From contig NZ_MKEK01000001.1 in the NCBI RefSeq assembly GCF_001752395.1, positions 1,105,044-1,169,043 of the forward strand: a stretch of DNA of 64,000 nt. The letters are read 5' to 3'. This document shows positions 1 to 64,000 of the stretch, piece by piece. Origin of the DNA: Rheinheimera salexigens. Lineage in GTDB: Bacteria > Pseudomonadota > Gammaproteobacteria > Enterobacterales > Alteromonadaceae. Each line of letters starts with the position of its first letter. Within the stretch, counting starts at the first letter, position 1. The notes under the pieces were generated by a model, which saw only the letters and a list, made by a program, of their open reading frames with translations, was not told where the DNA came from and did not search any database. Position numbers and translations under genes: made by a program.

Positions 1-900
1 CGCAGCAAAACGCTGCATATTAATGCCATTTACGATAATGTCGGTTTTACTAATGGGCGCACCATCTTTAATTTGCCGCTGCCGATTGCCTTCATATAAG
101 GCGATAATGTCATTGGCTTGATCATATGCAGTGCGGCCCAATTGTTGAAAAAAGTTAATCCAAGTTTGCCTAGTTTGTTCAATTTTTTTGTGAATACTGG
201 TGTCTAGGGCGCTATGCCGATCCTTAATCCAACTGGCTTGGGTTAAGTCTATTGTGCGCTCTTTAGTATAAATACCGTGTTCTGTTAATAAGAAGGGCAC
301 TTGTTGACTTTGTTTGGCCATGGCGCCTAAAAATCCAGCGTAGCCAGTTGAAATACTATGAAATAGGCTAGCGGAGGGCAGTTTCCGAGCAATTTTAGCT
401 AAAGTAAACAAAGGACTATAAATATTTCTAAAGGTCCAAAAATAATCGACAAAAGATTGATTGCCAGATTGTTCAAAATATAAATCGACTAATACTTGCC
501 ACGAACGCTCACTGTATAAAAAATCTTCGTAACTTAAACTTTTTTTATGACCCAGTTGGCTAATTAAGGTTTCTAACTGATCTGCTGATAAGGGTTGGTC
601 AGCGTTTTTAAACCGGGCTAATACTGATTGCCACATGGTAAACGCTTGCTTTTTACCCACTCGAGCTCTTGGCGATAAAATGCCATCGCGATCCATTAAA
701 TAATGTTCTTCTAAGCCAACAACATTTTCAGGTAATTCATAATGTTGCTTACCATAAAAAGCTTTACTGCCACCAATAAAAACTAAATAAAAGCTATATT
801 GTGGCATGCCAGTAATAAGTTGATGCACCCAGCTAGAAACACCGCCTCGCACATAAGGGTAAGTTCCTTCTAGCAATAAGCAAATATCAATGTGCTTCAT
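1..900 (-). CDS. pelF: PelF, glycosyltransferase of Pel polysaccharide synthesis (3' end cut by window edge)
   Basis: Cytosolic GT4-type glycosyltransferase expected to polymerise the Pel polysaccharide from UDP-sugars, working with PelD, PelE and PelG at the inner membrane. Translating down from the ATG at 900-898 gives 300 open codons to the edge. The N-terminus contains DICLLLEGTYPYVRGGVSSW, typical of the PelF/DUF3492 N-terminal domain, followed by VHQLI and an LEEHYLMDRDG stretch. The start overlaps the end of pelE by 14 bp, which suggests translational coupling. The catalytic C-terminal Rossmann fold and pelG lie outside the window. The frame is intact throughout the visible part. Confidence 0.93.
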   Translation of the reverse strand, partial: MKHIDICLLLEGTYPYVRGGVSSWVHQLITGMPQYSFYLVFIGGSKAFYGKQHYELPENVVGLEEHYLMDRDGILSPRARVGKKQAFTMWQSVLARFKNADQPLSADQLETLISQLGHKKSLSYEDFLYSERSWQVLVDLYFEQSGNQSFVDYFWTFRNIYSPLFTLAKIARKLPSASLFHSISTGYAGFLGAMAKQSQQVPFLLTEHGIYTKERTIDLTQASWIKDRHSALDTSIHKKIEQTRQTWINFFQQLGRTAYDQANDIIALYEGNRQRQIKDGAPISKTDIIVNGINMQRFAA

Positions 901-1867
901 GAGACCAAAACTCCTTCAGCTCATTAAGATTCTCACCATCAGTCGTCGGTATATTTCTTAATAAATTATCAATGCTTTTATAATCGCCTGTAGCAAATGC
1001 AGCTTCGGCTAAATAGGGTGCTACTTGGCGTAATAACAGACCATTGTGCTTAGCTTGCTGTAAATAACTGATGGCTTCAGGGTATTGCTTTAACTCAAGT
1101 AATACTCGGCCTAGTTTAAGCTGGGCTTGCGCTGTTGGTTGCAGTTGTTCTGCTTGCAGTAGATATTGCTTGGCTTGGGTTAAGTAATGGTCTTTCAATG
1201 GGCCATCAGCGATGCCTAAATAACATAACTCCCAATACAAAGCGGCCATTTGATAATAAGTCGCACTGTTTTCATCTGCTGTTAAGCTGGTATTTAAAAC
1301 ATCTAATTTTTGGTTAATGGCGAATTCAATTTTTTCTATAGCGGCATAAGCTAATAGCCGTACATCGTCAACTTTATCGGTTAAGGCCAATTTTAGTAAT
1401 GGCATAGCTTCACGCTGAGGTAAAAAACGACAGGCATTTACCGCAATTAAACGCCGATCTTCAGAGGGGTTAAATAGCAGTATGTCTTTAAGCGCAGCCG
1501 TACCATATTGAGAGTGTTCAAATACATCTGAATGCAGCGGTAATTGCAAAACATCAGAACGTTGCCAACCCATTCCTTGTTGTTTTTTCGGGAAATAAAG
1601 TGCAATTAAAAATATTAAGGTTAAACCCGTCATTCCCACAACAGGCATACTAAAAGCAATAGTAAAAATAAACGCTATAGCGGGTATAACAGGTCTTTTA
1701 TATTGCATGGGCAAGACTAACCAGCAGACAATGGTGAAACTCGCTGTGCTGATGGCATGACTACTGGCATAACCTAGCCAACCCGCAAAACTAAGTTGGT
1801 CTAAGCTTAAAAAATACAGACTTGCTGACTCAAAAAGAATCGTTTGCAGAATCAACCAAATCTTCAT
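887..1867 (-). CDS. pelE: PelE, TPR-containing inner-membrane protein of the Pel synthase complex
   Basis: 326 aa. The first ~95 residues hold several hydrophobic segments (for example MKIWLILQTILFESASLYF and a second cluster near residues 60-90). After that comes a cytosolic domain with TPR-like helices (LGRVLLELKQYPEAISYLQQ and neighbours). PelE binds PelD and helps assemble the polymerase; that role comes from the Pseudomonas system, and here the identity rests on size, topology and position between pelD and pelF. It overlaps pelD by 38 bp at its start and pelF by 14 bp at its end. Sequence conservation of PelE is low, so context carries much of the call. Confidence 0.88.
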   Translation of the reverse strand: MKIWLILQTILFESASLYFLSLDQLSFAGWLGYASSHAISTASFTIVCWLVLPMQYKRPVIPAIAFIFTIAFSMPVVGMTGLTLIFLIALYFPKKQQGMGWQRSDVLQLPLHSDVFEHSQYGTAALKDILLFNPSEDRRLIAVNACRFLPQREAMPLLKLALTDKVDDVRLLAYAAIEKIEFAINQKLDVLNTSLTADENSATYYQMAALYWELCYLGIADGPLKDHYLTQAKQYLLQAEQLQPTAQAQLKLGRVLLELKQYPEAISYLQQAKHNGLLLRQVAPYLAEAAFATGDYKSIDNLLRNIPTTDGENLNELKEFWSHEAH

Positions 1868-3197
1868 TTAGCGCTCCTAAGTCTTCAAGTAAGCTATTAA
1901 CTTGCTGTAATTGCTGGCTAACAATTAATGGCCCAATAACTTCAAGATCCTGAGATTTTATTTCATTATCATTGGCTAACATTGTGCTAATACGTTCGAT
2001 AAATTGATTAGCTTCCATTAAAGAAGTCATCGGTAATAATACACATAATGCATGACGACCATCATTGTGCTGGCAGGCCCAATAAACATCGGCACCACGA
2101 CGATAGTCAGTGACTTGATATAGGTTTAATGATTGGCTTGGGCTGTTGTCATAAAACACTACTAACACACTGTCAACACTATACTTATGCATATACCAGT
2201 GTTGATTTTTTATATAATCACAAAATAACTGTCGTTGTTCCGGTTGTAAAATAGGGGCAAATAAATCATTAGAGGTAATGTTGGCGATATAACTGGCTAA
2301 TAAAGCTAATAGGGCAATATTACTATCTGTTAGTGAGACAAATTGTATTTTTTCGGCTAACACTAGGCCTTTTATCTCACCGCGTAAGTCGATTAAAGGT
2401 ATGACTAGTTGGTAATGCAAGTTTTGCGCTTTATGCTCTATAAAATTTATGGGTGACAGTACGGCTTTTGATTCAAAAACGTCTATCAGCATTAAATCAT
2501 CTTGGTGTAATTGATGCTTGCCACCAATTTTTGCTAAGGGTTGGGGGATTATTTGGTTATTATTAACTTGGTACAACCCGGCTTGAAATAAGCCAACAAC
2601 ATCTGCCAACACTTGTAAGCTTTTATCGGCAATATCGGCTAAACGATTATCGGGATTTTCATTAGCTTGTTGTTGTAGTAAATGAATACCAGTACGAAGG
2701 CTAATTTGCTTACCTGCAGAGCGCTGTTCTAATCGGTCGTGAGATACTTTTAATAAATGGTAGTTTTGGGTAAAGCTTTCTAGCTTTTGCTCCATATAAC
2801 GGTAATTTAGCTCAAAACGCTGATTAATATCATACCAATGGTCACGAAATTCTCCAACTAGCATAGTAATAACCGCGGTGCCTACAGCAACTGAAACGCT
2901 TATAGCAATTTGCATATCGGCTAGTTTGTTAAAAATGCCTGCCATAATTAGCAGCAATATAAAGCTCATCATGCCTCGACCAAAACCATAGCGTAAGGCA
3001 ATTAAAGCTGGGCCTAACATCGGCCAATAAAAATAATCCATTGCCGTTTCATAAGGCAAAGATGATTGATAAAGCCAAATAAGCGCAGATGCAAAAGTGA
3101 CTAATAGCATTTCAAACCAAGCAAAAAGTTGGCGATCACTGCCTAACAAAAGTCGGATAAAAATAGCATTAGCGCGGCGGCGCTTATTAATAGCCAT
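1830..3197 (-). CDS. pelD: PelD, c-di-GMP receptor of the Pel synthase
   Basis: 455 aa inner-membrane protein that switches on Pel polymerisation when it binds c-di-GMP. About four transmembrane segments lie in residues 25-115, then a coiled stretch (125-160), a GAF-like domain (about 160-310) and a degenerate GGDEF domain (about 320-430). The inhibitory-site motif R-x-x-D is present as R367-G-A-D370, with R402 in ERIS; from memory, the key residues in P. aeruginosa PelD are also R367, D370 and R402. There is no GGDEF catalytic signature, as expected for a receptor rather than a cyclase. It starts 7 bp after pelC and overlaps pelE by 38 bp. Confidence 0.94.
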   Translation of the reverse strand: MAINKRRRANAIFIRLLLGSDRQLFAWFEMLLVTFASALIWLYQSSLPYETAMDYFYWPMLGPALIALRYGFGRGMMSFILLLIMAGIFNKLADMQIAISVSVAVGTAVITMLVGEFRDHWYDINQRFELNYRYMEQKLESFTQNYHLLKVSHDRLEQRSAGKQISLRTGIHLLQQQANENPDNRLADIADKSLQVLADVVGLFQAGLYQVNNNQIIPQPLAKIGGKHQLHQDDLMLIDVFESKAVLSPINFIEHKAQNLHYQLVIPLIDLRGEIKGLVLAEKIQFVSLTDSNIALLALLASYIANITSNDLFAPILQPEQRQLFCDYIKNQHWYMHKYSVDSVLVVFYDNSPSQSLNLYQVTDYRRGADVYWACQHNDGRHALCVLLPMTSLMEANQFIERISTMLANDNEIKSQDLEVIGPLIVSQQLQQVNSLLEDLGALNEDLVDSANDSF

Positions 3198-3204
3198 AGT
3201 AGAA

Positions 3205-3714
3205 TTATTCCCAGTTTAAGGCATCAAGTAAATTTTCCAGCGCTTTTAAAGCGATATGGGATAATGATTCACGGCCCCAACCACTTTTAGATACTGAGCC
3301 ACGCCATAAGGTATTACCTTGGCTAGTGCTTAGTGTTAGTGTAACGCCGATAGCTGGCTCACCGTCTAAGCCGTATTTGTATTGCCACTCTTGTACCGAG
3401 CCGGTAATGACATAGCCATTGGCTTGGTTGCTAAGCCATTTATTAGCTTCAGCTAGCCGTTGTTGTGGCTCTAAGCTGGCTTGCAAATCATTAACGTTAA
3501 GCTTTGGATAAACCATCACTTTTAGCCCATACTCTGCCAACACTGAGGCAATTAATTGCTCAGCCTGTGCTTGAGCCATAGGCATATTTGACTGGTTTTC
3601 AAGCGGCATAATATATACCGTTTTTGTACTATCAAGCTTAGGGCTAGGTGCATTAAACTGCGTGGCACAAGCACTCACTGCTAGCACTAATAGGGCGAAC
3701 CAAAATATTCTCAC
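3205..3714 (-). CDS. pelC: PelC, outer-membrane lipoprotein of Pel export
   Basis: 169 aa. It begins with a lipoprotein signal: MRIFWFALLVLAVSAC, lipobox cysteine C16. In Pseudomonas, PelC forms a dodecameric funnel on the periplasmic face of the outer membrane that guides cationic Pel to the PelB barrel. The body, including VYIMPLENQSNMPMAQAQ and a C-terminal SHIALKALENLL helix, fits the family size (about 170 aa). The start is GTG at 3714-3712, preceded by AAGGAG with about 6 nt spacing. The gene follows the displaced pelB tail by 15 bp and precedes pelD by 7 bp. Confidence 0.93.
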   Translation of the reverse strand: MRIFWFALLVLAVSACATQFNAPSPKLDSTKTVYIMPLENQSNMPMAQAQAEQLIASVLAEYGLKVMVYPKLNVNDLQASLEPQQRLAEANKWLSNQANGYVITGSVQEWQYKYGLDGEPAIGVTLTLSTSQGNTLWRGSVSKSGWGRESLSHIALKALENLLDALNWE

Positions 3715-3729
3715 ATTTGTCTCCTTAGA

Positions 3730-3858
3730 TTAAAAATCAATAAAATAGCCTAGGTTCCAGCTTAAATTTTTCCGACCATTTTGGTCGGCACTTTGCCAAG
3801 CTGTTTTAAAAAATATTTCATCACCGCCCAATAGCGGAATACCAATACTAAAATTATG
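3730..3858 (-). other. Out-of-frame C-terminal tail of PelB (final beta-barrel strands)
   Basis: In the +1 frame relative to pelB, right where its reading frame stops, there are 42 open codons beginning HNFSIGIPLLGGDEIFFK and ending NLSWNLGYFIDF, then TAA at 3732-3730. The alternating polar/apolar pattern and the terminal aromatic Phe are what the last strands of an outer-membrane barrel look like. The tail ends just before the pelC Shine-Dalgarno, where an intact pelB would be expected to end. One extra base (or two missing bases) between about 3858 and 3866 explains the split. A real mutation and an assembly error cannot be told apart here. Confidence 0.85.
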
Positions 3859-6800
3859 CACTGTAGTCTAATTTAGCGGTAAGCAAGTTATAGCCAACTG
3901 CTGTATCAAGACTAAAACGAGGGGGTTTATCATCCGGACCCGGTACGCCGACATTACCGTGCATAATTTGCTGACCTAGGGTAAGACGTCGATAATTGGG
4001 ATTAATAAAATCGCTAGCAGTTAAGACGTTCCCTGAATTGAAATAGGCTGACACTGCAGTTAGCGGCTGGCTGGATAAGGAATTTTTATGATAGTCAAAT
4101 TGACTATATAGCTGCCAGTAAGGATGAAAACTTAATTGCTCACTAATACGCAATGAAGCTTGTAATTGCTGGCCAACTGTATCTGAGAAGTCAGTATTAA
4201 ATTCAGCTGCAGCTAAGGTTAAACTGACCTGCTCAAACCGGTTGGCTTGCCAAGCACCGCGCCATTGCAGCCTATTTTCATTAGCTAATAAATACAGGTT
4301 CTCACTCTGTTCACTGGGCATTTTAAGGCGAATTTCTAGCTGCTGCGAAATGCGCGGCGAACTTTGCCAGCTGGCCGATAGCTGTTGGCCAATAATAGTT
4401 TGTTCAAACCTATTACTAACAGACAGTGATAGTTCTAGCGCAGTAAACGACAGCCCATTAATGAAATGGGAGTTAATTGTTTTCCAGTTTAATTGCAGTA
4501 AATCTCTATTATAATCATCAATGATAGTGCTAGCGGGTGAGCCGTGTTCAAACTGATAATCGAGACTAAATAAACCATCATAAATAGGTTGGTAATAACG
4601 TAGTTGTTCAGTATTTACTTTCCAACTGTCGCGATTAGTGTGCTCATAGCGTACGCCATGGCTGTTTAAATTATGATTATTGGCTAAAAAGCGTTGTAAA
4701 GGCGCTATTTGCTGTTTTTCAGTCGTCGCATTGAGTGCTTGTTCAGCCCATTGCCAAGCTGCAAAATTCTCACCTATCTTGCTCAGTGCTGTTGCCCGTT
4801 CAAATGCAGTTAAGTTGTTAGTTGCCGTGGCAATAGCTTTAATTGTCGCATAGTCTTCATGGGCGAGGGCTATGGCTAGCTGAATACTGTCATTAAAGTT
4901 AGCCTTATCCAGTACGGTATGTGCTTGCCAATAGGCAAGCTTTTGTAGGCTTTTATCGCTAACATCGGTAAATAACTCGGTGATTAAATTACTCGTATCA
5001 AGCCCAGTTGTTGCTTGGAGTAAAGCTTGATTTTGCTTAGCCAGTGCATAAGCCGGTGAAACAAATAAGCTAAGCAAGGCGCGATAACTTAATTCGCCTT
5101 GCGGTAATTGTCTTAGTTGTTCAGACAATTGACTCAATACTTGCCAACGTAAGCTCTGGGCTTGGCTGGCATTGCCTTGTTGTTCTAGCAATATCGCCCA
5201 GGCTAATTTGTCGGCGGCAGAAGCATACTCAGAATTATCTAAGCGCTGATACCAAACATTAGCTTGTGCAGTTAACCCCAGTAATTGCGCAGCATAAGCA
5301 AAGGGTTGATAAAAAGTACTATCTTGTTGTAATTTTGGCACTAATTGCCAGTACAAATCGGCCAACCAGCTAGTATCGTTGGTGCTAATGGCTAACCATA
5401 AACTATTTTCAACAATTTCTTGGTTATTAGGGTGCTGAGTTTTTAATGCCAGTAATAACTGCTTAGCTTGGCTATAATTAGCTTGAAATAAGGCAATACG
5501 TAAACGAAGCAATTGCACCTGTAAGCGCTTATCTTGGCCATAATCTTGCTTGATAACCGTTTGAATACGATTAATGACCTCGGTTTGTTTAGTGTTGATA
5601 GCATAATTTAAAATGTGGTTTAGCATAATTAACGAACCACTATCTTGATAATATTGCCAAAGCACTTGGAAATCACTTGGCTTAGCAATGTTATAACTAC
5701 TCAATAGTAAATAGGGGTCTAACGAGGGGTCTCTGCGAGCGACTCGTAATTGCTGAATTAGACGTTGCGTTTTGCTATCGGCAACATACATCGCTAATGA
5801 TTGTAAGTTACCTAGTTGGTTTAAACTTAAGGACATTAATTCGGTGTGTTGGTTAAGTAATGCTAAGGCTTTTTCTGGCTGTCCTAACGAGATATAAGCC
5901 TGGGCAAAATGATCGGCTTGGTCATAATTTAAGCTTGTTTTAGGCTGAACACGTTGCCAAAGTTGAATAGTTTTAGTGGGGGCACCAATGAAGTTATAAA
6001 AACGCGCTAAAGCAAACCAATAATAACTTTGCTTAGGAAAACGATGATGCAAGGCTTCTAAGCGGCCAATAGTCAGTTCTGCACCATAAGCTTTATCGTT
6101 AAAATCTAGCCATTTATTTTGTAATTCTGTAGCGAGTTGATTTTGCATAGCCAGTGCATAGTAAAAATCACTTAAAGCCAGAAGATCACTTTGTGCTAAA
6201 GCTTCGGCAATACCTTGGCGTAAGATGGTGGCATCAGCGCCTTTTTGCAGCATGCGCTTGGTTAATTCAAGCGCTTTAGCCGGATCGCCAAGCCATAACT
6301 GATAATCATGTAACTGCTGTACATATTCAATGTTTGGCATCTGCTCTACAACTTTGGCTAACCAAGTTGCGGCTTGTTGTGTATTACCATTTGCTGCATG
6401 TATCTGACTGGCTTGTAACCAGTCTTTATAATCGTCACTGAGATGGGCTTTATTATCGGCATAGCGTACGCTTTTCTGCGGTAGGTTGGCACTGAGCATA
6501 AAGTTAACCAAAGCTTGTAAACAGGATTGTTGGCACTCTACCTTTGCAATATTTTGCTCAATAAAATCACTGCCCGCTAACCATGCTTGTTCTGCAATAA
6601 ATAAGGTTAATAATGACATAAGCTTATCAGTGCTAGGCTGCTGCTGAAAATCAGCGCTACTATGTTGCAATGCTTCTGCTGTTAAATTGGCTTGCAAGGC
6701 TAATTCAGCGAGCTGTTTATTATCAGTAATGAGTTGCTTACTTAAAATGTCATAAGCAAGTTTCGGCTGGCCAATTTGCAAAGCATAACTAGCAAACTCT

Positions 6801-7291
6801 TCAGCGTTCGCACTGGGTTGTAAGCTCACTTCATTTTGTAAAAAGGAGCTTAACCCTTGTTTTGCAGACTCATTACCGTTGTAATTTAATTGCAATAAAC
6901 TGTTGGCATAAAGTAATTTAGCGCGAGTGGCAAACTCAGAGTCTATATAGCGTTGTAACGGTTTAATTTCAGTGACGGCCTGTTGATGGTTACCTAATTT
7001 CGCATATTGTTTGGCTAAAGCTAAATCCAGCTTAAGAGAGGGATCAGCTTCATCTTTTAACACCTTTAAAAAGGCAATGGCAATATTCGGATCTTGAGCG
7101 TTGTCCATCATCCGAATTAGCAATGTTTTATTGGGCTGCAATACCCAGAGCAACGTTAGCGTAACGGCTGCTAGTGTAAACAAGGTTCGGCGATTAACTA
7201 AAACAATGCGCGGCTTAGGTTTTTGCTTTTTAGCTGCTGCATTAGTTTGGTTATTAGTTTGGATAGTAGAGTGCTGATTTATATCCTTCAC
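3854..7291 (-). CDS. pelB: PelB, TPR scaffold and outer-membrane exporter of Pel; C-terminus frameshifted
   Basis: 1145 aa as read. The N-terminal region has one inner-membrane helix (about residues 30-50, RRTLFTLAAVTLTLLWVL). A very long TPR superhelix follows (about 60-850), which sits in the periplasm and binds PelA. The C-terminal ~280 residues are a beta-barrel that exports Pel. The frame stops at KLDYSA, while 42 further barrel residues lie in the next frame (3730-3858). Joined, the protein would be about 1187 aa, close to the roughly 1190 aa of P. aeruginosa PelB. As read it lacks the terminal strand with its closing Phe, so export would probably fail. The start overlaps the pelA stop by 4 bp. 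Confidence 0.92.
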   Translation of the reverse strand: MKDINQHSTIQTNNQTNAAAKKQKPKPRIVLVNRRTLFTLAAVTLTLLWVLQPNKTLLIRMMDNAQDPNIAIAFLKVLKDEADPSLKLDLALAKQYAKLGNHQQAVTEIKPLQRYIDSEFATRAKLLYANSLLQLNYNGNESAKQGLSSFLQNEVSLQPSANAEEFASYALQIGQPKLAYDILSKQLITDNKQLAELALQANLTAEALQHSSADFQQQPSTDKLMSLLTLFIAEQAWLAGSDFIEQNIAKVECQQSCLQALVNFMLSANLPQKSVRYADNKAHLSDDYKDWLQASQIHAANGNTQQAATWLAKVVEQMPNIEYVQQLHDYQLWLGDPAKALELTKRMLQKGADATILRQGIAEALAQSDLLALSDFYYALAMQNQLATELQNKWLDFNDKAYGAELTIGRLEALHHRFPKQSYYWFALARFYNFIGAPTKTIQLWQRVQPKTSLNYDQADHFAQAYISLGQPEKALALLNQHTELMSLSLNQLGNLQSLAMYVADSKTQRLIQQLRVARRDPSLDPYLLLSSYNIAKPSDFQVLWQYYQDSGSLIMLNHILNYAINTKQTEVINRIQTVIKQDYGQDKRLQVQLLRLRIALFQANYSQAKQLLLALKTQHPNNQEIVENSLWLAISTNDTSWLADLYWQLVPKLQQDSTFYQPFAYAAQLLGLTAQANVWYQRLDNSEYASAADKLAWAILLEQQGNASQAQSLRWQVLSQLSEQLRQLPQGELSYRALLSLFVSPAYALAKQNQALLQATTGLDTSNLITELFTDVSDKSLQKLAYWQAHTVLDKANFNDSIQLAIALAHEDYATIKAIATATNNLTAFERATALSKIGENFAAWQWAEQALNATTEKQQIAPLQRFLANNHNLNSHGVRYEHTNRDSWKVNTEQLRYYQPIYDGLFSLDYQFEHGSPASTIIDDYNRDLLQLNWKTINSHFINGLSFTALELSLSVSNRFEQTIIGQQLSASWQSSPRISQQLEIRLKMPSEQSENLYLLANENRLQWRGAWQANRFEQVSLTLAAAEFNTDFSDTVGQQLQASLRISEQLSFHPYWQLYSQFDYHKNSLSSQPLTAVSAYFNSGNVLTASDFINPNYRRLTLGQQIMHGNVGVPGPDDKPPRFSLDTAVGYNLLTAKLDYSA

Positions 7292-10089
7292 TGATTATCC
7301 ACCGTAACTTTAGTAGTGGAACAAGTGACGCTAAGGTCAAAATAACCCTGATCATGGCTAGTTATAGTCATGTTGTTTGGCTGAGTAACAATATTAAGCT
7401 GTTTGCTGTTTTCAGAAACTAGATTGCAGTTTTGAGTATTTACTAAGGTGATTACTAATGGTTGATGGCTGTGGATGGAAAAGTTAAGACCATCAGCCTT
7501 AACTTGCCAATGTTTAATAATGCCATTAGCAGACTGTAAAAATACTTGGTCATTAAATTCAGGCTCATTTTCTGCTGCAGATGCTGCAGATAAAATACTT
7601 CGAGCTTGGGTTAAAGTGACATAACGACCGTCTGGGCCCGAATTTACCCCGGCAATACCTGTACTATCGGCAGATAATTTATAATGATTAGCAATGCGTA
7701 AACTAGTAATACCGGTACTACTAATATACCAACTATTGTCATGGATAGAGCGGGCGATACCCGTTTCATATAAGGCACTGGCGCGCTGAGCATATTCACT
7801 GAGATATAAAGCGGTTAAAGGTTGTTCGGCAACCCATTGATAAATATCTTTAAGTGCCGCCAGCGAGCTGGGATAAACACCCGAGTACATATGATAGTAA
7901 ATACTAACTGACTTTAATCGTCTGGGTTCACCTAATAACTGAAAAGTCTCGGTGACTCGCGAAAACCCCTGGAAATTTTCAGTCCAAAGCGCCGTATATA
8001 AATTTTCATTCATCACCGGCGCATAGACTTGAATACCTTGCCGATACCAATTTAAATGTGGGTATACCTGCGAAATAGAAAAGTTGTCATTTAAAACAAA
8101 GGTATTGCCGCCATTAACATTTAACAGGCCTAACTGTTGGGTTTTAGCAATAACGTCAGGGGTGGGATCGGCCATACCTGACCATAAAAACACTTTTACC
8201 GGTTTATCACTAGGGGCAAGCTGTTGATTAATATAGTTAACACTACCATAAATTTCGCGATCTAAATCTTGTTCATAATTAGGTACTGGTAAAGCATCGC
8301 CGTACAATTTTTCGGTGCTACTGACCCTATCATCCCAAAAAAACGGGTGGCTAAAAGTATGCGAAGCGACTTCGACATTATCTAAACGAAAAATATCACG
8401 CGAAATCTGTTCCAGCTTAGCGGCAATTTCAGGATATAGACCATGTTTAGCCACTTCAGCTTCAACCACGGATACGGTATGCGGTAAACTAGACTGGCTT
8501 AAAATATGGGTATAAATAGACTGACCAGCAAAAGGTTTGCCGGGTAACCACGAAACAGAGGGAAAACCATCGCCATCTATATGCGCGGTGACAATGCGTT
8601 GGCCAGACTCTGTGGTGATATCAGGAGCGGGAATGCTCTCAAGCCGTAATAACGGCATTAAATATTGAAACGGGTCCAGCGGCCAACGACTCCTTTCGCC
8701 AATTAATTCTTGCACATTGAGTGGCTGCAACATGACGCCACCCCAAGCTGTGCGAGCAATCGCTATACCCTGTTGTTGCTGCTCGTCGAGCAGGTTTAAC
8801 TGCACCTGATGATTAGGATCAGTAATACCGTAACGTACATATTCATTAGGTAACGCCTTGGGTAACGGATATTTAATTTGGGTGTCTTTAATGCTTAACT
8901 TACCGTTAAACGTACCAAGGTTGTTAAAACCTAGCAAGGATAATATGCCAGCATCATCGGGTAACTCACCAATAAAGACGGTTGGCAGTTGGGCAATAGC
9001 AGCTTTAATAAATTGTTGTACAGAAATATTGTTATAACTTGCTTGGGGCAGCCAATATAAAACAGCAGCAAATTGGTTAATATTAATATTGATTAATTGG
9101 GGATTATGGATATCTTCGCATTGCGGCACATAGCCATAATACTCAATTAATGTCGATAAATAACGATGGCAATTAGATTGCTTTTTAAGCTCTGTACTAC
9201 CGTCATAAAAGCCAAGCACTCGCCTAGGAACGGGATAATGGTTAGAGACACCAAACTGGCTGAGTAAGCCATCACTGATATAAGGTGTGTAGCCGCGGGC
9301 TTGCAATGTTTTTGCCGCCGCTATGCGCGGTTGTATATCGGGTGGTAAATAATCAATAACAATGGCTTCAACGCCGTACTGCTTAACCTTATCTAATTGG
9401 TTTGCAAGCCATAATGTATCTTCGGCAGATTGAATAAAGTAATCATTATTAGCCACATCATAACCATAAACTAATGACTCAGCTACAACAGCAGTAGGTA
9501 GGGTCTGCAGCTGATTAAGTAACGTAAAGCCGCGGTTTAATATTAATTTGCCACTGGTTAATTGTAATTGATTAAGTAATGAGACTAACGCTTGTTGCTG
9601 GGCAGGGTGATGCTTTGTAGCTAATGCCAATTCATAGCTATCTAAGGTGTCTAAAAATACCCCAGCATAACCTTGCTGTTTTAGCTGCAAAGCTTTTTGG
9701 AGTAAATGATCGCGCCAAGCTGGATTGTTGGCATCCATTATTTTTGCTTGCCATTGGTTATTAGTGCCAATAATGGCTAGGGGATACTGTTGCGCTGTTT
9801 TAGCGTCAGTTTCGCCAACACTTAAATAAGCAAAAACCTCTGTTTTGGCAAGTTTAAGCTGTTTTAATTGCATAGCAGAGATATTAGTCGGTTCGACAAC
9901 AACGCGTTGATAGCTTATTAACTCGCGTACCGAGTCAATATCAGCATAATAAAAGGCGATGGAATTGTTGCCAGTAAGGGTGTCTGTGTTGATAGCTGTT
10001 TTAGTGTCAGCCTGAAGAAAAGTAGAAAAAGTAACCGTCGTTAATATTAAACAAAATAGCAGTCTTTTATACAACAAAAATGAATTCAA
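7288..10089 (-). CDS. pelA: PelA, periplasmic Pel deacetylase and glycoside hydrolase
   Basis: 933 aa, first gene of the operon. The signal peptide ends near LQA27. Residues about 40-290 form the GH-type TIM barrel (GYAGVFLDTLDSYE, then AESLVYGYD with a likely catalytic Glu at 204). A reductase-like linker domain follows. The deacetylase domain carries HIDGDG (D505/D507) and the metal-binding pair H577-x3-H581 in SHTFSHPFFW, matching the D and H-x3-H pattern of the Pseudomonas enzyme. PelA partially deacetylates Pel, which makes it cationic, and trims it in the periplasm. The 4-bp overlap with pelB indicates coupled translation. All catalytic residues I can identify are intact. Confidence 0.95.
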   Translation of the reverse strand: MNSFLLYKRLLFCLILTTVTFSTFLQADTKTAINTDTLTGNNSIAFYYADIDSVRELISYQRVVVEPTNISAMQLKQLKLAKTEVFAYLSVGETDAKTAQQYPLAIIGTNNQWQAKIMDANNPAWRDHLLQKALQLKQQGYAGVFLDTLDSYELALATKHHPAQQQALVSLLNQLQLTSGKLILNRGFTLLNQLQTLPTAVVAESLVYGYDVANNDYFIQSAEDTLWLANQLDKVKQYGVEAIVIDYLPPDIQPRIAAAKTLQARGYTPYISDGLLSQFGVSNHYPVPRRVLGFYDGSTELKKQSNCHRYLSTLIEYYGYVPQCEDIHNPQLINININQFAAVLYWLPQASYNNISVQQFIKAAIAQLPTVFIGELPDDAGILSLLGFNNLGTFNGKLSIKDTQIKYPLPKALPNEYVRYGITDPNHQVQLNLLDEQQQQGIAIARTAWGGVMLQPLNVQELIGERSRWPLDPFQYLMPLLRLESIPAPDITTESGQRIVTAHIDGDGFPSVSWLPGKPFAGQSIYTHILSQSSLPHTVSVVEAEVAKHGLYPEIAAKLEQISRDIFRLDNVEVASHTFSHPFFWDDRVSSTEKLYGDALPVPNYEQDLDREIYGSVNYINQQLAPSDKPVKVFLWSGMADPTPDVIAKTQQLGLLNVNGGNTFVLNDNFSISQVYPHLNWYRQGIQVYAPVMNENLYTALWTENFQGFSRVTETFQLLGEPRRLKSVSIYYHMYSGVYPSSLAALKDIYQWVAEQPLTALYLSEYAQRASALYETGIARSIHDNSWYISSTGITSLRIANHYKLSADSTGIAGVNSGPDGRYVTLTQARSILSAASAAENEPEFNDQVFLQSANGIIKHWQVKADGLNFSIHSHQPLVITLVNTQNCNLVSENSKQLNIVTQPNNMTITSHDQGYFDLSVTCSTTKVTVDNQ

Positions 10090-10386
10090 AATATGCGTTA
10101 CCTGACAACTTAACTAGGTTAATGGGTGTTTCAAGTGTTATATATTGCTAATAATAACTGATACGTAACAAGGTTAGAATTAGTTTAATTTTTTTTATTT
10201 ATTTTTAATATTAACAGTTTAAGTGCTTATAAGATATACAGCTACAGGGAATTATTTAAGCAAAATGTGTGCAGTGATATATTATAAACGCCAGTTGTGG
10301 CTTACTGTGAGGCGATAAAACAGGTGTGATTAACTTGTGTTTAGCCACCAACAGCAAGTCTGAAATTTATGATAGGTATATATTAA
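10090..10386. promoter_or_regulatory. Divergent promoter region between pelA and pabA
   Basis: 297 bp without an ORF of note. It must carry the pel operon promoter (leftward) and the pabA promoter (rightward). It is strongly AT-rich, with an uninterrupted A/T run of 31 bp at 10184-10214. Such a run could act as an UP element, a bend, or a site for an H-NS-like silencer. I could not identify a FleQ box or other named operator by eye. A TATGAT near 10366 is a plausible -10 for pabA, without a convincing -35. Confidence 0.5.
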
Positions 10387-10980
10387 GTGCTACTAATAAT
10401 TGATAACTACGATTCTTTTACTTATAACTTAATGCAGTATTTTGCGGCTTTAGGTCAACAAGTGCTGGTAAAGCGCAATGATGACATCACTATTAGCGCT
10501 ATTAACCAATTAGCTCCAGATTACCTCGTTATTTCACCCGGTCCTAAATCGCCAGATGATGCCGGTATCTCCATGCAAGCTATTGAATATTTTAGCGATA
10601 AACTACCTATTCTAGGTGTTTGCCTTGGTCACCAAGCGATAGCGCAAGTCTTTGGTGGTAAAGTCATTCGGGCTAAGCGGGTCATGCATGGCAAAAACTC
10701 CTTAGTTACCCACGATAACCGCTCGGTATTTTCCGGTTTAGCTAATCCTTTAGATGTCACGCGTTATCATTCTTTAGTGGTAGATACTGGAACTTTACCT
10801 AAAGAGCTGCAAGTAACAGCTTGGACAACGGGCGCCGACCAAGCGCTAGATGAAATAATGGGTCTAATGCATACCTCTTTACCTATCCACAGTGTGCAAT
10901 TTCACCCTGAAGCTATTTTAAGTCAGCAAGGTCAGCAATTACTGGCTAATTTTCTGCAAACCAAGTCAATCGCTGTGTAA
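10387..10980 (+). CDS. pabA: Glutamine amidotransferase subunit of aminodeoxychorismate/anthranilate synthase
   Basis: 197 aa class I glutamine amidotransferase that supplies ammonia for 4-amino-4-deoxychorismate (folate) and possibly anthranilate (tryptophan). It begins MLLIIDNYDSFTYNL, the hallmark of the PabA/TrpG family. The nucleophile Cys is in GVCLGHQ, and the His/Glu of the triad are in VQFHPE. The start is GTG at 10387. No pabB or trpE is next to it, so the protein is free-standing and may serve both synthases; pabA is the likelier name because no trp genes are nearby. Confidence 0.93.
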   Translation: MLLIIDNYDSFTYNLMQYFAALGQQVLVKRNDDITISAINQLAPDYLVISPGPKSPDDAGISMQAIEYFSDKLPILGVCLGHQAIAQVFGGKVIRAKRVMHGKNSLVTHDNRSVFSGLANPLDVTRYHSLVVDTGTLPKELQVTAWTTGADQALDEIMGLMHTSLPIHSVQFHPEAILSQQGQQLLANFLQTKSIAV

Positions 10981-11068
10981 TCAGCTTGACTCAGTATTAA
11001 TACACTTGCAGTATTGCGGCTTAATTTTGAACGCCACTTTTATCGCCATTAAGGAAGCCGTTGATCAA

Positions 11069-12196
11069 ATGCCATCTTCAACACCCAGTTATGATGCTTT
11101 TTTTGCACGATTTTTAGATCAATTAGTGGGTGTCGATCCTGCGGTGGTCCGGATACATTATGAGCCGGGAAAAAACGATGTTTCAGCAGAACGTACTTTA
11201 CTCCAAGTAGAAGCAGATGCTCGTTTAGCTCGACAGAAAAATTTGAAAATACAAGCGCAACTTACTGACTTCGCCCAAGCGCATTTACATGATGAAGTGT
11301 CTGATGAGTTATTACGAAAACTGCATAATATTGAACATGTTGAATCAACATTATTCAATTTGCAACCGGCTTTCTATGCTATTTTAGACTTACTAAGTAG
11401 CAAAGCCGTTACTATTAACAAGCTGGACAGTTATATAAGTAAAGTAGATTGGCTGACAGAAGACTTATTACGCTTAGTTAATCAGCCACAATATCGCAAT
11501 AGAACAGCCTCAGCGGGTTTAATCAAAGATATTAAGGTTGCCTTGCGCTTATTTGGCATTGAAACCCTACAGCAAGTCATACCTGTTTATGCCTTTAAGC
11601 GCATGTTGCCACATTCCACTGAACCTTTTTCTGGATTAAAAACCCGTATTTGGCAACATGCTTTAGCCGTGGCTATTGCTGCGCGTACCTTGGCCGATTT
11701 AGAGAACAGTCATGGGTTTAGTGCGTTTTGTGTCGGCTTATTTCAGAGTCTTGGTTATATAGTGGTGACACGTTGTTATTTACGTACTTATCAACAGCAA
11801 AAACAAAAACAAATATTGAATGCTCAAGCAATGCGCGATAGCGGTATAATTGAAACTTTGGATAAATTAATGCCGGATGCCAGTTTTTTAAGTGAAAGTA
11901 TGGCGGAGTTTGCTGCCGAATTAAATGCGGATGTTACTTCTCGTTGGCAACTTGACGTGCAACCACTGTATCAAACACTCGATCAAATGTCTGAGGGGCT
12001 AGGCTTTAATGATAATAGCCCGTTAACAAAGATCGCGTTACAAGCTCAAACTTACGTGCAGTGGCAATCTTTAAAGCGGGCTAAATTGATCAATAATGAA
12101 GAATCTTTACGCTGGTTAGCGGCTGCCCAACTTACTAATGAAAAAATGGCTTTGTTAGCGCAAACCAATTTAAGCCGATTAAATATCGAAATATAA
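11069..12196 (+). CDS. HDOD-domain-like protein
   Basis: About 375 aa from ATG 11069, chosen because AAGGAAG lies 11 nt upstream; an in-frame TTG at 11006 would give 396 aa. The middle part (LTEDLLRLVNQPQYRNRTAS, then KVALRLFGIETLQQVI and IWQHALAVAIAARTLA) follows the helical pattern of HDOD domains. HDOD proteins are catalytically inactive HD-related output or scaffold modules in signalling. No metal-binding HD pair is visible, no receiver or EAL domain is attached, and the N-terminal ~95 residues are a charged helical region I do not recognise. Function unknown; it lies 88 bp downstream of pabA. Confidence 0.7.
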   Translation: MPSSTPSYDAFFARFLDQLVGVDPAVVRIHYEPGKNDVSAERTLLQVEADARLARQKNLKIQAQLTDFAQAHLHDEVSDELLRKLHNIEHVESTLFNLQPAFYAILDLLSSKAVTINKLDSYISKVDWLTEDLLRLVNQPQYRNRTASAGLIKDIKVALRLFGIETLQQVIPVYAFKRMLPHSTEPFSGLKTRIWQHALAVAIAARTLADLENSHGFSAFCVGLFQSLGYIVVTRCYLRTYQQQKQKQILNAQAMRDSGIIETLDKLMPDASFLSESMAEFAAELNADVTSRWQLDVQPLYQTLDQMSEGLGFNDNSPLTKIALQAQTYVQWQSLKRAKLINNEESLRWLAAAQLTNEKMALLAQTNLSRLNIEI

Positions 12197-12409
12197 ATAT
12201 TCACTTCTAGTGAAAATCTATCTATATCCCGCGTGGTTATTGACCTAGCATCAAAATCACAAGCGAGACAGTGATCACTTTATCTGTAATAATGCGCTAA
12301 AAATACGCGCATTAATGCTGGCTGAACTTGCCCCTTAATCTTGAAGCAACAGTGTAATAGCCGAGCATAAGCGATAATAATAAATAAAGTTAACCTGGAG
12401 TAAGCGACG
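12197..12409 (+). promoter_or_regulatory. Leader region of astA with two inverted repeats
   Basis: 213 bp between the HDOD-like gene and astA. Visible structures are a short hairpin TTCACT-TCT-AGTGAA at 12200-12214, a 10-bp palindrome AGTGATCACT at 12270-12279, and a perfect 8-bp inverted repeat TAATGCGC / GCGCATTA with a 9-nt loop at 12290-12314. The last has no U-run, so it is more likely an operator or mRNA structure than a terminator. I could not match a convincing ARG box, although AST genes are often controlled by arginine or nitrogen regulators. Confidence 0.45.
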
Positions 12410-13426
12410 ATGATGGTGGTTCGCCCTATTCGTGCAGATGATTATCCTGCTTTATATGATATAGCTGTAGAATCAGGCCATGGTTTTACTTCCTTGCCGG
12501 TCAATGATGAATTGCTTATGCGCAAGATAAGTCGTTCTGAACAATCCTTTGCTAAGCACGTACAGCAACCGGGTGATGAAGGCTATTTATTTGTTTTAGA
12601 AGATACCGAAACCAAAGAAGTGTGCGGTACTAGCGCATTAGAAGCGGCAGTAGGCTTAGAAGATGCATTTTACCATTATCATTTAGGTAAAGTGGTGCAT
12701 AGTTCACGTTCGCTTGGTGTATATAAAACGGTAGATATTCTTACTTTGTGTAATGATTACACAGCAGTAAGTGAGCTTTGCACTTTATTTTTGCGTGAAA
12801 CAAAACGGCAGAAAAATAATGGCCGTTTATTATCTAAAATGCGCTTCTTATTTTTAGCTGAATTTCCGCAACGCTTTTCAGATCGGGTTATTGCAGAAAT
12901 GCGTGGCGTGTCCAATACCGATGGCAGTTCGCCATTTTGGCAATGGTTGCAAGAGCATTTCTTTTCGGTTGATTTCCCCACTGCAGATTACTTAACCGGT
13001 ATAGGGCAAAAGGTTTTTATTGCTGAATTAATGCCGAAATATCCCATTTATGTTAGTTTGCTTAGCAAGCAAGCACAAGCGGCAATTGGTCAGGTTCACG
13101 AACACACTAAGCCAGCACTGGCACTGTTACAATCAGAAGGTTTTGCAAGTCGGGGATATGTCGATATTTTTGACGCTGGGCCGACTGTTGAAGCGAGAGT
13201 TGAGCATATACGCTCAGTACAAAACAGCCTGCGCTTGCAGGTGGTTATTGGTCAGGTAACGACTGACACAACGTATTTGATATGTAGCACTTGTATTACT
13301 GATTTTCGTGCTACCTGTTGTGAATTAGAGGTTGATATACCAAACCAGCAAGCGACTATTTCTGCAGCTGTGGCCACGGCGCTTAATGTGACAAGTGGCG
13401 ACTGGGTAAGAGTAACCGGTATTTAA
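12410..13426 (+). CDS. astA: Arginine N-succinyltransferase
   Basis: 338 aa. First enzyme of the arginine succinyltransferase (AST) pathway: succinyl-CoA + arginine to N2-succinylarginine, in the cytosol. The start MMVVRPIRADDYPALYDIA and GHGFTSLP match the family N-terminus, and the length fits (about 340 aa). The RFLFLAEFPQRFSDRVIAEM-type core (here preceded by SKM) and the SPFWQWLQEHFF block are characteristic. GGAG lies upstream of the ATG. astD follows after 13 bp, so the two form an operon. astB, astC and astE are not in the window. Confidence 0.95.
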   Translation: MMVVRPIRADDYPALYDIAVESGHGFTSLPVNDELLMRKISRSEQSFAKHVQQPGDEGYLFVLEDTETKEVCGTSALEAAVGLEDAFYHYHLGKVVHSSRSLGVYKTVDILTLCNDYTAVSELCTLFLRETKRQKNNGRLLSKMRFLFLAEFPQRFSDRVIAEMRGVSNTDGSSPFWQWLQEHFFSVDFPTADYLTGIGQKVFIAELMPKYPIYVSLLSKQAQAAIGQVHEHTKPALALLQSEGFASRGYVDIFDAGPTVEARVEHIRSVQNSLRLQVVIGQVTTDTTYLICSTCITDFRATCCELEVDIPNQQATISAAVATALNVTSGDWVRVTGI

Positions 13427-13439
13427 TTAGGGGATTAAG

Positions 13440-14909
13440 ATGAATAACGCAGTACAGTTTATTAATAATCAATGGCTTGAAGGTAAAGGCGATACTTTTA
13501 GCTCTATTGACCCAGCAAAAAACCAGCAAATTTGGCAAGGCCAATCGGCAACTGCAGAGCAAGTTAATCAAGCGATAGCAGCAGCACGCCAAGCCCAATA
13601 TGACTGGGCAGGACTAGGCTTTGCAGAGCGGGTGGCGATTATTAAAAAGTTTGCTGAATTACTGGCAAGCAATAAAGAACACTTAGCTTTAACTATCGCC
13701 CAAGAGACCGGTAAAGCTTTATGGGAATCTCGTACCGAGATTGGCGCTATGATTGGTAAGGCCGATATTTCAATTCGTGCTTATCAAGAACGCACTGGTG
13801 ATAAAGAAAATGCTATGCCACAAGGCCGAGCGTTTATCCGACATAAGCCGCATGGTGTCGTGGCGGTATTTGGCCCATATAACTTCCCAGGGCATTTACC
13901 CAATGGCCATATAGTACCGGCCTTGCTTGCCGGTAATACCATTATATTTAAACCGTCTGAATTAACGCCTAAAGTGGCCGAAGAAACGGTAAAACTATGG
14001 CAGCAAGCAGGTTTACCTGCAGGTGTATTAAATTTAGTTCAAGGCGAAGTGGCGACAGGCAAAGCCATTGCCGCTCATAATGATATAGATGGTCTATTTT
14101 TTACTGGTAGCTCACGCACCGGACATTATTTACATCAGCAGTTTGCAGGTCGGCCAGATAAAATTTTGGCGTTAGAAATGGGCGGTAACAACCCTTTAAT
14201 AGTGCAAGACGTTAGTAATGTTGAAGCGGCGGTACATGATATTGTGCAATCAGCCTTTATTTCATCTGGTCAGCGTTGTACTTGTGCCCGTAAATTGTTT
14301 TTACCTGCTGATGCCAGTGGCGATGCTATTTTACAGCGCTTAATTGCCGTGACCCGCAATATTAAAGTGGATGTATATGATGCTGCAGAACAACCCTTTA
14401 TGGGCTCTATGATTTCAGTAGCAGCAGCAAAAGGTATGCTAGCGGTGCAACAAGAGCTAACCGAACTAGGCGGTAAAGTATTGGTTGAAATGCAACATCT
14501 GAATGTAGATACTGCATTGATTACTCCAGGGATTATTGAATGTACCGATATCAATAACTTCCCAGACGATGAGCACTTTGGCCCTTTACTAAAAGTGTTC
14601 CGTTATACCGATATTGATCAAGCCATTGACGCAGCAAATAACACTAGCTTTGGCTTGTCAGCCGGATTGTTAAGTGACAACGCGGCATTATATCAGCATT
14701 TTTTCCGCCGCATTAGAGCCGGTATTGTTAACTGGAATCGGCCAATTACCGGTGCCAGTTCAGCTGCACCTTTTGGTGGCATAGGTGCCAGTGGTAATCA
14801 TAGAGCCAGTGCCTATTATGCCGCTGATTACTGTGCATATCCGGTAGCTTCAGTTGAATTAGAGCAAGTGTTAATGCCAGAACATTTATCGCCTGGTTTA
14901 ACCTTTTAA
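13440..14909 (+). CDS. astD: N-succinylglutamate 5-semialdehyde dehydrogenase
   Basis: 489 aa aldehyde dehydrogenase, fourth step of the AST pathway, oxidising succinylglutamate semialdehyde with NAD+. It shows the AstD-specific block [20 protein letters not shown], the general base Glu in LEMGGNNP, the nucleophilic Cys in GQRCTCARK, and [20 protein letters not shown] near the end. AGGGGATTAAG gives a good ribosome binding site immediately after astA. A terminator follows at 14925. The reading frame is intact and the length is normal for the family. Confidence 0.96.
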
Positions 14910-14924
14910 GTAATAGTTATTAGG

Positions 14925-14942
14925 TCGGGGCTTAGGCCCCGA
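14925..14942 (+). terminator. Rho-independent-like hairpin after astD
   Basis: Perfect 7-bp GC-rich stem TCGGGGC / GCCCCGA with a TTAG loop, followed by TTTAA. It lies 16 bp after the astD stop and likely ends the astAD transcript, though the U-tract is short. Confidence 0.7.
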
Positions 14943-14987
14943 TTTAACGTTAAGCCCGATTCGATTTTTAGTATTAGGTGTATAATT

Positions 14988-15335
14988 ATGGTGACAGATA
15001 AAGCCGGCTACGAACATCTTATCCTGTTTTTAACTGAACATTTATCGTTATTTGAGCAGCCAACCGGAGAACTAACAGCTAAGACTATTGGTGAAGCCCT
15101 AGAAGAAACCATAGCAGAACAAATTATTAATCTGTGTATGCAACATACTAAGCTAGAAATAAACCACCGCAGTATGATAATTCGTGAAGTCGATAGCATT
15201 GTTTACGATATGCAAGAAGTGCTAAGTCGGGTGTTAGATACTAAAGCGACAATAAAGCAATTTGAGCTAATTACAGAAATTTCTATTCTTATCAAAAATT
15301 TATTTGATACAGCCATAGCCGAGTTATTCGATTAA
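14988..15335 (+). CDS. Small conserved protein, probably DUF3802 family
   Basis: 115 aa, acidic and almost entirely helical by composition, with no signal peptide or membrane segment. It begins MVTDKAGYEHLILFLTEHL and contains EETIAEQIINLCMQ and IIREVDSIVYDMQEVL. From memory, a DUF3802 protein follows astD in Shewanella and relatives, and sequence and position agree with that here. Function is unknown. It stands between two likely transcription units: a terminator separates it from astD, and 77 bp separate it from the OsmC-type gene. Confidence 0.6.
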   Translation: MVTDKAGYEHLILFLTEHLSLFEQPTGELTAKTIGEALEETIAEQIINLCMQHTKLEINHRSMIIREVDSIVYDMQEVLSRVLDTKATIKQFELITEISILIKNLFDTAIAELFD

Positions 15336-15412
15336 CTTATCCCAGAGCCGAATTAACTAGATACACCGGCCGATTTTACGTAGAATGTCGCCCTGTTTTT
15401 AGCGGGAGTGGC

Positions 15413-15826
15413 ATGATGCAAGCAAAAGTAAAATGGTTAGATAATAATACCTTCGTGGGTCGTTCTGGTAGCGGGCACGCTGTTGTATTTGACGGTAATA
15501 AAGATAACAGTACAGCGCCAAGCCCAATGGAAATGGTATTAATGTCTGCAGGTGCTTGTTCATCGGTAGATGTTGTCAGTATTTTACAAAAAGCCCGTCA
15601 ACAAGTGCAAGATTGTGAAGTGACTTTAACTTCAGAGCGAGCAGAAACTGTCCCCAGTGTATTTACCAAAATCCACTTACATTTTGATGTGACAGGGCAA
15701 CAGCTAAGTGAAACGCACGTTGAACGTGCAGTAAAGTTATCAGCGGATAAATACTGCTCGGTATCTATAATGCTAACAGGCAGTGTAGAAGTAACACATT
15801 CATTTAGTGTCATTAACGTTGAATAA
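15413..15826 (+). CDS. OsmC-family protein, YhfA-like
   Basis: 137 aa OsmC/Ohr-fold protein. Members reduce organic hydroperoxides with two cysteines; the YhfA branch has no proven role. The cysteines are in SAGACSSVDVVSIL and KYCSVSIML, the usual positions for the pair. The N-terminus KVKWLDNNTFVGRSGSGHAV fits the YhfA branch (about 134 aa) better than Ohr. The start ATG at 15413 is followed directly by another ATG (MM). It stands alone between the DUF3802-like gene and speD. Confidence 0.85.
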   Translation: MMQAKVKWLDNNTFVGRSGSGHAVVFDGNKDNSTAPSPMEMVLMSAGACSSVDVVSILQKARQQVQDCEVTLTSERAETVPSVFTKIHLHFDVTGQQLSETHVERAVKLSADKYCSVSIMLTGSVEVTHSFSVINVE

Positions 15827-15893
15827 AACAACATTTAAATAACAAGTACACTGAGCAGTCTACGGCGCTGCTTAGTTCTGGAGATTTCGATAA

Positions 15894-16700
15894 GTGGTTA
15901 AACCTTTTGAAAAACTGAAATTACACGGTTTTAACAACCTAACCAAAAGTTTAAGCTTTAGTTTATACGACATTTGTTACGCAAAGACTGAGCAGCATAG
16001 ACAAGAATATATTGAATATATTGATGAGCAATATAATGCTGATCGTTTAACCGATATATTAACCGAAGTTACCGATATTATTGGTGCTAACGTGTTGAAT
16101 GTGGCGCGTCAAGATTATGACCCACAAGGTGCTAGCGTAACGATATTAGTAAGCGAAGAGCCAGTATTAGTTAATCCAGACACGACAGAAAATCCAGGAC
16201 CAAGACCGGATGCCATAGTGGCGCACCTAGATAAAAGCCATATCTGCGTTCATACCTATCCAGAAATTCATCCGCATGATGGTATTTGTACCTTTCGTGC
16301 CGATATAGAAGTATCAACATGCGGTATTATTTCACCGTTAAAAGCGTTAAATTTTTTAATTCATAGCTTTGAAACCGATATTGTCACCATTGATTATCGG
16401 GTTCGCGGTTTTACTCGCGATATAAGTGGCACTAAGCATTATATTGATCATCCAATAACGTCTATTCAAAACTTTATGGATAATGAAACCAAGCAAGCGT
16501 TTCAGATGATCGATGTAAATGTGTATCAAGAAAACTTATTTCATACCAAAATGATGCTTAAAGAAGCAGATTTAAATAATTACCTGTTTGGTGTCGGTAC
16601 AGACTCGATGACAGAAGCTGAGCAAGAAGAAATAAGCCAAAAAGTATTTCATGAAATGCGTGAAATATTTTATGGCCGTAACTTGCCAGATATTAAGTAA
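15894..16700 (+). CDS. speD: S-adenosylmethionine decarboxylase proenzyme (E. coli type)
   Basis: 268 aa. It makes decarboxylated SAM, the aminopropyl donor for spermidine. The proenzyme cleaves itself between Lys114 and Ser115 (in [14 protein letters not shown]), and the serine becomes the catalytic pyruvoyl group. The [20 protein letters not shown] and [13 protein letters not shown] blocks are typical of the long Gram-negative form (E. coli SpeD is 264 aa). The start is GTG at 15894. speE is not adjacent, so spermidine synthase must be elsewhere. dusA follows after 23 bp. Confidence 0.96.
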
Positions 16701-16723
16701 TTTATAAATAATTTTGAATAACT

Positions 16724-17770
16724 GTGAGTAACTTAGAAAGCACTATGCATATAAATACAGCGCAAACTGACCATAAGGTGCCAAGCAACAGAATTGATCA
16801 TAAATTCTCTATTGCGCCAATGCTCGATTGGACAGATAAGCATTGTCGTTATTTTCACCGCTTACTAAGCCAGCATGCGGTGCTTTATACCGAAATGGTT
16901 ACCACAGGCGCTATTATTCATGGCAGTGGTGATTATTTAGCTTTTAATGAGGAAGAACACCCGCTGGTATTGCAGTTGGGTGGTTCGGATCCGCAGCAAA
17001 TGGCCCATTGCGCTAAATTAGCTGAACAACGTGGTTATGACGCCATTAATATTAATGTCGGCTGTCCATCTGATCGGGTACAAAATGGTATGTTTGGCGC
17101 ATGCTTAATGGCGCAGCCGCAGTTGGTAGCAGATTGTGTTAAAGCCATGCAGGACGTGGTGAGCATTCCAGTATCGGTAAAAACCCGAATTGGAATTGAT
17201 GATTCTGATGATTATCAGTTTTTACAAGATTTTGTCCAAGTCATGGCCGATGCCGAGTGTCAGCAGTTAGTTATTCATGCCCGTAAAGCGTGGTTAAAAG
17301 GCTTAAGCCCGAAAGAAAATCGCGATGTTCCCCCGCTAAATTATCAGCGAGTGTTTCAATTAAAGCGTGATTTTCCGCAGTTAGATATCAGTATTAATGG
17401 TGGTGTTAAAACCTTAGCCCAAGCACAACAGCTATTAGAGCATGTGGATGGCGTAATGGTAGGGCGCGAAGCTTATAGCAACCCTATGTTATTAACGGCA
17501 GTTGATGGCTTAATTTATGGCAACAGCAGCTTGGTAAGAACCCCACAGCAAGCGGTACTAGATATGCTGCCGTATATAGAGCGACAAATGAGCCAAGGAG
17601 CCAGGTTTTGGCATATCGCTCGGCATATGTTGGGCTTATTTCAAGGCATGCCTGGCGCCAGACAGTGGCGTCGTTTGCTGAGTGAACAAGGCCATTTATC
17701 GACGGCAACACCAGAATTGTTACTGCAAGCATTACAGAAAATTAGTCAGTTTGAAGATTGCACTATTTAA
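16724..17770 (+). CDS. dusA: tRNA-dihydrouridine(20/20a) synthase
   Basis: 348 aa flavoenzyme that reduces U20/U20a in the tRNA D-loop. [17 protein letters not shown], the [12 protein letters not shown] block with catalytic Cys in MFGACLM, and [13 protein letters not shown] are DusA-type signatures. The C-terminal [11 protein letters not shown] helix region is present. The listed start (16724) is GTG; an ATG eight codons inside (16745) is an equally possible start. A strong terminator follows at 17802. Confidence 0.94.
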
Positions 17771-17801
17771 TAGTTTATTTGACTAAATATTAGTTTTATC
17801 T

Positions 17802-17831
17802 AAAAGAGCCAATGCATGCATTGGCTCTTTT
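17802..17831 (+). terminator. Perfect 30-bp palindromic terminator after dusA
   Basis: AAAAGAGCCAATGCA followed directly by its exact reverse complement, then TTTATTT. The hairpin with A-tract and U-tract would work on both strands. It isolates dusA from the PspC-type micro-operon downstream. Confidence 0.88.
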
Positions 17832-17837
17832 TTATTT

Positions 17838-17863
17838 AACAATATGATTAAAATCATATTGTT
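17838..17863. promoter_or_regulatory. Perfect 12-bp inverted repeat upstream of the sigma-54-like promoter
   Basis: AACAATATGATT, two bases, then AATCATATTGTT. With no U-run beyond it and lying 18 bp upstream of the -24 element, it looks more like a protein-binding dyad than a terminator. It is closer to the promoter than a classical enhancer site for a bacterial enhancer-binding protein. Confidence 0.55.
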
Positions 17864-17880
17864 ATGTTTAATTTTTAAAG

Positions 17881-17896
17881 TGGCACGGCACTTGAA
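17881..17896 (+). promoter_or_regulatory. Sigma-54 (RpoN)-type promoter of the PspC micro-operon
   Basis: TGGCACGGCACTTGAA matches the -24/-12 consensus TGGCACG-N4-TTGCA at every defined position except the C of the -12 TTGC, which is A here. The 10-nt spacing between the GG and the -12 dinucleotide is exact. The start of transcription would fall near 17907, 35 bp before the first ORF. The E. coli psp promoter is also sigma-54 dependent and, from memory, also lacks the -12 C. Confidence 0.6.
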
Positions 17897-17941
17897 ATAC
17901 ATTGGTTGTAGTATCGATTAATAACATTCAAGGAATATGCT

Positions 17942-18244
17942 ATGAACACTTTAATGATTGCCAGCTTTACCTCGTTACTAAGTATCAGCGCTGTAGCTGA
18001 ACCTTTAGTTACTGAAACATTTACTACCCCAACACTAGCCACTGAAATACAAACTGATATTCAACAGTATGCAACTCAGCTGTCAACAGAAACTGCGCTG
18101 CATGCGCATCAAGCATTGTTTGCGACAGGGCTAAGTTTGCTAAGCAATATTGAGAATGATGCCAAGCAAGATATGGAGTACTTAGTTCAGCACATGATGT
18201 TGTTAGCCAAAAAGTTAGCTGCCAGCAGCTTAAAAGCTGAATAA
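17942..18244 (+). CDS. Small secreted or periplasmic protein of unknown function
   Basis: 100 aa. The N-terminus MNTLMIASFTSLLSISAVAEP is a likely Sec signal peptide with cleavage after AVA. The mature part is about 80 residues of amphipathic helix without cysteines. I do not recognise the family. AAGGA lies 7 nt before the ATG. It is the first cistron behind the sigma-54-like promoter and is followed after 2 bp by a 43-aa membrane ORF, so it probably belongs to the same envelope-related unit as the PspC-domain protein. Confidence 0.65.
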   Translation: MNTLMIASFTSLLSISAVAEPLVTETFTTPTLATEIQTDIQQYATQLSTETALHAHQALFATGLSLLSNIENDAKQDMEYLVQHMMLLAKKLAASSLKAE

Positions 18245-18246
18245 CA

Positions 18247-18378
18247 ATGTTTGTGGCGTCAGATTGGTTATTGCTGCTCTTTCTTGGCCCCGTGCTCAGT
18301 ATGATCCCGGTGTTACTATTTTGGCAGGGTATTAGCATTATGTTGCCGCTTCTGCAAAAAGTAACATGGCTTAACTAA
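18247..18378 (+). CDS. 43-aa putative single-span membrane protein
   Basis: Begins MFVASDWLLLLFLGPVLSMI and ends KVTWLN. The sequence is almost wholly hydrophobic, with one or two membrane-spanning stretches. It starts 2 bp after the preceding stop and has no good Shine-Dalgarno of its own, which points to translational coupling. The call rests on packing and hydrophobicity; I know no named family. The size and position in a PspC-containing unit suggest an accessory envelope-stress peptide, which is inference. Confidence 0.5.
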   Translation: MFVASDWLLLLFLGPVLSMIPVLLFWQGISIMLPLLQKVTWLN

Positions 18379-18389
18379 GGGAAAATACC

Positions 18390-18494
18390 ATGTATTGGAT
18401 AGGAGTTGAGCTGTTGAGTTTCAGTGGTTTTATGTTGGCTTTATGCTGTATTAGCCAACATAAAAAATTAACTAAATATAAGGAAGAAAAATGA
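18390..18494 (+). CDS. 34-aa putative membrane microprotein with basic tail
   Basis: Reads MYWIGVELLSFSGFMLALCC then a basic tail ISQHKKLTKYKEEK. One transmembrane helix with a positive cytosolic end resembles the N-terminal half of PspB in layout, but it is too short to assign. AAGGG lies about 8 nt before the ATG. Its TGA overlaps the ATG of the PspC-domain gene (ATGA at 18491-18494), a classic coupling arrangement, which supports it being translated. Confidence 0.55.
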   Translation: MYWIGVELLSFSGFMLALCCISQHKKLTKYKEEK

Positions 18495-18688
18495 ATACCG
18501 AACAAACAAATGGTTGGTTTTGTGCCCGACACCAACGTAAAATTTCGGGTGTTTGCGCTGGATTTGCAGATTATTATCAGCAGCCAAGATGGTTGATTCG
18601 TTTATTGGCAGTGTTGTTATTAATTACCGCCCCTTTACTAACTATTAGCGCGTATTTTATCGGCGCAGTGCTATTACCGCAGCGCTAA
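18491..18688 (+). CDS. Short PspC-domain membrane protein
   Basis: 65 aa. It contains the PspC signature RKISGVCAGFADYYQQPRWL followed by one long hydrophobic helix (IRLLAVLLLITAPLLTISAY) and ends LLPQR. PspC proteins sense envelope stress such as secretin mislocalisation and signal through PspA. This one is only the PspC domain core, about half the size of E. coli PspC. AAGGAAG precedes the ATG. No pspA or pspF is in the window. It is the last gene of the unit behind the sigma-54-like promoter. Confidence 0.82.
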   Translation: MNTEQTNGWFCARHQRKISGVCAGFADYYQQPRWLIRLLAVLLLITAPLLTISAYFIGAVLLPQR

Positions 18689-18804
18689 ATAAAAATATTT
18701 TTGGTCTTAATTCATTAACATAGACTGAAATGTTGACAGGTTACATGCTGTTAACTGGACGCAACTGGTGTAATATAAGCTTATATTAATCAAGGAGCGT
18801 GCAA

Positions 18805-19251
18805 ATGCGTATACTGTCAACTAAGTTGCTGTTATCAATACTGCTGCTATTAAGCCCCTCGTTGTTTGCCGAACCAACAACGGCTATAGATGTACAAAAT
18901 GCTGAAGTACGCCAGCCACTGTTTGGCCGTAGCGTCACCGCAGGTTATTTAACATTACAAAACAATTCTGACCAAGCTGTAAGCCTAATAACGGTTACTA
19001 GCGATGCTTTTCAGCGCGTTGAGTTACATCAACATAGCCATAAAAACGGTGTGATGCGCATGGAGCAAGTTAATAGCATAACCGTAGCTGCGGCGAGTGT
19101 GGTTAACTTCACACCAGGTGGTTTACACTTAATGCTATTTGAACCGACTACAGAACTTGCCGTCGGTGATACAATATCTTTACAGTTACAATTTTCTAAT
19201 CAGCAGCAGCTTAAAATCATTGTGCCTGTTGTTGCACTGCCAAAACGTTAA
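18805..19251 (+). CDS. Periplasmic copper chaperone, PCu(A)C family
   Basis: 148 aa from ATG 18805, chosen over an in-frame GTG at 18799 because AAGGAG ends 7 nt before it. The signal peptide ends near LFA22. The mature domain has the His/Met copper site: His in VELHQH, Met in GVMRM, and the H-x-M pair in GGLHLML, with an N-terminal AGYLTLQN strand. Members deliver Cu(I) to the CuA site of cytochrome oxidase in the periplasm. The DUF2333 gene follows after 9 bp. Confidence 0.9.
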   Translation: MRILSTKLLLSILLLLSPSLFAEPTTAIDVQNAEVRQPLFGRSVTAGYLTLQNNSDQAVSLITVTSDAFQRVELHQHSHKNGVMRMEQVNSITVAAASVVNFTPGGLHLMLFEPTTELAVGDTISLQLQFSNQQQLKIIVPVVALPKR

Positions 19252-19260
19252 GGAATAATA

Positions 19261-20238
19261 ATGGGCAATTTTAAATTAATTAGCTTTGGTGCACTAATAC
19301 TACTGGTTGTGATGTATTTAACAGCTTGGTGGGTGAGTAGTGAGCCTGATTTATTAGTAGCAGAAATCAATCAGAGTCAGCAAGCATTAGGCGAGCGTGC
19401 GCCCGTTGGCTATAGCACCACTACCGCATTAATACGGGTGAGTGAAACTTTGCTAAATAAAAGTGGTGGTTATTTATCAAATGATATTATGCCGCCCTTT
19501 AGCTTGCTAGATAATATGCCCGCATGGGAGCTGGGTGTATTAGAAATGTCGCGAGATTTAGCATTGGCTTTGCGTAAAGATTTAAGTCGCTCACAGTCGC
19601 AATCGACAGAAAATAAATTTTTAAAAGTGGCCCAGCCGCAGTTTAATATTGACCATAAAAGTTGGGCTATTCCCAGTGCAGAATCGGAATATAAAAAGGC
19701 GATTGGCCAGTTATACTTATATCGTGAAGAATTAATAGATCCGGCAAAACCAGACAGTCAATTTTATGCCCGTGCCGATAACTTGCGTGATTGGCTTAAA
19801 GCGGTTGAAAAACGTTTAGGTAGCTACTCGCAACGCTTAAGTGCCAGTGTTGGTCAAGATAGATTAAATACCGACTTAGCCGGCGATGCGTCTGCGCGGC
19901 AATCAACTAATGCACCATCGCTACGTAATATTAAAACCAGCTGGTGGAAAATTGATGATGAATTTTACGAAGCGCGCGGTGCGGCTTGGGCGTTATTGCA
20001 CTTTTTAAAAGCGGTAGAAGTCGACTTTGCCGATACCTTAGAGCGTAAAAATGCCATGATCAGCTTGCGGCAAATTATTCGTGAACTTGAGGCAACCCAA
20101 CAATCTATTTGGAGCCCAATGATTTTAAATGGCAGTGGCTTTGGTTTATTAGCCAATCACAGCCTTGTAATGGCCAATTACATTTCTCGAGCTAATGCAG
20201 CTTTAATTGATTTATCAGAACTATTAACACAAGGGTAA
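19261..20238 (+). CDS. DUF2333 family inner-membrane protein
   Basis: 325 aa. One N-terminal membrane anchor (ISFGALILLVVMYLTAWWV, residues about 7-25) and a large periplasmic helical domain. The blocks GYSTTTALIRVSETLLNKSG, GGYLSND and LRKDLSRSQSQS are those of DUF2333. Function is unknown; the family is common in marine gammaproteobacteria. It lies 9 bp after the copper chaperone and 8 bp before an outer-membrane barrel gene, so the three may be one transcript. Confidence 0.88.
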   Translation: MGNFKLISFGALILLVVMYLTAWWVSSEPDLLVAEINQSQQALGERAPVGYSTTTALIRVSETLLNKSGGYLSNDIMPPFSLLDNMPAWELGVLEMSRDLALALRKDLSRSQSQSTENKFLKVAQPQFNIDHKSWAIPSAESEYKKAIGQLYLYREELIDPAKPDSQFYARADNLRDWLKAVEKRLGSYSQRLSASVGQDRLNTDLAGDASARQSTNAPSLRNIKTSWWKIDDEFYEARGAAWALLHFLKAVEVDFADTLERKNAMISLRQIIRELEATQQSIWSPMILNGSGFGLLANHSLVMANYISRANAALIDLSELLTQG

Positions 20239-20246
20239 GAAAATAC

Positions 20247-21002
20247 ATGAAAAAAACAGCACTAGCACTTAGCATGGCCGGCATGCTACTGGCTCCGACA
20301 ATTCAAGCTGATACTTTGCTTGGTTTATATGTTGGCGCAGATGCATGGCGTACAGCTACTGACGGTGGCTTTGGATATACTGAGCAATTTCAATCACTCA
20401 ATTTTTCTGATAAAACACAAGCGTCATATTATGTTGCCTTTGAACACCCATTACCGCTAATCCCAAATGTTCGTATTCAGCATACGCCTTTAGATGCTAA
20501 CGGTATGACAACCTTAGGCAGTGATTTACGTCTGAGTAATCAAACTTTTCAATCGGGCGCGTCTGTAAACAATCAAGTCAATTTAACCAGTACCGATTAT
20601 ATTTTATATTATGAATTGCTTGATAATGGCTTAATCAGCTTAGATTTAGGTTTAAATGCCAAATACATTAAAGGCAGTGTCTATATGTCTGATAACACAA
20701 CAGGCATTGCTGCTGGACAAAATGCCTCTGAAGTTGTGCCTACGGTATATGCAGCAGCAACGATAGGCCTACCGTTAACGGGCTTAGAAGTTTTTGCTAG
20801 CGGTAGTTATATTTCATATGATGATAATCGGGTTTATGATGTTCAAGCGGGTGTTGCTTATGCATTATTAGACAATATAGCCATAGATTTACGGCTAAAA
20901 GCAGGTTATCGTGCGGTTAACCTTAAGCTAGATGATATTGATCATTTATATACTGATATCGATTTTAGCGGAGCTTTTGTTGGACTAGAAGTCCACTTTT
21001 AA
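20247..21002 (+). CDS. Outer-membrane beta-barrel protein, TIGR04219-like
   Basis: 251 aa. The signal peptide MKKTALALSMAGMLLAPTIQA is cleaved before DTLLG. The mature part alternates polar and apolar residues in strands (LLGLYVGADAWR, FVGLEVHF) and ends with Phe, as expected for insertion by BAM. The LLGLYVGA...W start and the SASYYVAFEHPLP-like block (here QASYYVAFEHPLPLIPN) fit TIGR04219. Role unknown; it probably forms a small barrel or porin-like channel. Confidence 0.85.
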   Translation: MKKTALALSMAGMLLAPTIQADTLLGLYVGADAWRTATDGGFGYTEQFQSLNFSDKTQASYYVAFEHPLPLIPNVRIQHTPLDANGMTTLGSDLRLSNQTFQSGASVNNQVNLTSTDYILYYELLDNGLISLDLGLNAKYIKGSVYMSDNTTGIAAGQNASEVVPTVYAAATIGLPLTGLEVFASGSYISYDDNRVYDVQAGVAYALLDNIAIDLRLKAGYRAVNLKLDDIDHLYTDIDFSGAFVGLEVHF

Positions 21003-21096
21003 TGCTAATAGCGCAGGTTAAATAAATCTGCGCTTTAACCAAATTTAACAACGATACCTATAGATTGTTGTTAACTAAGCGAGATCTGGTTCTATT

Positions 21097-23283
21097 TTGC
21101 TAAATTTTTATCGGCAGTTAACCTTGCCTTGGTTAGTTGCAGTTAGCCTAATGTTAGTATTTACCGCAACTTGGTATCAATATGAGGCAAAGCTACAACA
21201 ACGGGCTCAAGTACAGCAGTTTTCTGCAGCGTTGCAATTAGCTGTTGCACCTTATTTGGCTGCACGTAATTATCAAGCCCTAGGTAATCATCTTGGCCAT
21301 GCCAGTGCAGTAAGTAGTTTACCTATTCAAGCCATCGCATTACTCTCTAGTTCAGGTACAATTTTAGCTGCTACCCAAGCCGATAATGTGTCAGAACAAA
21401 GCATCCAGCAGCAATATTTGGCCAGCCAAAATGTGACCAGTTATCAACTGCAGAAAGTAGATCATTTATTAGTCTCAGTCCAGCCTGTATCTGCTTTACA
21501 GTTAACACCCACGGTTAATATGCCAATTGATAATTCCGGGCAGTTTTATTTGTTAATTATGGTTGAATATAAATTAGCATTTGCGGTCTGGTTATTACCT
21601 ATGTTGGTGGTATTTATATTTGGTTCAATAGTATTAATTTGGATTAGAAATGCATTAGCGCAACAGCAATTACTCCAACAAGTTGATATTAGTTTAGTTG
21701 CCCATAAATTACGCCAATTACAACAAGGCCAACTTAACTGCCGTATAGATGAGCAGTTAATGCCAGATTTAGAGCCTATTAAGCAAAGCTTCAATGCCTT
21801 GTCTGAGCAATATTCTGCCCATCAGATTAGCCTGCAGCAACAAATTTCACATCAAGAAAGTAAGCTAGAAACTTCGCAGCTTTCGCTAGTAGAAACCAGC
21901 AATCACACAAAAAAATTACAGCAGCAACAAGCTGAATACCAACATTATTTAGCTTACTGTATTAAAAATTTACAGTTAGTTTGTCAGCAAAAGTCGGGCT
22001 TTGAAGCGGCTGAATTAGCCCAGCTAGTTAGCAGCCAATTAACCTTATTAAAGTTACTAGCTCTTGATAGCCCACTTGGCACGGAAAAATTGCAGTTAAC
22101 AGCCGTAGTCGCAGAGCAATTGGTAGAATATCAAACCTGGTTTAACGCTAAACACATTAAATTTTACTTGTTTGAAGCAGCGGCTAATGCCAGCCATACA
22201 ATCAACTTTAATCCCTTTGCTTTAAATGCATTAATAGCAGCTTTACTGCAAGTAACCCTTAGAAACGTTGCTGTAACTGAAATAACCTTACGGATTGAAT
22301 TGGAGGTTAACGATACAGTCAGTTCACTAAATATTAGTGTGGTCAGTGATGGCGAGGGCTTGTCAGCAAGACAACGGCAATTATTTGATGCTGATGATAT
22401 TACTCGTTTACATTGGCAAGAAGTTGATTATGCAATCTTAGCTGTATTAATAAAACAGTTGCATATAACTAAACAAGTATACTCTTTAGAAGGCTTGGGT
22501 TGTACCAGTAAGCTGGTTATTCCATTACCATTAGCAGAACCAATTTCGCTAAAACCGCTGTCGAGTATTTTATTATTTGATGCTGATACAGAGCACTTAC
22601 AAGAGCGCAAACAAGCACTAGCAGATCTAGCAACCCAAGTAACGTATTGTTCTGATTTAGCCTGCTTAGAATTTAATGCCGAACAGGCTAGCAAAGATAA
22701 TATTATTATATTTTTACCCCCGCCGGTAACCCTGAGTTTATGGCAACAAACCTTAGAAAAATTAGCCAAGAATAGTAAAATACACTGCTATGCTAGTTTT
22801 GATAGCATTGAAGTTTGGCAACAAGCGTTAGGTCACTTAGTCCAGACAGAGCTATTTTCGTTACAGAGTTTTTTGAGCAATGCGGCGAGTGATACCATTA
22901 GCCCGTCATCAACAAAATTATTAGTGGTAGATGACAATCAAACTAATTTAGCCTTTATACAGGTATTATTAAAAGATAAACCTATTGAGTTAACATTGGC
23001 TAGTGCAGGCCAAGAAGCATTAGCGTTGTGTCAACAGCATCAGTTTGATGTGATTTTATTAGATATCCAGCTACCCGATATTAATGGTATCGAGGTAGCT
23101 AAGCAGTTACGGGCATCAGATAATTATCAACACATACCTATATTAGCTTTCACCGCCCATGCTTTACAGCACGAAAAAGCTGAGTTTATTGCGGCGGGTA
23201 TGAATGATGTAATTTTAAAACCATTGCAAGCTGATAAATTACAGCAGATCCTGCAATGGTGTACGCTAAACAAACTGGCCTAA
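21097..23283 (+). CDS. Hybrid sensor-kinase-like protein with degenerate kinase core and C-terminal receiver
   Basis: 728 aa. TM1 (about 10-27), a periplasmic sensor domain, TM2 (163-183), a HAMP-like linker (185-240), a coiled coil, a core resembling HisKA/HATPase, and a receiver domain from about residue 605 with phospho-acceptor D656 in VILLDIQLPD. No H-box histidine of the SHEIRTPL type is visible, and the ATP-binding G-boxes are reduced to SDGEGL and LEGLGCTSKL. It may therefore lack kinase activity and act through its receiver. It resembles BarA in layout but is shorter and has no HPt domain. The start is taken as TTG at 21097, with a weak ribosome site. Confidence 0.75.
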   Translation: MLNFYRQLTLPWLVAVSLMLVFTATWYQYEAKLQQRAQVQQFSAALQLAVAPYLAARNYQALGNHLGHASAVSSLPIQAIALLSSSGTILAATQADNVSEQSIQQQYLASQNVTSYQLQKVDHLLVSVQPVSALQLTPTVNMPIDNSGQFYLLIMVEYKLAFAVWLLPMLVVFIFGSIVLIWIRNALAQQQLLQQVDISLVAHKLRQLQQGQLNCRIDEQLMPDLEPIKQSFNALSEQYSAHQISLQQQISHQESKLETSQLSLVETSNHTKKLQQQQAEYQHYLAYCIKNLQLVCQQKSGFEAAELAQLVSSQLTLLKLLALDSPLGTEKLQLTAVVAEQLVEYQTWFNAKHIKFYLFEAAANASHTINFNPFALNALIAALLQVTLRNVAVTEITLRIELEVNDTVSSLNISVVSDGEGLSARQRQLFDADDITRLHWQEVDYAILAVLIKQLHITKQVYSLEGLGCTSKLVIPLPLAEPISLKPLSSILLFDADTEHLQERKQALADLATQVTYCSDLACLEFNAEQASKDNIIIFLPPPVTLSLWQQTLEKLAKNSKIHCYASFDSIEVWQQALGHLVQTELFSLQSFLSNAASDTISPSSTKLLVVDDNQTNLAFIQVLLKDKPIELTLASAGQEALALCQQHQFDVILLDIQLPDINGIEVAKQLRASDNYQHIPILAFTAHALQHEKAEFIAAGMNDVILKPLQADKLQQILQWCTLNKLA

Positions 23284-23683
23284 ATACACCCTAAAGTTAA
23301 CCTACACTGTCAATTACCTTTTCGCCACAGACGGCCATGGCAAATTTTCAAACGGAACCGTTGTAGGTAATTGTGCTATCTATCGAATCTGTTATCCCTT
23401 CTGCAATCATTTTTCCAATCTATTGTGCCTAGCAATAATTTAATAATAATAAGTAAAGTTGAAGCAAGTAAATTTGCTGTGTTGATATTTGCTAATGCGC
23501 ATACTGAACTTAATGGCTAATATTGGTTTGTGGTGTCTCCAAAATAAATAATAATATTAATACAGGCTGTTATTTTGTTAATCTTACTTTATAGTTAAAT
23601 GTGATTTACTGTGCACTTGTGTTATGTGCAGGTAGTGGTTTTACGGATAATCGTAATTAGTCTATGAAAAGGATTGAGTCGCC
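23284..23683. other. 400-bp AT-rich intergenic region before the EAL-protein gene
   Basis: No ORF with coding character seen. There is a small perfect dyad AACGG-AA-CCGTT at 23351-23362. The rest is AT-rich and must hold the promoter of the downstream gene, but I could not pick out a convincing -35/-10 pair. Confidence 0.4.
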
Positions 23684-25933
23684 GTGTCTAAAATAACAGA
23701 ACAGGATTTTCTGTTTGCAGCAGAAGATACCGTTACCTCGGTAATAGCTAAGCCAAGTTTAGAGCCTTGGCAGATACTTGTTGTTGATGACGACGCCGAA
23801 GTACATACCGTCACAACGTTAGCATTAAATGATTTACAGGTATTCAATAGAACACTCACTTTTCATCATGCCTATAATGGTGAAGAGGCGATTCAATACT
23901 TAAAAAAGCGCCCTGATATCGCTGTAGTCTTATTAGATGTGGTGATGGAATCTGATGATGCTGGCTTAATTGTGGTACAGCGGATTCGTGAAGAGTTGCA
24001 ACTAGACGAAATCCGTATAGTGTTACGTACCGGCCAGCCGGGTTATGCACCTGAAGAAAAAGTAATTAAACAATACGATATAAACGATTATAAAACCAAA
24101 ACCGAGCTTACCCGCGGAAAGTTAGTCACCGCTATTATTGGCGCAATCCGCTCTTATCAGCAAATTCGAACCATTAATCAAAGCCGGCGTGGACTTGAAA
24201 AAATTATCAATTCAGCAGCCAATTTACTAGAGCATCAATCATTACATAGTTTTTCTGAGGGGGTATTAACCCAAATTTCATCGCTGCTTGGCTTACCCGC
24301 GGAAGGGATTGTTTGTGCGCAAATAGAAGATGATGGCTCAGCAAGTGACAGAGTATATGTGTTAGGCGCTGCAGGTGCCTATGCGCCATTTATAAAGTGC
24401 CTGCTTGAACGAATTCAAGATGCTGAAATTATTCAACAAATTCGTCAATGCTTATATGATAAAAAGCATCTGTTATATCCGCAAGCAACCGTTTTGTATT
24501 TAGGTAATAAACAATATAATGCTGCGGTTTACTTGCAAACCAACCAGCCAATTTCTGAGTTAGATCAGCAATTAATAGAGTTATTTTTAAGTAATATTTC
24601 TATTGGCTATCAAAATGCTGCTCTATTTCAGCAACTAAAGCATACCGCTTATATCGATGCCTTAACCAAAATGCCTAATCGCAATGCGTTTATTAACCTT
24701 TTGCAGCAAATTCGGCAGGGTGAGGCAGAACATAGTGCGGTGGCATTAATCGATATTAAGCATTTTTCTGATATTAATGATGGCTTAGGCCATGATGTCG
24801 GTAACGAATTTTTAATTGCCGTTGCTATGCGATTAAACGAGCACTTTGTTTTGCCAGCCCAGTTAGCAAGGGTAGACACTGATGTTTTTGCTGTCATTGG
24901 TCATAGTGATATTGTTAGCCCAGATGCGATTAATGCGGCTTTTATCCAGCCTTTTTTAGTGGCAGGACATAGATTACAGTTAAGAGTTAATGTTGGTTTT
25001 TGTCGGTTGCAAGATACTGATAGCCAGGCATTAAGTATTTTAAAGTCTGTCACAATAGCGCTTAATAGGGCTAAAAAAAGTCTAACCTCTAGCCATCAAT
25101 ATTATCTGCCAGAAATGGCACAGCAACTGAGCAGTAGGTTAACGTTACTGCGAAAATTAGGTCAAGATTTTGCTCAGCATAAGTTGCAGCTGTGGTATCA
25201 ACCGCAAGTTTCGCTACAGACTAAACAGATTGTTGGCGTGGAAGCGTTACTGCGCTGGCCGCAAGATAATGGCGACTTTATTTCACCCGCGACATTTATT
25301 CCACTAGCTGAATATTCAGGCCTAATCATTGAGATTGGTGACTGGGTTATCCAGCAAGCATGTATGCAAATTAAACAGTTAAGTCAACTGGGCTTTAGAA
25401 TACGCATTGCGGTAAATGTATCGATGCAGCAATTTCGTAGCCCAAATTTTGTGCAGTCGGTTATGGATAATATTAATCATTATCAGATTGATGCTAAGCA
25501 GCTAGAAATTGAAATTACTGAATCAATTGTCATGGATGAACCTCAAACGGTGATAAAGGCGCTACAACAGTTAAAAGCCATAGGGGTTAATATTGCTATT
25601 GATGATTTCGGGATGGGATTTTCATCGTTAAGTTATATTCAAAAATTGCCATTAGATCGAATTAAAATTGATCGGGCATTCGTTGCTAATATGGTTAACG
25701 AAGTAAGTGTAGCGAAAAGCTCTGATCAAGTGCTGGTAGAAACCATAATACGCTTAGGGAAAAAGCTACAACTAGTCACTATTGCTGAAGGGGTAGAAGA
25801 CGCAGCACAACAACAAGCATTGATCGCCTTAGGTTGTGACGAAATGCAAGGCTATTTTTTTGCTAAACCAATGCCTGCAACTGAGCTAACACGATTGTTG
25901 CAGCAGAAAATAGCCGCAAATAAAATAAGTTAA
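23684..25933 (+). CDS. Response regulator with REC, DUF3369, degenerate GGDEF and EAL domains (probable c-di-GMP phosphodiesterase)
   Basis: 749 aa. Receiver domain (about 30-150) with phospho-acceptor D85 in VVLLDVVM; DUF3369 (about 160-320); GGDEF domain (about 322-475) whose signature is R396-V-D-T-D-V-F, so not a working cyclase; EAL domain (about 485-745) with E520-A-L, DDFG at 640-643, KIDRAF and EGVED, all of which look catalytic. The likely job is phosphorylation-controlled hydrolysis of c-di-GMP, which would lower PelD-driven Pel synthesis. The start is GTG at 23684, with AAAGGA about 10 nt upstream. A terminator follows immediately. A cognate kinase is not obvious; the degenerate hybrid kinase upstream is the nearest candidate. 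Confidence 0.9.
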   Translation: MSKITEQDFLFAAEDTVTSVIAKPSLEPWQILVVDDDAEVHTVTTLALNDLQVFNRTLTFHHAYNGEEAIQYLKKRPDIAVVLLDVVMESDDAGLIVVQRIREELQLDEIRIVLRTGQPGYAPEEKVIKQYDINDYKTKTELTRGKLVTAIIGAIRSYQQIRTINQSRRGLEKIINSAANLLEHQSLHSFSEGVLTQISSLLGLPAEGIVCAQIEDDGSASDRVYVLGAAGAYAPFIKCLLERIQDAEIIQQIRQCLYDKKHLLYPQATVLYLGNKQYNAAVYLQTNQPISELDQQLIELFLSNISIGYQNAALFQQLKHTAYIDALTKMPNRNAFINLLQQIRQGEAEHSAVALIDIKHFSDINDGLGHDVGNEFLIAVAMRLNEHFVLPAQLARVDTDVFAVIGHSDIVSPDAINAAFIQPFLVAGHRLQLRVNVGFCRLQDTDSQALSILKSVTIALNRAKKSLTSSHQYYLPEMAQQLSSRLTLLRKLGQDFAQHKLQLWYQPQVSLQTKQIVGVEALLRWPQDNGDFISPATFIPLAEYSGLIIEIGDWVIQQACMQIKQLSQLGFRIRIAVNVSMQQFRSPNFVQSVMDNINHYQIDAKQLEIEITESIVMDEPQTVIKALQQLKAIGVNIAIDDFGMGFSSLSYIQKLPLDRIKIDRAFVANMVNEVSVAKSSDQVLVETIIRLGKKLQLVTIAEGVEDAAQQQALIALGCDEMQGYFFAKPMPATELTRLLQQKIAANKIS

Positions 25934-25946
25934 TTAATGACGATGA

Positions 25947-25973
25947 AAAAAACCAGCGTTTAGCTGGTTTTTT
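25947..25973 (+). terminator. Bidirectional terminator between the EAL gene and ppa
   Basis: 11-bp stem AAAAAACCAGC / GCTGGTTTTTT with loop GTTTA. The U-tract on each strand lets it serve both convergent genes. Confidence 0.92.
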
Positions 25974-25997
25974 GATTCTGCTTAATAATAACAAAGG

Positions 25998-26525
25998 TTA
26001 TTTTTTCGCCCGTTCAAACGAAGTTAAAATCTCAGCTTTAGCGGCAGCAATATCGCCCCAGCCATTAATTTTAACCCATTTACCGGCTTCTAAATCTTTA
26101 TAGTGCTCGAAAAAATGTTGAATTTGCTGTTTTAATAATTCTGGCACATCATTGATATCTTTAATATCGTCATACAGTTTAGTCAGTTTACTTACTGGTA
26201 CCGCTATTACTTTAGCATCTTCACCGGCTTCGTCTGACATGTGTAACACGCCTACAGGGCGACATTTAATCACTGCACCTGGCACTAATGGGTATGGCGT
26301 TGGCACTAAAACATCTACTGGATCGCCATCTAGTGACAAAGTGTGATTTACATAGCCATAATTGCACGGGTAAAACATCGGTGTTGACATAAAACGGTCA
26401 ACTAAAATAGCGCCAGTGTCTTTATCTACTTCATATTTTACCGGATCAGCATTTGCTGGGATCTCAATAATAACATTAATTTCTTCCGGTAAGTTATTAC
26501 CAGCCGTGATATCGCTTAAGCTCAT
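25998..26525 (-). CDS. ppa: Inorganic pyrophosphatase
   Basis: 175 aa family I soluble pyrophosphatase, hydrolysing PPi to drive biosynthesis. The metal-binding motif DGDPVDVLV and the [16 protein letters not shown] block are intact, and the length equals that of the E. coli enzyme. The ATG at 26525 follows a good AAGGAAA-type site on the minus strand. It shares a terminator with the convergent EAL-protein gene. fbp lies 59 bp upstream on the same strand. Confidence 0.97.
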
Positions 26526-26584
26526 CAGCTTTTCCTTAGGTTCATAAAAATTGCCGCTTATTATAGCGGGCGCGACAAAAATCG

Positions 26585-27556
26585 CTACGATTGATGGTAA
26601 TTAATACACGTTTCTACTTCGTGTTTTGAGCCTAAGATAACGGCAACACGTTGATGAATATTTTCCGGTTGAATTTCCATAATGCGCTGATAGCCAGTTG
26701 AACTGACGCCACCGGCTTGTTCAACTAAGAAACTCATCGGGTTTGCTTCATACATTAATCTTAATTTATCCGGTTTATTAGCATCTTTAGTATCAGTGGG
26801 GTACATAAAAATACCACCACGGCATAGTACGCGATGCACATCACCGACCATGGCGGCTATCCAGCGCATATTAAAGTTTTTACCTCGCTTACCCGTTTTA
26901 CCTTGCAGCAAATCATCGATATATTGCTGCATAGGGGCTTGCCAATAGCGTTGATTAGACATGTTTATAGCAAATTCAGCGGTATATTTTGGAATGCTGG
27001 CTAGCTCTTCAGTTAATAAGAAACCACCATAGGTTTTATCTAAGGTATATATTCTAGTGCCTTTGCCGGTGGTCAGCGCTAACATAGTCGATGGGCCATA
27101 CAGCACATAACCCGCCGCAATTTGGGCGGTGCCGGGTTGTAAAAATTGACTTGGATCATCAGCTGCTAAATGGGCTTGTGCTGGTAAAATTGAAAATATG
27201 GTACCGATTAAACTATTAATATCAGTATTTGATGAGCCATCTAATGGATCAAAGGTCACTAAATACTGACCTTGTGGATTGCCGGCTACGGTGTCGTCTT
27301 CTTCTTCAGAACTAATTGCCTTGACTAGACCGGTTTCTAAAATGACTTCTTTTAATAGCTCATTAGCAATAATATCCAGTTTTTTCTGGGTTTCACCTTG
27401 AATATTCTCACCTAAGGTAGAACCTAATACACCAGCTAACTCGCCTTGGCTGACCCGAAATGATATTTCACGACAGGCTGCCAATATAGTTTTTATCAGC
27501 GAAATTAAGTTACTATCAACATTGTCCTGTTGAAGTACGGGGGAAATACGGCGCAT
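26585..27556 (-). CDS. fbp: Fructose-1,6-bisphosphatase, class 1
   Basis: 323 aa gluconeogenic phosphatase converting fructose-1,6-bisphosphate to fructose-6-phosphate. It carries the metal/substrate motif [11 protein letters not shown], the acidic SSEEED loop, and the C-terminal [15 protein letters not shown] block. Length is usual for the long class 1 form of proteobacteria. It is divergent from mpl, with a 142-bp gap to the chosen mpl start that must hold both promoters. Confidence 0.96.
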
Positions 27557-27698
27557 TTTTGCTTCCTTTTCTCGGCTGTTAGTCAGGGTAAAATAATAGA
27601 GCTAGACTATTTTAATGAATTTACCGCTAAATTGCAGGTGTCATTACGACTTTGTGCGTAATTGCTGTAAAAGAGGCAAATTAAGCACAGGAAAAGCT

Positions 27699-29072
27699 AT
27701 GCATATTCATATTCTTGGCATCTGTGGCACCTTTATGGGTGGCATTGCGGCTATTGCAAAATCTCTGGGACATACAGTTACCGGTTCCGATGCGAATGTT
27801 TATCCACCAATGAGCACTCAATTGGCCGAATTAGGCATCAGTTTAACCCAAGGCTATGATCCCGTTCAGTTAGAACCAGCACCAGACTTAGTGATTATAG
27901 GCAATGCTTTATCACGCGGAAATCCTGCCGTTGAATATGTATTAAACTCGCATTTACGCTACACATCAGGACCGCAATGGTTAGCCGAACAGGTATTGCA
28001 AGACCGCTGGGTATTAGCGGTATCTGGCACCCACGGCAAAACCACAACCAGTACTATGTTAGCTTGGATTTTAGACTATGCCGGTTTAAAACCAGGTTTT
28101 TTAATCGGTGGTATACCGCAGAATTTTGATTGCTCAGCACGCTTAGGTGAGTCGCCGTTTTTTGTTATTGAAGCCGATGAATACGACACAGCCTTTTTTG
28201 ATAAACGCTCTAAGTTTGTTCATTATCGACCGCGTACTTTAGTGATTAATAATCTTGAATATGATCATGCTGATATTTTCCCTGATTTAGCGGCCATTCA
28301 ACGTCAATTTCACCACTTGTTACGTATGGTGCCTAGTAATGGCCTAGTGTTATCACCTGAAGACACGGTAGCGGTTAAACAAACGCTGGATATGGGCTGT
28401 TGGAGCGAACGGCAATGTTATGGCACAGATTGGCAGGCAGAGCTTATTAACGCCGATGGTAGTGCCTTTACGGTGTTCTATCAGCAACAGCCTTTAGGTG
28501 ACTTACACTGGTGTTTAAGCGGGCAGCATAATGTTGAAAATGGTATAATGGCGCTGGCCGCGGCACGACATGCTGGCGTGCCGGTGAGCATAGGGTTAGA
28601 AGCATTAGCTAAGTTTATTGCGCCTAAAAGACGGATGGAATTAAAAGCTCAGATTAATAATATTCGGGTCTATGATGATTTTGCTCATCATCCCACAGCC
28701 ATTAACACCACCTTGCAAGGTATCTGTGCGCAAGTTAATGGCAATAATAAAGCCGGGCGAGTATTAGCGGTTTTAGAACCAAGATCCAATACCATGCGTA
28801 TGGGGGTTCACCAGGCCGCGTTACCTGCAGCTTTAGCCTTAGCCGATCAGGTTTATTTATACGAACCTGCTAATGCTAATTGGTCGTTAGAAACCTTAAC
28901 ACGGGCTTTAGCCCCTAAGGCCAGTTTGTCGCATGATATTGAGCAACTAGTGCAGATGTTAACTGAACAAGCGCAGCCTGATGATAGTATTGTCATTATG
29001 AGTAACGGTGGATTTGGTGGCGTGCACGATAAGCTTATTGCCGCCTTAAAGCAGAAATGGAAAACAGAATGA
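27699..29072 (+). CDS. mpl: UDP-N-acetylmuramate:L-alanyl-gamma-D-glutamyl-meso-diaminopimelate ligase
   Basis: 457 aa from ATG 27699, the same length as E. coli Mpl; an in-frame ATG at 27615 would add 28 residues unlike the family. It re-attaches recovered murein tripeptide to UDP-MurNAc in peptidoglycan recycling. [16 protein letters not shown], the ATP loop [12 protein letters not shown], and [19 protein letters not shown] are typical. It works in the same pathway as ampG at 56729 in this window. Its last bases overlap the ubiX start (ATGA). Confidence 0.96.
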
Positions 29073-29728
29073 ATCAACAGTTAGCAGTTGCGCCTTTACA
29101 GCAAATAACCTTAGCCTTTACTGGCGCGTCAGGTGCGGTTTATGGCTGGCGCTTGTTAGAAATTTTATTAGGCCAAGGCATTAAAGTCCATTTGCTGATA
29201 TCGAGTGCCGCACGAGTAGTATTTGCTACTGAGCATAATATTAAGCTGGCAGGCTCTGCTGAAAAATGTACGGCACAATTAATTGAAACTTTTGGCTGTG
29301 ATGCCAATTTAATTACCGTTTACGGTAAAGATGATTGGTTTTCTCCAGTAGCCTCGGGCTCTGCTGCACCGCGTATTATGGTGGTGTGCCCTTGTTCAAC
29401 CGGTACGGTTGCGGCTATTGCCCATGGCATGAGTGATAACTTAATTGAACGCGCTGCCGATGTGGTTATTAAAGAGGGCGGCAAACTTATTTTGGTGCCA
29501 CGTGAAAGCCCACTAAGCGCCATTCATTTAGAAAATTTGCTTAAACTAGCCCGTAACGGGGTGACGATTATGCCCGCTGCGCCAGGCTTTTATCATCAGC
29601 CCAGCCAAATTAGCGATTTAGTCGATTTTATGGTGGCTAGAATTTTAGACCATTTGCAATTGCCTCATCAGTTACTAGCGCGTTGGGGCTACAGTGGCAA
29701 CATCGATAATGGTAACAGCAATAAATAG
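29069..29728 (+). CDS. ubiX: Flavin prenyltransferase
   Basis: 219 aa. It prenylates FMN to make the cofactor of the UbiD decarboxylase in ubiquinone synthesis. It has the flavin site [14 protein letters not shown], the [14 protein letters not shown] loop and [17 protein letters not shown] chose the ATG at 29069 because it overlaps the mpl stop as ATGA; an in-frame ATG at 29057 adds four residues. ubiD is not in the window. Confidence 0.94.
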
Positions 29729-29735
29729 GAGAACA

Positions 29736-30665
29736 GTGTTGAACTTAGCGTTAGATATTCAGCAACTTCATAAAGTGTACAAAAGCGGCACTGTGGCGCT
29801 TAAAGGTATTGATTTACAGGTGCAGCAAGGTGAGTTTTTTGCCTTGTTAGGGCCAAATGGCGCCGGTAAAAGTACCTGTATTGGTATTATTAGCTCGTTA
29901 GTGAATAAATCCCAAGGTAGCGTAAAAGTATTTGGCCATGATCTTGATAACGCGTTAGAGCAAGCCAAACAGCAAATCGGCTTAGTACCGCAAGAGTTTA
30001 ATTTTAATCAGTTTGAAACCGTACTACAGGTGGTGGTTAATCAAGCCGGTTATTATGGTGTACCCCGTAAAGTTGCCCTACAGCGCGCCGAGAAATATCT
30101 AGGCCAATTAGGCTTATGGGATAAACGATTTGCCCGTTCGCGTGAGCTTTCGGGTGGCATGAAACGACGGCTAATGATTGCCAGAGCGTTAATGCATGAA
30201 CCTAAGCTGTTGATCTTAGATGAACCTACAGCGGGTGTTGATATTGAGCTACGTCGTTCGATGTGGGACTTTTTACGCCTTATTAATAAGCAAGGCGTGA
30301 CTATTATTCTTACGACCCATTATTTAGAAGAAGCCGAAAGCTTATGTCGTAATATCGCTATTATTGATAATGGCCAAATCATTGAAAACACATCAATGAA
30401 AAGCTTACTAGCCAAGCTAACTCGTGAAACCTTTATTCTAGATTTAGCCACTAATCCAAACCAGCTGCAGTTAGAGAATGTTAGCTGGCGAGCGATAGAT
30501 GATCATAGCATTGAAGTCGACATTGAAAAGCAGCAAGGTTTAAATGCTATTTTCGAGCAATTATCCCAGCAACAGATCACTGTGTTATCGATGCGCAATA
30601 AGGCAAACCGACTAGAAGAATTGTTTGTTAACTTAGTTGAAACGGGTCGAGGAGCTAAGGCATGA
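29736..30665 (+). CDS. yadG: ABC transporter ATP-binding protein YadG
   Basis: About 309 aa from GTG 29736; AGGAG lies 4 nt upstream, and the next codon, TTG at 29739, is an equally good start. E. coli YadG is 308 aa. Walker A is GPNGAGKST, the signature is LSGGMKRR, and Walker B is LLILDEPTAGVD, with the H-loop in LTTHYLEE. It pairs with the YadH permease, joined by a 4-bp ATGA overlap. The substrate of YadGH is not established. The sequence matches YadG along its full length, including the C-terminal VLSMRNKANRLEELF. Confidence 0.95.
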   Translation: MLNLALDIQQLHKVYKSGTVALKGIDLQVQQGEFFALLGPNGAGKSTCIGIISSLVNKSQGSVKVFGHDLDNALEQAKQQIGLVPQEFNFNQFETVLQVVVNQAGYYGVPRKVALQRAEKYLGQLGLWDKRFARSRELSGGMKRRLMIARALMHEPKLLILDEPTAGVDIELRRSMWDFLRLINKQGVTIILTTHYLEEAESLCRNIAIIDNGQIIENTSMKSLLAKLTRETFILDLATNPNQLQLENVSWRAIDDHSIEVDIEKQQGLNAIFEQLSQQQITVLSMRNKANRLEELFVNLVETGRGAKA

Positions 30666-31435
30666 TCAAAACCACTTATTGGGTCGCGTTAAAAAGTATT
30701 TTAACTAAAGAAACCAATCGTTTTTTACGAATATGGGTGCAAACCCTAGTGCCGCCGGCGATTACTATGGCGCTGTACTTTGTTATTTTTGGTAATTTAA
30801 TAGGCTCGCGTATCGGCGATATGGGCGGCTTTAGCTATATGGCGTTTATAGTACCGGGATTAATTATGATGTCGGTCATAACCAGCTCTTATTCTAATGT
30901 CGCCTCGTCTTTTTTTAGTGCTAAATTTCAACGTAATGTCGAAGAGTTATTAGTGGCACCGGTACCAAATTATATTATTATATTGGGCTACGTTGGCGGC
31001 GGTATGGCGCGTGGCATGCTGGTTGGCTTAATTGTGACGCTACTGTCGTTATTTTTTGTATCGATTCAAATCCATAATATTGCCGTGATCATTATTACCG
31101 TAATGCTAACCTCTATGTTATTTGCACTGGGCGGTTTAATTAATGCTATTTATGCTAAAAGCTTCGATGATATCAGTATCATTCCTACCTTTGTGTTAAC
31201 GCCATTAACGTATTTAGGTGGCGTATTCTACTCATTAAGTTTATTACCGGAATTTTGGCAAAAAGTGGCGATATTAAATCCAGTCGTATATATGGTTAAT
31301 GCGTTCCGCTACGGTTTTTTGGGTATTTCTGATGTCAGTTTATCGGTAGCACTAACCGTTGTGTTTAGTTTTATTGTGCTGATGTTTAGCTTTGCATTAT
31401 ATTTAATTAATCGCGGCATAGGTCTGCGCAGCTAA
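30662..31435 (+). CDS. yadH: ABC-2 type permease YadH
   Basis: 257 aa, six membrane segments, ABC-2 family. Blocks such as PGLIMMSVITSSYSNV, SFFSAKFQRNVEELLVAPV and LTYLGGVFYSLSLLPEFWQ are diagnostic. It is the membrane partner of YadG, probably exporting an unknown compound. Its start overlaps the yadG stop. It is the last gene of an mpl-ubiX-yadG-yadH run with overlapping or closely packed ends. Confidence 0.95.
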   Translation: MIKTTYWVALKSILTKETNRFLRIWVQTLVPPAITMALYFVIFGNLIGSRIGDMGGFSYMAFIVPGLIMMSVITSSYSNVASSFFSAKFQRNVEELLVAPVPNYIIILGYVGGGMARGMLVGLIVTLLSLFFVSIQIHNIAVIIITVMLTSMLFALGGLINAIYAKSFDDISIIPTFVLTPLTYLGGVFYSLSLLPEFWQKVAILNPVVYMVNAFRYGFLGISDVSLSVALTVVFSFIVLMFSFALYLINRGIGLRS

Positions 31436-31505
31436 GCTAACATTTTATTTTGCAAAGTAATGGCTTCATCATTGCTAATTAAAAGCTAAAAAATAGCTTG
31501 GTAAT

Positions 31506-31547
31506 TGCTCAGTTGTAACTTAATGATAGCTACGTTATAACTGAGCA
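31506..31547 (+). other. 14-bp imperfect inverted repeat downstream of yadH
   Basis: TGCTCAGTTGTAAC and GTTATAACTGAGCA pair with one G:U, around a 14-nt loop. There is no U-run after it. It could end the yadH transcript with help from Rho, protect a 3' end, or be an operator for panP. Confidence 0.5.
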
Positions 31548-31567
31548 TTAAATGAGTAGCAGCGCCG

Positions 31568-31611
31568 TTTTACACAGAACTTTTTACAAAGTTTTTTGCA
31601 GACTTTTTTTT
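31568..31611. promoter_or_regulatory. Helically phased T-tracts upstream of panP
   Basis: Runs of 4, 5, 6 and 8 T start at 31568, 31581, 31592 and 31604. Steps of 13, 11 and 12 bp are close to one helical turn, so the DNA should be intrinsically curved. It lies about 80 bp before the panP start, in the likely promoter region. Confidence 0.5.
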
Positions 31612-31688
31612 GCAGTTGCAGTAAAGTGAGCGACTTTCTTAACCGGCTCGGCAATATTAACGCCAGTATGTAGCGTGGTACTACAAGT

Positions 31689-33335
31689 ATGACAGAACCA
31701 ATACAACGGCAGGCAACTGCGTCTGAAGAATCGCTGATACGCATCTTCACCATACCAGAAGCACCCGATTCAACGTTAAGTATTATTGAGCAAAATTTGT
31801 CGCAAAACCTAGCTGGCTTTTTACGCAACAGTATTGTCGCGTTAGAAAAGCCGTTATGGCAAATTGAGCGTGATTTTCAAGCCCATCAAATACCCGAAAT
31901 GCCGGAGTTTGTATCCGACTACGCTGAGCAGTTGATGCAAAAGCTAGTGGCTCATTCAGTGCACACGGCATCGCCCAGCTTTATTGGTCATATGACATCG
32001 GCTTTACCATATTTTGTATTGCCGCTATCAAAAATGATGGTGGGCTTAAATCAAAACTTGGTAAAAATTGAAACATCTAAAGCCTTTACGCCGATGGAAC
32101 GTCAAGTATTAGGTATGATGCACCATTTGGTGTATGGCGAAGCCGATGGCTTTTATAAAAAGTGGATGCACAGTGCTAATCACTCCCTAGGTGCATTTTG
32201 CTCTGGTGGTACCGTCGCTAATATTACTGCTTTATGGATAGCTCGGAATCGCTTGCTAAAAGCTGATGGTGAGTTTCGTGGTATCGCCCGCGAAGGCTTG
32301 TTTCGAGCTATGCAGCATTATAATTATCAAGGCTTAGCTATTTTAGTCTCAGAGCGCGGTCATTACTCATTGGGTAAAGCGGCAGATATTTTAGGTATTG
32401 GTCGTGATGCCTTAATTGCAATTAAAACTGATGCTAATAATAAAATTGATGTCACCGAATTAGCCAATACTATGGCTGAGCTGACGGCACGTAATATACG
32501 CGTAATGGCAGTAGTAGGCGTAGCAGGCACGACCGAAACCGGTAATGTAGACCCTTTGCATCAATTAGCTGATTTAGCCGAACAATATCAATGTCATTTC
32601 CATGTCGATGCGGCGTGGGGGGGCGCAACCTTATTTTCTGAGCGTTATCGCCATTTATTAGCCGGTATTGAACGTGCAGACTCGGTTACTATAGATGCCC
32701 ACAAACAGATGTATGTGCCTATGGGCGCCGGCATGGTGGTCTTTAAGCATCCATCGGATGCCCATGCGATAGCGCATCATGCTGAATATATTTTGCGCAA
32801 AGGCTCTAAAGATTTAGGCAGCCAAACCTTAGAAGGTTCTCGGCCGGGTATGGCGATGCTGGTCCATGCATGCTTACAAATTATTGGCAGTGCCGGTTAT
32901 CAGATTTTAATTGATCGCAGCCTAGAAAAAGCCCGTTATTTTGCCAAGTTAATTATGGACAATAGTGACTTTGAACTGATTACCGAACCCGAGCTGTGCA
33001 TACTGACATACCGTTACGTGCCAGCGTCAGTGCAAAAAGCCATGGCTAAAGCAAATCCTGCGCAGCTACAGCGTTTTAATGAATTGCTAAATGGCATGAC
33101 AAAATTTATCCAGAAACGGCAGCGCGAAGAGGGTAAATCTTTTGTTTCTCGTACCCGCTTAACCCCAGCCAAATATCAGCGCCAAGAAACCATCGTCTTT
33201 CGCGTAGTATTAGCTAACCCTTTAACAACAGAACAAATATTGCACGATGTATTACTCGAGCAGGATCATATTGCTCAGCTTGATAAAGAGTTTTATCCTA
33301 AACTGCTACAGTTAGCAAAGAAACTGGCCGCTTAG
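31689..33335 (+). CDS. panP: Pyridoxal-dependent aspartate 1-decarboxylase PanP
   Basis: 548 aa group II PLP decarboxylase that makes beta-alanine from aspartate, replacing the pyruvoyl enzyme PanD. The PLP lysine is in TIDAHKQMYVPMGAG, and ASPSFIGHMTSALP and FCSGGTVANITAL mark the family. The PanP assignment rests on overall match to the family first described in Vibrio and on neighbourhood: panC and panB, which use beta-alanine and make pantoate, lie 1.2-2.8 kb downstream on the other strand. A related glutamate decarboxylase is the main alternative. A terminator overlaps its stop codon. Confidence 0.88.
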   Translation: MTEPIQRQATASEESLIRIFTIPEAPDSTLSIIEQNLSQNLAGFLRNSIVALEKPLWQIERDFQAHQIPEMPEFVSDYAEQLMQKLVAHSVHTASPSFIGHMTSALPYFVLPLSKMMVGLNQNLVKIETSKAFTPMERQVLGMMHHLVYGEADGFYKKWMHSANHSLGAFCSGGTVANITALWIARNRLLKADGEFRGIAREGLFRAMQHYNYQGLAILVSERGHYSLGKAADILGIGRDALIAIKTDANNKIDVTELANTMAELTARNIRVMAVVGVAGTTETGNVDPLHQLADLAEQYQCHFHVDAAWGGATLFSERYRHLLAGIERADSVTIDAHKQMYVPMGAGMVVFKHPSDAHAIAHHAEYILRKGSKDLGSQTLEGSRPGMAMLVHACLQIIGSAGYQILIDRSLEKARYFAKLIMDNSDFELITEPELCILTYRYVPASVQKAMAKANPAQLQRFNELLNGMTKFIQKRQREEGKSFVSRTRLTPAKYQRQETIVFRVVLANPLTTEQILHDVLLEQDHIAQLDKEFYPKLLQLAKKLAA

Positions 33336-33345
33336 CGGCCAGTTT
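33321..33345 (+). terminator. Terminator overlapping the panP stop codon
   Basis: 11-bp stem AAACTGGCCGC / GCGGCCAGTTT around TTA, followed by TTAATC. The panP TAG lies inside the hairpin. Confidence 0.88.
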
Positions 33346-33469
33346 TAATCTCACTGATTATTCGCTTTAAGCTAATGGATAGCAGCGCTGCAACAAAGTG
33401 ATTAAGGTTTGTCCTATGCTAAATTTGCAGCTATTATCTGATGATATGCTATAGCAAAGGATTGATTTT

Positions 33470-34111
33470 ATGCGTTATCTTCTATTGATATTACCCTTAT
33501 GTATTAGCCTGCTTGGCTGTCAAAGTGCTTACTATTCGGCAATGGAAAAAGTAGGTGTGCACAAACGCGATATTTTGGCTGATAGAGTGGAAGAGGCTCA
33601 GGAATCGCAGCAAGATGCTCAACAGCAGTTTAAATCTGCGCTAGAACAATTTAGCAGCTTAATTAAGTTTGATGGCGGTGATTTACAACGGGTGTATCAA
33701 GCAACTGATAAAGAATATCAGGCCTGTAATGCTGCGGCAGAAGAAGTGACTAAACGCATCGACAGTATAGAAGCCGTTGCTGATGATTTATTTGCTGAGT
33801 GGCAGGATGAACTTGATTTATATAACAACAAAAAGTTAAAGCAAGATAGCGCTAATAAGCTAACCGATACTAAACGTCAGTATAATAGCTTGTTAAAATC
33901 TATGCGTATTGCTGAAAAAAGTATGCAGCCAGTTTTATCTTCACTAAGAGATAATACCTTGTATTTAAAACATAATTTAAATGCTAAGGCCATAGGTGCG
34001 TTGCAAGGTGAGTTTAATTCAGTGCAAAGAGATATTAACCAGCTGATTGATAATATGAATACAGCTATTGCCGAGTCTGAACAGTTTGTAAGAGCCTTAA
34101 AACAAAAATAA
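33470..34111 (+). CDS. DUF2959 family lipoprotein
   Basis: 213 aa. Lipoprotein signal MRYLLLILPLCISLLGC with the lipidated Cys at 17. The mature part is a long helical, coiled-coil-rich domain beginning SAYYSAMEKVGVHKRDILAD, the DUF2959 hallmark. Function unknown; the fold suggests a periplasmic rod-like protein. It lies 70 bp before the small TM2-like gene on the same strand. Confidence 0.88.
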   Translation: MRYLLLILPLCISLLGCQSAYYSAMEKVGVHKRDILADRVEEAQESQQDAQQQFKSALEQFSSLIKFDGGDLQRVYQATDKEYQACNAAAEEVTKRIDSIEAVADDLFAEWQDELDLYNNKKLKQDSANKLTDTKRQYNSLLKSMRIAEKSMQPVLSSLRDNTLYLKHNLNAKAIGALQGEFNSVQRDINQLIDNMNTAIAESEQFVRALKQK

Positions 34112-34181
34112 TCTAAGTCGCGTAGTTGCTGTGCTGATATTGACGGTGCTGTATTAAAATTAAACAGAGGAGATATAGCTT

Positions 34182-34400
34182 ATGGCTGGTCAAGGTTCTG
34201 GCGGGAATGTTATTGCCGCTTTATGTAACATATTTATTCCGGGCTTAGGTCAGTTAGTACAGGGGCGTATTTTCGCCGCTATTATTTTTTTTCTAATTTG
34301 TGCTGCCGGTTATGCGTTATGGTTTTTAGTCATTCCCGCCATTATTGCCGCTATTGTCCATTTATGGTCTATTATTGATGCGGCTAAATTTAGGGCTTAA
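34182..34400 (+). CDS. Small TM2-like membrane protein
   Basis: 72 aa. Two hydrophobic segments joined by a short turn; it contains FIPGLGQLVQGR, the PGLGQ-type motif of TM2 and related small membrane proteins, and ends WSIIDAAKFRA. AGAGGAGAT precedes the ATG. No function is known. Confidence 0.75.
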   Translation: MAGQGSGGNVIAALCNIFIPGLGQLVQGRIFAAIIFFLICAAGYALWFLVIPAIIAAIVHLWSIIDAAKFRA

Positions 34401-34517
34401 GTACTTCCGACAATGCTAATGGACTAAGCTTGTAGCTTAAGTTGGCACGCTGAGGCTAGACACTATAATAGTTTAAGCATAGCCACAGCGATTTCCAGCT
34501 ATAGGTTTGTTACAAGT

Positions 34518-35360
34518 TTATACTTCGATGTTATCGATTAGTCGGGTGCTACCGACAAAGATAGCGGCTAAAATCACTTTCTTATCTGTTTCGGCAGTAG
34601 CTAAAGCAAGTGAACTCGTTTGACTAATATTGATATAATCAGCGGTTAATCCTAGCTCACTTAATTGCTGTTTAGCTGCTTGCTCTAATGCGCGGTAATT
34701 ATGATCACCAGCAACGATTTTTTGCTTTAATTGCTGCAACACTTGATATAACTGAGGCGCTTGTGCGCGCTGCTCTGGGGTTAAATAGTTATTACGTGAA
34801 CTCAGAGCTAAACCATCTTCTGCACGCTCTGTACTCACGCCTACAACCTGAATAGGCATTGATAAATCAGCCACCATTTGGCGAATAATAGCCAATTGCT
34901 GATAATCTTTTTCGCCAAAACAGGCAATATCAGGCTGGACTAAATTAAATAGCTTACAGACAATAGTAGAAACACCGCGAAAATGGCCTGGTCGACTCTC
35001 ACCGCAATGTAAGTCACCTAAAAATGGCACGTCAACAAAGGTTTGTTTATCTAAACCTTGTGGGTACATCATTTCAGGTGTCGGGGTAAATACCGCATCG
35101 GCTTGGTGGACAGATAAGCCAGCGCAATCTTGCTCCAAACTGCGTGGGTAATTAGCCAGATCTTCATTTTTACCAAATTGCATTGGGTTAACAAAGATAC
35201 TGACAATAACCCGGTCGGCCTGCTGTTTGGCAACATCGACTAAGCGTAAGTGGCCTTGATGAAGATTACCCATCGTTGGTACGAATGCGATGCGCTCGCC
35301 ATTGCGTCGCCAAATAGCGATTTGCTCACGCAGTTGCGCGATTGAAGTTAATAATTTCAT
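34518..35360 (-). CDS. panC: Pantothenate synthetase
   Basis: 280 aa. It ligates pantoate and beta-alanine using ATP. The nucleotidyltransferase HxGH-type motif is PTMGNLHQGHL, FVNPMQFGKNEDLANYPR binds pantoate, and GLALSSRNNYL carries the KMSKS-like loop. The start lies 2 bp after panB. This ends the dksA-gluQ-pcnB-folK-panB-panC minus-strand run. Confidence 0.97.
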   Translation of the reverse strand: MKLLTSIAQLREQIAIWRRNGERIAFVPTMGNLHQGHLRLVDVAKQQADRVIVSIFVNPMQFGKNEDLANYPRSLEQDCAGLSVHQADAVFTPTPEMMYPQGLDKQTFVDVPFLGDLHCGESRPGHFRGVSTIVCKLFNLVQPDIACFGEKDYQQLAIIRQMVADLSMPIQVVGVSTERAEDGLALSSRNNYLTPEQRAQAPQLYQVLQQLKQKIVAGDHNYRALEQAAKQQLSELGLTADYINISQTSSLALATAETDKKVILAAIFVGSTRLIDNIEV

Positions 35361-35362
35361 AA

Positions 35363-36157
35363 TTAGTTAAAACTGTGCTCGGCTGCTGGAAAAATACCAC
35401 TTTTTACTTCGCTAACAAAGGTACTGATGGCACTGCGGATCTCACCAGTTTGCTGTAAATAGTTTTTAGAAAACTTAGGTATATAACCACTGCTAATGCC
35501 CATAATATCGTGCATAACCAACACTTGACCATCAGTAACATTGCCGGCACCAATACCAATAACCGGAATTGTTAATGCATCGGTAATACGTTTTGCTAAA
35601 GCTGTCGGGATACATTCTAATACGAGTAGCTGGATACCCGCAGCTTGTAATGCTTGGGCTTGGGTTAATATAGAGTCGGCTTGCTCGTTACTTTTGCCTT
35701 GCACTTTAAAACCACCAAAAACATGTACTGATTGCGGGGTTAACCCTAAGTGGCCACACACAGGTACGCCACGTTCAGTTAAAGCTTTTATGGTGGGCAA
35801 CAAAAATTCACCACCTTCCAGCTTAACCATATTGGCACCGGCTTGCATCAGCGGCATCACATTTTGTAATGTTTGCTCTAAAGTACCGTAGCTCATAAAA
35901 GGCATATCTGCGATAACAAACGCATCTGCGGCGCCGGCTCTAACTGAGCGTGTATGGTAAGCAATATCATTAATGGTTACTGGCAACGTATCGCTGTGGC
36001 CTTGTAATACCATACCTAAAGAATCACCGACTAATAATATTTCTACGCCTTGTTCGGCAAATAATTTAGCAAAGCTAGCATCATAGGCAGTAAGCATGGT
36101 AATTTTTTCAGCTTGCTGCTTCATTTTCTGTAACACGGCGGTGTTAATTTTGGCCAT
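35363..36157 (-). CDS. panB: 3-methyl-2-oxobutanoate hydroxymethyltransferase
   Basis: 264 aa. It adds a hydroxymethyl group from methylene-tetrahydrofolate to ketoisovalerate, giving ketopantoate. [18 protein letters not shown] and [14 protein letters not shown] are the family signature, with the catalytic Glu in VKLEGGEF. Length is normal. It is coupled to panC (2 bp) and lies 75 bp after folK. Confidence 0.97.
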
Positions 36158-36232
36158 TATATTCTCGTCTTACTTGTCACGCAGGTTGCGCAAGATCGCA
36201 CAAACCCTAGTTGGCTGCAACTATGGCATAAA

Positions 36233-36727
36233 TTAGCTGTAATAGTTGCTTAGTTCATGCAAGCCATTTTTAGGGACTTGCGTTAGTAAATGCTGTAATA
36301 CAGTTCCATCGGGTAGTATCAGCTCTGGGGCTATTTCTGCCAATGGATATAAGACAAACTCGCGTTGGCTTAAGCCATAATGCGGTACTGTTAAACGCTC
36401 GGTACTAATTATCTGCTGACCATATAGTAAGATATCTAAATCTAAGGTTCTGGGTCCCCAGCGGTTAGCCTTACGTTGCCTGCCTTGCTGCTGCTCTATT
36501 TGCTGCAGGTGATCTAATAATGCCTCAGCGGCTAATTCAGTATCAATAGCTACCACAGCATTAACATAATCGGGTTGGTCTTGGGGGCCCATAGGCTTAG
36601 AGCCATAAAATGCTGAAGCGTCAACGAGCTTAGTGTTAGGCAGCGCTTGTATTGCCGACAGTGCTTGCTGTAATTGAACGATAGGTTGGGCTAAATTAGC
36701 CCCTAAGCCAATAAAACAACGAGTCAT
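36233..36727 (-). CDS. folK: 2-amino-4-hydroxy-6-hydroxymethyldihydropteridine pyrophosphokinase
   Basis: 164 aa folate-pathway kinase. It starts MTRCFIGLGANL and carries the ATP/metal motif RWGPRTLDLDILLYG plus the VPHYGLSQREFVLYPLAE block. It lies 2 bp after pcnB, the same pairing as in E. coli. Confidence 0.96.
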   Translation of the reverse strand: MTRCFIGLGANLAQPIVQLQQALSAIQALPNTKLVDASAFYGSKPMGPQDQPDYVNAVVAIDTELAAEALLDHLQQIEQQQGRQRKANRWGPRTLDLDILLYGQQIISTERLTVPHYGLSQREFVLYPLAEIAPELILPDGTVLQHLLTQVPKNGLHELSNYYS

Positions 36728-36729
36728 AC

Positions 36730-38208
36730 TTATTTATCTACCGGGCGCTTACGCTTATAGTTACGACGCCGCGTCGGCTTTTTATCATTACCAGCTTTAT
36801 CCAACTGCTGAATAAGTATTAATTTGTCTGCGTCATTGGCAAATTGAAACCGCTCCCACCATAGTGCAAGCTCGGTGAGATCACCAGCTTCTGCTTCAGC
36901 GCGTAATTGCAAAAAGTCAAAACCACCGCGAAACTTAGGTTGTTCGAGCAACTTAAACGCACGACGTCCACCGCGTTTTTCTAAGCGATGTTGTAAAATC
37001 CAAATATCGCGCATAGTTAAACTAAAGCGTTTTGGAATAGCGATAGTGCGCTGCACCTCAGCTAAAATGTCGGTCATAGCAATATTTAGGGCATCGAGTT
37101 CATTTAAACCGCTATCAACCATTAAGGTTTGACTGCGAATTTCAACCGGATACCATAACAAGGCAGCAAAAATAAAGGCCGGTGTTACCGGTTTATTGGC
37201 CGCAATACGGGCATCAGTGCTTTGTAATGCTTTGGTGGCTAATAAAAAGGCTTTGCCTTCAGGTTCTTGATTCAACGCTTTATCTAATAGTGGCAACAGC
37301 TGTCTTAAGACCCGCAACTCACGCATAAGCATAAAGTTATCGAAGGCTTTACCAGCGAGAAACATTTTAACTAATTCATCAAATAAACGCGGAGCAGGGA
37401 CTTCTTTAAGCATTACCGCAAGTTGTGGAATAGGCGCAGCGGTGGCTGGCGCAATTTGCATGTTTAATTTAGTCGCAAAACGAATGGCACGTAAAATTCG
37501 CACTGGATCTTCACGAAAGCGAGTTTCGGGGTCGCCAATTAATTCTATTTTGCGCTGATTAATCGCTTCTAACCCGTTGGCGAAGTCATATACGGCAAAA
37601 TCATGCACTGAGTAATACAAGGCATTAATGGTAAAATCTCGGCGTTCAGCGTCTTCTTCAATGGTACCGTAGACGTTATCCCGTAAGATTTGGCCTTTAT
37701 CACTTAAACTAGCTGTTTTGTTTTTAGCGGCTATTTCCTCTTCATCATCAGCACCACTGTGATGGCCCCGAAAAGTGGCAACTTCGATAATTTCTCGGCC
37801 AAACATAATATGGGCTAATCTAAACCGTCGACCAATTAGCCGACAATTACGAAACACTTGTTTTACTTGTTCAGGATGGGCGCTAGTGACGACATCAAAA
37901 TCTTTTGGTTGCTGGCCTAGTAATAAATCTCTTATACAGCCGCCAACTAAATAGGCGTCATAGCCGGCATCTTTTAACCGGTATAATACTTTTAACGCAT
38001 TAGGGCTTATTTGTTTTCGAGATATAGAATGTTGATCACGCGTTAAGCGTTTTACATCAGGTAAAGCACTAGCACCGGCTGCTTTACGCACGGCTGCAGG
38101 TTGCGCCATGTGGTCGGCTGTTGCTTTCACTTTAGGCTTATTAGTTTGTACAGTGGTTTGCTTACCGGTTAATGTACGGCGGCAAAAATCTAACACGCGC
38201 GAAATAAT
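36730..38208 (-). CDS. pcnB: Poly(A) polymerase I, with probable AUU start
   Basis: 492 aa counted from an ATT at 38208. It adds poly(A) tails that promote RNA decay. The nucleotidyltransferase motif is LVGGCIRDLLLG, followed by the KDFDVVTSA aspartates; the RFRLAHIMFGREIIEVATF block and the basic C-terminus (KKPTRRRNYKRKRP) fit. GTG at 38196 is a standard start option, but it has no ribosome site, whereas AGGAG (38220-38216) lies exactly 7 nt before the ATT. The added codons (ATT-I-S-R then VLDFCRR) align with the E. coli N-terminus M-F-T-R then VANFCRK. E. coli pcnB is reported to start at AUU, so the inefficient start seems conserved. Confidence 0.93.
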   Translation of the reverse strand: MISRVLDFCRRTLTGKQTTVQTNKPKVKATADHMAQPAAVRKAAGASALPDVKRLTRDQHSISRKQISPNALKVLYRLKDAGYDAYLVGGCIRDLLLGQQPKDFDVVTSAHPEQVKQVFRNCRLIGRRFRLAHIMFGREIIEVATFRGHHSGADDEEEIAAKNKTASLSDKGQILRDNVYGTIEEDAERRDFTINALYYSVHDFAVYDFANGLEAINQRKIELIGDPETRFREDPVRILRAIRFATKLNMQIAPATAAPIPQLAVMLKEVPAPRLFDELVKMFLAGKAFDNFMLMRELRVLRQLLPLLDKALNQEPEGKAFLLATKALQSTDARIAANKPVTPAFIFAALLWYPVEIRSQTLMVDSGLNELDALNIAMTDILAEVQRTIAIPKRFSLTMRDIWILQHRLEKRGGRRAFKLLEQPKFRGGFDFLQLRAEAEAGDLTELALWWERFQFANDADKLILIQQLDKAGNDKKPTRRRNYKRKRPVDK

Positions 38209-38305
38209 GATAATTCTCCTGAAAAGTAATCTAAGCTAGCGGCGATAAAGTTAACTGACCAATAATACCGCAGCTTGCAGCAAAAAAGAATGAAACTGAA
38301 CGTTA

Positions 38306-39193
38306 TCAGGTAAATTCTGTCTGTAAAATCTCATATTGCCGACTAATATTGGCTAATTGCCAATGTTGGATGGCCCAGCTTAACAATTCTGTAACCGGTG
38401 CTGAGTTTAACTCCGCGGGTACAGTGTGGCCTAAAAAATGTAAAACCTTGATTAAGGTGTACGAAGTCGGCCAGCGTGCAATATTACAGGCATGATTTTG
38501 TTTACTTAACTTAACGCCAGGTGCAGTGGCCGCAACAGGAATATGGCCATAATTGGGTACAGGTGCGCGTAACAATTTAAATAAAGCTTGTTGCCGAGGT
38601 GTCATTTCAAGCAAGTCGGCACCGCGAATCACTTCTGTCACGCCTTGATCCCAGTCATCAACGACCACGGCGAGTTGATAAGAAAACAAACCATCTCGGC
38701 GTTGAATAATATAATCTTCAGCTGCAAGTTCAGTGCTAATGCGCTGCTTAGCAAATACTAAATCATTAAATTCTGGATTAACCTTTGAACGTAACCGCCA
38801 AGCTAAACGACCTGAGGCTAAATTACGCTGGGCACAATGGCCATGATAAATACCACCTTGCTCGGCAATCGTTTTACGACTGCAATCACAACCATAAATT
38901 AATTGCTGCTGCTTTAACTGCTGAAATACATGCTGGTAACGATCGAGGCGCTGGCTTTGATAAATAATCGGGCCATCCCAGAACAAGCCAAACTGCTCGA
39001 GTGTACGCATTATGCTATCTGCTGCGCCCGGCACGGTTCTTGGGCTATCAATATCTTCGATACGAAGTAACCAACGACCTTGCTGACTTTTTGCTTGTAA
39101 AAAGCTACTCGTGGCTGCAATTAAAGAGCCAAAGTGAAGAGGGCCGGAAGGCGAAGGTGCAAACCGGCCAGTATAGACAGGAACAATCGGCAT
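38306..39193 (-). CDS. gluQ: Glutamyl-Q tRNA(Asp) synthetase
   Basis: 295 aa. It attaches glutamate to the queuosine base of tRNA(Asp). It resembles the catalytic half of GluRS, with HIGH-like HFGS in GRFAPSPSGPLHFGSL and a KLSKQ motif, and lacks the anticodon-binding domain. Zinc-binding cysteines lie around YGCDCSR and GHCAQ. It starts 2 bp after dksA, matching the E. coli order. Confidence 0.96.
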   Translation of the reverse strand: MPIVPVYTGRFAPSPSGPLHFGSLIAATSSFLQAKSQQGRWLLRIEDIDSPRTVPGAADSIMRTLEQFGLFWDGPIIYQSQRLDRYQHVFQQLKQQQLIYGCDCSRKTIAEQGGIYHGHCAQRNLASGRLAWRLRSKVNPEFNDLVFAKQRISTELAAEDYIIQRRDGLFSYQLAVVVDDWDQGVTEVIRGADLLEMTPRQQALFKLLRAPVPNYGHIPVAATAPGVKLSKQNHACNIARWPTSYTLIKVLHFLGHTVPAELNSAPVTELLSWAIQHWQLANISRQYEILQTEFT

Positions 39194-39195
39194 CG

Positions 39196-39645
39196 TTAGC
39201 CGCCTAGCTGTTTTTCCTTTATTTCAGCTAAGGTTTTGCAGTCGATACACATGTCCGCCGTTGGGCGGGCTTCTAATCGTTTAATGCCAATTTCAATTCC
39301 GCAGGTATCGCAGAAACCAAAATCATCATCTTCGATTTGTTGTAATGTCTTTTCAATTTTCTTTAATAGTTTACGTTCACGATCTCGTGCGCGTAATTCT
39401 AGACTAAACTCCTCCTCCTGCGCGGCACGATCCACTGGATCCGGGAAGTTTGCAGCTTCATCGGCCATATGATTTTTCGTGCGATCAACTTCTTCGCGTA
39501 ATTGCTGACGCCAAGCGTCAAGAATACGCCGAAAATGCTCTAGCTGTTTGGAATTCATATACTCTTCACCAACAGCTGGTTGGTATGGCGCTACGCCTGC
39601 TAGGGCTAATAAGCCCAGGGTTTTGGTAGTCTTGCCCTCTGGCAT
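39196..39645 (-). CDS. dksA: RNA polymerase-binding transcription factor DksA
   Basis: 149 aa from ATG 39645. AGGAG lies 6 nt before it, while upstream in-frame starts add residues not found in the family (E. coli DksA has 151 aa). It binds the RNA polymerase secondary channel and works with ppGpp in the stringent response. The coiled-coil tip [20 protein letters not shown] with its two key aspartates is intact, as is the four-cysteine zinc finger (CDTCG and CIDCK). Confidence 0.97.
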
Positions 39646-39912
39646 GATCATCTCCTGTATAATGCCAAGCAAAAAATGTGGCGGCTATTGATAGCAGAAT
39701 ATCGCTATAATCGCAATCAGATCTTAAAAGCGCCGCAGTATACATTCGTTCTACCTGTTCGTCATCTTTTATTCACTAATCGTTATTGCGATAGTTGTTG
39801 CTATATAAATGCAGCATAAGCTATATCGGCTATACTCGGCAGTTATTTCATTGATATGTTACACTTAACCTCTTTTTTAGAAGCGTTAATAAGACATCAG
39901 GATAAAGCACGT

Positions 39913-41205
39913 ATGACAGATATAATTGAAATCAGTCTGCAATTAGATGCAGTTGAAGCGAAATGGGGTAAAGCATTATTTAGTCCAGTTGCTAATGGCT
40001 TCCAAATACACTTAACGGCTACAGAGCAGCAAAGAACGGTACAAAAAGTCGCTCGTAGTATTGAAAGTATGGGCTTACGCCAAGTACAACTAGTCGGTTC
40101 GGATTGGACATTAGAATTACAATGGGCCTTTTATCAAGGTTTTTGTAGTGCCAAAAAACTGGGTGGTGTGGGCTTTACTGGCGACAGCAACACTAAGCAG
40201 CATCTAGAGCAATTAGCGAAATGTTTTAGTTGGGCGAAAAAAATAGTTAATGATACCCCAGAGAATTTAGCGCCAGTAACTTTAGCTCAACAAGCGGTAG
40301 ACTTTATTCAATCTATTGCCGCAAAAGACACGGTAACAAGCCAAATTTTACAAGGCGAGCAGTTATTAGCCCATGGTTGGCAAGGCCTGCACGCCGTTGG
40401 CCGGGGCAGCTCTCGTCCACCAGCTATGTTGATACTTGATTTTAATCCAACCGGAGACAACAACGCTGAGACAGCGGCTGCTTTAGTGGGTAAAGGTATT
40501 ACGTTTGATAGCGGTGGTTATTCGATTAAAGCCAGTGAAGGTATGGCGACCATGAAGTGTGATATGGGCGGTGCAGCAACAGTCACTGCAGCGTTAGCAC
40601 TGGCTATTTTACAAGGTTTAAACAAGCGAGTGCGGTTAGTGCTGTGCTGTGCTGAAAACTTAATTAGTGGCAATGCCTATAAGTTAGGTGATGTTATTAC
40701 CTATAAGAATGGCACTACGGTAGAGATTTTAAATACTGATGCTGAAGGTCGGTTAGTGTTAGCAGATGGCTTAATGTGTGCTACAGAAAGTGGCGCTAAA
40801 TTAATTATCGATGCGGCTACCTTAACCGGCGCAGCTATTATGGCCTTAGGCAGTGAATATAATGCGTTATTTTCATTAGATCAGCCGTTAGCGCAAAAAG
40901 CTTTAGCCCTTGCTGAGCAACAACATGAGTTAACCTGGCAATTGCCGTTACAAAAATGGCATCAGCAACAGTGTCCATCACCATACGCTGATACGGCTAA
41001 TAGTCGTGCAGCTAAAGGTGGCGGTGCCGGTGGCGCTATTAACGCCGCGGCATTTTTAAGTCGCTTTGTTAATGAAGACGGTAAAGGTTGGTTACATTTT
41101 GATTTAGCGGCAGCGTTTAACAGTAGTGCTAATGGCTATTGGGCTGCGGGTGCTACCGGTATGGGTATCCGTACTATCAGCGCAACCTTGCAATCTCAAG
41201 ACTGA
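39913..41205 (+). CDS. pepB: Peptidase B (M17 aminopeptidase)
   Basis: 430 aa from ATG 39913; an in-frame ATG at 39856 would add 19 residues. The chosen start gives MTDIIEISLQ, which aligns with the E. coli PepB start (427 aa), and AGGA lies about 10 nt upstream. It is a manganese-type leucyl-aminopeptidase for intracellular peptide breakdown. The metal-binding blocks GKGITFDSGGYSIK and NTDAEGRLVLADGL are intact. In E. coli sfsA and ligT stand in this place. Confidence 0.94.
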   Translation: MTDIIEISLQLDAVEAKWGKALFSPVANGFQIHLTATEQQRTVQKVARSIESMGLRQVQLVGSDWTLELQWAFYQGFCSAKKLGGVGFTGDSNTKQHLEQLAKCFSWAKKIVNDTPENLAPVTLAQQAVDFIQSIAAKDTVTSQILQGEQLLAHGWQGLHAVGRGSSRPPAMLILDFNPTGDNNAETAAALVGKGITFDSGGYSIKASEGMATMKCDMGGAATVTAALALAILQGLNKRVRLVLCCAENLISGNAYKLGDVITYKNGTTVEILNTDAEGRLVLADGLMCATESGAKLIIDAATLTGAAIMALGSEYNALFSLDQPLAQKALALAEQQHELTWQLPLQKWHQQQCPSPYADTANSRAAKGGGAGGAINAAAFLSRFVNEDGKGWLHFDLAAAFNSSANGYWAAGATGMGIRTISATLQSQD

Positions 41206-41267
41206 TTTAACGAGCAACATAAGGTAAACTGCACAGCTTAAATAGCCCTCAGGTTAAAGGTTAAGCT

Positions 41268-43760
41268 GTGCTCCCAGTTGCTGCGATTTTTTCTAAATTA
41301 TGTATTGCATTACAACAACACAATATTGTGTTGTTGTCTGCACCGCCTGGTGCCGGTAAGTCAACCTATCTGCCGCTACAGTTATTACAGCATTCAGATT
41401 TTAGCCATAAAAAAATAGTGATGCTTGAGCCACGGCGCTTAGCGGTGAAAACTATTGCGCATTATATTGCCTCGCAGCTTGGTGAGTCAGTGGGCCAAAC
41501 GGTCGGCTATAAAATTCGTCATGACAGTAAAACCAGTGCCGATACCCGATTACTGATTGTAACCGAGGGTATTTTAACTGGCATGTTGCAACAAGATCCA
41601 ACATTAGAAAATGTTGATTTATTAATTTTTGATGAATTCCACGAACGCTCATTACATGCTGACTTAGGCTTAGCATTTTGCTTAGAGGTACAGCAATTAA
41701 GATCCGATCTTAAGTTACTGCTTATGTCTGCAACTATGGATACTGATAAACTTAGCCAGCAGCTATCCGCAGCAGTGGTACAAAGCGAAGGGCGAAGTTA
41801 TCCGGTGGTCATCAATTATGTGACGCCAACAAATAGCGCTGTCGCTCTGCAGTCTGCAGCAATTGCCATCAAAGCCTTACAACAGCATCAGGGCAGTATT
41901 TTAGTTTTTTTACCTGGCCAAGCCGAAATTAATCAAGCGGCCCAGCACTTATCTCAACATCTAGCTCAGCACTCAGCTGAACAGCAATCACATCAGTCGA
42001 CCCAGCAAAGTTTAACAACGAATGTTCAGGTACATGCGTTGCTAGGCAGTATGACGCTAGCCCAGCAGCAAGCCGCTATTGCCGCGCCTAGTACTGGGCA
42101 GCGAAAAATAGTGTTAGCCACTAATTTAGCTCAAACCAGTTTAACCATTGAAGGCATTACTGTGGTTATTGATAGTGGTTTATATCGACGAGCTCGCTTT
42201 GATCCGCGGCAAGGCATTACCATTTTAGAAACTGTGCCCATTAGCCAAGCGGCAGCTATTCAACGTAGTGGTCGAGCAGGGCGGTTAAGTCCAGGTGTGT
42301 GTTATCGCATTGATACCGCAGAAAAATGGCAACGCCGAGCCGCATTTGATCCCGCTGAAATAGAAATAGCTGAATTAACCCAGTTACGTTTAGATGTGGC
42401 TAGTTGGGGCGCGCAAGTAAGCGACTTAAACTGGTTAACTGCTCCGACAAAAGCAGCCATTACCGTTGCCGAGCAGTTACTGCAACAATTAGGCTTAATG
42501 GATAGTAATGGCCGCCAAACTGCACTAGGCGTATCGGCGGGACAATTAGCCACTGATCCTAGATTAGCCGCCATGTTACTGCATGCTAAACAACTTGAGC
42601 AGCAAGGGCAGGTAGGAGCCGCTGGTTTAGGCTGTTTGTTAGCCGCCTTATTAGAAGATAGTCGTGTGTTAAGCGGTGATTTGTATCAGCAGCTGACACG
42701 GATTAAGTCCACCTTACCTCAGCAGTGGCAGCAAGCTTTAGCTCTAAGTCGGCAGTTAGGGTGTAAAATAACGCCGATGTTACCGTTAGAGTTAGTGCCA
42801 ATCTTACTATTACGAGCGTTTCCCGACCGGCTGGCTAAACGTCGTGGTCATGGTTATCAATTAGCAAGCGGGATTGGGGCGGCACTTAAAGACAACGATG
42901 CATTACAACAACAACCTTGGCTGGTGGTAATACACTTGCAGCTGTATGCCCAGCGTAATATTATTTACCATGCAGTCTCAATAGCGCTAGAGCAAGTTTT
43001 AACCGATTGGCATAGCGAGTTAAGCTGGCATACAGTTACTGGCTGGGATGATAGTAAAGGCCGTTTTTATGCTGAACAACAGCTAAACTTTGGCTGCTGC
43101 CGGTTAGCAACTAAGCCGCAACCGTTATCTTTAACTGCGGCAGAAAAACAGCAGGCTTGGCTGAATTATATTACTAATAATGGTTTAGACTGCTTAACGT
43201 GGTCCGACAGCGCTCAGCAATTAATGGCTCGGCAAAAACTATTATTACAGTTTCAAGCTAAACAAAACTGGCCAGCGGTATCTGAGCAAGCACTTTTGGC
43301 TGATTTGCCTCTTTGGTTAGGCCCAGCGTTGAGCAGCATAAATAAACGGCAACAATTAGCTGACATGCCGTTGTATCAGTATTTAATGCAACGCTTAGAT
43401 TATGGCCAGCAGCAGCAAATGGCTATGTTAGTGCCAACCCATTGGCAAACACCAACGGGTAGTAAAGTGTTAATTAATTATTTGGCCGAAGGTGGCCCAC
43501 GAATATCAGTACGAGTACAAGAAATGTATGGCCAAACCAGTTCGCCGACACTTTTACAAGGCCAATTAGCTATCACGGTAGAGCTGTTATCACCGGGAAG
43601 ACAACCGTTACAATTAACTCAAGATTTATCTAGTTTCTGGCAAAATAGCTGGCAAGAGGTGCGCAAAGAAATGCGCGGGCGTTACCCTAAACATTTTTGG
43701 CCCGAGCAACCAGCCCAAGCTACGCCAACCACTAAAACTAAAAAGGCCATGTTGCGATGA
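41268..43760 (+). CDS. hrpB: ATP-dependent helicase HrpB
   Basis: 830 aa DEAH-box-type RNA helicase. Walker A is PPGAGKST (about residues 26-33), motif II is DEFH in IFDEFHERSLHADLG, motif III is SAT, and motif VI is QRSGRAGR. The C-terminal HrpB domain is complete. A glutamine/histidine-rich insert (about residues 220-250, LSQHLAQHSAEQQSHQ) is low-complexity. The precise function of HrpB is unsettled. The start is GTG at 41268. Its stop overlaps the mrcB start (ATGA), as hrpB and mrcB are neighbours in E. coli too. Confidence 0.95.
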   Translation: MLPVAAIFSKLCIALQQHNIVLLSAPPGAGKSTYLPLQLLQHSDFSHKKIVMLEPRRLAVKTIAHYIASQLGESVGQTVGYKIRHDSKTSADTRLLIVTEGILTGMLQQDPTLENVDLLIFDEFHERSLHADLGLAFCLEVQQLRSDLKLLLMSATMDTDKLSQQLSAAVVQSEGRSYPVVINYVTPTNSAVALQSAAIAIKALQQHQGSILVFLPGQAEINQAAQHLSQHLAQHSAEQQSHQSTQQSLTTNVQVHALLGSMTLAQQQAAIAAPSTGQRKIVLATNLAQTSLTIEGITVVIDSGLYRRARFDPRQGITILETVPISQAAAIQRSGRAGRLSPGVCYRIDTAEKWQRRAAFDPAEIEIAELTQLRLDVASWGAQVSDLNWLTAPTKAAITVAEQLLQQLGLMDSNGRQTALGVSAGQLATDPRLAAMLLHAKQLEQQGQVGAAGLGCLLAALLEDSRVLSGDLYQQLTRIKSTLPQQWQQALALSRQLGCKITPMLPLELVPILLLRAFPDRLAKRRGHGYQLASGIGAALKDNDALQQQPWLVVIHLQLYAQRNIIYHAVSIALEQVLTDWHSELSWHTVTGWDDSKGRFYAEQQLNFGCCRLATKPQPLSLTAAEKQQAWLNYITNNGLDCLTWSDSAQQLMARQKLLLQFQAKQNWPAVSEQALLADLPLWLGPALSSINKRQQLADMPLYQYLMQRLDYGQQQQMAMLVPTHWQTPTGSKVLINYLAEGGPRISVRVQEMYGQTSSPTLLQGQLAITVELLSPGRQPLQLTQDLSSFWQNSWQEVRKEMRGRYPKHFWPEQPAQATPTTKTKKAMLR

Positions 43761-46045
43761 GTAGTACAGGCAATAAAACGAACAGTAAAACCCCGAGTAA
43801 AGCACAGAGTAAAACTAAAGCTAAACCAGCTAAGAACAAACAGTATTTAAAACGTTTTGTGTTATTGATGCTAAAGCTGATGGCTGTGGTGGTATTAGTT
43901 TTAGTGTTTTACTTTATTTATTTAGATAGCAAAATTAGTAAGAAGTTTGCTGGCCAAAAATGGCAAGTACCGGCCCAGATTTATGCACGGAGTATGGAAT
44001 TGTTACCCGGTAAAACCATTACTCAGCAGCAAGTGTTGCAGCAATTAACCGCCTTACAATATCAGCGCAACCCAGAGTTATCTGCGCCTGGCCAATACAG
44101 TGTGTCGCGCAATCATATTACCATTTATCGTCGGCCATTTACCTTTACCGATGGCTATGAAGCTGCGCAATTATTTAGTGTAGAGTTTAATCGCAGTGGC
44201 ATTAATAGGATTATGCAGCGCTTGCAAAAGGAGCCGCTTAATTTTGCTCGTTTAGAGCCACAATTAATTGAACATTTAGTGTCACCGCATCAAGAAGATC
44301 GCGAGTTAGTTCGGTTAGAGCAAGTACCAGAGATATTTAAAGACACCTTATTGTTGGTCGAAGATCGTAATTTTTATCATCACCATGGTGTAGCACCTTT
44401 AGCTGTTTTACGCGCTCTTTGGGTTAATGTGACCGCTGGGCGGACTGTGCAGGGTGGGTCAACCTTAACCCAACAGTTAGCTAAAAATATGTATTTAACA
44501 AACGAACGGACATTATTGCGCAAAATAAATGAGGCGTTAATCGCATTAATTTTAGATTACCGCTTTAATAAAGATCAGATTTTGGAGGCTTACCTTAATG
44601 AGGTATTTGTGGGCCAAAACTATGCCACCGCTATTCATGGTGTTGGCTTAGGTAGCCGTTTTTATTTTGCTAAGCCGCTGACCGAATTAACCACCAGTGA
44701 ATCGGCATTACTCATTGGCATTTTAAAAGGACCGTCCTACTTTGACCCTAGACGCCATCCAGAGCGGGCCTTACAACGTCGAGATTTAGTCTTACGTTTA
44801 ATGTTTGAGCAGCACTTTTTAAACCGGCAGCAATATGAGCATGCTGTGCAACAACCTCTGGCTGTCGTCGCACGGGCCAAATTGTCTAACGCCAGTTACG
44901 CCAGTTATATTGATGCCGTAAAAAAAGAGTTACGCCAATTAGATATTGAGCATCAGTTACGCCAAAGTGGCATTAAAGTATTTACTAATTTAGATATTTT
45001 AGCCCAGCAAGATGCTGAACAAGCAGTTACCGCTCAATTACAAAATTATGATCAGGCCCTAGAAGCCGCCGTTGTAGTAACCGAATATCAGCAGGCAGAT
45101 ATTGTCGCGGTAGTGGGCAGTCGTAATCAAATTGAAAGCGGCTTTAACCGTGCTTTGGATGCGCAAAGACAAATTGGCAGTATTATTAAGCCGGTAATAT
45201 ATTTAGAAGCCTTAAGCCAGCGCGGGCGCTATAGCTTGGCCACTCAATTACAAGATACAGCGATAAGATTACGCAGTAATAATCAAGATTGGCAGCCGCA
45301 AAACTTTGATAAAAAATTTCGAGGTCCAGTGACTTTACTGGACGCTTTGGCTAACTCGCTAAATGTGCCAACAGTTAGACTGGGTTTACAGTTAGGTTTA
45401 CCTACTATTAGTGCAGGGTTAGAAAAGCTTGGCTTACAGCGCGATGTAAAACTACACCCAGCGGCTTTGCTTGGTGCTATAGAGCTGAGCCCGCTTGAAG
45501 TGAGTCAGTTATATCAGACCATTGCTAATAATGGCATACATCGTAAATTAAGTACCTTGTTTGCCGTGACAGATAATGCAGGTCATATTTTATATCAACG
45601 CCAAGATGCATTAACCCGACGTTATGCTGAACAAGAAACCTATTTATTACAGTATGCCTTAATTCAAGCCGCTAAAACGGGCACCGCTAAATCATTAGCT
45701 AATGCCTTTCCTCAGGAAATATTAGCAGGTAAAACCGGTACCTCCAGTGACTATCGTGATAGCTGGTTTGTTGGTTTTGATCAAAATAAATTGGTAACTG
45801 TTTGGTTAGGTAAAGATGATAATAAAGCCATAGGCTTAACCGGTGGTACTGGGGCTTTGCCGGTATTTAGCCGTTTTTTCCGCCAGCAAGGTGTAAACTC
45901 AATTTTACGGCCAGTACCCGAACATATTAGTATACAAGCATTTTCCACAGTTACAGGTTATCCTCAAGCACCAAACTGCGTTAATGTATTGTTGCTACCT
46001 GCATTTAGTGACGACAATTTTGCAGCGACAGAGTGTGATAATTAA
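43757..46045 (+). CDS. mrcB: Penicillin-binding protein 1B
   Basis: 762 aa bifunctional peptidoglycan synthase. A basic cytosolic tail (1-30), one TM helix (about 33-56), a UB2H-like domain, a glycosyltransferase domain with catalytic Glu in EDRNFYHHHG and GGSTLTQQLAKN, then a transpeptidase with SxxK in GSIIKP, SxN in ANSLNVP and KTG in GKTGTSSD. All active-site motifs are present. The protein ends at ECDN, and those four codons plus stop are duplicated just after the gene (46031-46060). Confidence 0.96.
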   Translation: MSSTGNKTNSKTPSKAQSKTKAKPAKNKQYLKRFVLLMLKLMAVVVLVLVFYFIYLDSKISKKFAGQKWQVPAQIYARSMELLPGKTITQQQVLQQLTALQYQRNPELSAPGQYSVSRNHITIYRRPFTFTDGYEAAQLFSVEFNRSGINRIMQRLQKEPLNFARLEPQLIEHLVSPHQEDRELVRLEQVPEIFKDTLLLVEDRNFYHHHGVAPLAVLRALWVNVTAGRTVQGGSTLTQQLAKNMYLTNERTLLRKINEALIALILDYRFNKDQILEAYLNEVFVGQNYATAIHGVGLGSRFYFAKPLTELTTSESALLIGILKGPSYFDPRRHPERALQRRDLVLRLMFEQHFLNRQQYEHAVQQPLAVVARAKLSNASYASYIDAVKKELRQLDIEHQLRQSGIKVFTNLDILAQQDAEQAVTAQLQNYDQALEAAVVVTEYQQADIVAVVGSRNQIESGFNRALDAQRQIGSIIKPVIYLEALSQRGRYSLATQLQDTAIRLRSNNQDWQPQNFDKKFRGPVTLLDALANSLNVPTVRLGLQLGLPTISAGLEKLGLQRDVKLHPAALLGAIELSPLEVSQLYQTIANNGIHRKLSTLFAVTDNAGHILYQRQDALTRRYAEQETYLLQYALIQAAKTGTAKSLANAFPQEILAGKTGTSSDYRDSWFVGFDQNKLVTVWLGKDDNKAIGLTGGTGALPVFSRFFRQQGVNSILRPVPEHISIQAFSTVTGYPQAPNCVNVLLLPAFSDDNFAATECDN

Positions 46046-46060
46046 GAATGTGATAATTAA
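46031..46060 (+). repeat. 15-bp tandem duplication of the mrcB 3' end
   Basis: GAGTGTGATAATTAA (46031-46045, the last codons E-C-D-N-stop) is followed at once by GAATGTGATAATTAA, one base different. It looks like a slipped-strand duplication that left a second, silent stop. Confidence 0.85.
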
Positions 46061-46095
46061 TCATATGCTAATGAATAAAGGCCTTAACTAATATT

Positions 46096-48246
46096 ATGTT
46101 TATAAAACCAGACCAACCATTACAGGTAGGCGCGTGGCAGTATTTACCAGAGCAAGATAAACTGGTGAAGTATTCGGCTGAAAATATTATTTGTGAAACG
46201 GCTGAGTTAGATAATTTATGCCAAAAAGTACTGAACTACTTTATTTTACATGCGGGTAAGTTAGTTACAAAAGACGAGTTGTTACTGAATGTTTGGGGCA
46301 TTCAAGATGTCACTGATGGCCGAGTGACACGCGTTATTCGAGTGTTAAGAGTGGCGTTGGGTGATGATACTCGAGAGCCCAACTATATTGAAACCATACC
46401 CAAACGCGGATATCGCTTTATCGCACCGGTAACTGCCGTCTCAGCGGTGCTAATAGAAAGTCACGACGGACCAACAACAGAAGTTGTGCCAGTAAAGTCT
46501 AAACATTGGATCAATTACTTAGTCAGTGCTGCTGTGATGGTAGTGTTAGGTATAGCAGGCCTTATTTGGTGGCTAAATACAAGCAAAAGCCCAACGGCTG
46601 AAGTTAGCACGCCAATGCACCGTTATCGCCATATCACCTCATTAGATGGCTTAGAATTTTATCATAACGCCTCTGCCGACGAGCGCTATTTGGTTTATAG
46701 CTATGCCAATCCGCAGCAGGATAAAAGTACCATATTAATGTTAGAGGATTTGCAGCAACGCAAGCGCATAACGCTTACGGATCCAGCTTATAATAGTTTT
46801 GGTGCTAGCTTTAATGCTGATGCTAGTAAAGTAGCTTATCAACGCTTATATCCAGACGGTCGCTGTGAGATTAGAATGATCCAGCTCGATCAAACTAATC
46901 TTCAGTTACTTAGCGATAATTTATTAGTTAATTGCGCCGAAAATTCGGTCTCTGCAAGATTAAGTTGGTCGCCTGATGGTCGTTATTTAGTGTATCCAGA
47001 AATGGATAACCAACAGCGGCAACTGGTGCTGCAACTTTTAGCGATAGATAGCCAAAATCCTGAACAATTAACCGCACCTTCTGCCAGTAGTTTTGGCGAT
47101 TATGCTGCGCGCTTTTCTCGCCAAGGCGATAAATTAGTATTTTTGCGCGATGCTTCTGGATCTGCACAAATTTGGCTATTAGATTTAACCAGCCGTGCCA
47201 CCCAATTTTTAGTTGCGATTAAAGATATCTATCCGGGTAATGTTGATTGGAACTTACAGGATACGGCGATTATTTATCCTTCAGGCAATAACACAATTAG
47301 TCGGGTAGATATTCAATCTTTACAAAGCAGTATTATTGCTTTTACCGACGATTATGCCAGTGAGCTACAAGTCACCAATTCAGGTAAGGTATTAGTGTCT
47401 GCTGGGGACTTTTCTCGGATAAATATTATAAAGACCAATAATCCACTGCATGAAACCGTCGCCGAAAAGCACGTCGCTTTTAGCTCTAATCGTAACGAAA
47501 CGTATATTGCTGCCAGCCCTATCGAAAATGGTCCGACGGCTGTTGTTTCACGACGCTCTGGTATGCCACAATTATGGTTTTTTTATCCGGACGGCCGTCA
47601 AAGCCAAAAAACCTTTTTTACCGAAAGTAAGCGCTTTAGAAGTATTGAGTTTTCGCCTGATGGCAGCCAGTTGTTACTGCAATTAAATAATGAAATCTGG
47701 TTGCTCGATGCAGAGCAAAAGTTACAGCATGTTGTGGGTGGAGCGAGCGATATCATCAGTATGCCAAGCTGGTCAAAAAATGCTGAAAATATATATTATG
47801 CCCAATCTAAACAAGGCCGTTGGCAAATTATTAGTTACAATCTAGCAAATAAACAATTAGATAGCGTGATCGCGACAGAGCGGGAATTATATTTACAAAG
47901 TGCCAAAGCAAATTATACTTTTTGGCGAGATAGTGGCAATAAACAGTTTTATATTCAGCAACAAGGTGGGCTAGCAGAGTTAATTAAGTTAGATATACCA
48001 GAAACTCAAATTACATTAACTTTTTCTCTGAGTGAAAAAGGTATTTATTATGCTTATTTACATGGCGGCATGGAATACCAATTACGTTATTATGATTTTT
48101 CACAACAAAAATCTATAGTGGTAATTGAGAAGATGCAATTGGGCCGCTTTAGTCTGAGTGCAAATGAAGAGGATATTTATTATCTAGAATATGAGTTTGG
48201 TGATATCGATATTGCTGAATTTACGCCGAGTATCGGATCTTTGTAA
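46096..48246 (+). CDS. CadC-like transmembrane transcriptional regulator with periplasmic beta-propeller (first copy)
   Basis: 716 aa. An N-terminal OmpR/ToxR-type winged helix (about 1-113; DGRVTRVIRVLRVALGDD and YIETIPKRGYRFIAPV are diagnostic) faces the cytosol. One TM helix spans about 140-160. The periplasmic part looks like a TolB/WD40-type beta-propeller, with repeated SPDG / FSPDGSQL elements (LSWSPDGRYLVYP, IEFSPDGSQLLLQL). Such one-component regulators sense a periplasmic signal and bind DNA directly. The target is unknown; the 76-aa gene downstream is the nearest candidate. It shares its architecture with the gene at 48667. Confidence 0.88.
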   Translation: MFIKPDQPLQVGAWQYLPEQDKLVKYSAENIICETAELDNLCQKVLNYFILHAGKLVTKDELLLNVWGIQDVTDGRVTRVIRVLRVALGDDTREPNYIETIPKRGYRFIAPVTAVSAVLIESHDGPTTEVVPVKSKHWINYLVSAAVMVVLGIAGLIWWLNTSKSPTAEVSTPMHRYRHITSLDGLEFYHNASADERYLVYSYANPQQDKSTILMLEDLQQRKRITLTDPAYNSFGASFNADASKVAYQRLYPDGRCEIRMIQLDQTNLQLLSDNLLVNCAENSVSARLSWSPDGRYLVYPEMDNQQRQLVLQLLAIDSQNPEQLTAPSASSFGDYAARFSRQGDKLVFLRDASGSAQIWLLDLTSRATQFLVAIKDIYPGNVDWNLQDTAIIYPSGNNTISRVDIQSLQSSIIAFTDDYASELQVTNSGKVLVSAGDFSRINIIKTNNPLHETVAEKHVAFSSNRNETYIAASPIENGPTAVVSRRSGMPQLWFFYPDGRQSQKTFFTESKRFRSIEFSPDGSQLLLQLNNEIWLLDAEQKLQHVVGGASDIISMPSWSKNAENIYYAQSKQGRWQIISYNLANKQLDSVIATERELYLQSAKANYTFWRDSGNKQFYIQQQGGLAELIKLDIPETQITLTFSLSEKGIYYAYLHGGMEYQLRYYDFSQQKSIVVIEKMQLGRFSLSANEEDIYYLEYEFGDIDIAEFTPSIGSL

Positions 48247-48330
48247 TAAATTTATCGGTTAATTATCGAGTTTAACCATGATTATTTTTATAGATTAGGT
48301 TTGTTGCCGACCTAATAATAAGGAATAACG

Positions 48331-48561
48331 ATGGTTTCTATAATTGCATCAAGTATGTTACTTGGCCAGCTTATGCTGAACCAACCGCTCGTAGTCGACC
48401 TGGAACAACAACATCATTTCCAAAAGCCAGTTGGTCAGAGTCAGTTACTTGCTTGTACTTGGTTTCCGCTGTGTACTGATCCTGATATATACACTTCTCC
48501 TGAGCGAAATAAAGATAAAACAGATACTTCAAGTGACAAAAAGTCTGACAAGCTGGCTTAA
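48331..48561 (+). CDS. 76-aa protein of unknown function between two CadC-like regulators
   Basis: The N-terminal ~20 residues MVSIIASSMLLGQLMLNQPL are hydrophobic and could act as a signal sequence or anchor. A Cys pair sits in LLACTWFPLCTDP, and the last 20 residues are very Lys/Asp-rich (KDKTDTSSDKKSDKLA). AAGGAAT 6-9 nt before the ATG is a strong ribosome site, so translation is likely. I recognise no family. The arrangement suggests a secreted or membrane peptide, possibly a target or partner of the flanking regulators; that is inference. Confidence 0.6.
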   Translation: MVSIIASSMLLGQLMLNQPLVVDLEQQHHFQKPVGQSQLLACTWFPLCTDPDIYTSPERNKDKTDTSSDKKSDKLA

Positions 48562-48626
48562 CGTTTTTGTCGCTTGCCAAATGTGTTAAAGCAAGGCAAA
48601 TACTAAACATTCTAGTTAGTTAAGGT

Positions 48627-48660
48627 ATACTCCGTTCGATGACACTTATTGTCGAACGGA
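48627..48660 (+). promoter_or_regulatory. -10 box and 9-bp dyad directly before the second CadC-like gene
   Basis: TATACT at 48627-48632 resembles a -10 element. It overlaps a perfect inverted repeat TCCGTTCGA (48631-48639) / TCGAACGGA (48652-48660) with 12 bp between the arms. The right arm ends 6 nt before the ATG and contains the only GGA that could serve as ribosome site. It may be an operator for autoregulation, or an mRNA hairpin that hides the start. Confidence 0.6.
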
Positions 48661-48666
48661 TTTTCT

Positions 48667-50838
48667 ATGTCAGAACTTGAACCTGTAGTGCGTATTGGTG
48701 AATGGCAATATCAGGTTATTTACGGTCAATTAAGCCAAATTGATCAACCAACTGATGCAATGATTCGGCTTGAACCTTTATTGCATAGTTTATTAAATTA
48801 TTTTCTGCTCCAGCCCAATGTCGTGCTAACAAAAGATATGTTGCTGGATAATGTGTGGCCAGCAGATGCGGGCTCTGATGCTGCGGTGATGCGTGCCGTT
48901 GGTGCCCTGCGTAAAGTGCTGGGTGATGATGTTAGAGCACCGCGATATATTGCGACCATTCCTAAAAAAGGCTATCGCTGGCTGGCTGAAATTAGCCCGA
49001 GCAGTCTGATATCGATAGCGCAGCAATCTGCATTATCAGAGCAGAATGTAGCATTGCATTTAGCCGATACTGCTAAAGCCAATTTAGCACCAGGTAATAC
49101 AGCTAACTCAACCGAAATATCGTCTTATAGCAAACGGCAAACAGATCATGTTTGGTCGTGGCGATTTGTGATTATTAGCACCTTAGTGTTGCTAGTGGGT
49201 AGCGCTGGTTTTGCTTTTATTTTATCGTTGTATACCACCCAGCCACTGTTAAAGTTACCTGATACTATCACGCCTATTAGTGCACTTAATGGTCAAGAGT
49301 ATTGGCCGATATTAAACACTGAACAAACCCAAGTTATTTATCAACATAGACAGTTAGGTGAAACCAGCTTAGGTTGGGTGCAACAAGACTTACAAAGTCG
49401 TCGGGCTCACTTTTTACCCCAACAATATTTAGCACTATCAGCAGCACAGTGGTTAGATAATCAACATATTGTTTTTAGTGGTCAAACCAACCAACTGGCT
49501 TGTGCTATTTTTCAACAACAATTATATCCCAAAGTGGCTGACGCTGAATTATTATGGCGCTGTAACCAGTTGCAAGCGCAAGGGTTAATAAAGTGGCAGC
49601 AGCAATGGTTATGGTTAGATACTCTAGAATCTAATGATGCAGATAATAACAATAAGCGCTTAGAACTTTGGTCTGGTCAACAGCAGCAACCAGCACAACG
49701 ATTAGCTTCATATGCATTTATATGGCATAGCGTATCGGCCATGCTAATTCAGCAAGATACCTTGTATTTGTTAGCCCATGAAACAGCAAACAATACTGTG
49801 TTGCTGACCGTAGATTTAAATACCACCACACTTAGTTTGTTACAACGTTTTAACCGCAAGATAAATGATATGGCGTGGTGGGATGACACAACCCTATTAT
49901 TGTCGAGTTTTAATCAAAACTTAATAGTGTATGACTTTAAGGCTAAATCAGAACAAGACCTAGGGCCGTTAACTCGCCCCTTAGCCCAAGCTTCACGTTA
50001 TCCTGGACAGGTGTTAGCGACACAATACTTAAATTACACTAGTGATATTTATCAAGTTGCTTTGGCTAAAGATTCAACTCGGCAACTTACACCTTGGCAA
50101 ATGAGTAATAGAAGTGAGTATTTATTAGCCGACAATGGCGAGATGCAGGCTTATATTTCTGAACGCTCAGGGGTGAGTCAAGTTTGGTTACAAAACCTGT
50201 CAGGGCAAAGCATCCAGTTGACCAACTTTACTCGGCAACAGCCAATTCAGCAATTATTTTGGCATAAGCAACAATTAATGCTGGTGGTTGATAGCCAGCT
50301 AAATGCAATCGATATTGCAACAGGTGAGTTAACATTAGCAAAGCAGCAAGCGAATAGCCAAAGCTTAGGCCGCTACGCCAGTTGTCAGCAACAATTAGTT
50401 TGGACAGCGCTAACAGATGGTGATTGGCAATTATTTATGGCGACAGAGCAGGGGACGCAGGCACTTTATTCAGATGTAGCAGATGTGCGTTGTGGAAGAG
50501 AACAACAACTAATAATACAACATGCAGCAACGGGGCAATTATCTGTTTTAGCACTAAAAAATCAGCAAGCACAGCTTATACAAAGCTTACCCATAACAAT
50601 AGACTGGCGTCAGGTCACAAGTGAACAATGGTTTGTGGATGAGAGCGGTATATATTGGTTAAACCCGAATAAGCAAATTTTACAATCATTTCTTTGGCAA
50701 GATCAGCAGATGCGAGACCACACTTGGTTTCAGCCGGCTTGGCCACTGGCTATATACAGTAATGGCAATGGCCTAGGTTATATCGTACAACCTAGGCCAT
50801 TTGATACCGATATTGTTTGGTTACAACATCGACGCTAA
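48667..50838 (+). CDS. CadC-like transmembrane transcriptional regulator with periplasmic domain (second copy)
   Basis: 723 aa from ATG 48667; an in-frame TTG at 48649 lies inside the dyad and is less likely. Winged helix about 1-110 ([34 protein letters not shown]), a Ser/Thr/Asn-rich linker, one TM (about 166-188), then a periplasmic propeller-like domain rich in Q and L. The domain order is that of the gene at 46096, but the periplasmic parts look quite different, so the two may sense different signals. Its TAA overlaps the hemL stop on the other strand. Confidence 0.86.
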
Positions 50839-52115
50839 AGCGCGGCGAAGCTTTGTTCAGCAGCAGCAATAGTGTGGGCAATATCGGCGTCAGAGTGGGC
50901 TAATGAGATAAAGCCGGCTTCATAGGCAGACGGCGCTAAATATACACCCTGTTGTAGCATTAAGTGAAAGAAGCGATTAAAGGCGGCAATATCACATTGG
51001 GTTGCTTGAGCAAAGTTGCTGACGTTAGCTTCTGTGGTGAAAAACAAACCAAACATAGCACCAACTTGGTTAGTTGCTAGGGGCACACCGTGTTTTTTAG
51101 CTGCAGCGGCAATACCACTGACTAATACCCGGGTTTTTTCGGTTAAAGCTTCATACACACCAGGTTTACTTAGCTCGGTCAATGACGCTAAACCAGCAGC
51201 CATAGCAATTGGGTTGCCCGATAGAGTACCCGCCTGATATACCGGACCTAAAGGTGCTATGTGGTGCATAATTTCTCGTTTACCGCCAAACGCGCCTACC
51301 GGCATGCCGCCGCCAATTATTTTACCTAAAGTGGTTAAGTCAGGTTTTACATCATAAAACGCCTGAGCACCGCCTAAAGCGACCCTAAAGCCGGTCATCA
51401 CTTCATCAAATATCAGCACTGCACCATATTGGTCACATAGTTGGCGTAAGCCTTGTAAAAAGCCTTGGGCTGGTGGAATGCAGTTCATATTGCCTGCAAC
51501 CGGTTCTACAATAATACAGGCAATATCATCGCCATGATTTTCAAAGGTTTGTTTAAGTTGGGCTAAATTGTTAAATTCACAGGTAAGGGTATATTTAGCA
51601 AAGTCGGCAGGTACGCCAGGAGAATTTGGTACGCCTAAAGTTAACGCGCCAGAGCCGGCTTTAACTAATAACGAGTCAGCATGGCCATGATAGCAGCCTT
51701 CAAACTTAACGATGGTATTGCGATTGGTATAACCGCGGGCTAAACGAATGGCGCTCATGGTGGCTTCAGTGCCTGAGCTGACCATGCGAACCATTTCCAT
51801 GCTTGGTACTAATTTAGTGACCATTTCTGCCATATCGACTTCAGCCGCACAAGGCGCGCCAAAGCTTAAGCCTTTTTCAGCTGCATCTATAACAGCTTGG
51901 CGAATATTAGGATGATTATGGCCTAGTAACATAGGTCCCCAAGAACCAATGTAATCAATATAGCGCTTACCATCGACGTCAAACATGTAAGCACCGTCTG
52001 CATGATCGATAAATACTGGCGTACCGCCAACACTGCTAAAAGCACGAACGGGTGAGTTAACGCCACCAGGGATAGTACGTTGAGCGCGGGCAAATAGTTG
52101 TTCTGAAATCGACAT
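50835..52115 (-). CDS. hemL: Glutamate-1-semialdehyde 2,1-aminomutase
   Basis: 426 aa PLP enzyme making 5-aminolevulinate for haem by the C5 pathway. The N-terminus [40 protein letters not shown], and the PLP lysine in [17 protein letters not shown] are all present, and the length equals that of the E. coli enzyme (426 aa). It is convergent with the CadC-like gene, with stop codons overlapping. Confidence 0.97.
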
Positions 52116-52212
52116 AGAGATTAAATTCCAATAATTAACATCAATAATTAAATAGTAAGCAGTATGCTAGGGATAAAACTGTACTTTACAAATATGCTTA
52201 ATAATTTTGTTA

Positions 52213-53223
52213 TTAAACATTTTTGTGGCTAAACCAAGGCACTGAGCATTCATAATCTTGAACTTTATCAGCCACACCTAAGGTTAAGGCAAATAACGCC
52301 ATGCGAACTAAAATGCCATTATCAGCTTGGCGAAAAATGGCTAAATTAGGGTTAAGGTTTAAGTCGTTATCTAACTCATTTGCTTCCTCGCGTGAGTCTC
52401 GCGGCAATGGATGCATAATGACGGTATTTGACTTGCAATAACGGGTATAAATTTGCTGATTTAAGCGAAATTTACCGCGATATAAATTGGCTTCATCTTT
52501 TGAACTGAAACGCTCTTCTTGGATCCGCGTTTGATACACTATATCAGCACTGAGGTTACCTTCTAAGCGGTCGGTAATCGTCACTTTATGGCCAGCATTC
52601 TCAATGGCACTGATAATGTCATCCGGCATAGCTAACGCGCTAGGGGCTATTAAGGTAAAGCGAATATTATTAAATAAGCATAACAGCTTAGATAATGAGT
52701 GCACAGTACGGCCATGTTTAAGATCACCCACCATAGCGATATGCATGCCATCTACTGTTAAGCCTGAAGATGCCAGTTCGCGTTCAATGGTAAATAAATC
52801 TAACAAAGCTTGGGTAGGATGCTCGTTAGCACCGTCGCCACCGTTAATAACCGGCACTCGACTGCCTAAGGCAAACTCGGCAACAGAGCCTGCTTGCGGA
52901 TGGCGCATGGCGATCACATCGCTATAACTGCTAATCACTCGAGCGGTATCAAATAACGATTCACCTTTAGCTAAGGCCGAGCTTTCCATACCGGTGGTTT
53001 CTCTTACTTCACCACCTAGTAAATTAAAAGCACAGCCAAAACTCACTCGGGTTCGGGTACTGGCTTCAAAAAATAAATTACCTAAAATAGCACCTTCTAA
53101 CACTTTAGTGCGTTTATTACGGCTAGCATAAGGGGCCATATTGCGGGCAATGTTAAAAATATTTTGAATACTATCGCGGTCAAATTGATGTACAGAAAGA
53201 ATATGTTCGCCTGTGAAACTCAT
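52213..53223 (-). CDS. pyrB: Aspartate carbamoyltransferase catalytic chain
   Basis: 336 aa. It makes carbamoyl-aspartate in pyrimidine synthesis. The carbamoyl-phosphate loop is FEASTRTRVSFG, followed by HPTQALLDLFTIE and MHPLPRDSRE. It is about 25 residues longer than E. coli PyrB, with a C-terminal tail VQDYECSVPWFSHKNV. No pyrI regulatory gene is adjacent, so allosteric control of the E. coli kind is not evident here. A dyad-bearing -10 element lies upstream. Confidence 0.95.
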   Translation of the reverse strand: MSFTGEHILSVHQFDRDSIQNIFNIARNMAPYASRNKRTKVLEGAILGNLFFEASTRTRVSFGCAFNLLGGEVRETTGMESSALAKGESLFDTARVISSYSDVIAMRHPQAGSVAEFALGSRVPVINGGDGANEHPTQALLDLFTIERELASSGLTVDGMHIAMVGDLKHGRTVHSLSKLLCLFNNIRFTLIAPSALAMPDDIISAIENAGHKVTITDRLEGNLSADIVYQTRIQEERFSSKDEANLYRGKFRLNQQIYTRYCKSNTVIMHPLPRDSREEANELDNDLNLNPNLAIFRQADNGILVRMALFALTLGVADKVQDYECSVPWFSHKNV

Positions 53224-53279
53224 ACATAGTGCTCATGTCGGTAAGAAGTTATCACTGCCGGAATCGGCCAGTTAGTGCT

Positions 53280-53292
53280 GGCTATTATAGCC
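53280..53292 (-). promoter_or_regulatory. Probable -10 element of pyrB inside a palindrome
   Basis: GGCTATTATAGCC is a perfect dyad. On the minus strand it contains TATAAT, about 60 bp upstream of the pyrB start. The -35 is weak (TTTTAAG region). The dyad overlapping the -10 could be a regulator site. Confidence 0.5.
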
Positions 53293-53319
53293 AAAAATGC
53301 TGCTTAAAAGCGAATAAGA

Positions 53320-53751
53320 TCAGAACGGTTTAAGCACAGCCAGTAATATAATGGCTAATAACACTAGTACTGGAAGTTCATTAAATACGCGATAAAACCG
53401 TGAGCTACGTTGATTTCTATTCTGCTTAAAGTCGGCTAACAATTTAAAGCAATAACCATGATATACATATAAAGCCAACACTAGTAGCAACTTAGCATGT
53501 AGCCAATAACTTAGTTTAAACCAAGCTACGCCATAGCTATAGATAAGCAGCAGGCCAAATACTAAGGTTAGAATGGCAAAGGGTGACACAAAATAAAGTA
53601 ATCTACGCTCCATCACTTTAAATTGCTGATCGCAGTCGACACTGCTTGTTTCAGCATGATAGACAAATAATCGCGGCAGATAAAAAAGACCGGCAAACCA
53701 GGCAACCATAAAAAAAATGTGTAAGGCTTTATAAACTAATATCGTTGTCAT
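53320..53751 (-). CDS. hemJ: Protoporphyrinogen IX oxidase HemJ
   Basis: 143 aa integral membrane protein with about four TM helices. It oxidises protoporphyrinogen IX in many Gram-negatives that lack HemG and HemY. KALHIFFMVAWFAGLFYLPR contains the conserved His, followed by VYHAE; the conserved Lys lies in HAKLLLVL. It overlaps clcA by 4 bp at its start, so the two are co-translated. hemL, another haem gene, lies 1.2 kb downstream. Confidence 0.92.
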   Translation of the reverse strand: MTTILVYKALHIFFMVAWFAGLFYLPRLFVYHAETSSVDCDQQFKVMERRLLYFVSPFAILTLVFGLLLIYSYGVAWFKLSYWLHAKLLLVLALYVYHGYCFKLLADFKQNRNQRSSRFYRVFNELPVLVLLAIILLAVLKPF

Positions 53752-55484
53752 AATAAATTATTCTGTTTAACCAATAAGCTGCGTACTTGATCCCAACGAA
53801 TAATACCAATTAACTGACAGGGATCTTGTTGTTTATAAATATAGACGGCACCTTCACGAGGTTGGTCTAAGATAGCAAATACTTCAGCCAATGTTACCTG
53901 ATGGCTAAGGCCGACTAATGGCGTGTATTGTAACGGGCTGTCACCGGTCATGGATAATTGCACATCGTAACTTGCTAGAAAGAATTGGGTATCATTACCT
54001 TCACCACGTCTAACTAACACTTGTGCTGGAGGGGTTAAATTATCTAAAGCCTGCATCACGGCAGTGTCATCAGGGTTATCTAGTAATTGATAATTAGTGT
54101 CCAGCATGGCTAAGGCGCCCACTTTTTGCAGGACATCGTCGGCGGGGGATAATTTATACGGCATTTGTAAGAAGTCTAGTTGTAATAAAAAAATCGATTT
54201 ATTATTGAATAACTGCACCGCAGTGACATAAGCGGTGGCAATAACCAACATAGCCGGCACGATAATAGTGGGGTTATGAGCTAATTCCATCACGGCAACT
54301 AATGCCGCTAATGGCGCGTGCATGGTCGCAGCCATTAATCCTGCCATGCCTAAGACGGCGTAAGTACCGGCAAGACTGTTGTCACCGGTAACGAGCGCGG
54401 GTACTATCGCTAATAAGGTGCCCAACACAATGCCAATACCAAAAATAGGGCCAATCACGCCACCCGGCACGCCTAAACCTAAGGCAAATAAGGTTAGCAG
54501 CATTTTACCAATAAAAATGGTGACCAATAAACTGATATCATCAGGTGCATTAACAGCATAAAAAATAGCGCCTGTTTCCGCGCCCATGGCTAAAGGAATA
54601 GCATAACCAATAGCCGCAGTAATAACACCGGCCAAGCAAAGTCGAACCATTAATGGCCAGTTTTTAAATAGTTTAAGTAAAAACATTAAATTACTATTAA
54701 ACACGTAAGCGATAACACCAAAAATAATGCCGCAGATCACTAAGTAGGGCAGATGCCAGCCACTAATCGCCACGATATCTAATAAGGCCAACTCTGATGT
54801 GTTATCAAACACCGCTTGGGTCATTAAAGAGCCGACAACAGAAGCCAGCATGATAGGGATAAAAACATGTACCCGATATTCGCGTAACACCACTTCCATC
54901 ACAAATAAGACTGCGGCTAAAGGGGTATTAAACGATGCTGAAATGCCCGCCGCGATACCGCAGCCGGCTAAAATACGAATACTATTAAACGGCAGCTGTA
55001 AATATTTGCCGATGGTGCTGGCGCCATAAGCACCTAAATGAACCGAAGGGCCTTCTCGGCCTACAGAGAAGCCACTGCTTAATGCTAAGATACCGCCAAA
55101 AAATTGATTAAATGTATTTCGAAAAGGCATAACGCCGTATTTTAATTTAATTCGGCTAATAACAAAGGGAATACCTAAGCGATAATGCTTATAGCCAGTA
55201 ATAGCAGCAATAAGACCAATTAATATTGCACCGCCGATGGGTAACATCCAGCGAATATCTGCAGGAACGGTGGAGAAATCATCGCTTTTATCCAGAAAAA
55301 ACAACTGAATACCAATAATGGCTAAGCGAAATAAAATAATCAGCAACGCCGCAACCAAACCACCTAGCATAGCCAGTAAGCATAATTGCCAAGAGGTCTG
55401 GGCCAGCGCTAAACGGCGCTGCAAGGAAGGAAGCCAAATTTTCCAGCGTTGCATAGTTAACACTGCTAAAAAGGTATTTGACAT
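53748..55484 (-). CDS. clcA: CLC-family chloride channel/exchanger with C-terminal CBS-like region
   Basis: 578 aa. A CLC membrane domain (about 30-440, 10 or more hydrophobic helices) is followed by a cytosolic region resembling paired CBS domains (about 450-578). The gating glutamate is in GREGPSVHLGAYG, typical of H+/Cl- exchangers. The first selectivity motif, GSGIP in E. coli ClcA, reads RLGIP here, and the GxFxP element reads GGVIGP. It is therefore a divergent CLC branch; the gene symbol follows position beside erpA and hemL. It overlaps hemJ by 4 bp. Confidence 0.87.
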   Translation of the reverse strand: MSNTFLAVLTMQRWKIWLPSLQRRLALAQTSWQLCLLAMLGGLVAALLIILFRLAIIGIQLFFLDKSDDFSTVPADIRWMLPIGGAILIGLIAAITGYKHYRLGIPFVISRIKLKYGVMPFRNTFNQFFGGILALSSGFSVGREGPSVHLGAYGASTIGKYLQLPFNSIRILAGCGIAAGISASFNTPLAAVLFVMEVVLREYRVHVFIPIMLASVVGSLMTQAVFDNTSELALLDIVAISGWHLPYLVICGIIFGVIAYVFNSNLMFLLKLFKNWPLMVRLCLAGVITAAIGYAIPLAMGAETGAIFYAVNAPDDISLLVTIFIGKMLLTLFALGLGVPGGVIGPIFGIGIVLGTLLAIVPALVTGDNSLAGTYAVLGMAGLMAATMHAPLAALVAVMELAHNPTIIVPAMLVIATAYVTAVQLFNNKSIFLLQLDFLQMPYKLSPADDVLQKVGALAMLDTNYQLLDNPDDTAVMQALDNLTPPAQVLVRRGEGNDTQFFLASYDVQLSMTGDSPLQYTPLVGLSHQVTLAEVFAILDQPREGAVYIYKQQDPCQLIGIIRWDQVRSLLVKQNNLL

Positions 55485-55622
55485 AAGTGTAACATAAGCT
55501 GTTGATAGGGCAGTGCAAACATTATGCTGATGTTTAATTTAATTGGCTAATAGTGGCTAATACTTGAATAAAACAGTCAAGTATTAGATAATTTGAGTCT
55601 AGCGTTAACCGATGGAGTTTAT

Positions 55623-55964
55623 ATGTCAGATCCGGCAGTGCCAATTGAGTTTAGTGAAGCGGCAGCAAAAAAAGTCGCATTATTAGTTACTGAAGAGGAA
55701 AATCCGGCATTAAAGCTACGGGTGTATATTACCGGTGGCGGTTGCTCAGGTTTTCAATACGGTTTTACGTTTGACGAAAAAGTGAATGACGGTGATTTTG
55801 TCATTGAAAAGCAAGGTGTTTCAATGGTAGTTGACCCTATGAGCTTACAATACTTAATGGGCGGTATAGTCGATTATACTGAAGGCTTGCAAGGCAGCCG
55901 TTTTATCATTCAAAACCCGAATGCAACTACAACATGCGGTTGTGGTTCGTCGTTCTCAGTTTAA
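55623..55964 (+). CDS. erpA: Iron-sulfur cluster insertion protein ErpA
   Basis: 113 aa from ATG 55623, giving [18 protein letters not shown], which aligns with the E. coli start (114 aa). GGAG lies 5 nt upstream; an upstream in-frame start at 55593 adds ten unconserved residues. It is an A-type carrier delivering Fe-S clusters, for example to IspG/H. The three cluster cysteines are in [10 protein letters not shown] and TTCGCGSS. Confidence 0.97.
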
Positions 55965-56009
55965 GCGGCTTAGTCGCGAATGGTTTAATTAATATTGCTC
56001 ACACAGTGG

Positions 56010-56183
56010 CTAACGCTGGGTGAGCTGTATTAATATTGTCAGCATGGCCGCAACGGCTATATTAAAAGCAATAATGTAGCCAAAGCCTTTCCAGCCTTGC
56101 CGAATAGTCCAATTATGCGACTTTAAATACCAAAACCAGATTGCACACATAATTAATGGTAGAAAATACAATATTTTAATCAT
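56010..56183 (-). CDS. 57-aa putative two-span membrane protein
   Basis: Begins MIKILYFLPLIMCAIWFWYL and ends LTILIQLTQR. A hydrophobic helix, a charged loop (KSHNWTIRQGWKGFG), and a second hydrophobic helix. The amphipathic/aromatic pattern is that of a real small membrane protein, and it fills the otherwise empty space after erpA. The Shine-Dalgarno is poor (TGAGTTTAATTTAACC before ATG). No family recognised. The rest of 55965-56439 holds nothing I can name. Confidence 0.5.
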   Translation of the reverse strand: MIKILYFLPLIMCAIWFWYLKSHNWTIRQGWKGFGYIIAFNIAVAAMLTILIQLTQR

Positions 56184-56439
56184 TGGTTAAATTAAACTCA
56201 TCATCAATAAAAGTTGCTAAAGCTATACTTGAACTATACTAGCATTGTTTCGCTAGGCGAATATAGCCGCGTTATACTTCCCGATAGTTAAGTTTTTTTT
56301 TGAGCTTGCTGTACGCCTGTCGTATCCTGTGGTTTAATTAACCGATTTATATTGCTTATTGCATTTGCAATAAGGTTTTTATGTATGCAGGAAGTATATT
56401 TATTATTGCACAAGCGTTAAGCGCTGGGAGAATAAGAAC

Positions 56440-56688
56440 ATGAAAGGTACTAAAAGTGTCACGTCAGATGAAAACAAACGCTTATGTGTTTGGTTAAAGC
56501 GGCAACGTCAAGAAAAAGGCCATACCATGCGTAGCCTGTCAGAAATTCTAGGCACGCCACATTCTTTTATTGGTAAAGTTGAGAATCAAGAGCGCCGACT
56601 TGATGTCATTGAGTTTGTTCGTTATTGCCAAGCACTAGATATTGATCCTGTAGAAGGATTAAAGCAAGTATTAGACAACAACACTTAG
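56440..56688 (+). CDS. XRE-family helix-turn-helix protein
   Basis: 82 aa. A single HTH domain: LKRQRQEKGHTMRSLSEILG and PHSFIGKVENQERRLDVIEF follow the Cro/CI pattern. There is no sensor domain. GGGAG precedes the ATG. It stands alone between erpA and the convergent ampG operon, with no toxin partner next to it, so a chromosomal regulator is likelier than an antitoxin. Targets unknown. Confidence 0.85.
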   Translation: MKGTKSVTSDENKRLCVWLKRQRQEKGHTMRSLSEILGTPHSFIGKVENQERRLDVIEFVRYCQALDIDPVEGLKQVLDNNT

Positions 56689-56719
56689 TTACTCGTGTAC
56701 AGCAACCTGTTGTCTTGAA

Positions 56720-56745
56720 AAAACACCGCTAATTGGCGGTGTTTT
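56720..56745 (+). terminator. Bidirectional terminator between the XRE gene and ampG
   Basis: 10-bp stem AAAACACCGC / GCGGTGTTTT with a 6-nt loop TAATTG. The ampG stop codon lies inside it. Confidence 0.85.
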
Positions 56746-58057
56746 CGATTTTAGGCTTAAACTTTTGCAGTAATAAAATTAAGACTAATGCGGGTAAACC
56801 CAATAAAGCGGTCATAATAAAAAACTGATTATAGCCAAGGTGCTGCACCATAACACCAGAGAACCCGCCAACAAATTTCGGTAGTAGCAGCATTAGCGAG
56901 CTAAAAATGGCATATTGGGTCGCGGTAAATGCTAAATTGACCAAAGAAGATAAATACGCAATAAAGGCGCTAGTAGCGATACCTGCACTAAGGTTATCAG
57001 CCGAAATTACTAAAGTTAACCATGTTAAGTCATGCCCAATAGTACTTAAAGTAGCAAACAGTAAGTTAGTGGCTGCACTTAAAATAGCGCCTAAAAATAA
57101 AATCCGTAAGGTACCAAATTGGTTTATCAGTATCCCGCCTAAAGCTGCGCCAACTAGTGTCATAATAACACCGAATATTTTCGAAATACTGGCTATTTCT
57201 TCTTTGGTGTAGCCCATATCAACATAAAAGGTATTGGCCATTACGCCCATAACAATATCAGATAATCGATAGCAGGAAATTAAGCCTAAAATTAATAAGG
57301 CATGCCATTTATAGCGTTGAATAAAATCAATAAAAGAGGCTAAAACCGCCGTTTTAAGCCAATTAAATAAATTAAAGCTGCCAGCTTGTTTAGCACTTTG
57401 CTGTAATTGGCTAGCGGGTTCTTTGCTTAATAGTGTTGTTAACACACCGGGCAGCATACATAAAGCCATAGTAGCGTAAGTGAGTTGCCAAGCTGTTAAC
57501 TCATACTCTTTACCCGTTGAATATAATGCCGCTAACCATAAGGTACCGGCTGACGCTAAAATCATGGCTAAACGGTAGCCTGTCAGATAAGCCGCGGCTA
57601 AAGCTGCTTGTAACTCTTCAGGGGCGGTTTCTATGCGAAAAGCATCGACATTAATATCTTGGGTGGCTGAAGCAAAAGCTAATAAAACGGCAAAGGCTGC
57701 CATTAAGGCTAAATTTTGTTGCGGATCAGTAAATGCCATCGCGGCTATAGCGGCGATTACGGTTATCTGCGATAACAATAACCAACTACGGCGACGACCA
57801 AAGCGGGTATGGAGAAAAGGCAGATGCAAATGATCGGCTAGCGGTGACCACAGCCATTTAAAAGCATAAGCTAAAGCTACCCAGCTAAAATAGCCGATCT
57901 CAGCACGAGATACCCCCGCTTCGCGTAGCCAAAAAGATAGCACGCCAAACACCAGCATCAATGGTAAACCGCTGGAAAAGCCTAAGATAAAAATGCTTAA
58001 AACGCGACGTTGAAAATAAATATGCAGGCCACGTAGGCCGTTAATGATAAAAGACAA
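56729..58057 (-). CDS. ampG: Muropeptide permease AmpG
   Basis: 442 aa MFS transporter with about 12 TM helices. It imports GlcNAc-anhydroMurNAc peptides from the periplasm for cell-wall recycling. The N-terminal block LGFSSGLPLMLVFGVLSFWL, then WSPLADHLHLPFL, FGRRRSWLLLSQ and SATQDINVDAFRIE are family hallmarks. It is the last gene of rlmG-yajG-ppiA-unknown-ampG. yajG-ampG proximity is seen in E. coli, which supports the call; mpl in this window acts later in the same recycling path. Confidence 0.94.
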   Translation of the reverse strand: MSFIINGLRGLHIYFQRRVLSIFILGFSSGLPLMLVFGVLSFWLREAGVSRAEIGYFSWVALAYAFKWLWSPLADHLHLPFLHTRFGRRRSWLLLSQITVIAAIAAMAFTDPQQNLALMAAFAVLLAFASATQDINVDAFRIETAPEELQAALAAAYLTGYRLAMILASAGTLWLAALYSTGKEYELTAWQLTYATMALCMLPGVLTTLLSKEPASQLQQSAKQAGSFNLFNWLKTAVLASFIDFIQRYKWHALLILGLISCYRLSDIVMGVMANTFYVDMGYTKEEIASISKIFGVIMTLVGAALGGILINQFGTLRILFLGAILSAATNLLFATLSTIGHDLTWLTLVISADNLSAGIATSAFIAYLSSLVNLAFTATQYAIFSSLMLLLPKFVGGFSGVMVQHLGYNQFFIMTALLGLPALVLILLLQKFKPKIENTAN

Positions 58058-58119
58058 ATGAGGTACTCGACAACTTAAACAGCTGTTACTTTACTGTTGA
58101 TTTAAATTAGGTCAAGTGA

Positions 58120-58440
58120 TTATGGTCTAATACCAACACAGTTTTTCGGCGCTATGCCATAGCCCTTTAAATAACGCAGGCAGTCTTGAATACTTTGGCG
58201 TAGTTGCAGATCATATTGTAGGTAAGGTTCAGGCCAAAATTCTAGTTGGTGTAATAAATGCCAAAATACCCGCTCTTGCGCACTGCATTCAAGTGGATAA
58301 TTAAGCTTATGTTGGGCCCATTCCTCTAGCGTATCCCAAATAAATAAATGTAATTCGCTATACGCTAGGCGGCCAGAAAAATAGCCTGAAATGTAATAAA
58401 TTAACTGCTGTGATTTAATATCAATAAAATGTTCAAACAT
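58120..58440 (-). CDS. Conserved-looking 106-aa protein of unknown function
   Basis: Soluble, rich in aromatic residues (W, Y, F), no signal peptide or TM helix. It begins MFEHFIDIKSQQLIYYISGY and contains LHLFIWDTLEEWAQH and FWHLLHQLEFWPEPYL. It lies 53 bp after ppiA and 62 bp before ampG on the same strand. I do not recognise the family; a link to wall recycling would be guesswork from position. Confidence 0.7.
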   Translation of the reverse strand: MFEHFIDIKSQQLIYYISGYFSGRLAYSELHLFIWDTLEEWAQHKLNYPLECSAQERVFWHLLHQLEFWPEPYLQYDLQLRQSIQDCLRYLKGYGIAPKNCVGIRP

Positions 58441-58493
58441 AATGCACCACAGACAATCCTAAAACAGAGCGATTAAGGCAAGTATAGTCTGTT

Positions 58494-59126
58494 TTATAAT
58501 TCTGGCTCGGCTAGTACGGTAATCATTTTAATCACAATTGGCTCGACTGGTACATTGGGCCAACCTAGCGCTACCGAGACATCTGTCGCTTGCTGACGCA
58601 TCGTTTCGAGTACTGTTTCACCGCCAGTAATGCGACCAAAAACGGTATACCCCCAACGTGAACCTGGGTCTAAATTAGCATTATCTTTTAAATTAAAGAA
58701 AAACTGACTGGTGGCACTGTGCGGATCATTTAATCTTGCCATGGCAATAGTGGCATATTGATTTTTCAAACCATTACCAGACTCATTAATGATAGGTTCT
58801 CGCTCTAAAATAGCTCTGAAATCGGTATTGTAACCGCCGCCTTGTACTACATAATCAGGCTCTAAGCGATGAAAAAGCGTATTGTTATAACGCTTTTCTT
58901 TGACATAACTGAGAAAATTATTGACGGTAATGGGGGCGCGACTGCGATCAAGCTCTACTTCAATATCGCCCAAAGTAGTACTGATCAATACTTTAGGATA
59001 TAAATTGTTGGGCTGAATAAATTGGCCAGGGTCAGCCAGCGCATTCATACTACAACTTAATAGTACTGTAAATAATACGGTTAATAGTACTTTTAATACA
59101 GATGCTGATAGCAGTCGATTTATCAT
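58494..59126 (-). CDS. ppiA: Exported cyclophilin-type peptidyl-prolyl isomerase
   Basis: 210 aa. The N-terminal 32 residues are a secretion signal; both an LLSC lipobox-like site and an ALA cleavage site are present, so lipoprotein or soluble periplasmic form is undecided. Cyclophilin core: TTLGDIEVELDRSRAP, catalytic Arg in LFHRLEPDYVVQGGG, SATSQFFFN, and FGRITGGETVLE. It accelerates proline isomerisation of envelope proteins. It starts 3 bp after yajG. Confidence 0.92.
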   Translation of the reverse strand: MINRLLSASVLKVLLTVLFTVLLSCSMNALADPGQFIQPNNLYPKVLISTTLGDIEVELDRSRAPITVNNFLSYVKEKRYNNTLFHRLEPDYVVQGGGYNTDFRAILEREPIINESGNGLKNQYATIAMARLNDPHSATSQFFFNLKDNANLDPGSRWGYTVFGRITGGETVLETMRQQATDVSVALGWPNVPVEPIVIKMITVLAEPEL

Positions 59127-59129
59127 TGT

Positions 59130-59684
59130 TTAACTCCGTAAAAACTCTTGCCAGCTATTATCTTGTAATAGTTGGTTTAAAACTTTTTCGGTTAACTCTC
59201 TCAAGTCACGCTCAACAACTGCCACGTCCATTTTAAAAGGACCCGTAGTGTTACCGTCGCCAGAGTAAGTTTTATTAAACTCACCGGCGGCAGTTTTAAC
59301 ATTAACTGTCAATGCGACTTGGTTAGTCACTGTATGATCCAACGTATTCTGCTGCACTAATGCCTGTAACTGGGCTATTTGGATTTTCACTTGATTAGTG
59401 CTATTGCTATCAAGCGCCGCACCTTGCTGAGTTAAAGTTTGGGCAACTGTATTTTGTAAATGGGCAACTAAGTTATTACTGGTTTTAAGTTGGTAACTTT
59501 TACCGTCTTTCATTACCCTTAGGGTATAAGGCATAGCACGATTATCTAGCACTATTAAACTAAACTGGCTTTGGCTTAACAGTTGACTTGGCGCTGCAAA
59601 TGCCTGTGGCGCTAAAATAAATCTAGTTGGGTTATTGCTACATGAGCTCACTAACAGTAATGCTAAAACCAGTAAATAACGCAT
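59130..59684 (-). CDS. yajG: YajG-family lipoprotein
   Basis: 184 aa. Lipoprotein signal MRYLLVLALLLVSSC with lipidated C15. The body FILAPQAF, LIVLDNRAMPYTLRV and a C-terminal LTEKVLNQLLQD fit YajG, a conserved outer-membrane lipoprotein of unknown role. E. coli yajG lies next to ampG, as here. Gaps of 3 bp on both sides place it firmly in the operon. Confidence 0.9.
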   Translation of the reverse strand: MRYLLVLALLLVSSCSNNPTRFILAPQAFAAPSQLLSQSQFSLIVLDNRAMPYTLRVMKDGKSYQLKTSNNLVAHLQNTVAQTLTQQGAALDSNSTNQVKIQIAQLQALVQQNTLDHTVTNQVALTVNVKTAAGEFNKTYSGDGNTTGPFKMDVAVVERDLRELTEKVLNQLLQDNSWQEFLRS

Positions 59685-59687
59685 TGC

Positions 59688-60848
59688 TTAACTCCTTTTG
59701 ATGGCTTCTAAAATAACAAATTTAGGGCCGGTAGCTAACAGTCGGCAATTACCAAATAGGCGTTGTAGAACTTCGGTATAATTTAAATGACGATTGGCCA
59801 CAATACGGAAATAGCCGCCTTGTTTAAGCACCCGCTTGGCATCGGTAAACATTTGGTTAGCAATGTGCCGAGTGACTTCTTGTTGTTGATGGAACGGCGG
59901 GTTACATAGAATATAATCTACTGACTTATCGGCTTGCTGCTGTAAGCAGTCATCGATAACAAATTCACATTGGGCTAATTGCTCAGGTAAATTATTGGCA
60001 ATAGTTTGCCGAGCTGAATCTATAGCCATATAGGATTCGTCAGTCATAATCATTTTGATAGTGCTATTTTGTTGTAGCAACTTAAGACCCAGCACGCCGT
60101 TACCACAGCCAAGATCAATCACAGTTTGATTATCTTGTAATTGTGGTAAATGCTTGAGAAACACCCGAGCACCTAAATCAAGTTTTTCGCGTGAAAACAC
60201 ATTAGCATGATTAACCACTTTAAAACTGGTGCCTTCTAAAGGCCAAACTATAGGGAATTCAACCGCTTTGTTTTGCGCAGTGGCTGGATTAACCTGGCTT
60301 TGTATGAGGCGGCATTTTTTCACCGTCAATGACGCTGAGCTTGGGCCTAGTAACTGTTCAAATATCGCCATAACATTGCGAGTAATGTCTTTAGCTTTGG
60401 CGCTGGCATAAATAATCGTCTCTGGGGTAGCGACGGTTGCAAGCTGCTGCAAAATAAATTGTAAATAACTATGGTTATTAGGCAATTTAAGTAAAACAAT
60501 ATCTGCAGTGGGGTAATTATCTAAGCTAGTAAGCTGAGTTAATTGTTCTGCTGGCAGATTATTTTGCTGACGATTATATAAAGTACCTTGGGCAGCAAGT
60601 AGCGAATCATTGATTTGAGTCTGTTGGCAACCGGCTAAAGCACAAGATAATGCACCGTAACTATCATTTATAATAAGTACGTTAGGCTGACGCTGATGCG
60701 TTGTTGTAAAGCTAGCAATGGCTGCAACAGCATGAGTGATCAGCAATTCATCGGCAGCGTCCCAAGCTTGTAAGCTAGAATTATGCTGGTTTAATGGCCA
60801 ACGCTGTAATTGCCAAGTACCGGTTTCACTTTCAAAGTTAATATTCAT
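59688..60848 (-). CDS. rlmG: 23S rRNA (guanine(1835)-N(2))-methyltransferase
   Basis: 386 aa two-domain methyltransferase (E. coli RlmG is 378 aa). The N-terminal pseudo-domain has LQAWDAADELLITH and NDSYGALSCAL. The C-terminal catalytic domain has the SAM motif VIDLGCGNGVLGLKLL and the N2-guanine motif CNPPFHQQ. FSREKLDLGARVFLKHLP separates RlmG from its paralogue RsmC. It is the first gene of the five-gene minus-strand operon. Confidence 0.94.
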   Translation of the reverse strand: MNINFESETGTWQLQRWPLNQHNSSLQAWDAADELLITHAVAAIASFTTTHQRQPNVLIINDSYGALSCALAGCQQTQINDSLLAAQGTLYNRQQNNLPAEQLTQLTSLDNYPTADIVLLKLPNNHSYLQFILQQLATVATPETIIYASAKAKDITRNVMAIFEQLLGPSSASLTVKKCRLIQSQVNPATAQNKAVEFPIVWPLEGTSFKVVNHANVFSREKLDLGARVFLKHLPQLQDNQTVIDLGCGNGVLGLKLLQQNSTIKMIMTDESYMAIDSARQTIANNLPEQLAQCEFVIDDCLQQQADKSVDYILCNPPFHQQQEVTRHIANQMFTDAKRVLKQGGYFRIVANRHLNYTEVLQRLFGNCRLLATGPKFVILEAIKRS

Positions 60849-61053
60849 AACAACACATCTAATAAAATAAGGACCCTATTTTGCCATGTCGGTGCGATAG
60901 CGACAACTAACAAAATCAACTGTAACGATTTAAGGCAATAGGATAGTAACTTTTCACTGGCTTTCTGGCTGTCAAAGTTTGGCGTATAGTATGCCGCGAG
61001 TTATATTTAGTAGGTTGATTAACGGCTGTATTAGCAGCGCAAGGATTTATATA

Positions 61054-61368
61054 ATGGTTATATACCAGATTATAGAGCAGAAGTTACGCCAGGCATTCAC
61101 GCCAACATTTTTACAAGTGACTAATGAAAGCTACAAGCATAATGTTGCAGAGGGGTCTGAGTCACATTTTAATGTGACTGTTGTTAGTAGCCTTTTTGCT
61201 GAACAGCGTTTGTTGCAGCGGCATAGGGCTGTTAATACTGTGTTAGCTGAAGAGTTAGCGCAGCATATTCATGCCTTGGCCATCCATACTTATACGCCGC
61301 AAGAATGGAGTGAACAACAAGCTGAACAAGTGCCTGCCTCGCCTAATTGTTATGGTGGTGGCAAGTAA
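61054..61368 (+). CDS. bolA: BolA-family protein
   Basis: 104 aa from ATG 61054; AAGGA lies 8 nt upstream, and longer in-frame starts add non-conserved residues. BolA proteins pair with monothiol glutaredoxins in iron-sulfur handling and affect cell shape and biofilm. The conserved [14 protein letters not shown] block with the cluster-binding His, and the [13 protein letters not shown] block, are present. A hairpin terminator follows. Confidence 0.93.
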
Positions 61369-61390
61369 ATTTGGGCAGCATAAACAGTAT

Positions 61391-61425
61391 GTCGGCTAAG
61401 CGTTTAGCTGATCCGACCTGTTTTT
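61391..61425 (+). terminator. Probable terminator after bolA
   Basis: GTCGG / CCGAC outer stem with an inner CTAA / TTAG pairing, followed by CTGTTTTT. Confidence 0.65.
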
Positions 61426-61479
61426 GCTGGTAAAGTTTTACACTAGCGACAATTTTTCGCAATAACAGCAGGAGCTGTC

Positions 61480-62673
61480 ATGGTTATTCAACCGAAAATT
61501 CGTGGTTTTATTTGTACTAATGCGCATCCAGTGGGTTGTGCTGAGCATGTTAATGAACAGATTGAGTACGTTAAGGCGTTAGGCGATATTAGCCAAGGCC
61601 CTAAAAATGTACTGGTTATAGGTTCATCAACCGGTTATGGCTTAGCGTCACGTATTACCGCCGCTTTTGGTTCAGGCGCTAAAACCTTAGGTATCTTTTT
61701 TGAAAAAGAACCTAGTGAAACTAAAACCGCTTCAGCGGGTTGGTACAATACCGTCGCATTTGAACAAGCTGCCGATGCTGCAGGTTTATGGAATAAACAT
61801 ATTAATGGTGATGCTTTTACCGATGAGTTAAAAGCCCAAGCAATCGATATTATTCGCCAAGAAATGGGTAAAATTGATTTAGTGGTTTATAGCTTAGCCG
61901 CCCCTAGACGCAAAGATCCGGTCACGGGCGACGTGTATAGTTCGGTATTAAAGCCAATTGGTGAAGCCTATACTGCTAAAACTTTAAATACCAGTAAGCG
62001 TGAAATTGAGCATGTGTCAGTAGAACCGGCTAATGACGAAGAAATATTTAACACTATAAAAGTCATGGGTGGGGAAGATTGGGAACGCTGGTTAAACCAA
62101 CTGGATGGCGCGGGCGTATTAGCTGATAACTGCCAAACGGTTGCTTATACTTATATTGGTGAAAAATTAACCTGGCCAATTTATGGTAAAGCGACCATTG
62201 GCCGGGCCAAAGAAGATTTAGATCGCGCGGCAACAGCCATAACTGACAAGCTTTCTCGGATTAAAGGTAAAGCTTATGTTGCGTCGTTAAAAGCGTTAGT
62301 TACCCAAGCCAGTTCAGCTATTCCCATTATGCCGTTATATATTTCATTATTATATCGGGTGATGAAAGAAGAGGGCACGCATGAGGGCTGTATCGAACAA
62401 ATAAACGGTTTATTCCGCGAAGGTTTATACAGTGCAACACCGACTTTAGATGATGCCGGGCGCTTACGCCAAGATGGTAAAGAGCTGAGTGATCACATTC
62501 AACAAGCGGTAACAGATTTGTGGCATGAAGTAACAACAGAAACTATTGATACCTTGACTGATTATAAAGGCTATCACAGTGAGTTTTTACGTTTGTTTGG
62601 CTTTGGTTACGACCATGTTGATTATAATGCTGACGTGCAAGCTCAGCTGCCTTTAAAAAACTTGGTTAAATAA
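61480..62673 (+). CDS. fabV: Enoyl-[acyl-carrier-protein] reductase FabV
   Basis: 397 aa NADH-dependent enoyl-ACP reductase completing each cycle of fatty-acid elongation. It begins MVIQPKIRGFICTNAHPVGC, has the dinucleotide site VIGSSTGYGLASRITAAFG, and the catalytic YSLAAPRRKDPVTG region with the long-spaced Tyr-x8-Lys later on. FabV is the triclosan-tolerant alternative to FabI. AGGAG lies upstream of the ATG. It stands as a single gene between bolA and nqrA. Confidence 0.96.
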   Translation: MVIQPKIRGFICTNAHPVGCAEHVNEQIEYVKALGDISQGPKNVLVIGSSTGYGLASRITAAFGSGAKTLGIFFEKEPSETKTASAGWYNTVAFEQAADAAGLWNKHINGDAFTDELKAQAIDIIRQEMGKIDLVVYSLAAPRRKDPVTGDVYSSVLKPIGEAYTAKTLNTSKREIEHVSVEPANDEEIFNTIKVMGGEDWERWLNQLDGAGVLADNCQTVAYTYIGEKLTWPIYGKATIGRAKEDLDRAATAITDKLSRIKGKAYVASLKALVTQASSAIPIMPLYISLLYRVMKEEGTHEGCIEQINGLFREGLYSATPTLDDAGRLRQDGKELSDHIQQAVTDLWHEVTTETIDTLTDYKGYHSEFLRLFGFGYDHVDYNADVQAQLPLKNLVK

Positions 62674-62978
62674 AGTCAGCCAAATAGTTAGCACGGTACG
62701 CATAAGCTTTCACTAGAACGATAATGAAAACGCTTGGTTTAATCTAAGGATAAACTGCGACGTAGACCAAGCGTCGATTTACTCGGCTCATTTGCCGGAA
62801 AATTTACGTTTTAGCATAGATAGGTGATCGTATTAGTGCTAGAATTCGCGACTTTAATACGTGTATCCGCTGACAAAATGAACAGGCACTGACCTGAATT
62901 TGTTCTTCGGATGCGCTGCGCGGTGAGCAGCTGAAAAACTAGGTCCTGTTTCTTCCAATAATAGTAGTGCAAGTACGT
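62674..62978. promoter_or_regulatory. 305-bp leader region upstream of nqrA
   Basis: No ORF seen. A GCTGC-GCGGTGA-GCAGC hairpin lies at 62915-62931. There is no Shine-Dalgarno-like sequence in the 20 bp before the nqrA ATG (AGTAGTGCAAGTACGT precedes it), which is unusual for a highly expressed operon. A TAGAAT near 62840 could be a -10, but I cannot define the promoter with confidence. Confidence 0.4.
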
Positions 62979-64000
62979 ATGATAAAACTCAAGAAAGGCT
63001 TGGACATTCCCCTATCGGGCAGTCCTAAACAAGAGATAAGTACCGGCAATAGCATCAAAACCGTAGCGGTATTGGGCGAAGAATATGTTGGTATGCGACC
63101 GACTATGTCGGTTGAAGTAGGTGATAGCGTAAAAAAAGGTCAGATACTTTTTGAAGATAAAAAGAATCTGGGCGTTAAGTTTACCGCACCTGTTGCAGGT
63201 ACTGTCACAGCAATAAATCGAGGCGCTAAGCGTGTGTTGCAATCTGTTGTAATAACAGCAGAGGGTGATGCAGCAGAAAAGTTTGCTAGCTATCCAGCTA
63301 ATCAGTTGGCTGGTTTAAGTGCTGAACAGGTTAAGCAAAACTTAGCTGAGTCAGGTCTTTGGGTAGCATTACGTACCCGACCTTACAGCCAATCTCCAGC
63401 GCTAGACAGCTCGCCTAAGGCGATATTTGTTAATGCCATGGATAGCAACCCGTTAGCGGCAGATCCCAGTGTTATTATTGCAGCTAATGCTGAAGCCTTT
63501 ACGCATGGCTTAACCGTACTATCTACTTTAACCGCAGGTAATAAATTATATCTGTGTAAAAAAGCAGGCAGTACTGTACCTAGCATATCTCAAGCAGAAG
63601 TTGCTGAGTTTGATGGCCCACATCCATCGGGTTTAGTTGGCACTCATATTCACTTCTTAGATAGCGCCAGTGCTAAAAATATTGTTTGGCACATTGGTTA
63701 TCAAGACGTAATTGCCATAGGTAAATTGTTTACTACTGGCGAACTATTCAATGAGCGGGTTATTTCATTAGCCGGTCCTGTAGTGAAATCACCGCGTTTA
63801 GTGAAAACCATTTTAGGTGCATCTGTTAGCGAGTTAACTGCAGGTGAGTTACAAGAGGGTCAACAACGTATTATTTCTGGCTCTGTGTTAGCAGGAACTA
63901 ATGCTCATGGTGTTCATGGCTATCTAGGGCGTTTCCATAACCAATTATCGGTTTTAGCCGAAGGTAATGATAAAGCTTTCTTAGGTTGGTTAGCACCAGG
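62979..64000 (+). CDS. nqrA: Na+-translocating NADH:quinone reductase subunit A (3' end cut by window edge)
   Basis: The first 340 codons of a protein usually about 445 aa. NqrA is the peripheral cytosolic subunit involved in quinone binding in the sodium-pumping NADH dehydrogenase. It opens [16 protein letters not shown], then [46 protein letters not shown], and [16 protein letters not shown], all matching Vibrio NqrA closely. nqrB-F are expected just beyond the right edge. The start has no evident ribosome binding site. Confidence 0.96.

Follow-up and report, generated by a model that had tools for sequence, protein, structure and literature searches.

Within the window, by which we mean the whole 64,000-nucleotide stretch of Rheinheimera salexigens DNA analysed here, positions 17881-18688 hold a sigma-54-type promoter followed by four closely packed small open reading frames (ORFs), the last of which codes for a 65-aa PspC protein. 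The question raised by this arrangement is whether the four genes form a minimal envelope-stress module of their own, as an initial annotation of the sequence had proposed, or whether they belong to a Psp response encoded elsewhere in the genome. The features considered are the following:

16724..17770, + strand: dusA (tRNA-dihydrouridine synthase A), left neighbour; NCBIfam NF008774, 531.7 bits against a cut-off of 269; start codon uncertain
17770..17786, no strand assigned: PspF-type upstream activating sequence ATAGTTTATTTGACTAA, overlapping the dusA stop codon; matrix match
17802..17831, + strand: dusA terminator hairpin (-17.7 kcal/mol, z -6.7), between the activator site and the promoter
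17852..17864, + strand: IHF-like site AATCATATTGTTA, one mismatch to the IHF consensus WATCAANNNNTTR, on which the naming of all IHF-like sites below is based
17881..17896, + strand: sigma-54-type -24/-12 element TGGCACGGCACTTGAA; pattern match, conserved in the genus
17942..18244, + strand: ORF1, 100 aa, putatively exported, without a known family; ORF list, hydropathy, dN/dS
18247..18378, + strand: ORF2, 43 aa, hydrophobic; ORF list, hydropathy, dN/dS
18390..18494, + strand: ORF3, 34 aa, a single hydrophobic stretch, tail rich in lysine; ORF list, hydropathy, dN/dS
18491..18688, + strand: short PspC, 65 aa, PspC domain only, without the C-terminal half of full-length PspC; Pfam match
18805..19251, + strand: PCu(A)C copper chaperone, right neighbour; family match
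19261..20238, + strand: DUF2333 protein, right neighbour; family match

The four-gene unit and its conservation in Rheinheimera

The promoter and the four tiny, tightly arranged ORFs (100, 43, 34 and 65 aa) of the initial annotation were confirmed in the sequence, as was its statement that a known domain is found in the last ORF only: the short PspC matched PF04024 with 53.7 bits (cut-off 25), and nothing above cut-off was obtained for ORF1, ORF2 or ORF3 with Pfam and NCBIfam. By hydropathy alone, ORF1 has a short, hydrophobic N-terminus compatible with a signal peptide, and ORF2, ORF3 and the short PspC each contain a hydrophobic stretch; ORF1 would go to the periplasm and ORF2 and ORF3 to the inner membrane.

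In-frame comparison of 10 genus loci, using only pairs with pS < 0.6 and leaving out the window sequence, gave dN/dS values of 0.11 for ORF1, 0.18 for ORF2, 0.52 for ORF3 and 0.03 for PspC, showing that ORF1, ORF2 and PspC are clearly constrained genes and that ORF3 is less certain. One proline of ORF2 was invariant across 24 aligned sequences. ORF1 had four database relatives, one of them 98% identical, and as a direct query it was matched in one of 40 relatives, because it changes fast; queries with PspC and DUF2333 worked better.

Conservation of the gene order in relatives, which the initial annotation had named as a point to check, was found. Ten of the 11 loci of named relatives bearing the four-gene unit belonged to Rheinheimera, one of these ten being a gammaproteobacterial MAG. 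The short PspC was detected in 13 of 25 genus genomes in a first genome search and, once 30 loci had been added and read, in 17 of 31. These 30 loci came from the 31 genus genomes, the one left out (G019) having no strong short-PspC match. Reading the loci showed the four-gene order in 16 of them, each from a different genome and one lying on the other strand of its record (L018), that is, in 16 of the 17 genomes with a short PspC; the seventeenth (L065) was read for ORF1 and PspC alone. The 13 loci read that had no short PspC kept ORF1 (11 loci) or ORF2 (the other two). No PspA paralogue or PspG-like protein was seen in the Rheinheimera loci.

The absence of pspA and pspB pointed out in the initial annotation is true of the four-ORF unit, in which no PspA or PspB hit was obtained, but not of the genome. 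About 320 kb from the unit, the host encodes a PspF (520.5 bits against a cut-off of 443.55), a PspA 52% identical to that of E. coli and a full-length PspC, and a 78-aa ORF between the last two is, by its appearance, a putative pspB; rpoN is also present, away from the unit. Because pspF, pspA and the full-length PspC gene sit elsewhere in the genome, the unit is not a stand-alone Psp system, and the proposal of a minimal stress module has to be revised. The unit and the canonical pspF-pspABC system, of which the host has one, have PspF, sigma-54 and a PspC-domain protein in common, and the activator sites of the two in the host are alike in type and in their distance from the promoter; but the unit contains neither pspA nor pspB, and its PspC ends with the PspC domain.

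Control elements between dusA and ORF1

The -24/-12 element TGGCACGGCACTTGAA ends 45 bp upstream of the ATG of ORF1 at 17942 and differs from TGGCACN5TTGCW at one position, with GA instead of GC at -12. GA is also found at -12 in the presumed pspA promoter of the host, and GT in the psp promoters of E. coli. With up to two mismatches allowed, this pattern occurred in the window about as often as chance predicts (54 matches against 47.9 expected), so that the promoter alone was not convincing and was dropped as evidence by itself. It became convincing because an element of this type was kept in all 30 Rheinheimera loci read, with or without the short PspC.

An activator site, absent from the initial annotation, was located at 17770-17786 with a matrix built from one PspF-type site of each of 11 pspA promoters (8 distinct), the new unit being left out. 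With the symmetrised matrix, only 2 of the 63,984 window positions, this site included, scored as high, and it was the best of its locus in 14 of 14 relatives; with the unsymmetrised matrix it ranked third in the window on both strands, and in two of the 14 relatives a site 130 nt upstream outscored it. When its E. coli site was removed, the matrix still ranked the E. coli pspA and pspG sites best of their loci. In the 28 genus loci that could be evaluated (the other two of the 30 started too near the promoter), the top-scoring site ahead of the -24/-12 element was also the top one of the whole locus in 27 (symmetrised matrix) and lay 107-111 nt before the TGG in 26, the exceptions being L065, without a good activator site, and L070, with its best site at 129 nt. 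In the host, the gap between the activator site and TGGCA is 95 nt both at pspA and at the unit; it measured 91-95 nt in the 23 of 30 genus loci that fitted the pattern used, and at the psp promoters of E. coli the corresponding distances fall below 95 nt.

A plain 15-letter version of the site gave 39 matches in the 31 genus genomes against 22 for a reversed control, and by our count 22 of the 39 fell in the main psp or the dusA locus. Three of the matches were in the host genome: one at the main psp locus, one at the dusA locus and one at 3416871, inside an ORF and with no promoter of this kind seen, which was treated as a chance match. Two PspF-type sites elsewhere in the genus were followed, as judged by eye, by TGGCA-type promoters, one of them (genome G019, positions 2015-2200 of L135) before an apparent pair of efflux-pump genes and the other (G012, minus strand of L139, site at 2918 of the reverse complement) before a 267-aa ORF; by sequence these are possible further PspF targets.

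An IHF-like site with at most one mismatch was present in 25 of the 28 evaluable genus promoters (2.4 expected from mononucleotide shuffles), and the best such site was placed 28-29 nt before the TGG in 25 of the 28, one of them having two mismatches. IHF is the weakest of the three parts of the switch, because only five of the eight pspA promoters tested reached at most one mismatch. When 10 promoters were aligned, the activator site, the IHF-like site and the -24/-12 element stood out as conserved islands, and the terminator between the activator site and the promoter drifted in sequence. A perfect inverted repeat, AACAATATGAT-TAAA-ATCATATTGTT (17838-17863, z -5.9 as RNA), overlaps the IHF-like site; it was ruled out as the activator site for lack of conservation in relatives.

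The sigma-54 control suggested in the initial annotation was supported by conservation, and a PspF-type and an IHF-like site to go with it were found; dependence on RpoN and on PspF is a prediction. PspF binds the activator sites of pspA and pspG, both established targets, and IHF assists at the pspA/pspF region (PMC3709507, in part). The unit is probably a second PspF target of this Rheinheimera-group bacterium, placed behind dusA where E. coli has its pspG.

The slot behind dusA in other families

The pspG gene of E. coli lies directly after dusA, starting 133 nt after it; an activator site is located just 3' of the dusA stop, and a terminator-like stretch, recognised by eye, comes before the promoter. 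RpoN holoenzyme bound this dusA-pspG spacer in vitro (PMC8743547, in part). Like the Rheinheimera unit, pspG, the known second PspF target of E. coli and Yersinia, follows dusA in E. coli, where it has a PspF-type site, an IHF-like site and a promoter (TGGCATGATTCTTGTA), and it codes for a small membrane protein; it differs in being one gene instead of four and in a shorter distance between site and promoter, and PspG was not found in the genus. Of 394 genomes examined across the order, 84 had PspG (83 above cut-off), and none of these belonged to the host's own family; PF09583 had no match in 25 genus genomes, including the host. The place of pspG in E. coli is tied to that of the window by gene orders in other genomes, namely dusA-pspG-PCuAC in G033 and pspG-PCuAC-DUF2333 in G035 and G107, with no dusA within the stretch read in these two. 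In families f12 and f25 the PspG locus did not adjoin dusA in the stretches read. The E. coli record (L146, 2640-2750) has the small RNA PspH annotated directly 3' of pspG.

A PspC match of any length was obtained in 264 of the 394 genomes of the order, and from the matches listed we hand-picked 40 loci outside the genus, in 39 genomes, for their short open frames. Of these chosen loci, 37 had dusA upstream or DUF2333 downstream (both in 25), DUF2333 being found 3' of the short PspC in 34 and the PCu(A)C chaperone in 28; neither dusA nor DUF2333 was beside the short PspC in the remaining three (L100, L105 and L112). A pspA paralogue, here called pspA2, preceded the short PspC in 26 of the 40. 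On a tree of 54 rows, from which L025, L030 and L033 had been dropped as similar to others and in which L095, L103 and L105 were kept despite long branches, pspA2 was set apart from the main pspA genes (2 label changes against 18.2 by shuffling); the paralogues formed two clades and may have one origin.

By our count, PspG adjoined the short PspC by coordinates in at least 19 genomes among the matches listed, and in four loci of family f25 that were read (L105 included) the order was pspA2-short PspC-pspG, not beside dusA. In 19 of the 40 chosen loci, counted by eye, the short PspC was followed by a PspG-like protein of 70-122 aa. Single sequences of this protein (ORF5) gave nothing above cut-off with Pfam and NCBIfam, and a profile of 12 of the 19 aligned with the C-terminal part of PspG over 34 columns at an hhalign probability of 94.2%, four control comparisons giving 0.2-2.6%. 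ORF2 was rejected as a relative of PspG (hhalign probability 2.6%).

Genes resembling ORF1 and ORF2 were also found outside the genus. They had their own promoter and were followed by a second promoter, for pspA2 in L082 and L091 and for the short PspC in L080 and L083; the Rheinheimera unit would be a fused, reduced form of such two-promoter loci. Identities to the window proteins were 10-19% for the ORF1 relatives and 7-31% for those of ORF2, so homology outside the genus rests mainly on place and shape. In L084 (443-1690), and similarly in L085, ORF2 follows dusA with an activator site and a promoter of its own, and what by eye is a rhodanese-like gene separates ORF2 from a part made up of ORF1, pspA2 and the short PspC; E. 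coli PspE, too, is a rhodanese (PMC9239133, in part). Two genomes carried two short-PspC loci each (L112 and L113 in G071, L023 and L114 in G039), one with pspA2 and the other a lone short PspC between dusA and DUF2333.

The second psp operon at dusA-DUF2333 of these related families thus shares with the Rheinheimera unit the slot, the short PspC, PspF-type sites and, in several loci, the ORF1- and ORF2-like genes, but differs in the PspA paralogue (26 of 40) and the PspG-like protein (19 of 40), neither of which was seen in Rheinheimera. The unit is probably a reduced form of an ancestral second psp operon with pspA2, a short PspC and PspG or a PspG-like protein. We lean somewhat towards a wider history, in which the ancestor of this gammaproteobacterial order would have had a complete, PspF-controlled operon of this kind (pspA2, short PspC, PspG) behind dusA, E. 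coli pspG and the Rheinheimera unit being different leftovers of it. Many PspA and PspC paralogues are reported in two large Psp surveys (PMC9239133, PMC11237479), and the parts of these surveys that were consulted contain no description of a dusA-DUF2333 psp locus. Nor did we find an earlier description of the locus in the open-access titles and abstracts searched.

Predicted role of the unit and alternative readings

The short PspC aligned with model positions 8-60 of 121 of the full-length equivalog TIGR02978 (49.6 bits, below its cut-off of 104). E. coli PspC requires its C-terminal half to contact PspA and to induce psp, and the fragment PspC1-68 did not bind PspA, did not induce psp and lowered the proton-motive force when overproduced (PMC3068692, in part). 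Since the window protein corresponds to the N-terminal half only, these fragment data favour an effector over a sensor, and by this analogy the short PspC is most likely an effector. Inner-membrane or proton-motive-force stress would release PspF from the PspA of the main psp locus; freed PspF would bind 17770-17786, IHF would bend the DNA at about 17852-17864, sigma-54 polymerase at 17881 would start transcription near 17906, and ORF1, ORF2, ORF3 and the short PspC would be made once PspF is free, the short PspC acting as effector.

The main rival is a damping role, in which the short PspC and its partners would compete with full-length PspC for PspB or for membrane sites and so form a negative or modulating arm. 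The protein does keep the N-terminal and membrane half, the behaviour of the corresponding E. coli fragment (lowered proton-motive force without psp induction) is compatible with it, and PspF control would then yield a delayed negative feedback; but in 26 of the 40 chosen loci outside the genus the gene of a PspA paralogue precedes that of the short PspC as its own partner, which fits an output complex better, and we regard damping as doubtful. That the promoter is real and served by another enhancer-binding protein appears improbable to us: the host does have eight further matches to the PspF model, none reaching the PspF cut-off (E 4e-84 to 2.1e-68), so that it possesses other activators, and NtrC, too, bound the spacer between dusA and pspG of E. 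coli in vitro (PMC8743547, in part), but the site of the unit resembles those of pspA and its 95-nt gap equals that of the host pspA, and no second inverted site was conspicuous on inspection, as opposed to a systematic search, of the 10 aligned promoters.

Less credit still is due to two readings of the small ORFs. If they were mostly spurious and PspC the sole gene, read through from dusA, the weak constraint on ORF3 and the few database relatives of ORF1 would be accounted for, but not the low dN/dS of ORF1 and ORF2, the retention of one or the other in the 13 loci that have no short PspC, or the strong dusA terminator upstream of the promoter; we judge this very improbable. Just as remote, or slightly more so, is a set of small membrane proteins of toxin-antitoxin or holin type with a PspC domain by chance. 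Tiny, hydrophobic proteins would suit such a set, and the ORF2 relative of L080 gave a holin match below cut-off (E 0.11); the fixed chromosomal place, the PspF-type control and the occurrence, in other families, of the short PspC together with PspA paralogues and PspG speak against it.

From its sequence and surroundings, the unit is best read as an effector operon of reduced size under PspF control that occupies the pspG slot. It resembles a second branch, serving output only, of the PspF regulon to which the main psp locus belongs, and it likely represents a new set of members of that regulon, a variant of what is known and not a new kind of system. According to PMC9239133 (in part), descriptions of PspF control have been confined to Enterobacteriaceae, and the sequence evidence presented here would extend it beyond that family. 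Since pspG comes after pspA2 and the gene of the short PspC in one family, genes of PspG-like proteins take that position elsewhere and those of four new small proteins occupy the pspG slot in Rheinheimera, the orphan pspG gains a possible history and a set of partners, and its role could be tested by assaying PspG, the PspG-like protein and the short PspC side by side. If the reading of an ancestral second operon is true, the Psp response would have a general output arm, separate from the sensor arm and made up of a PspC without its PspA-binding half together with lineage-specific small envelope proteins.
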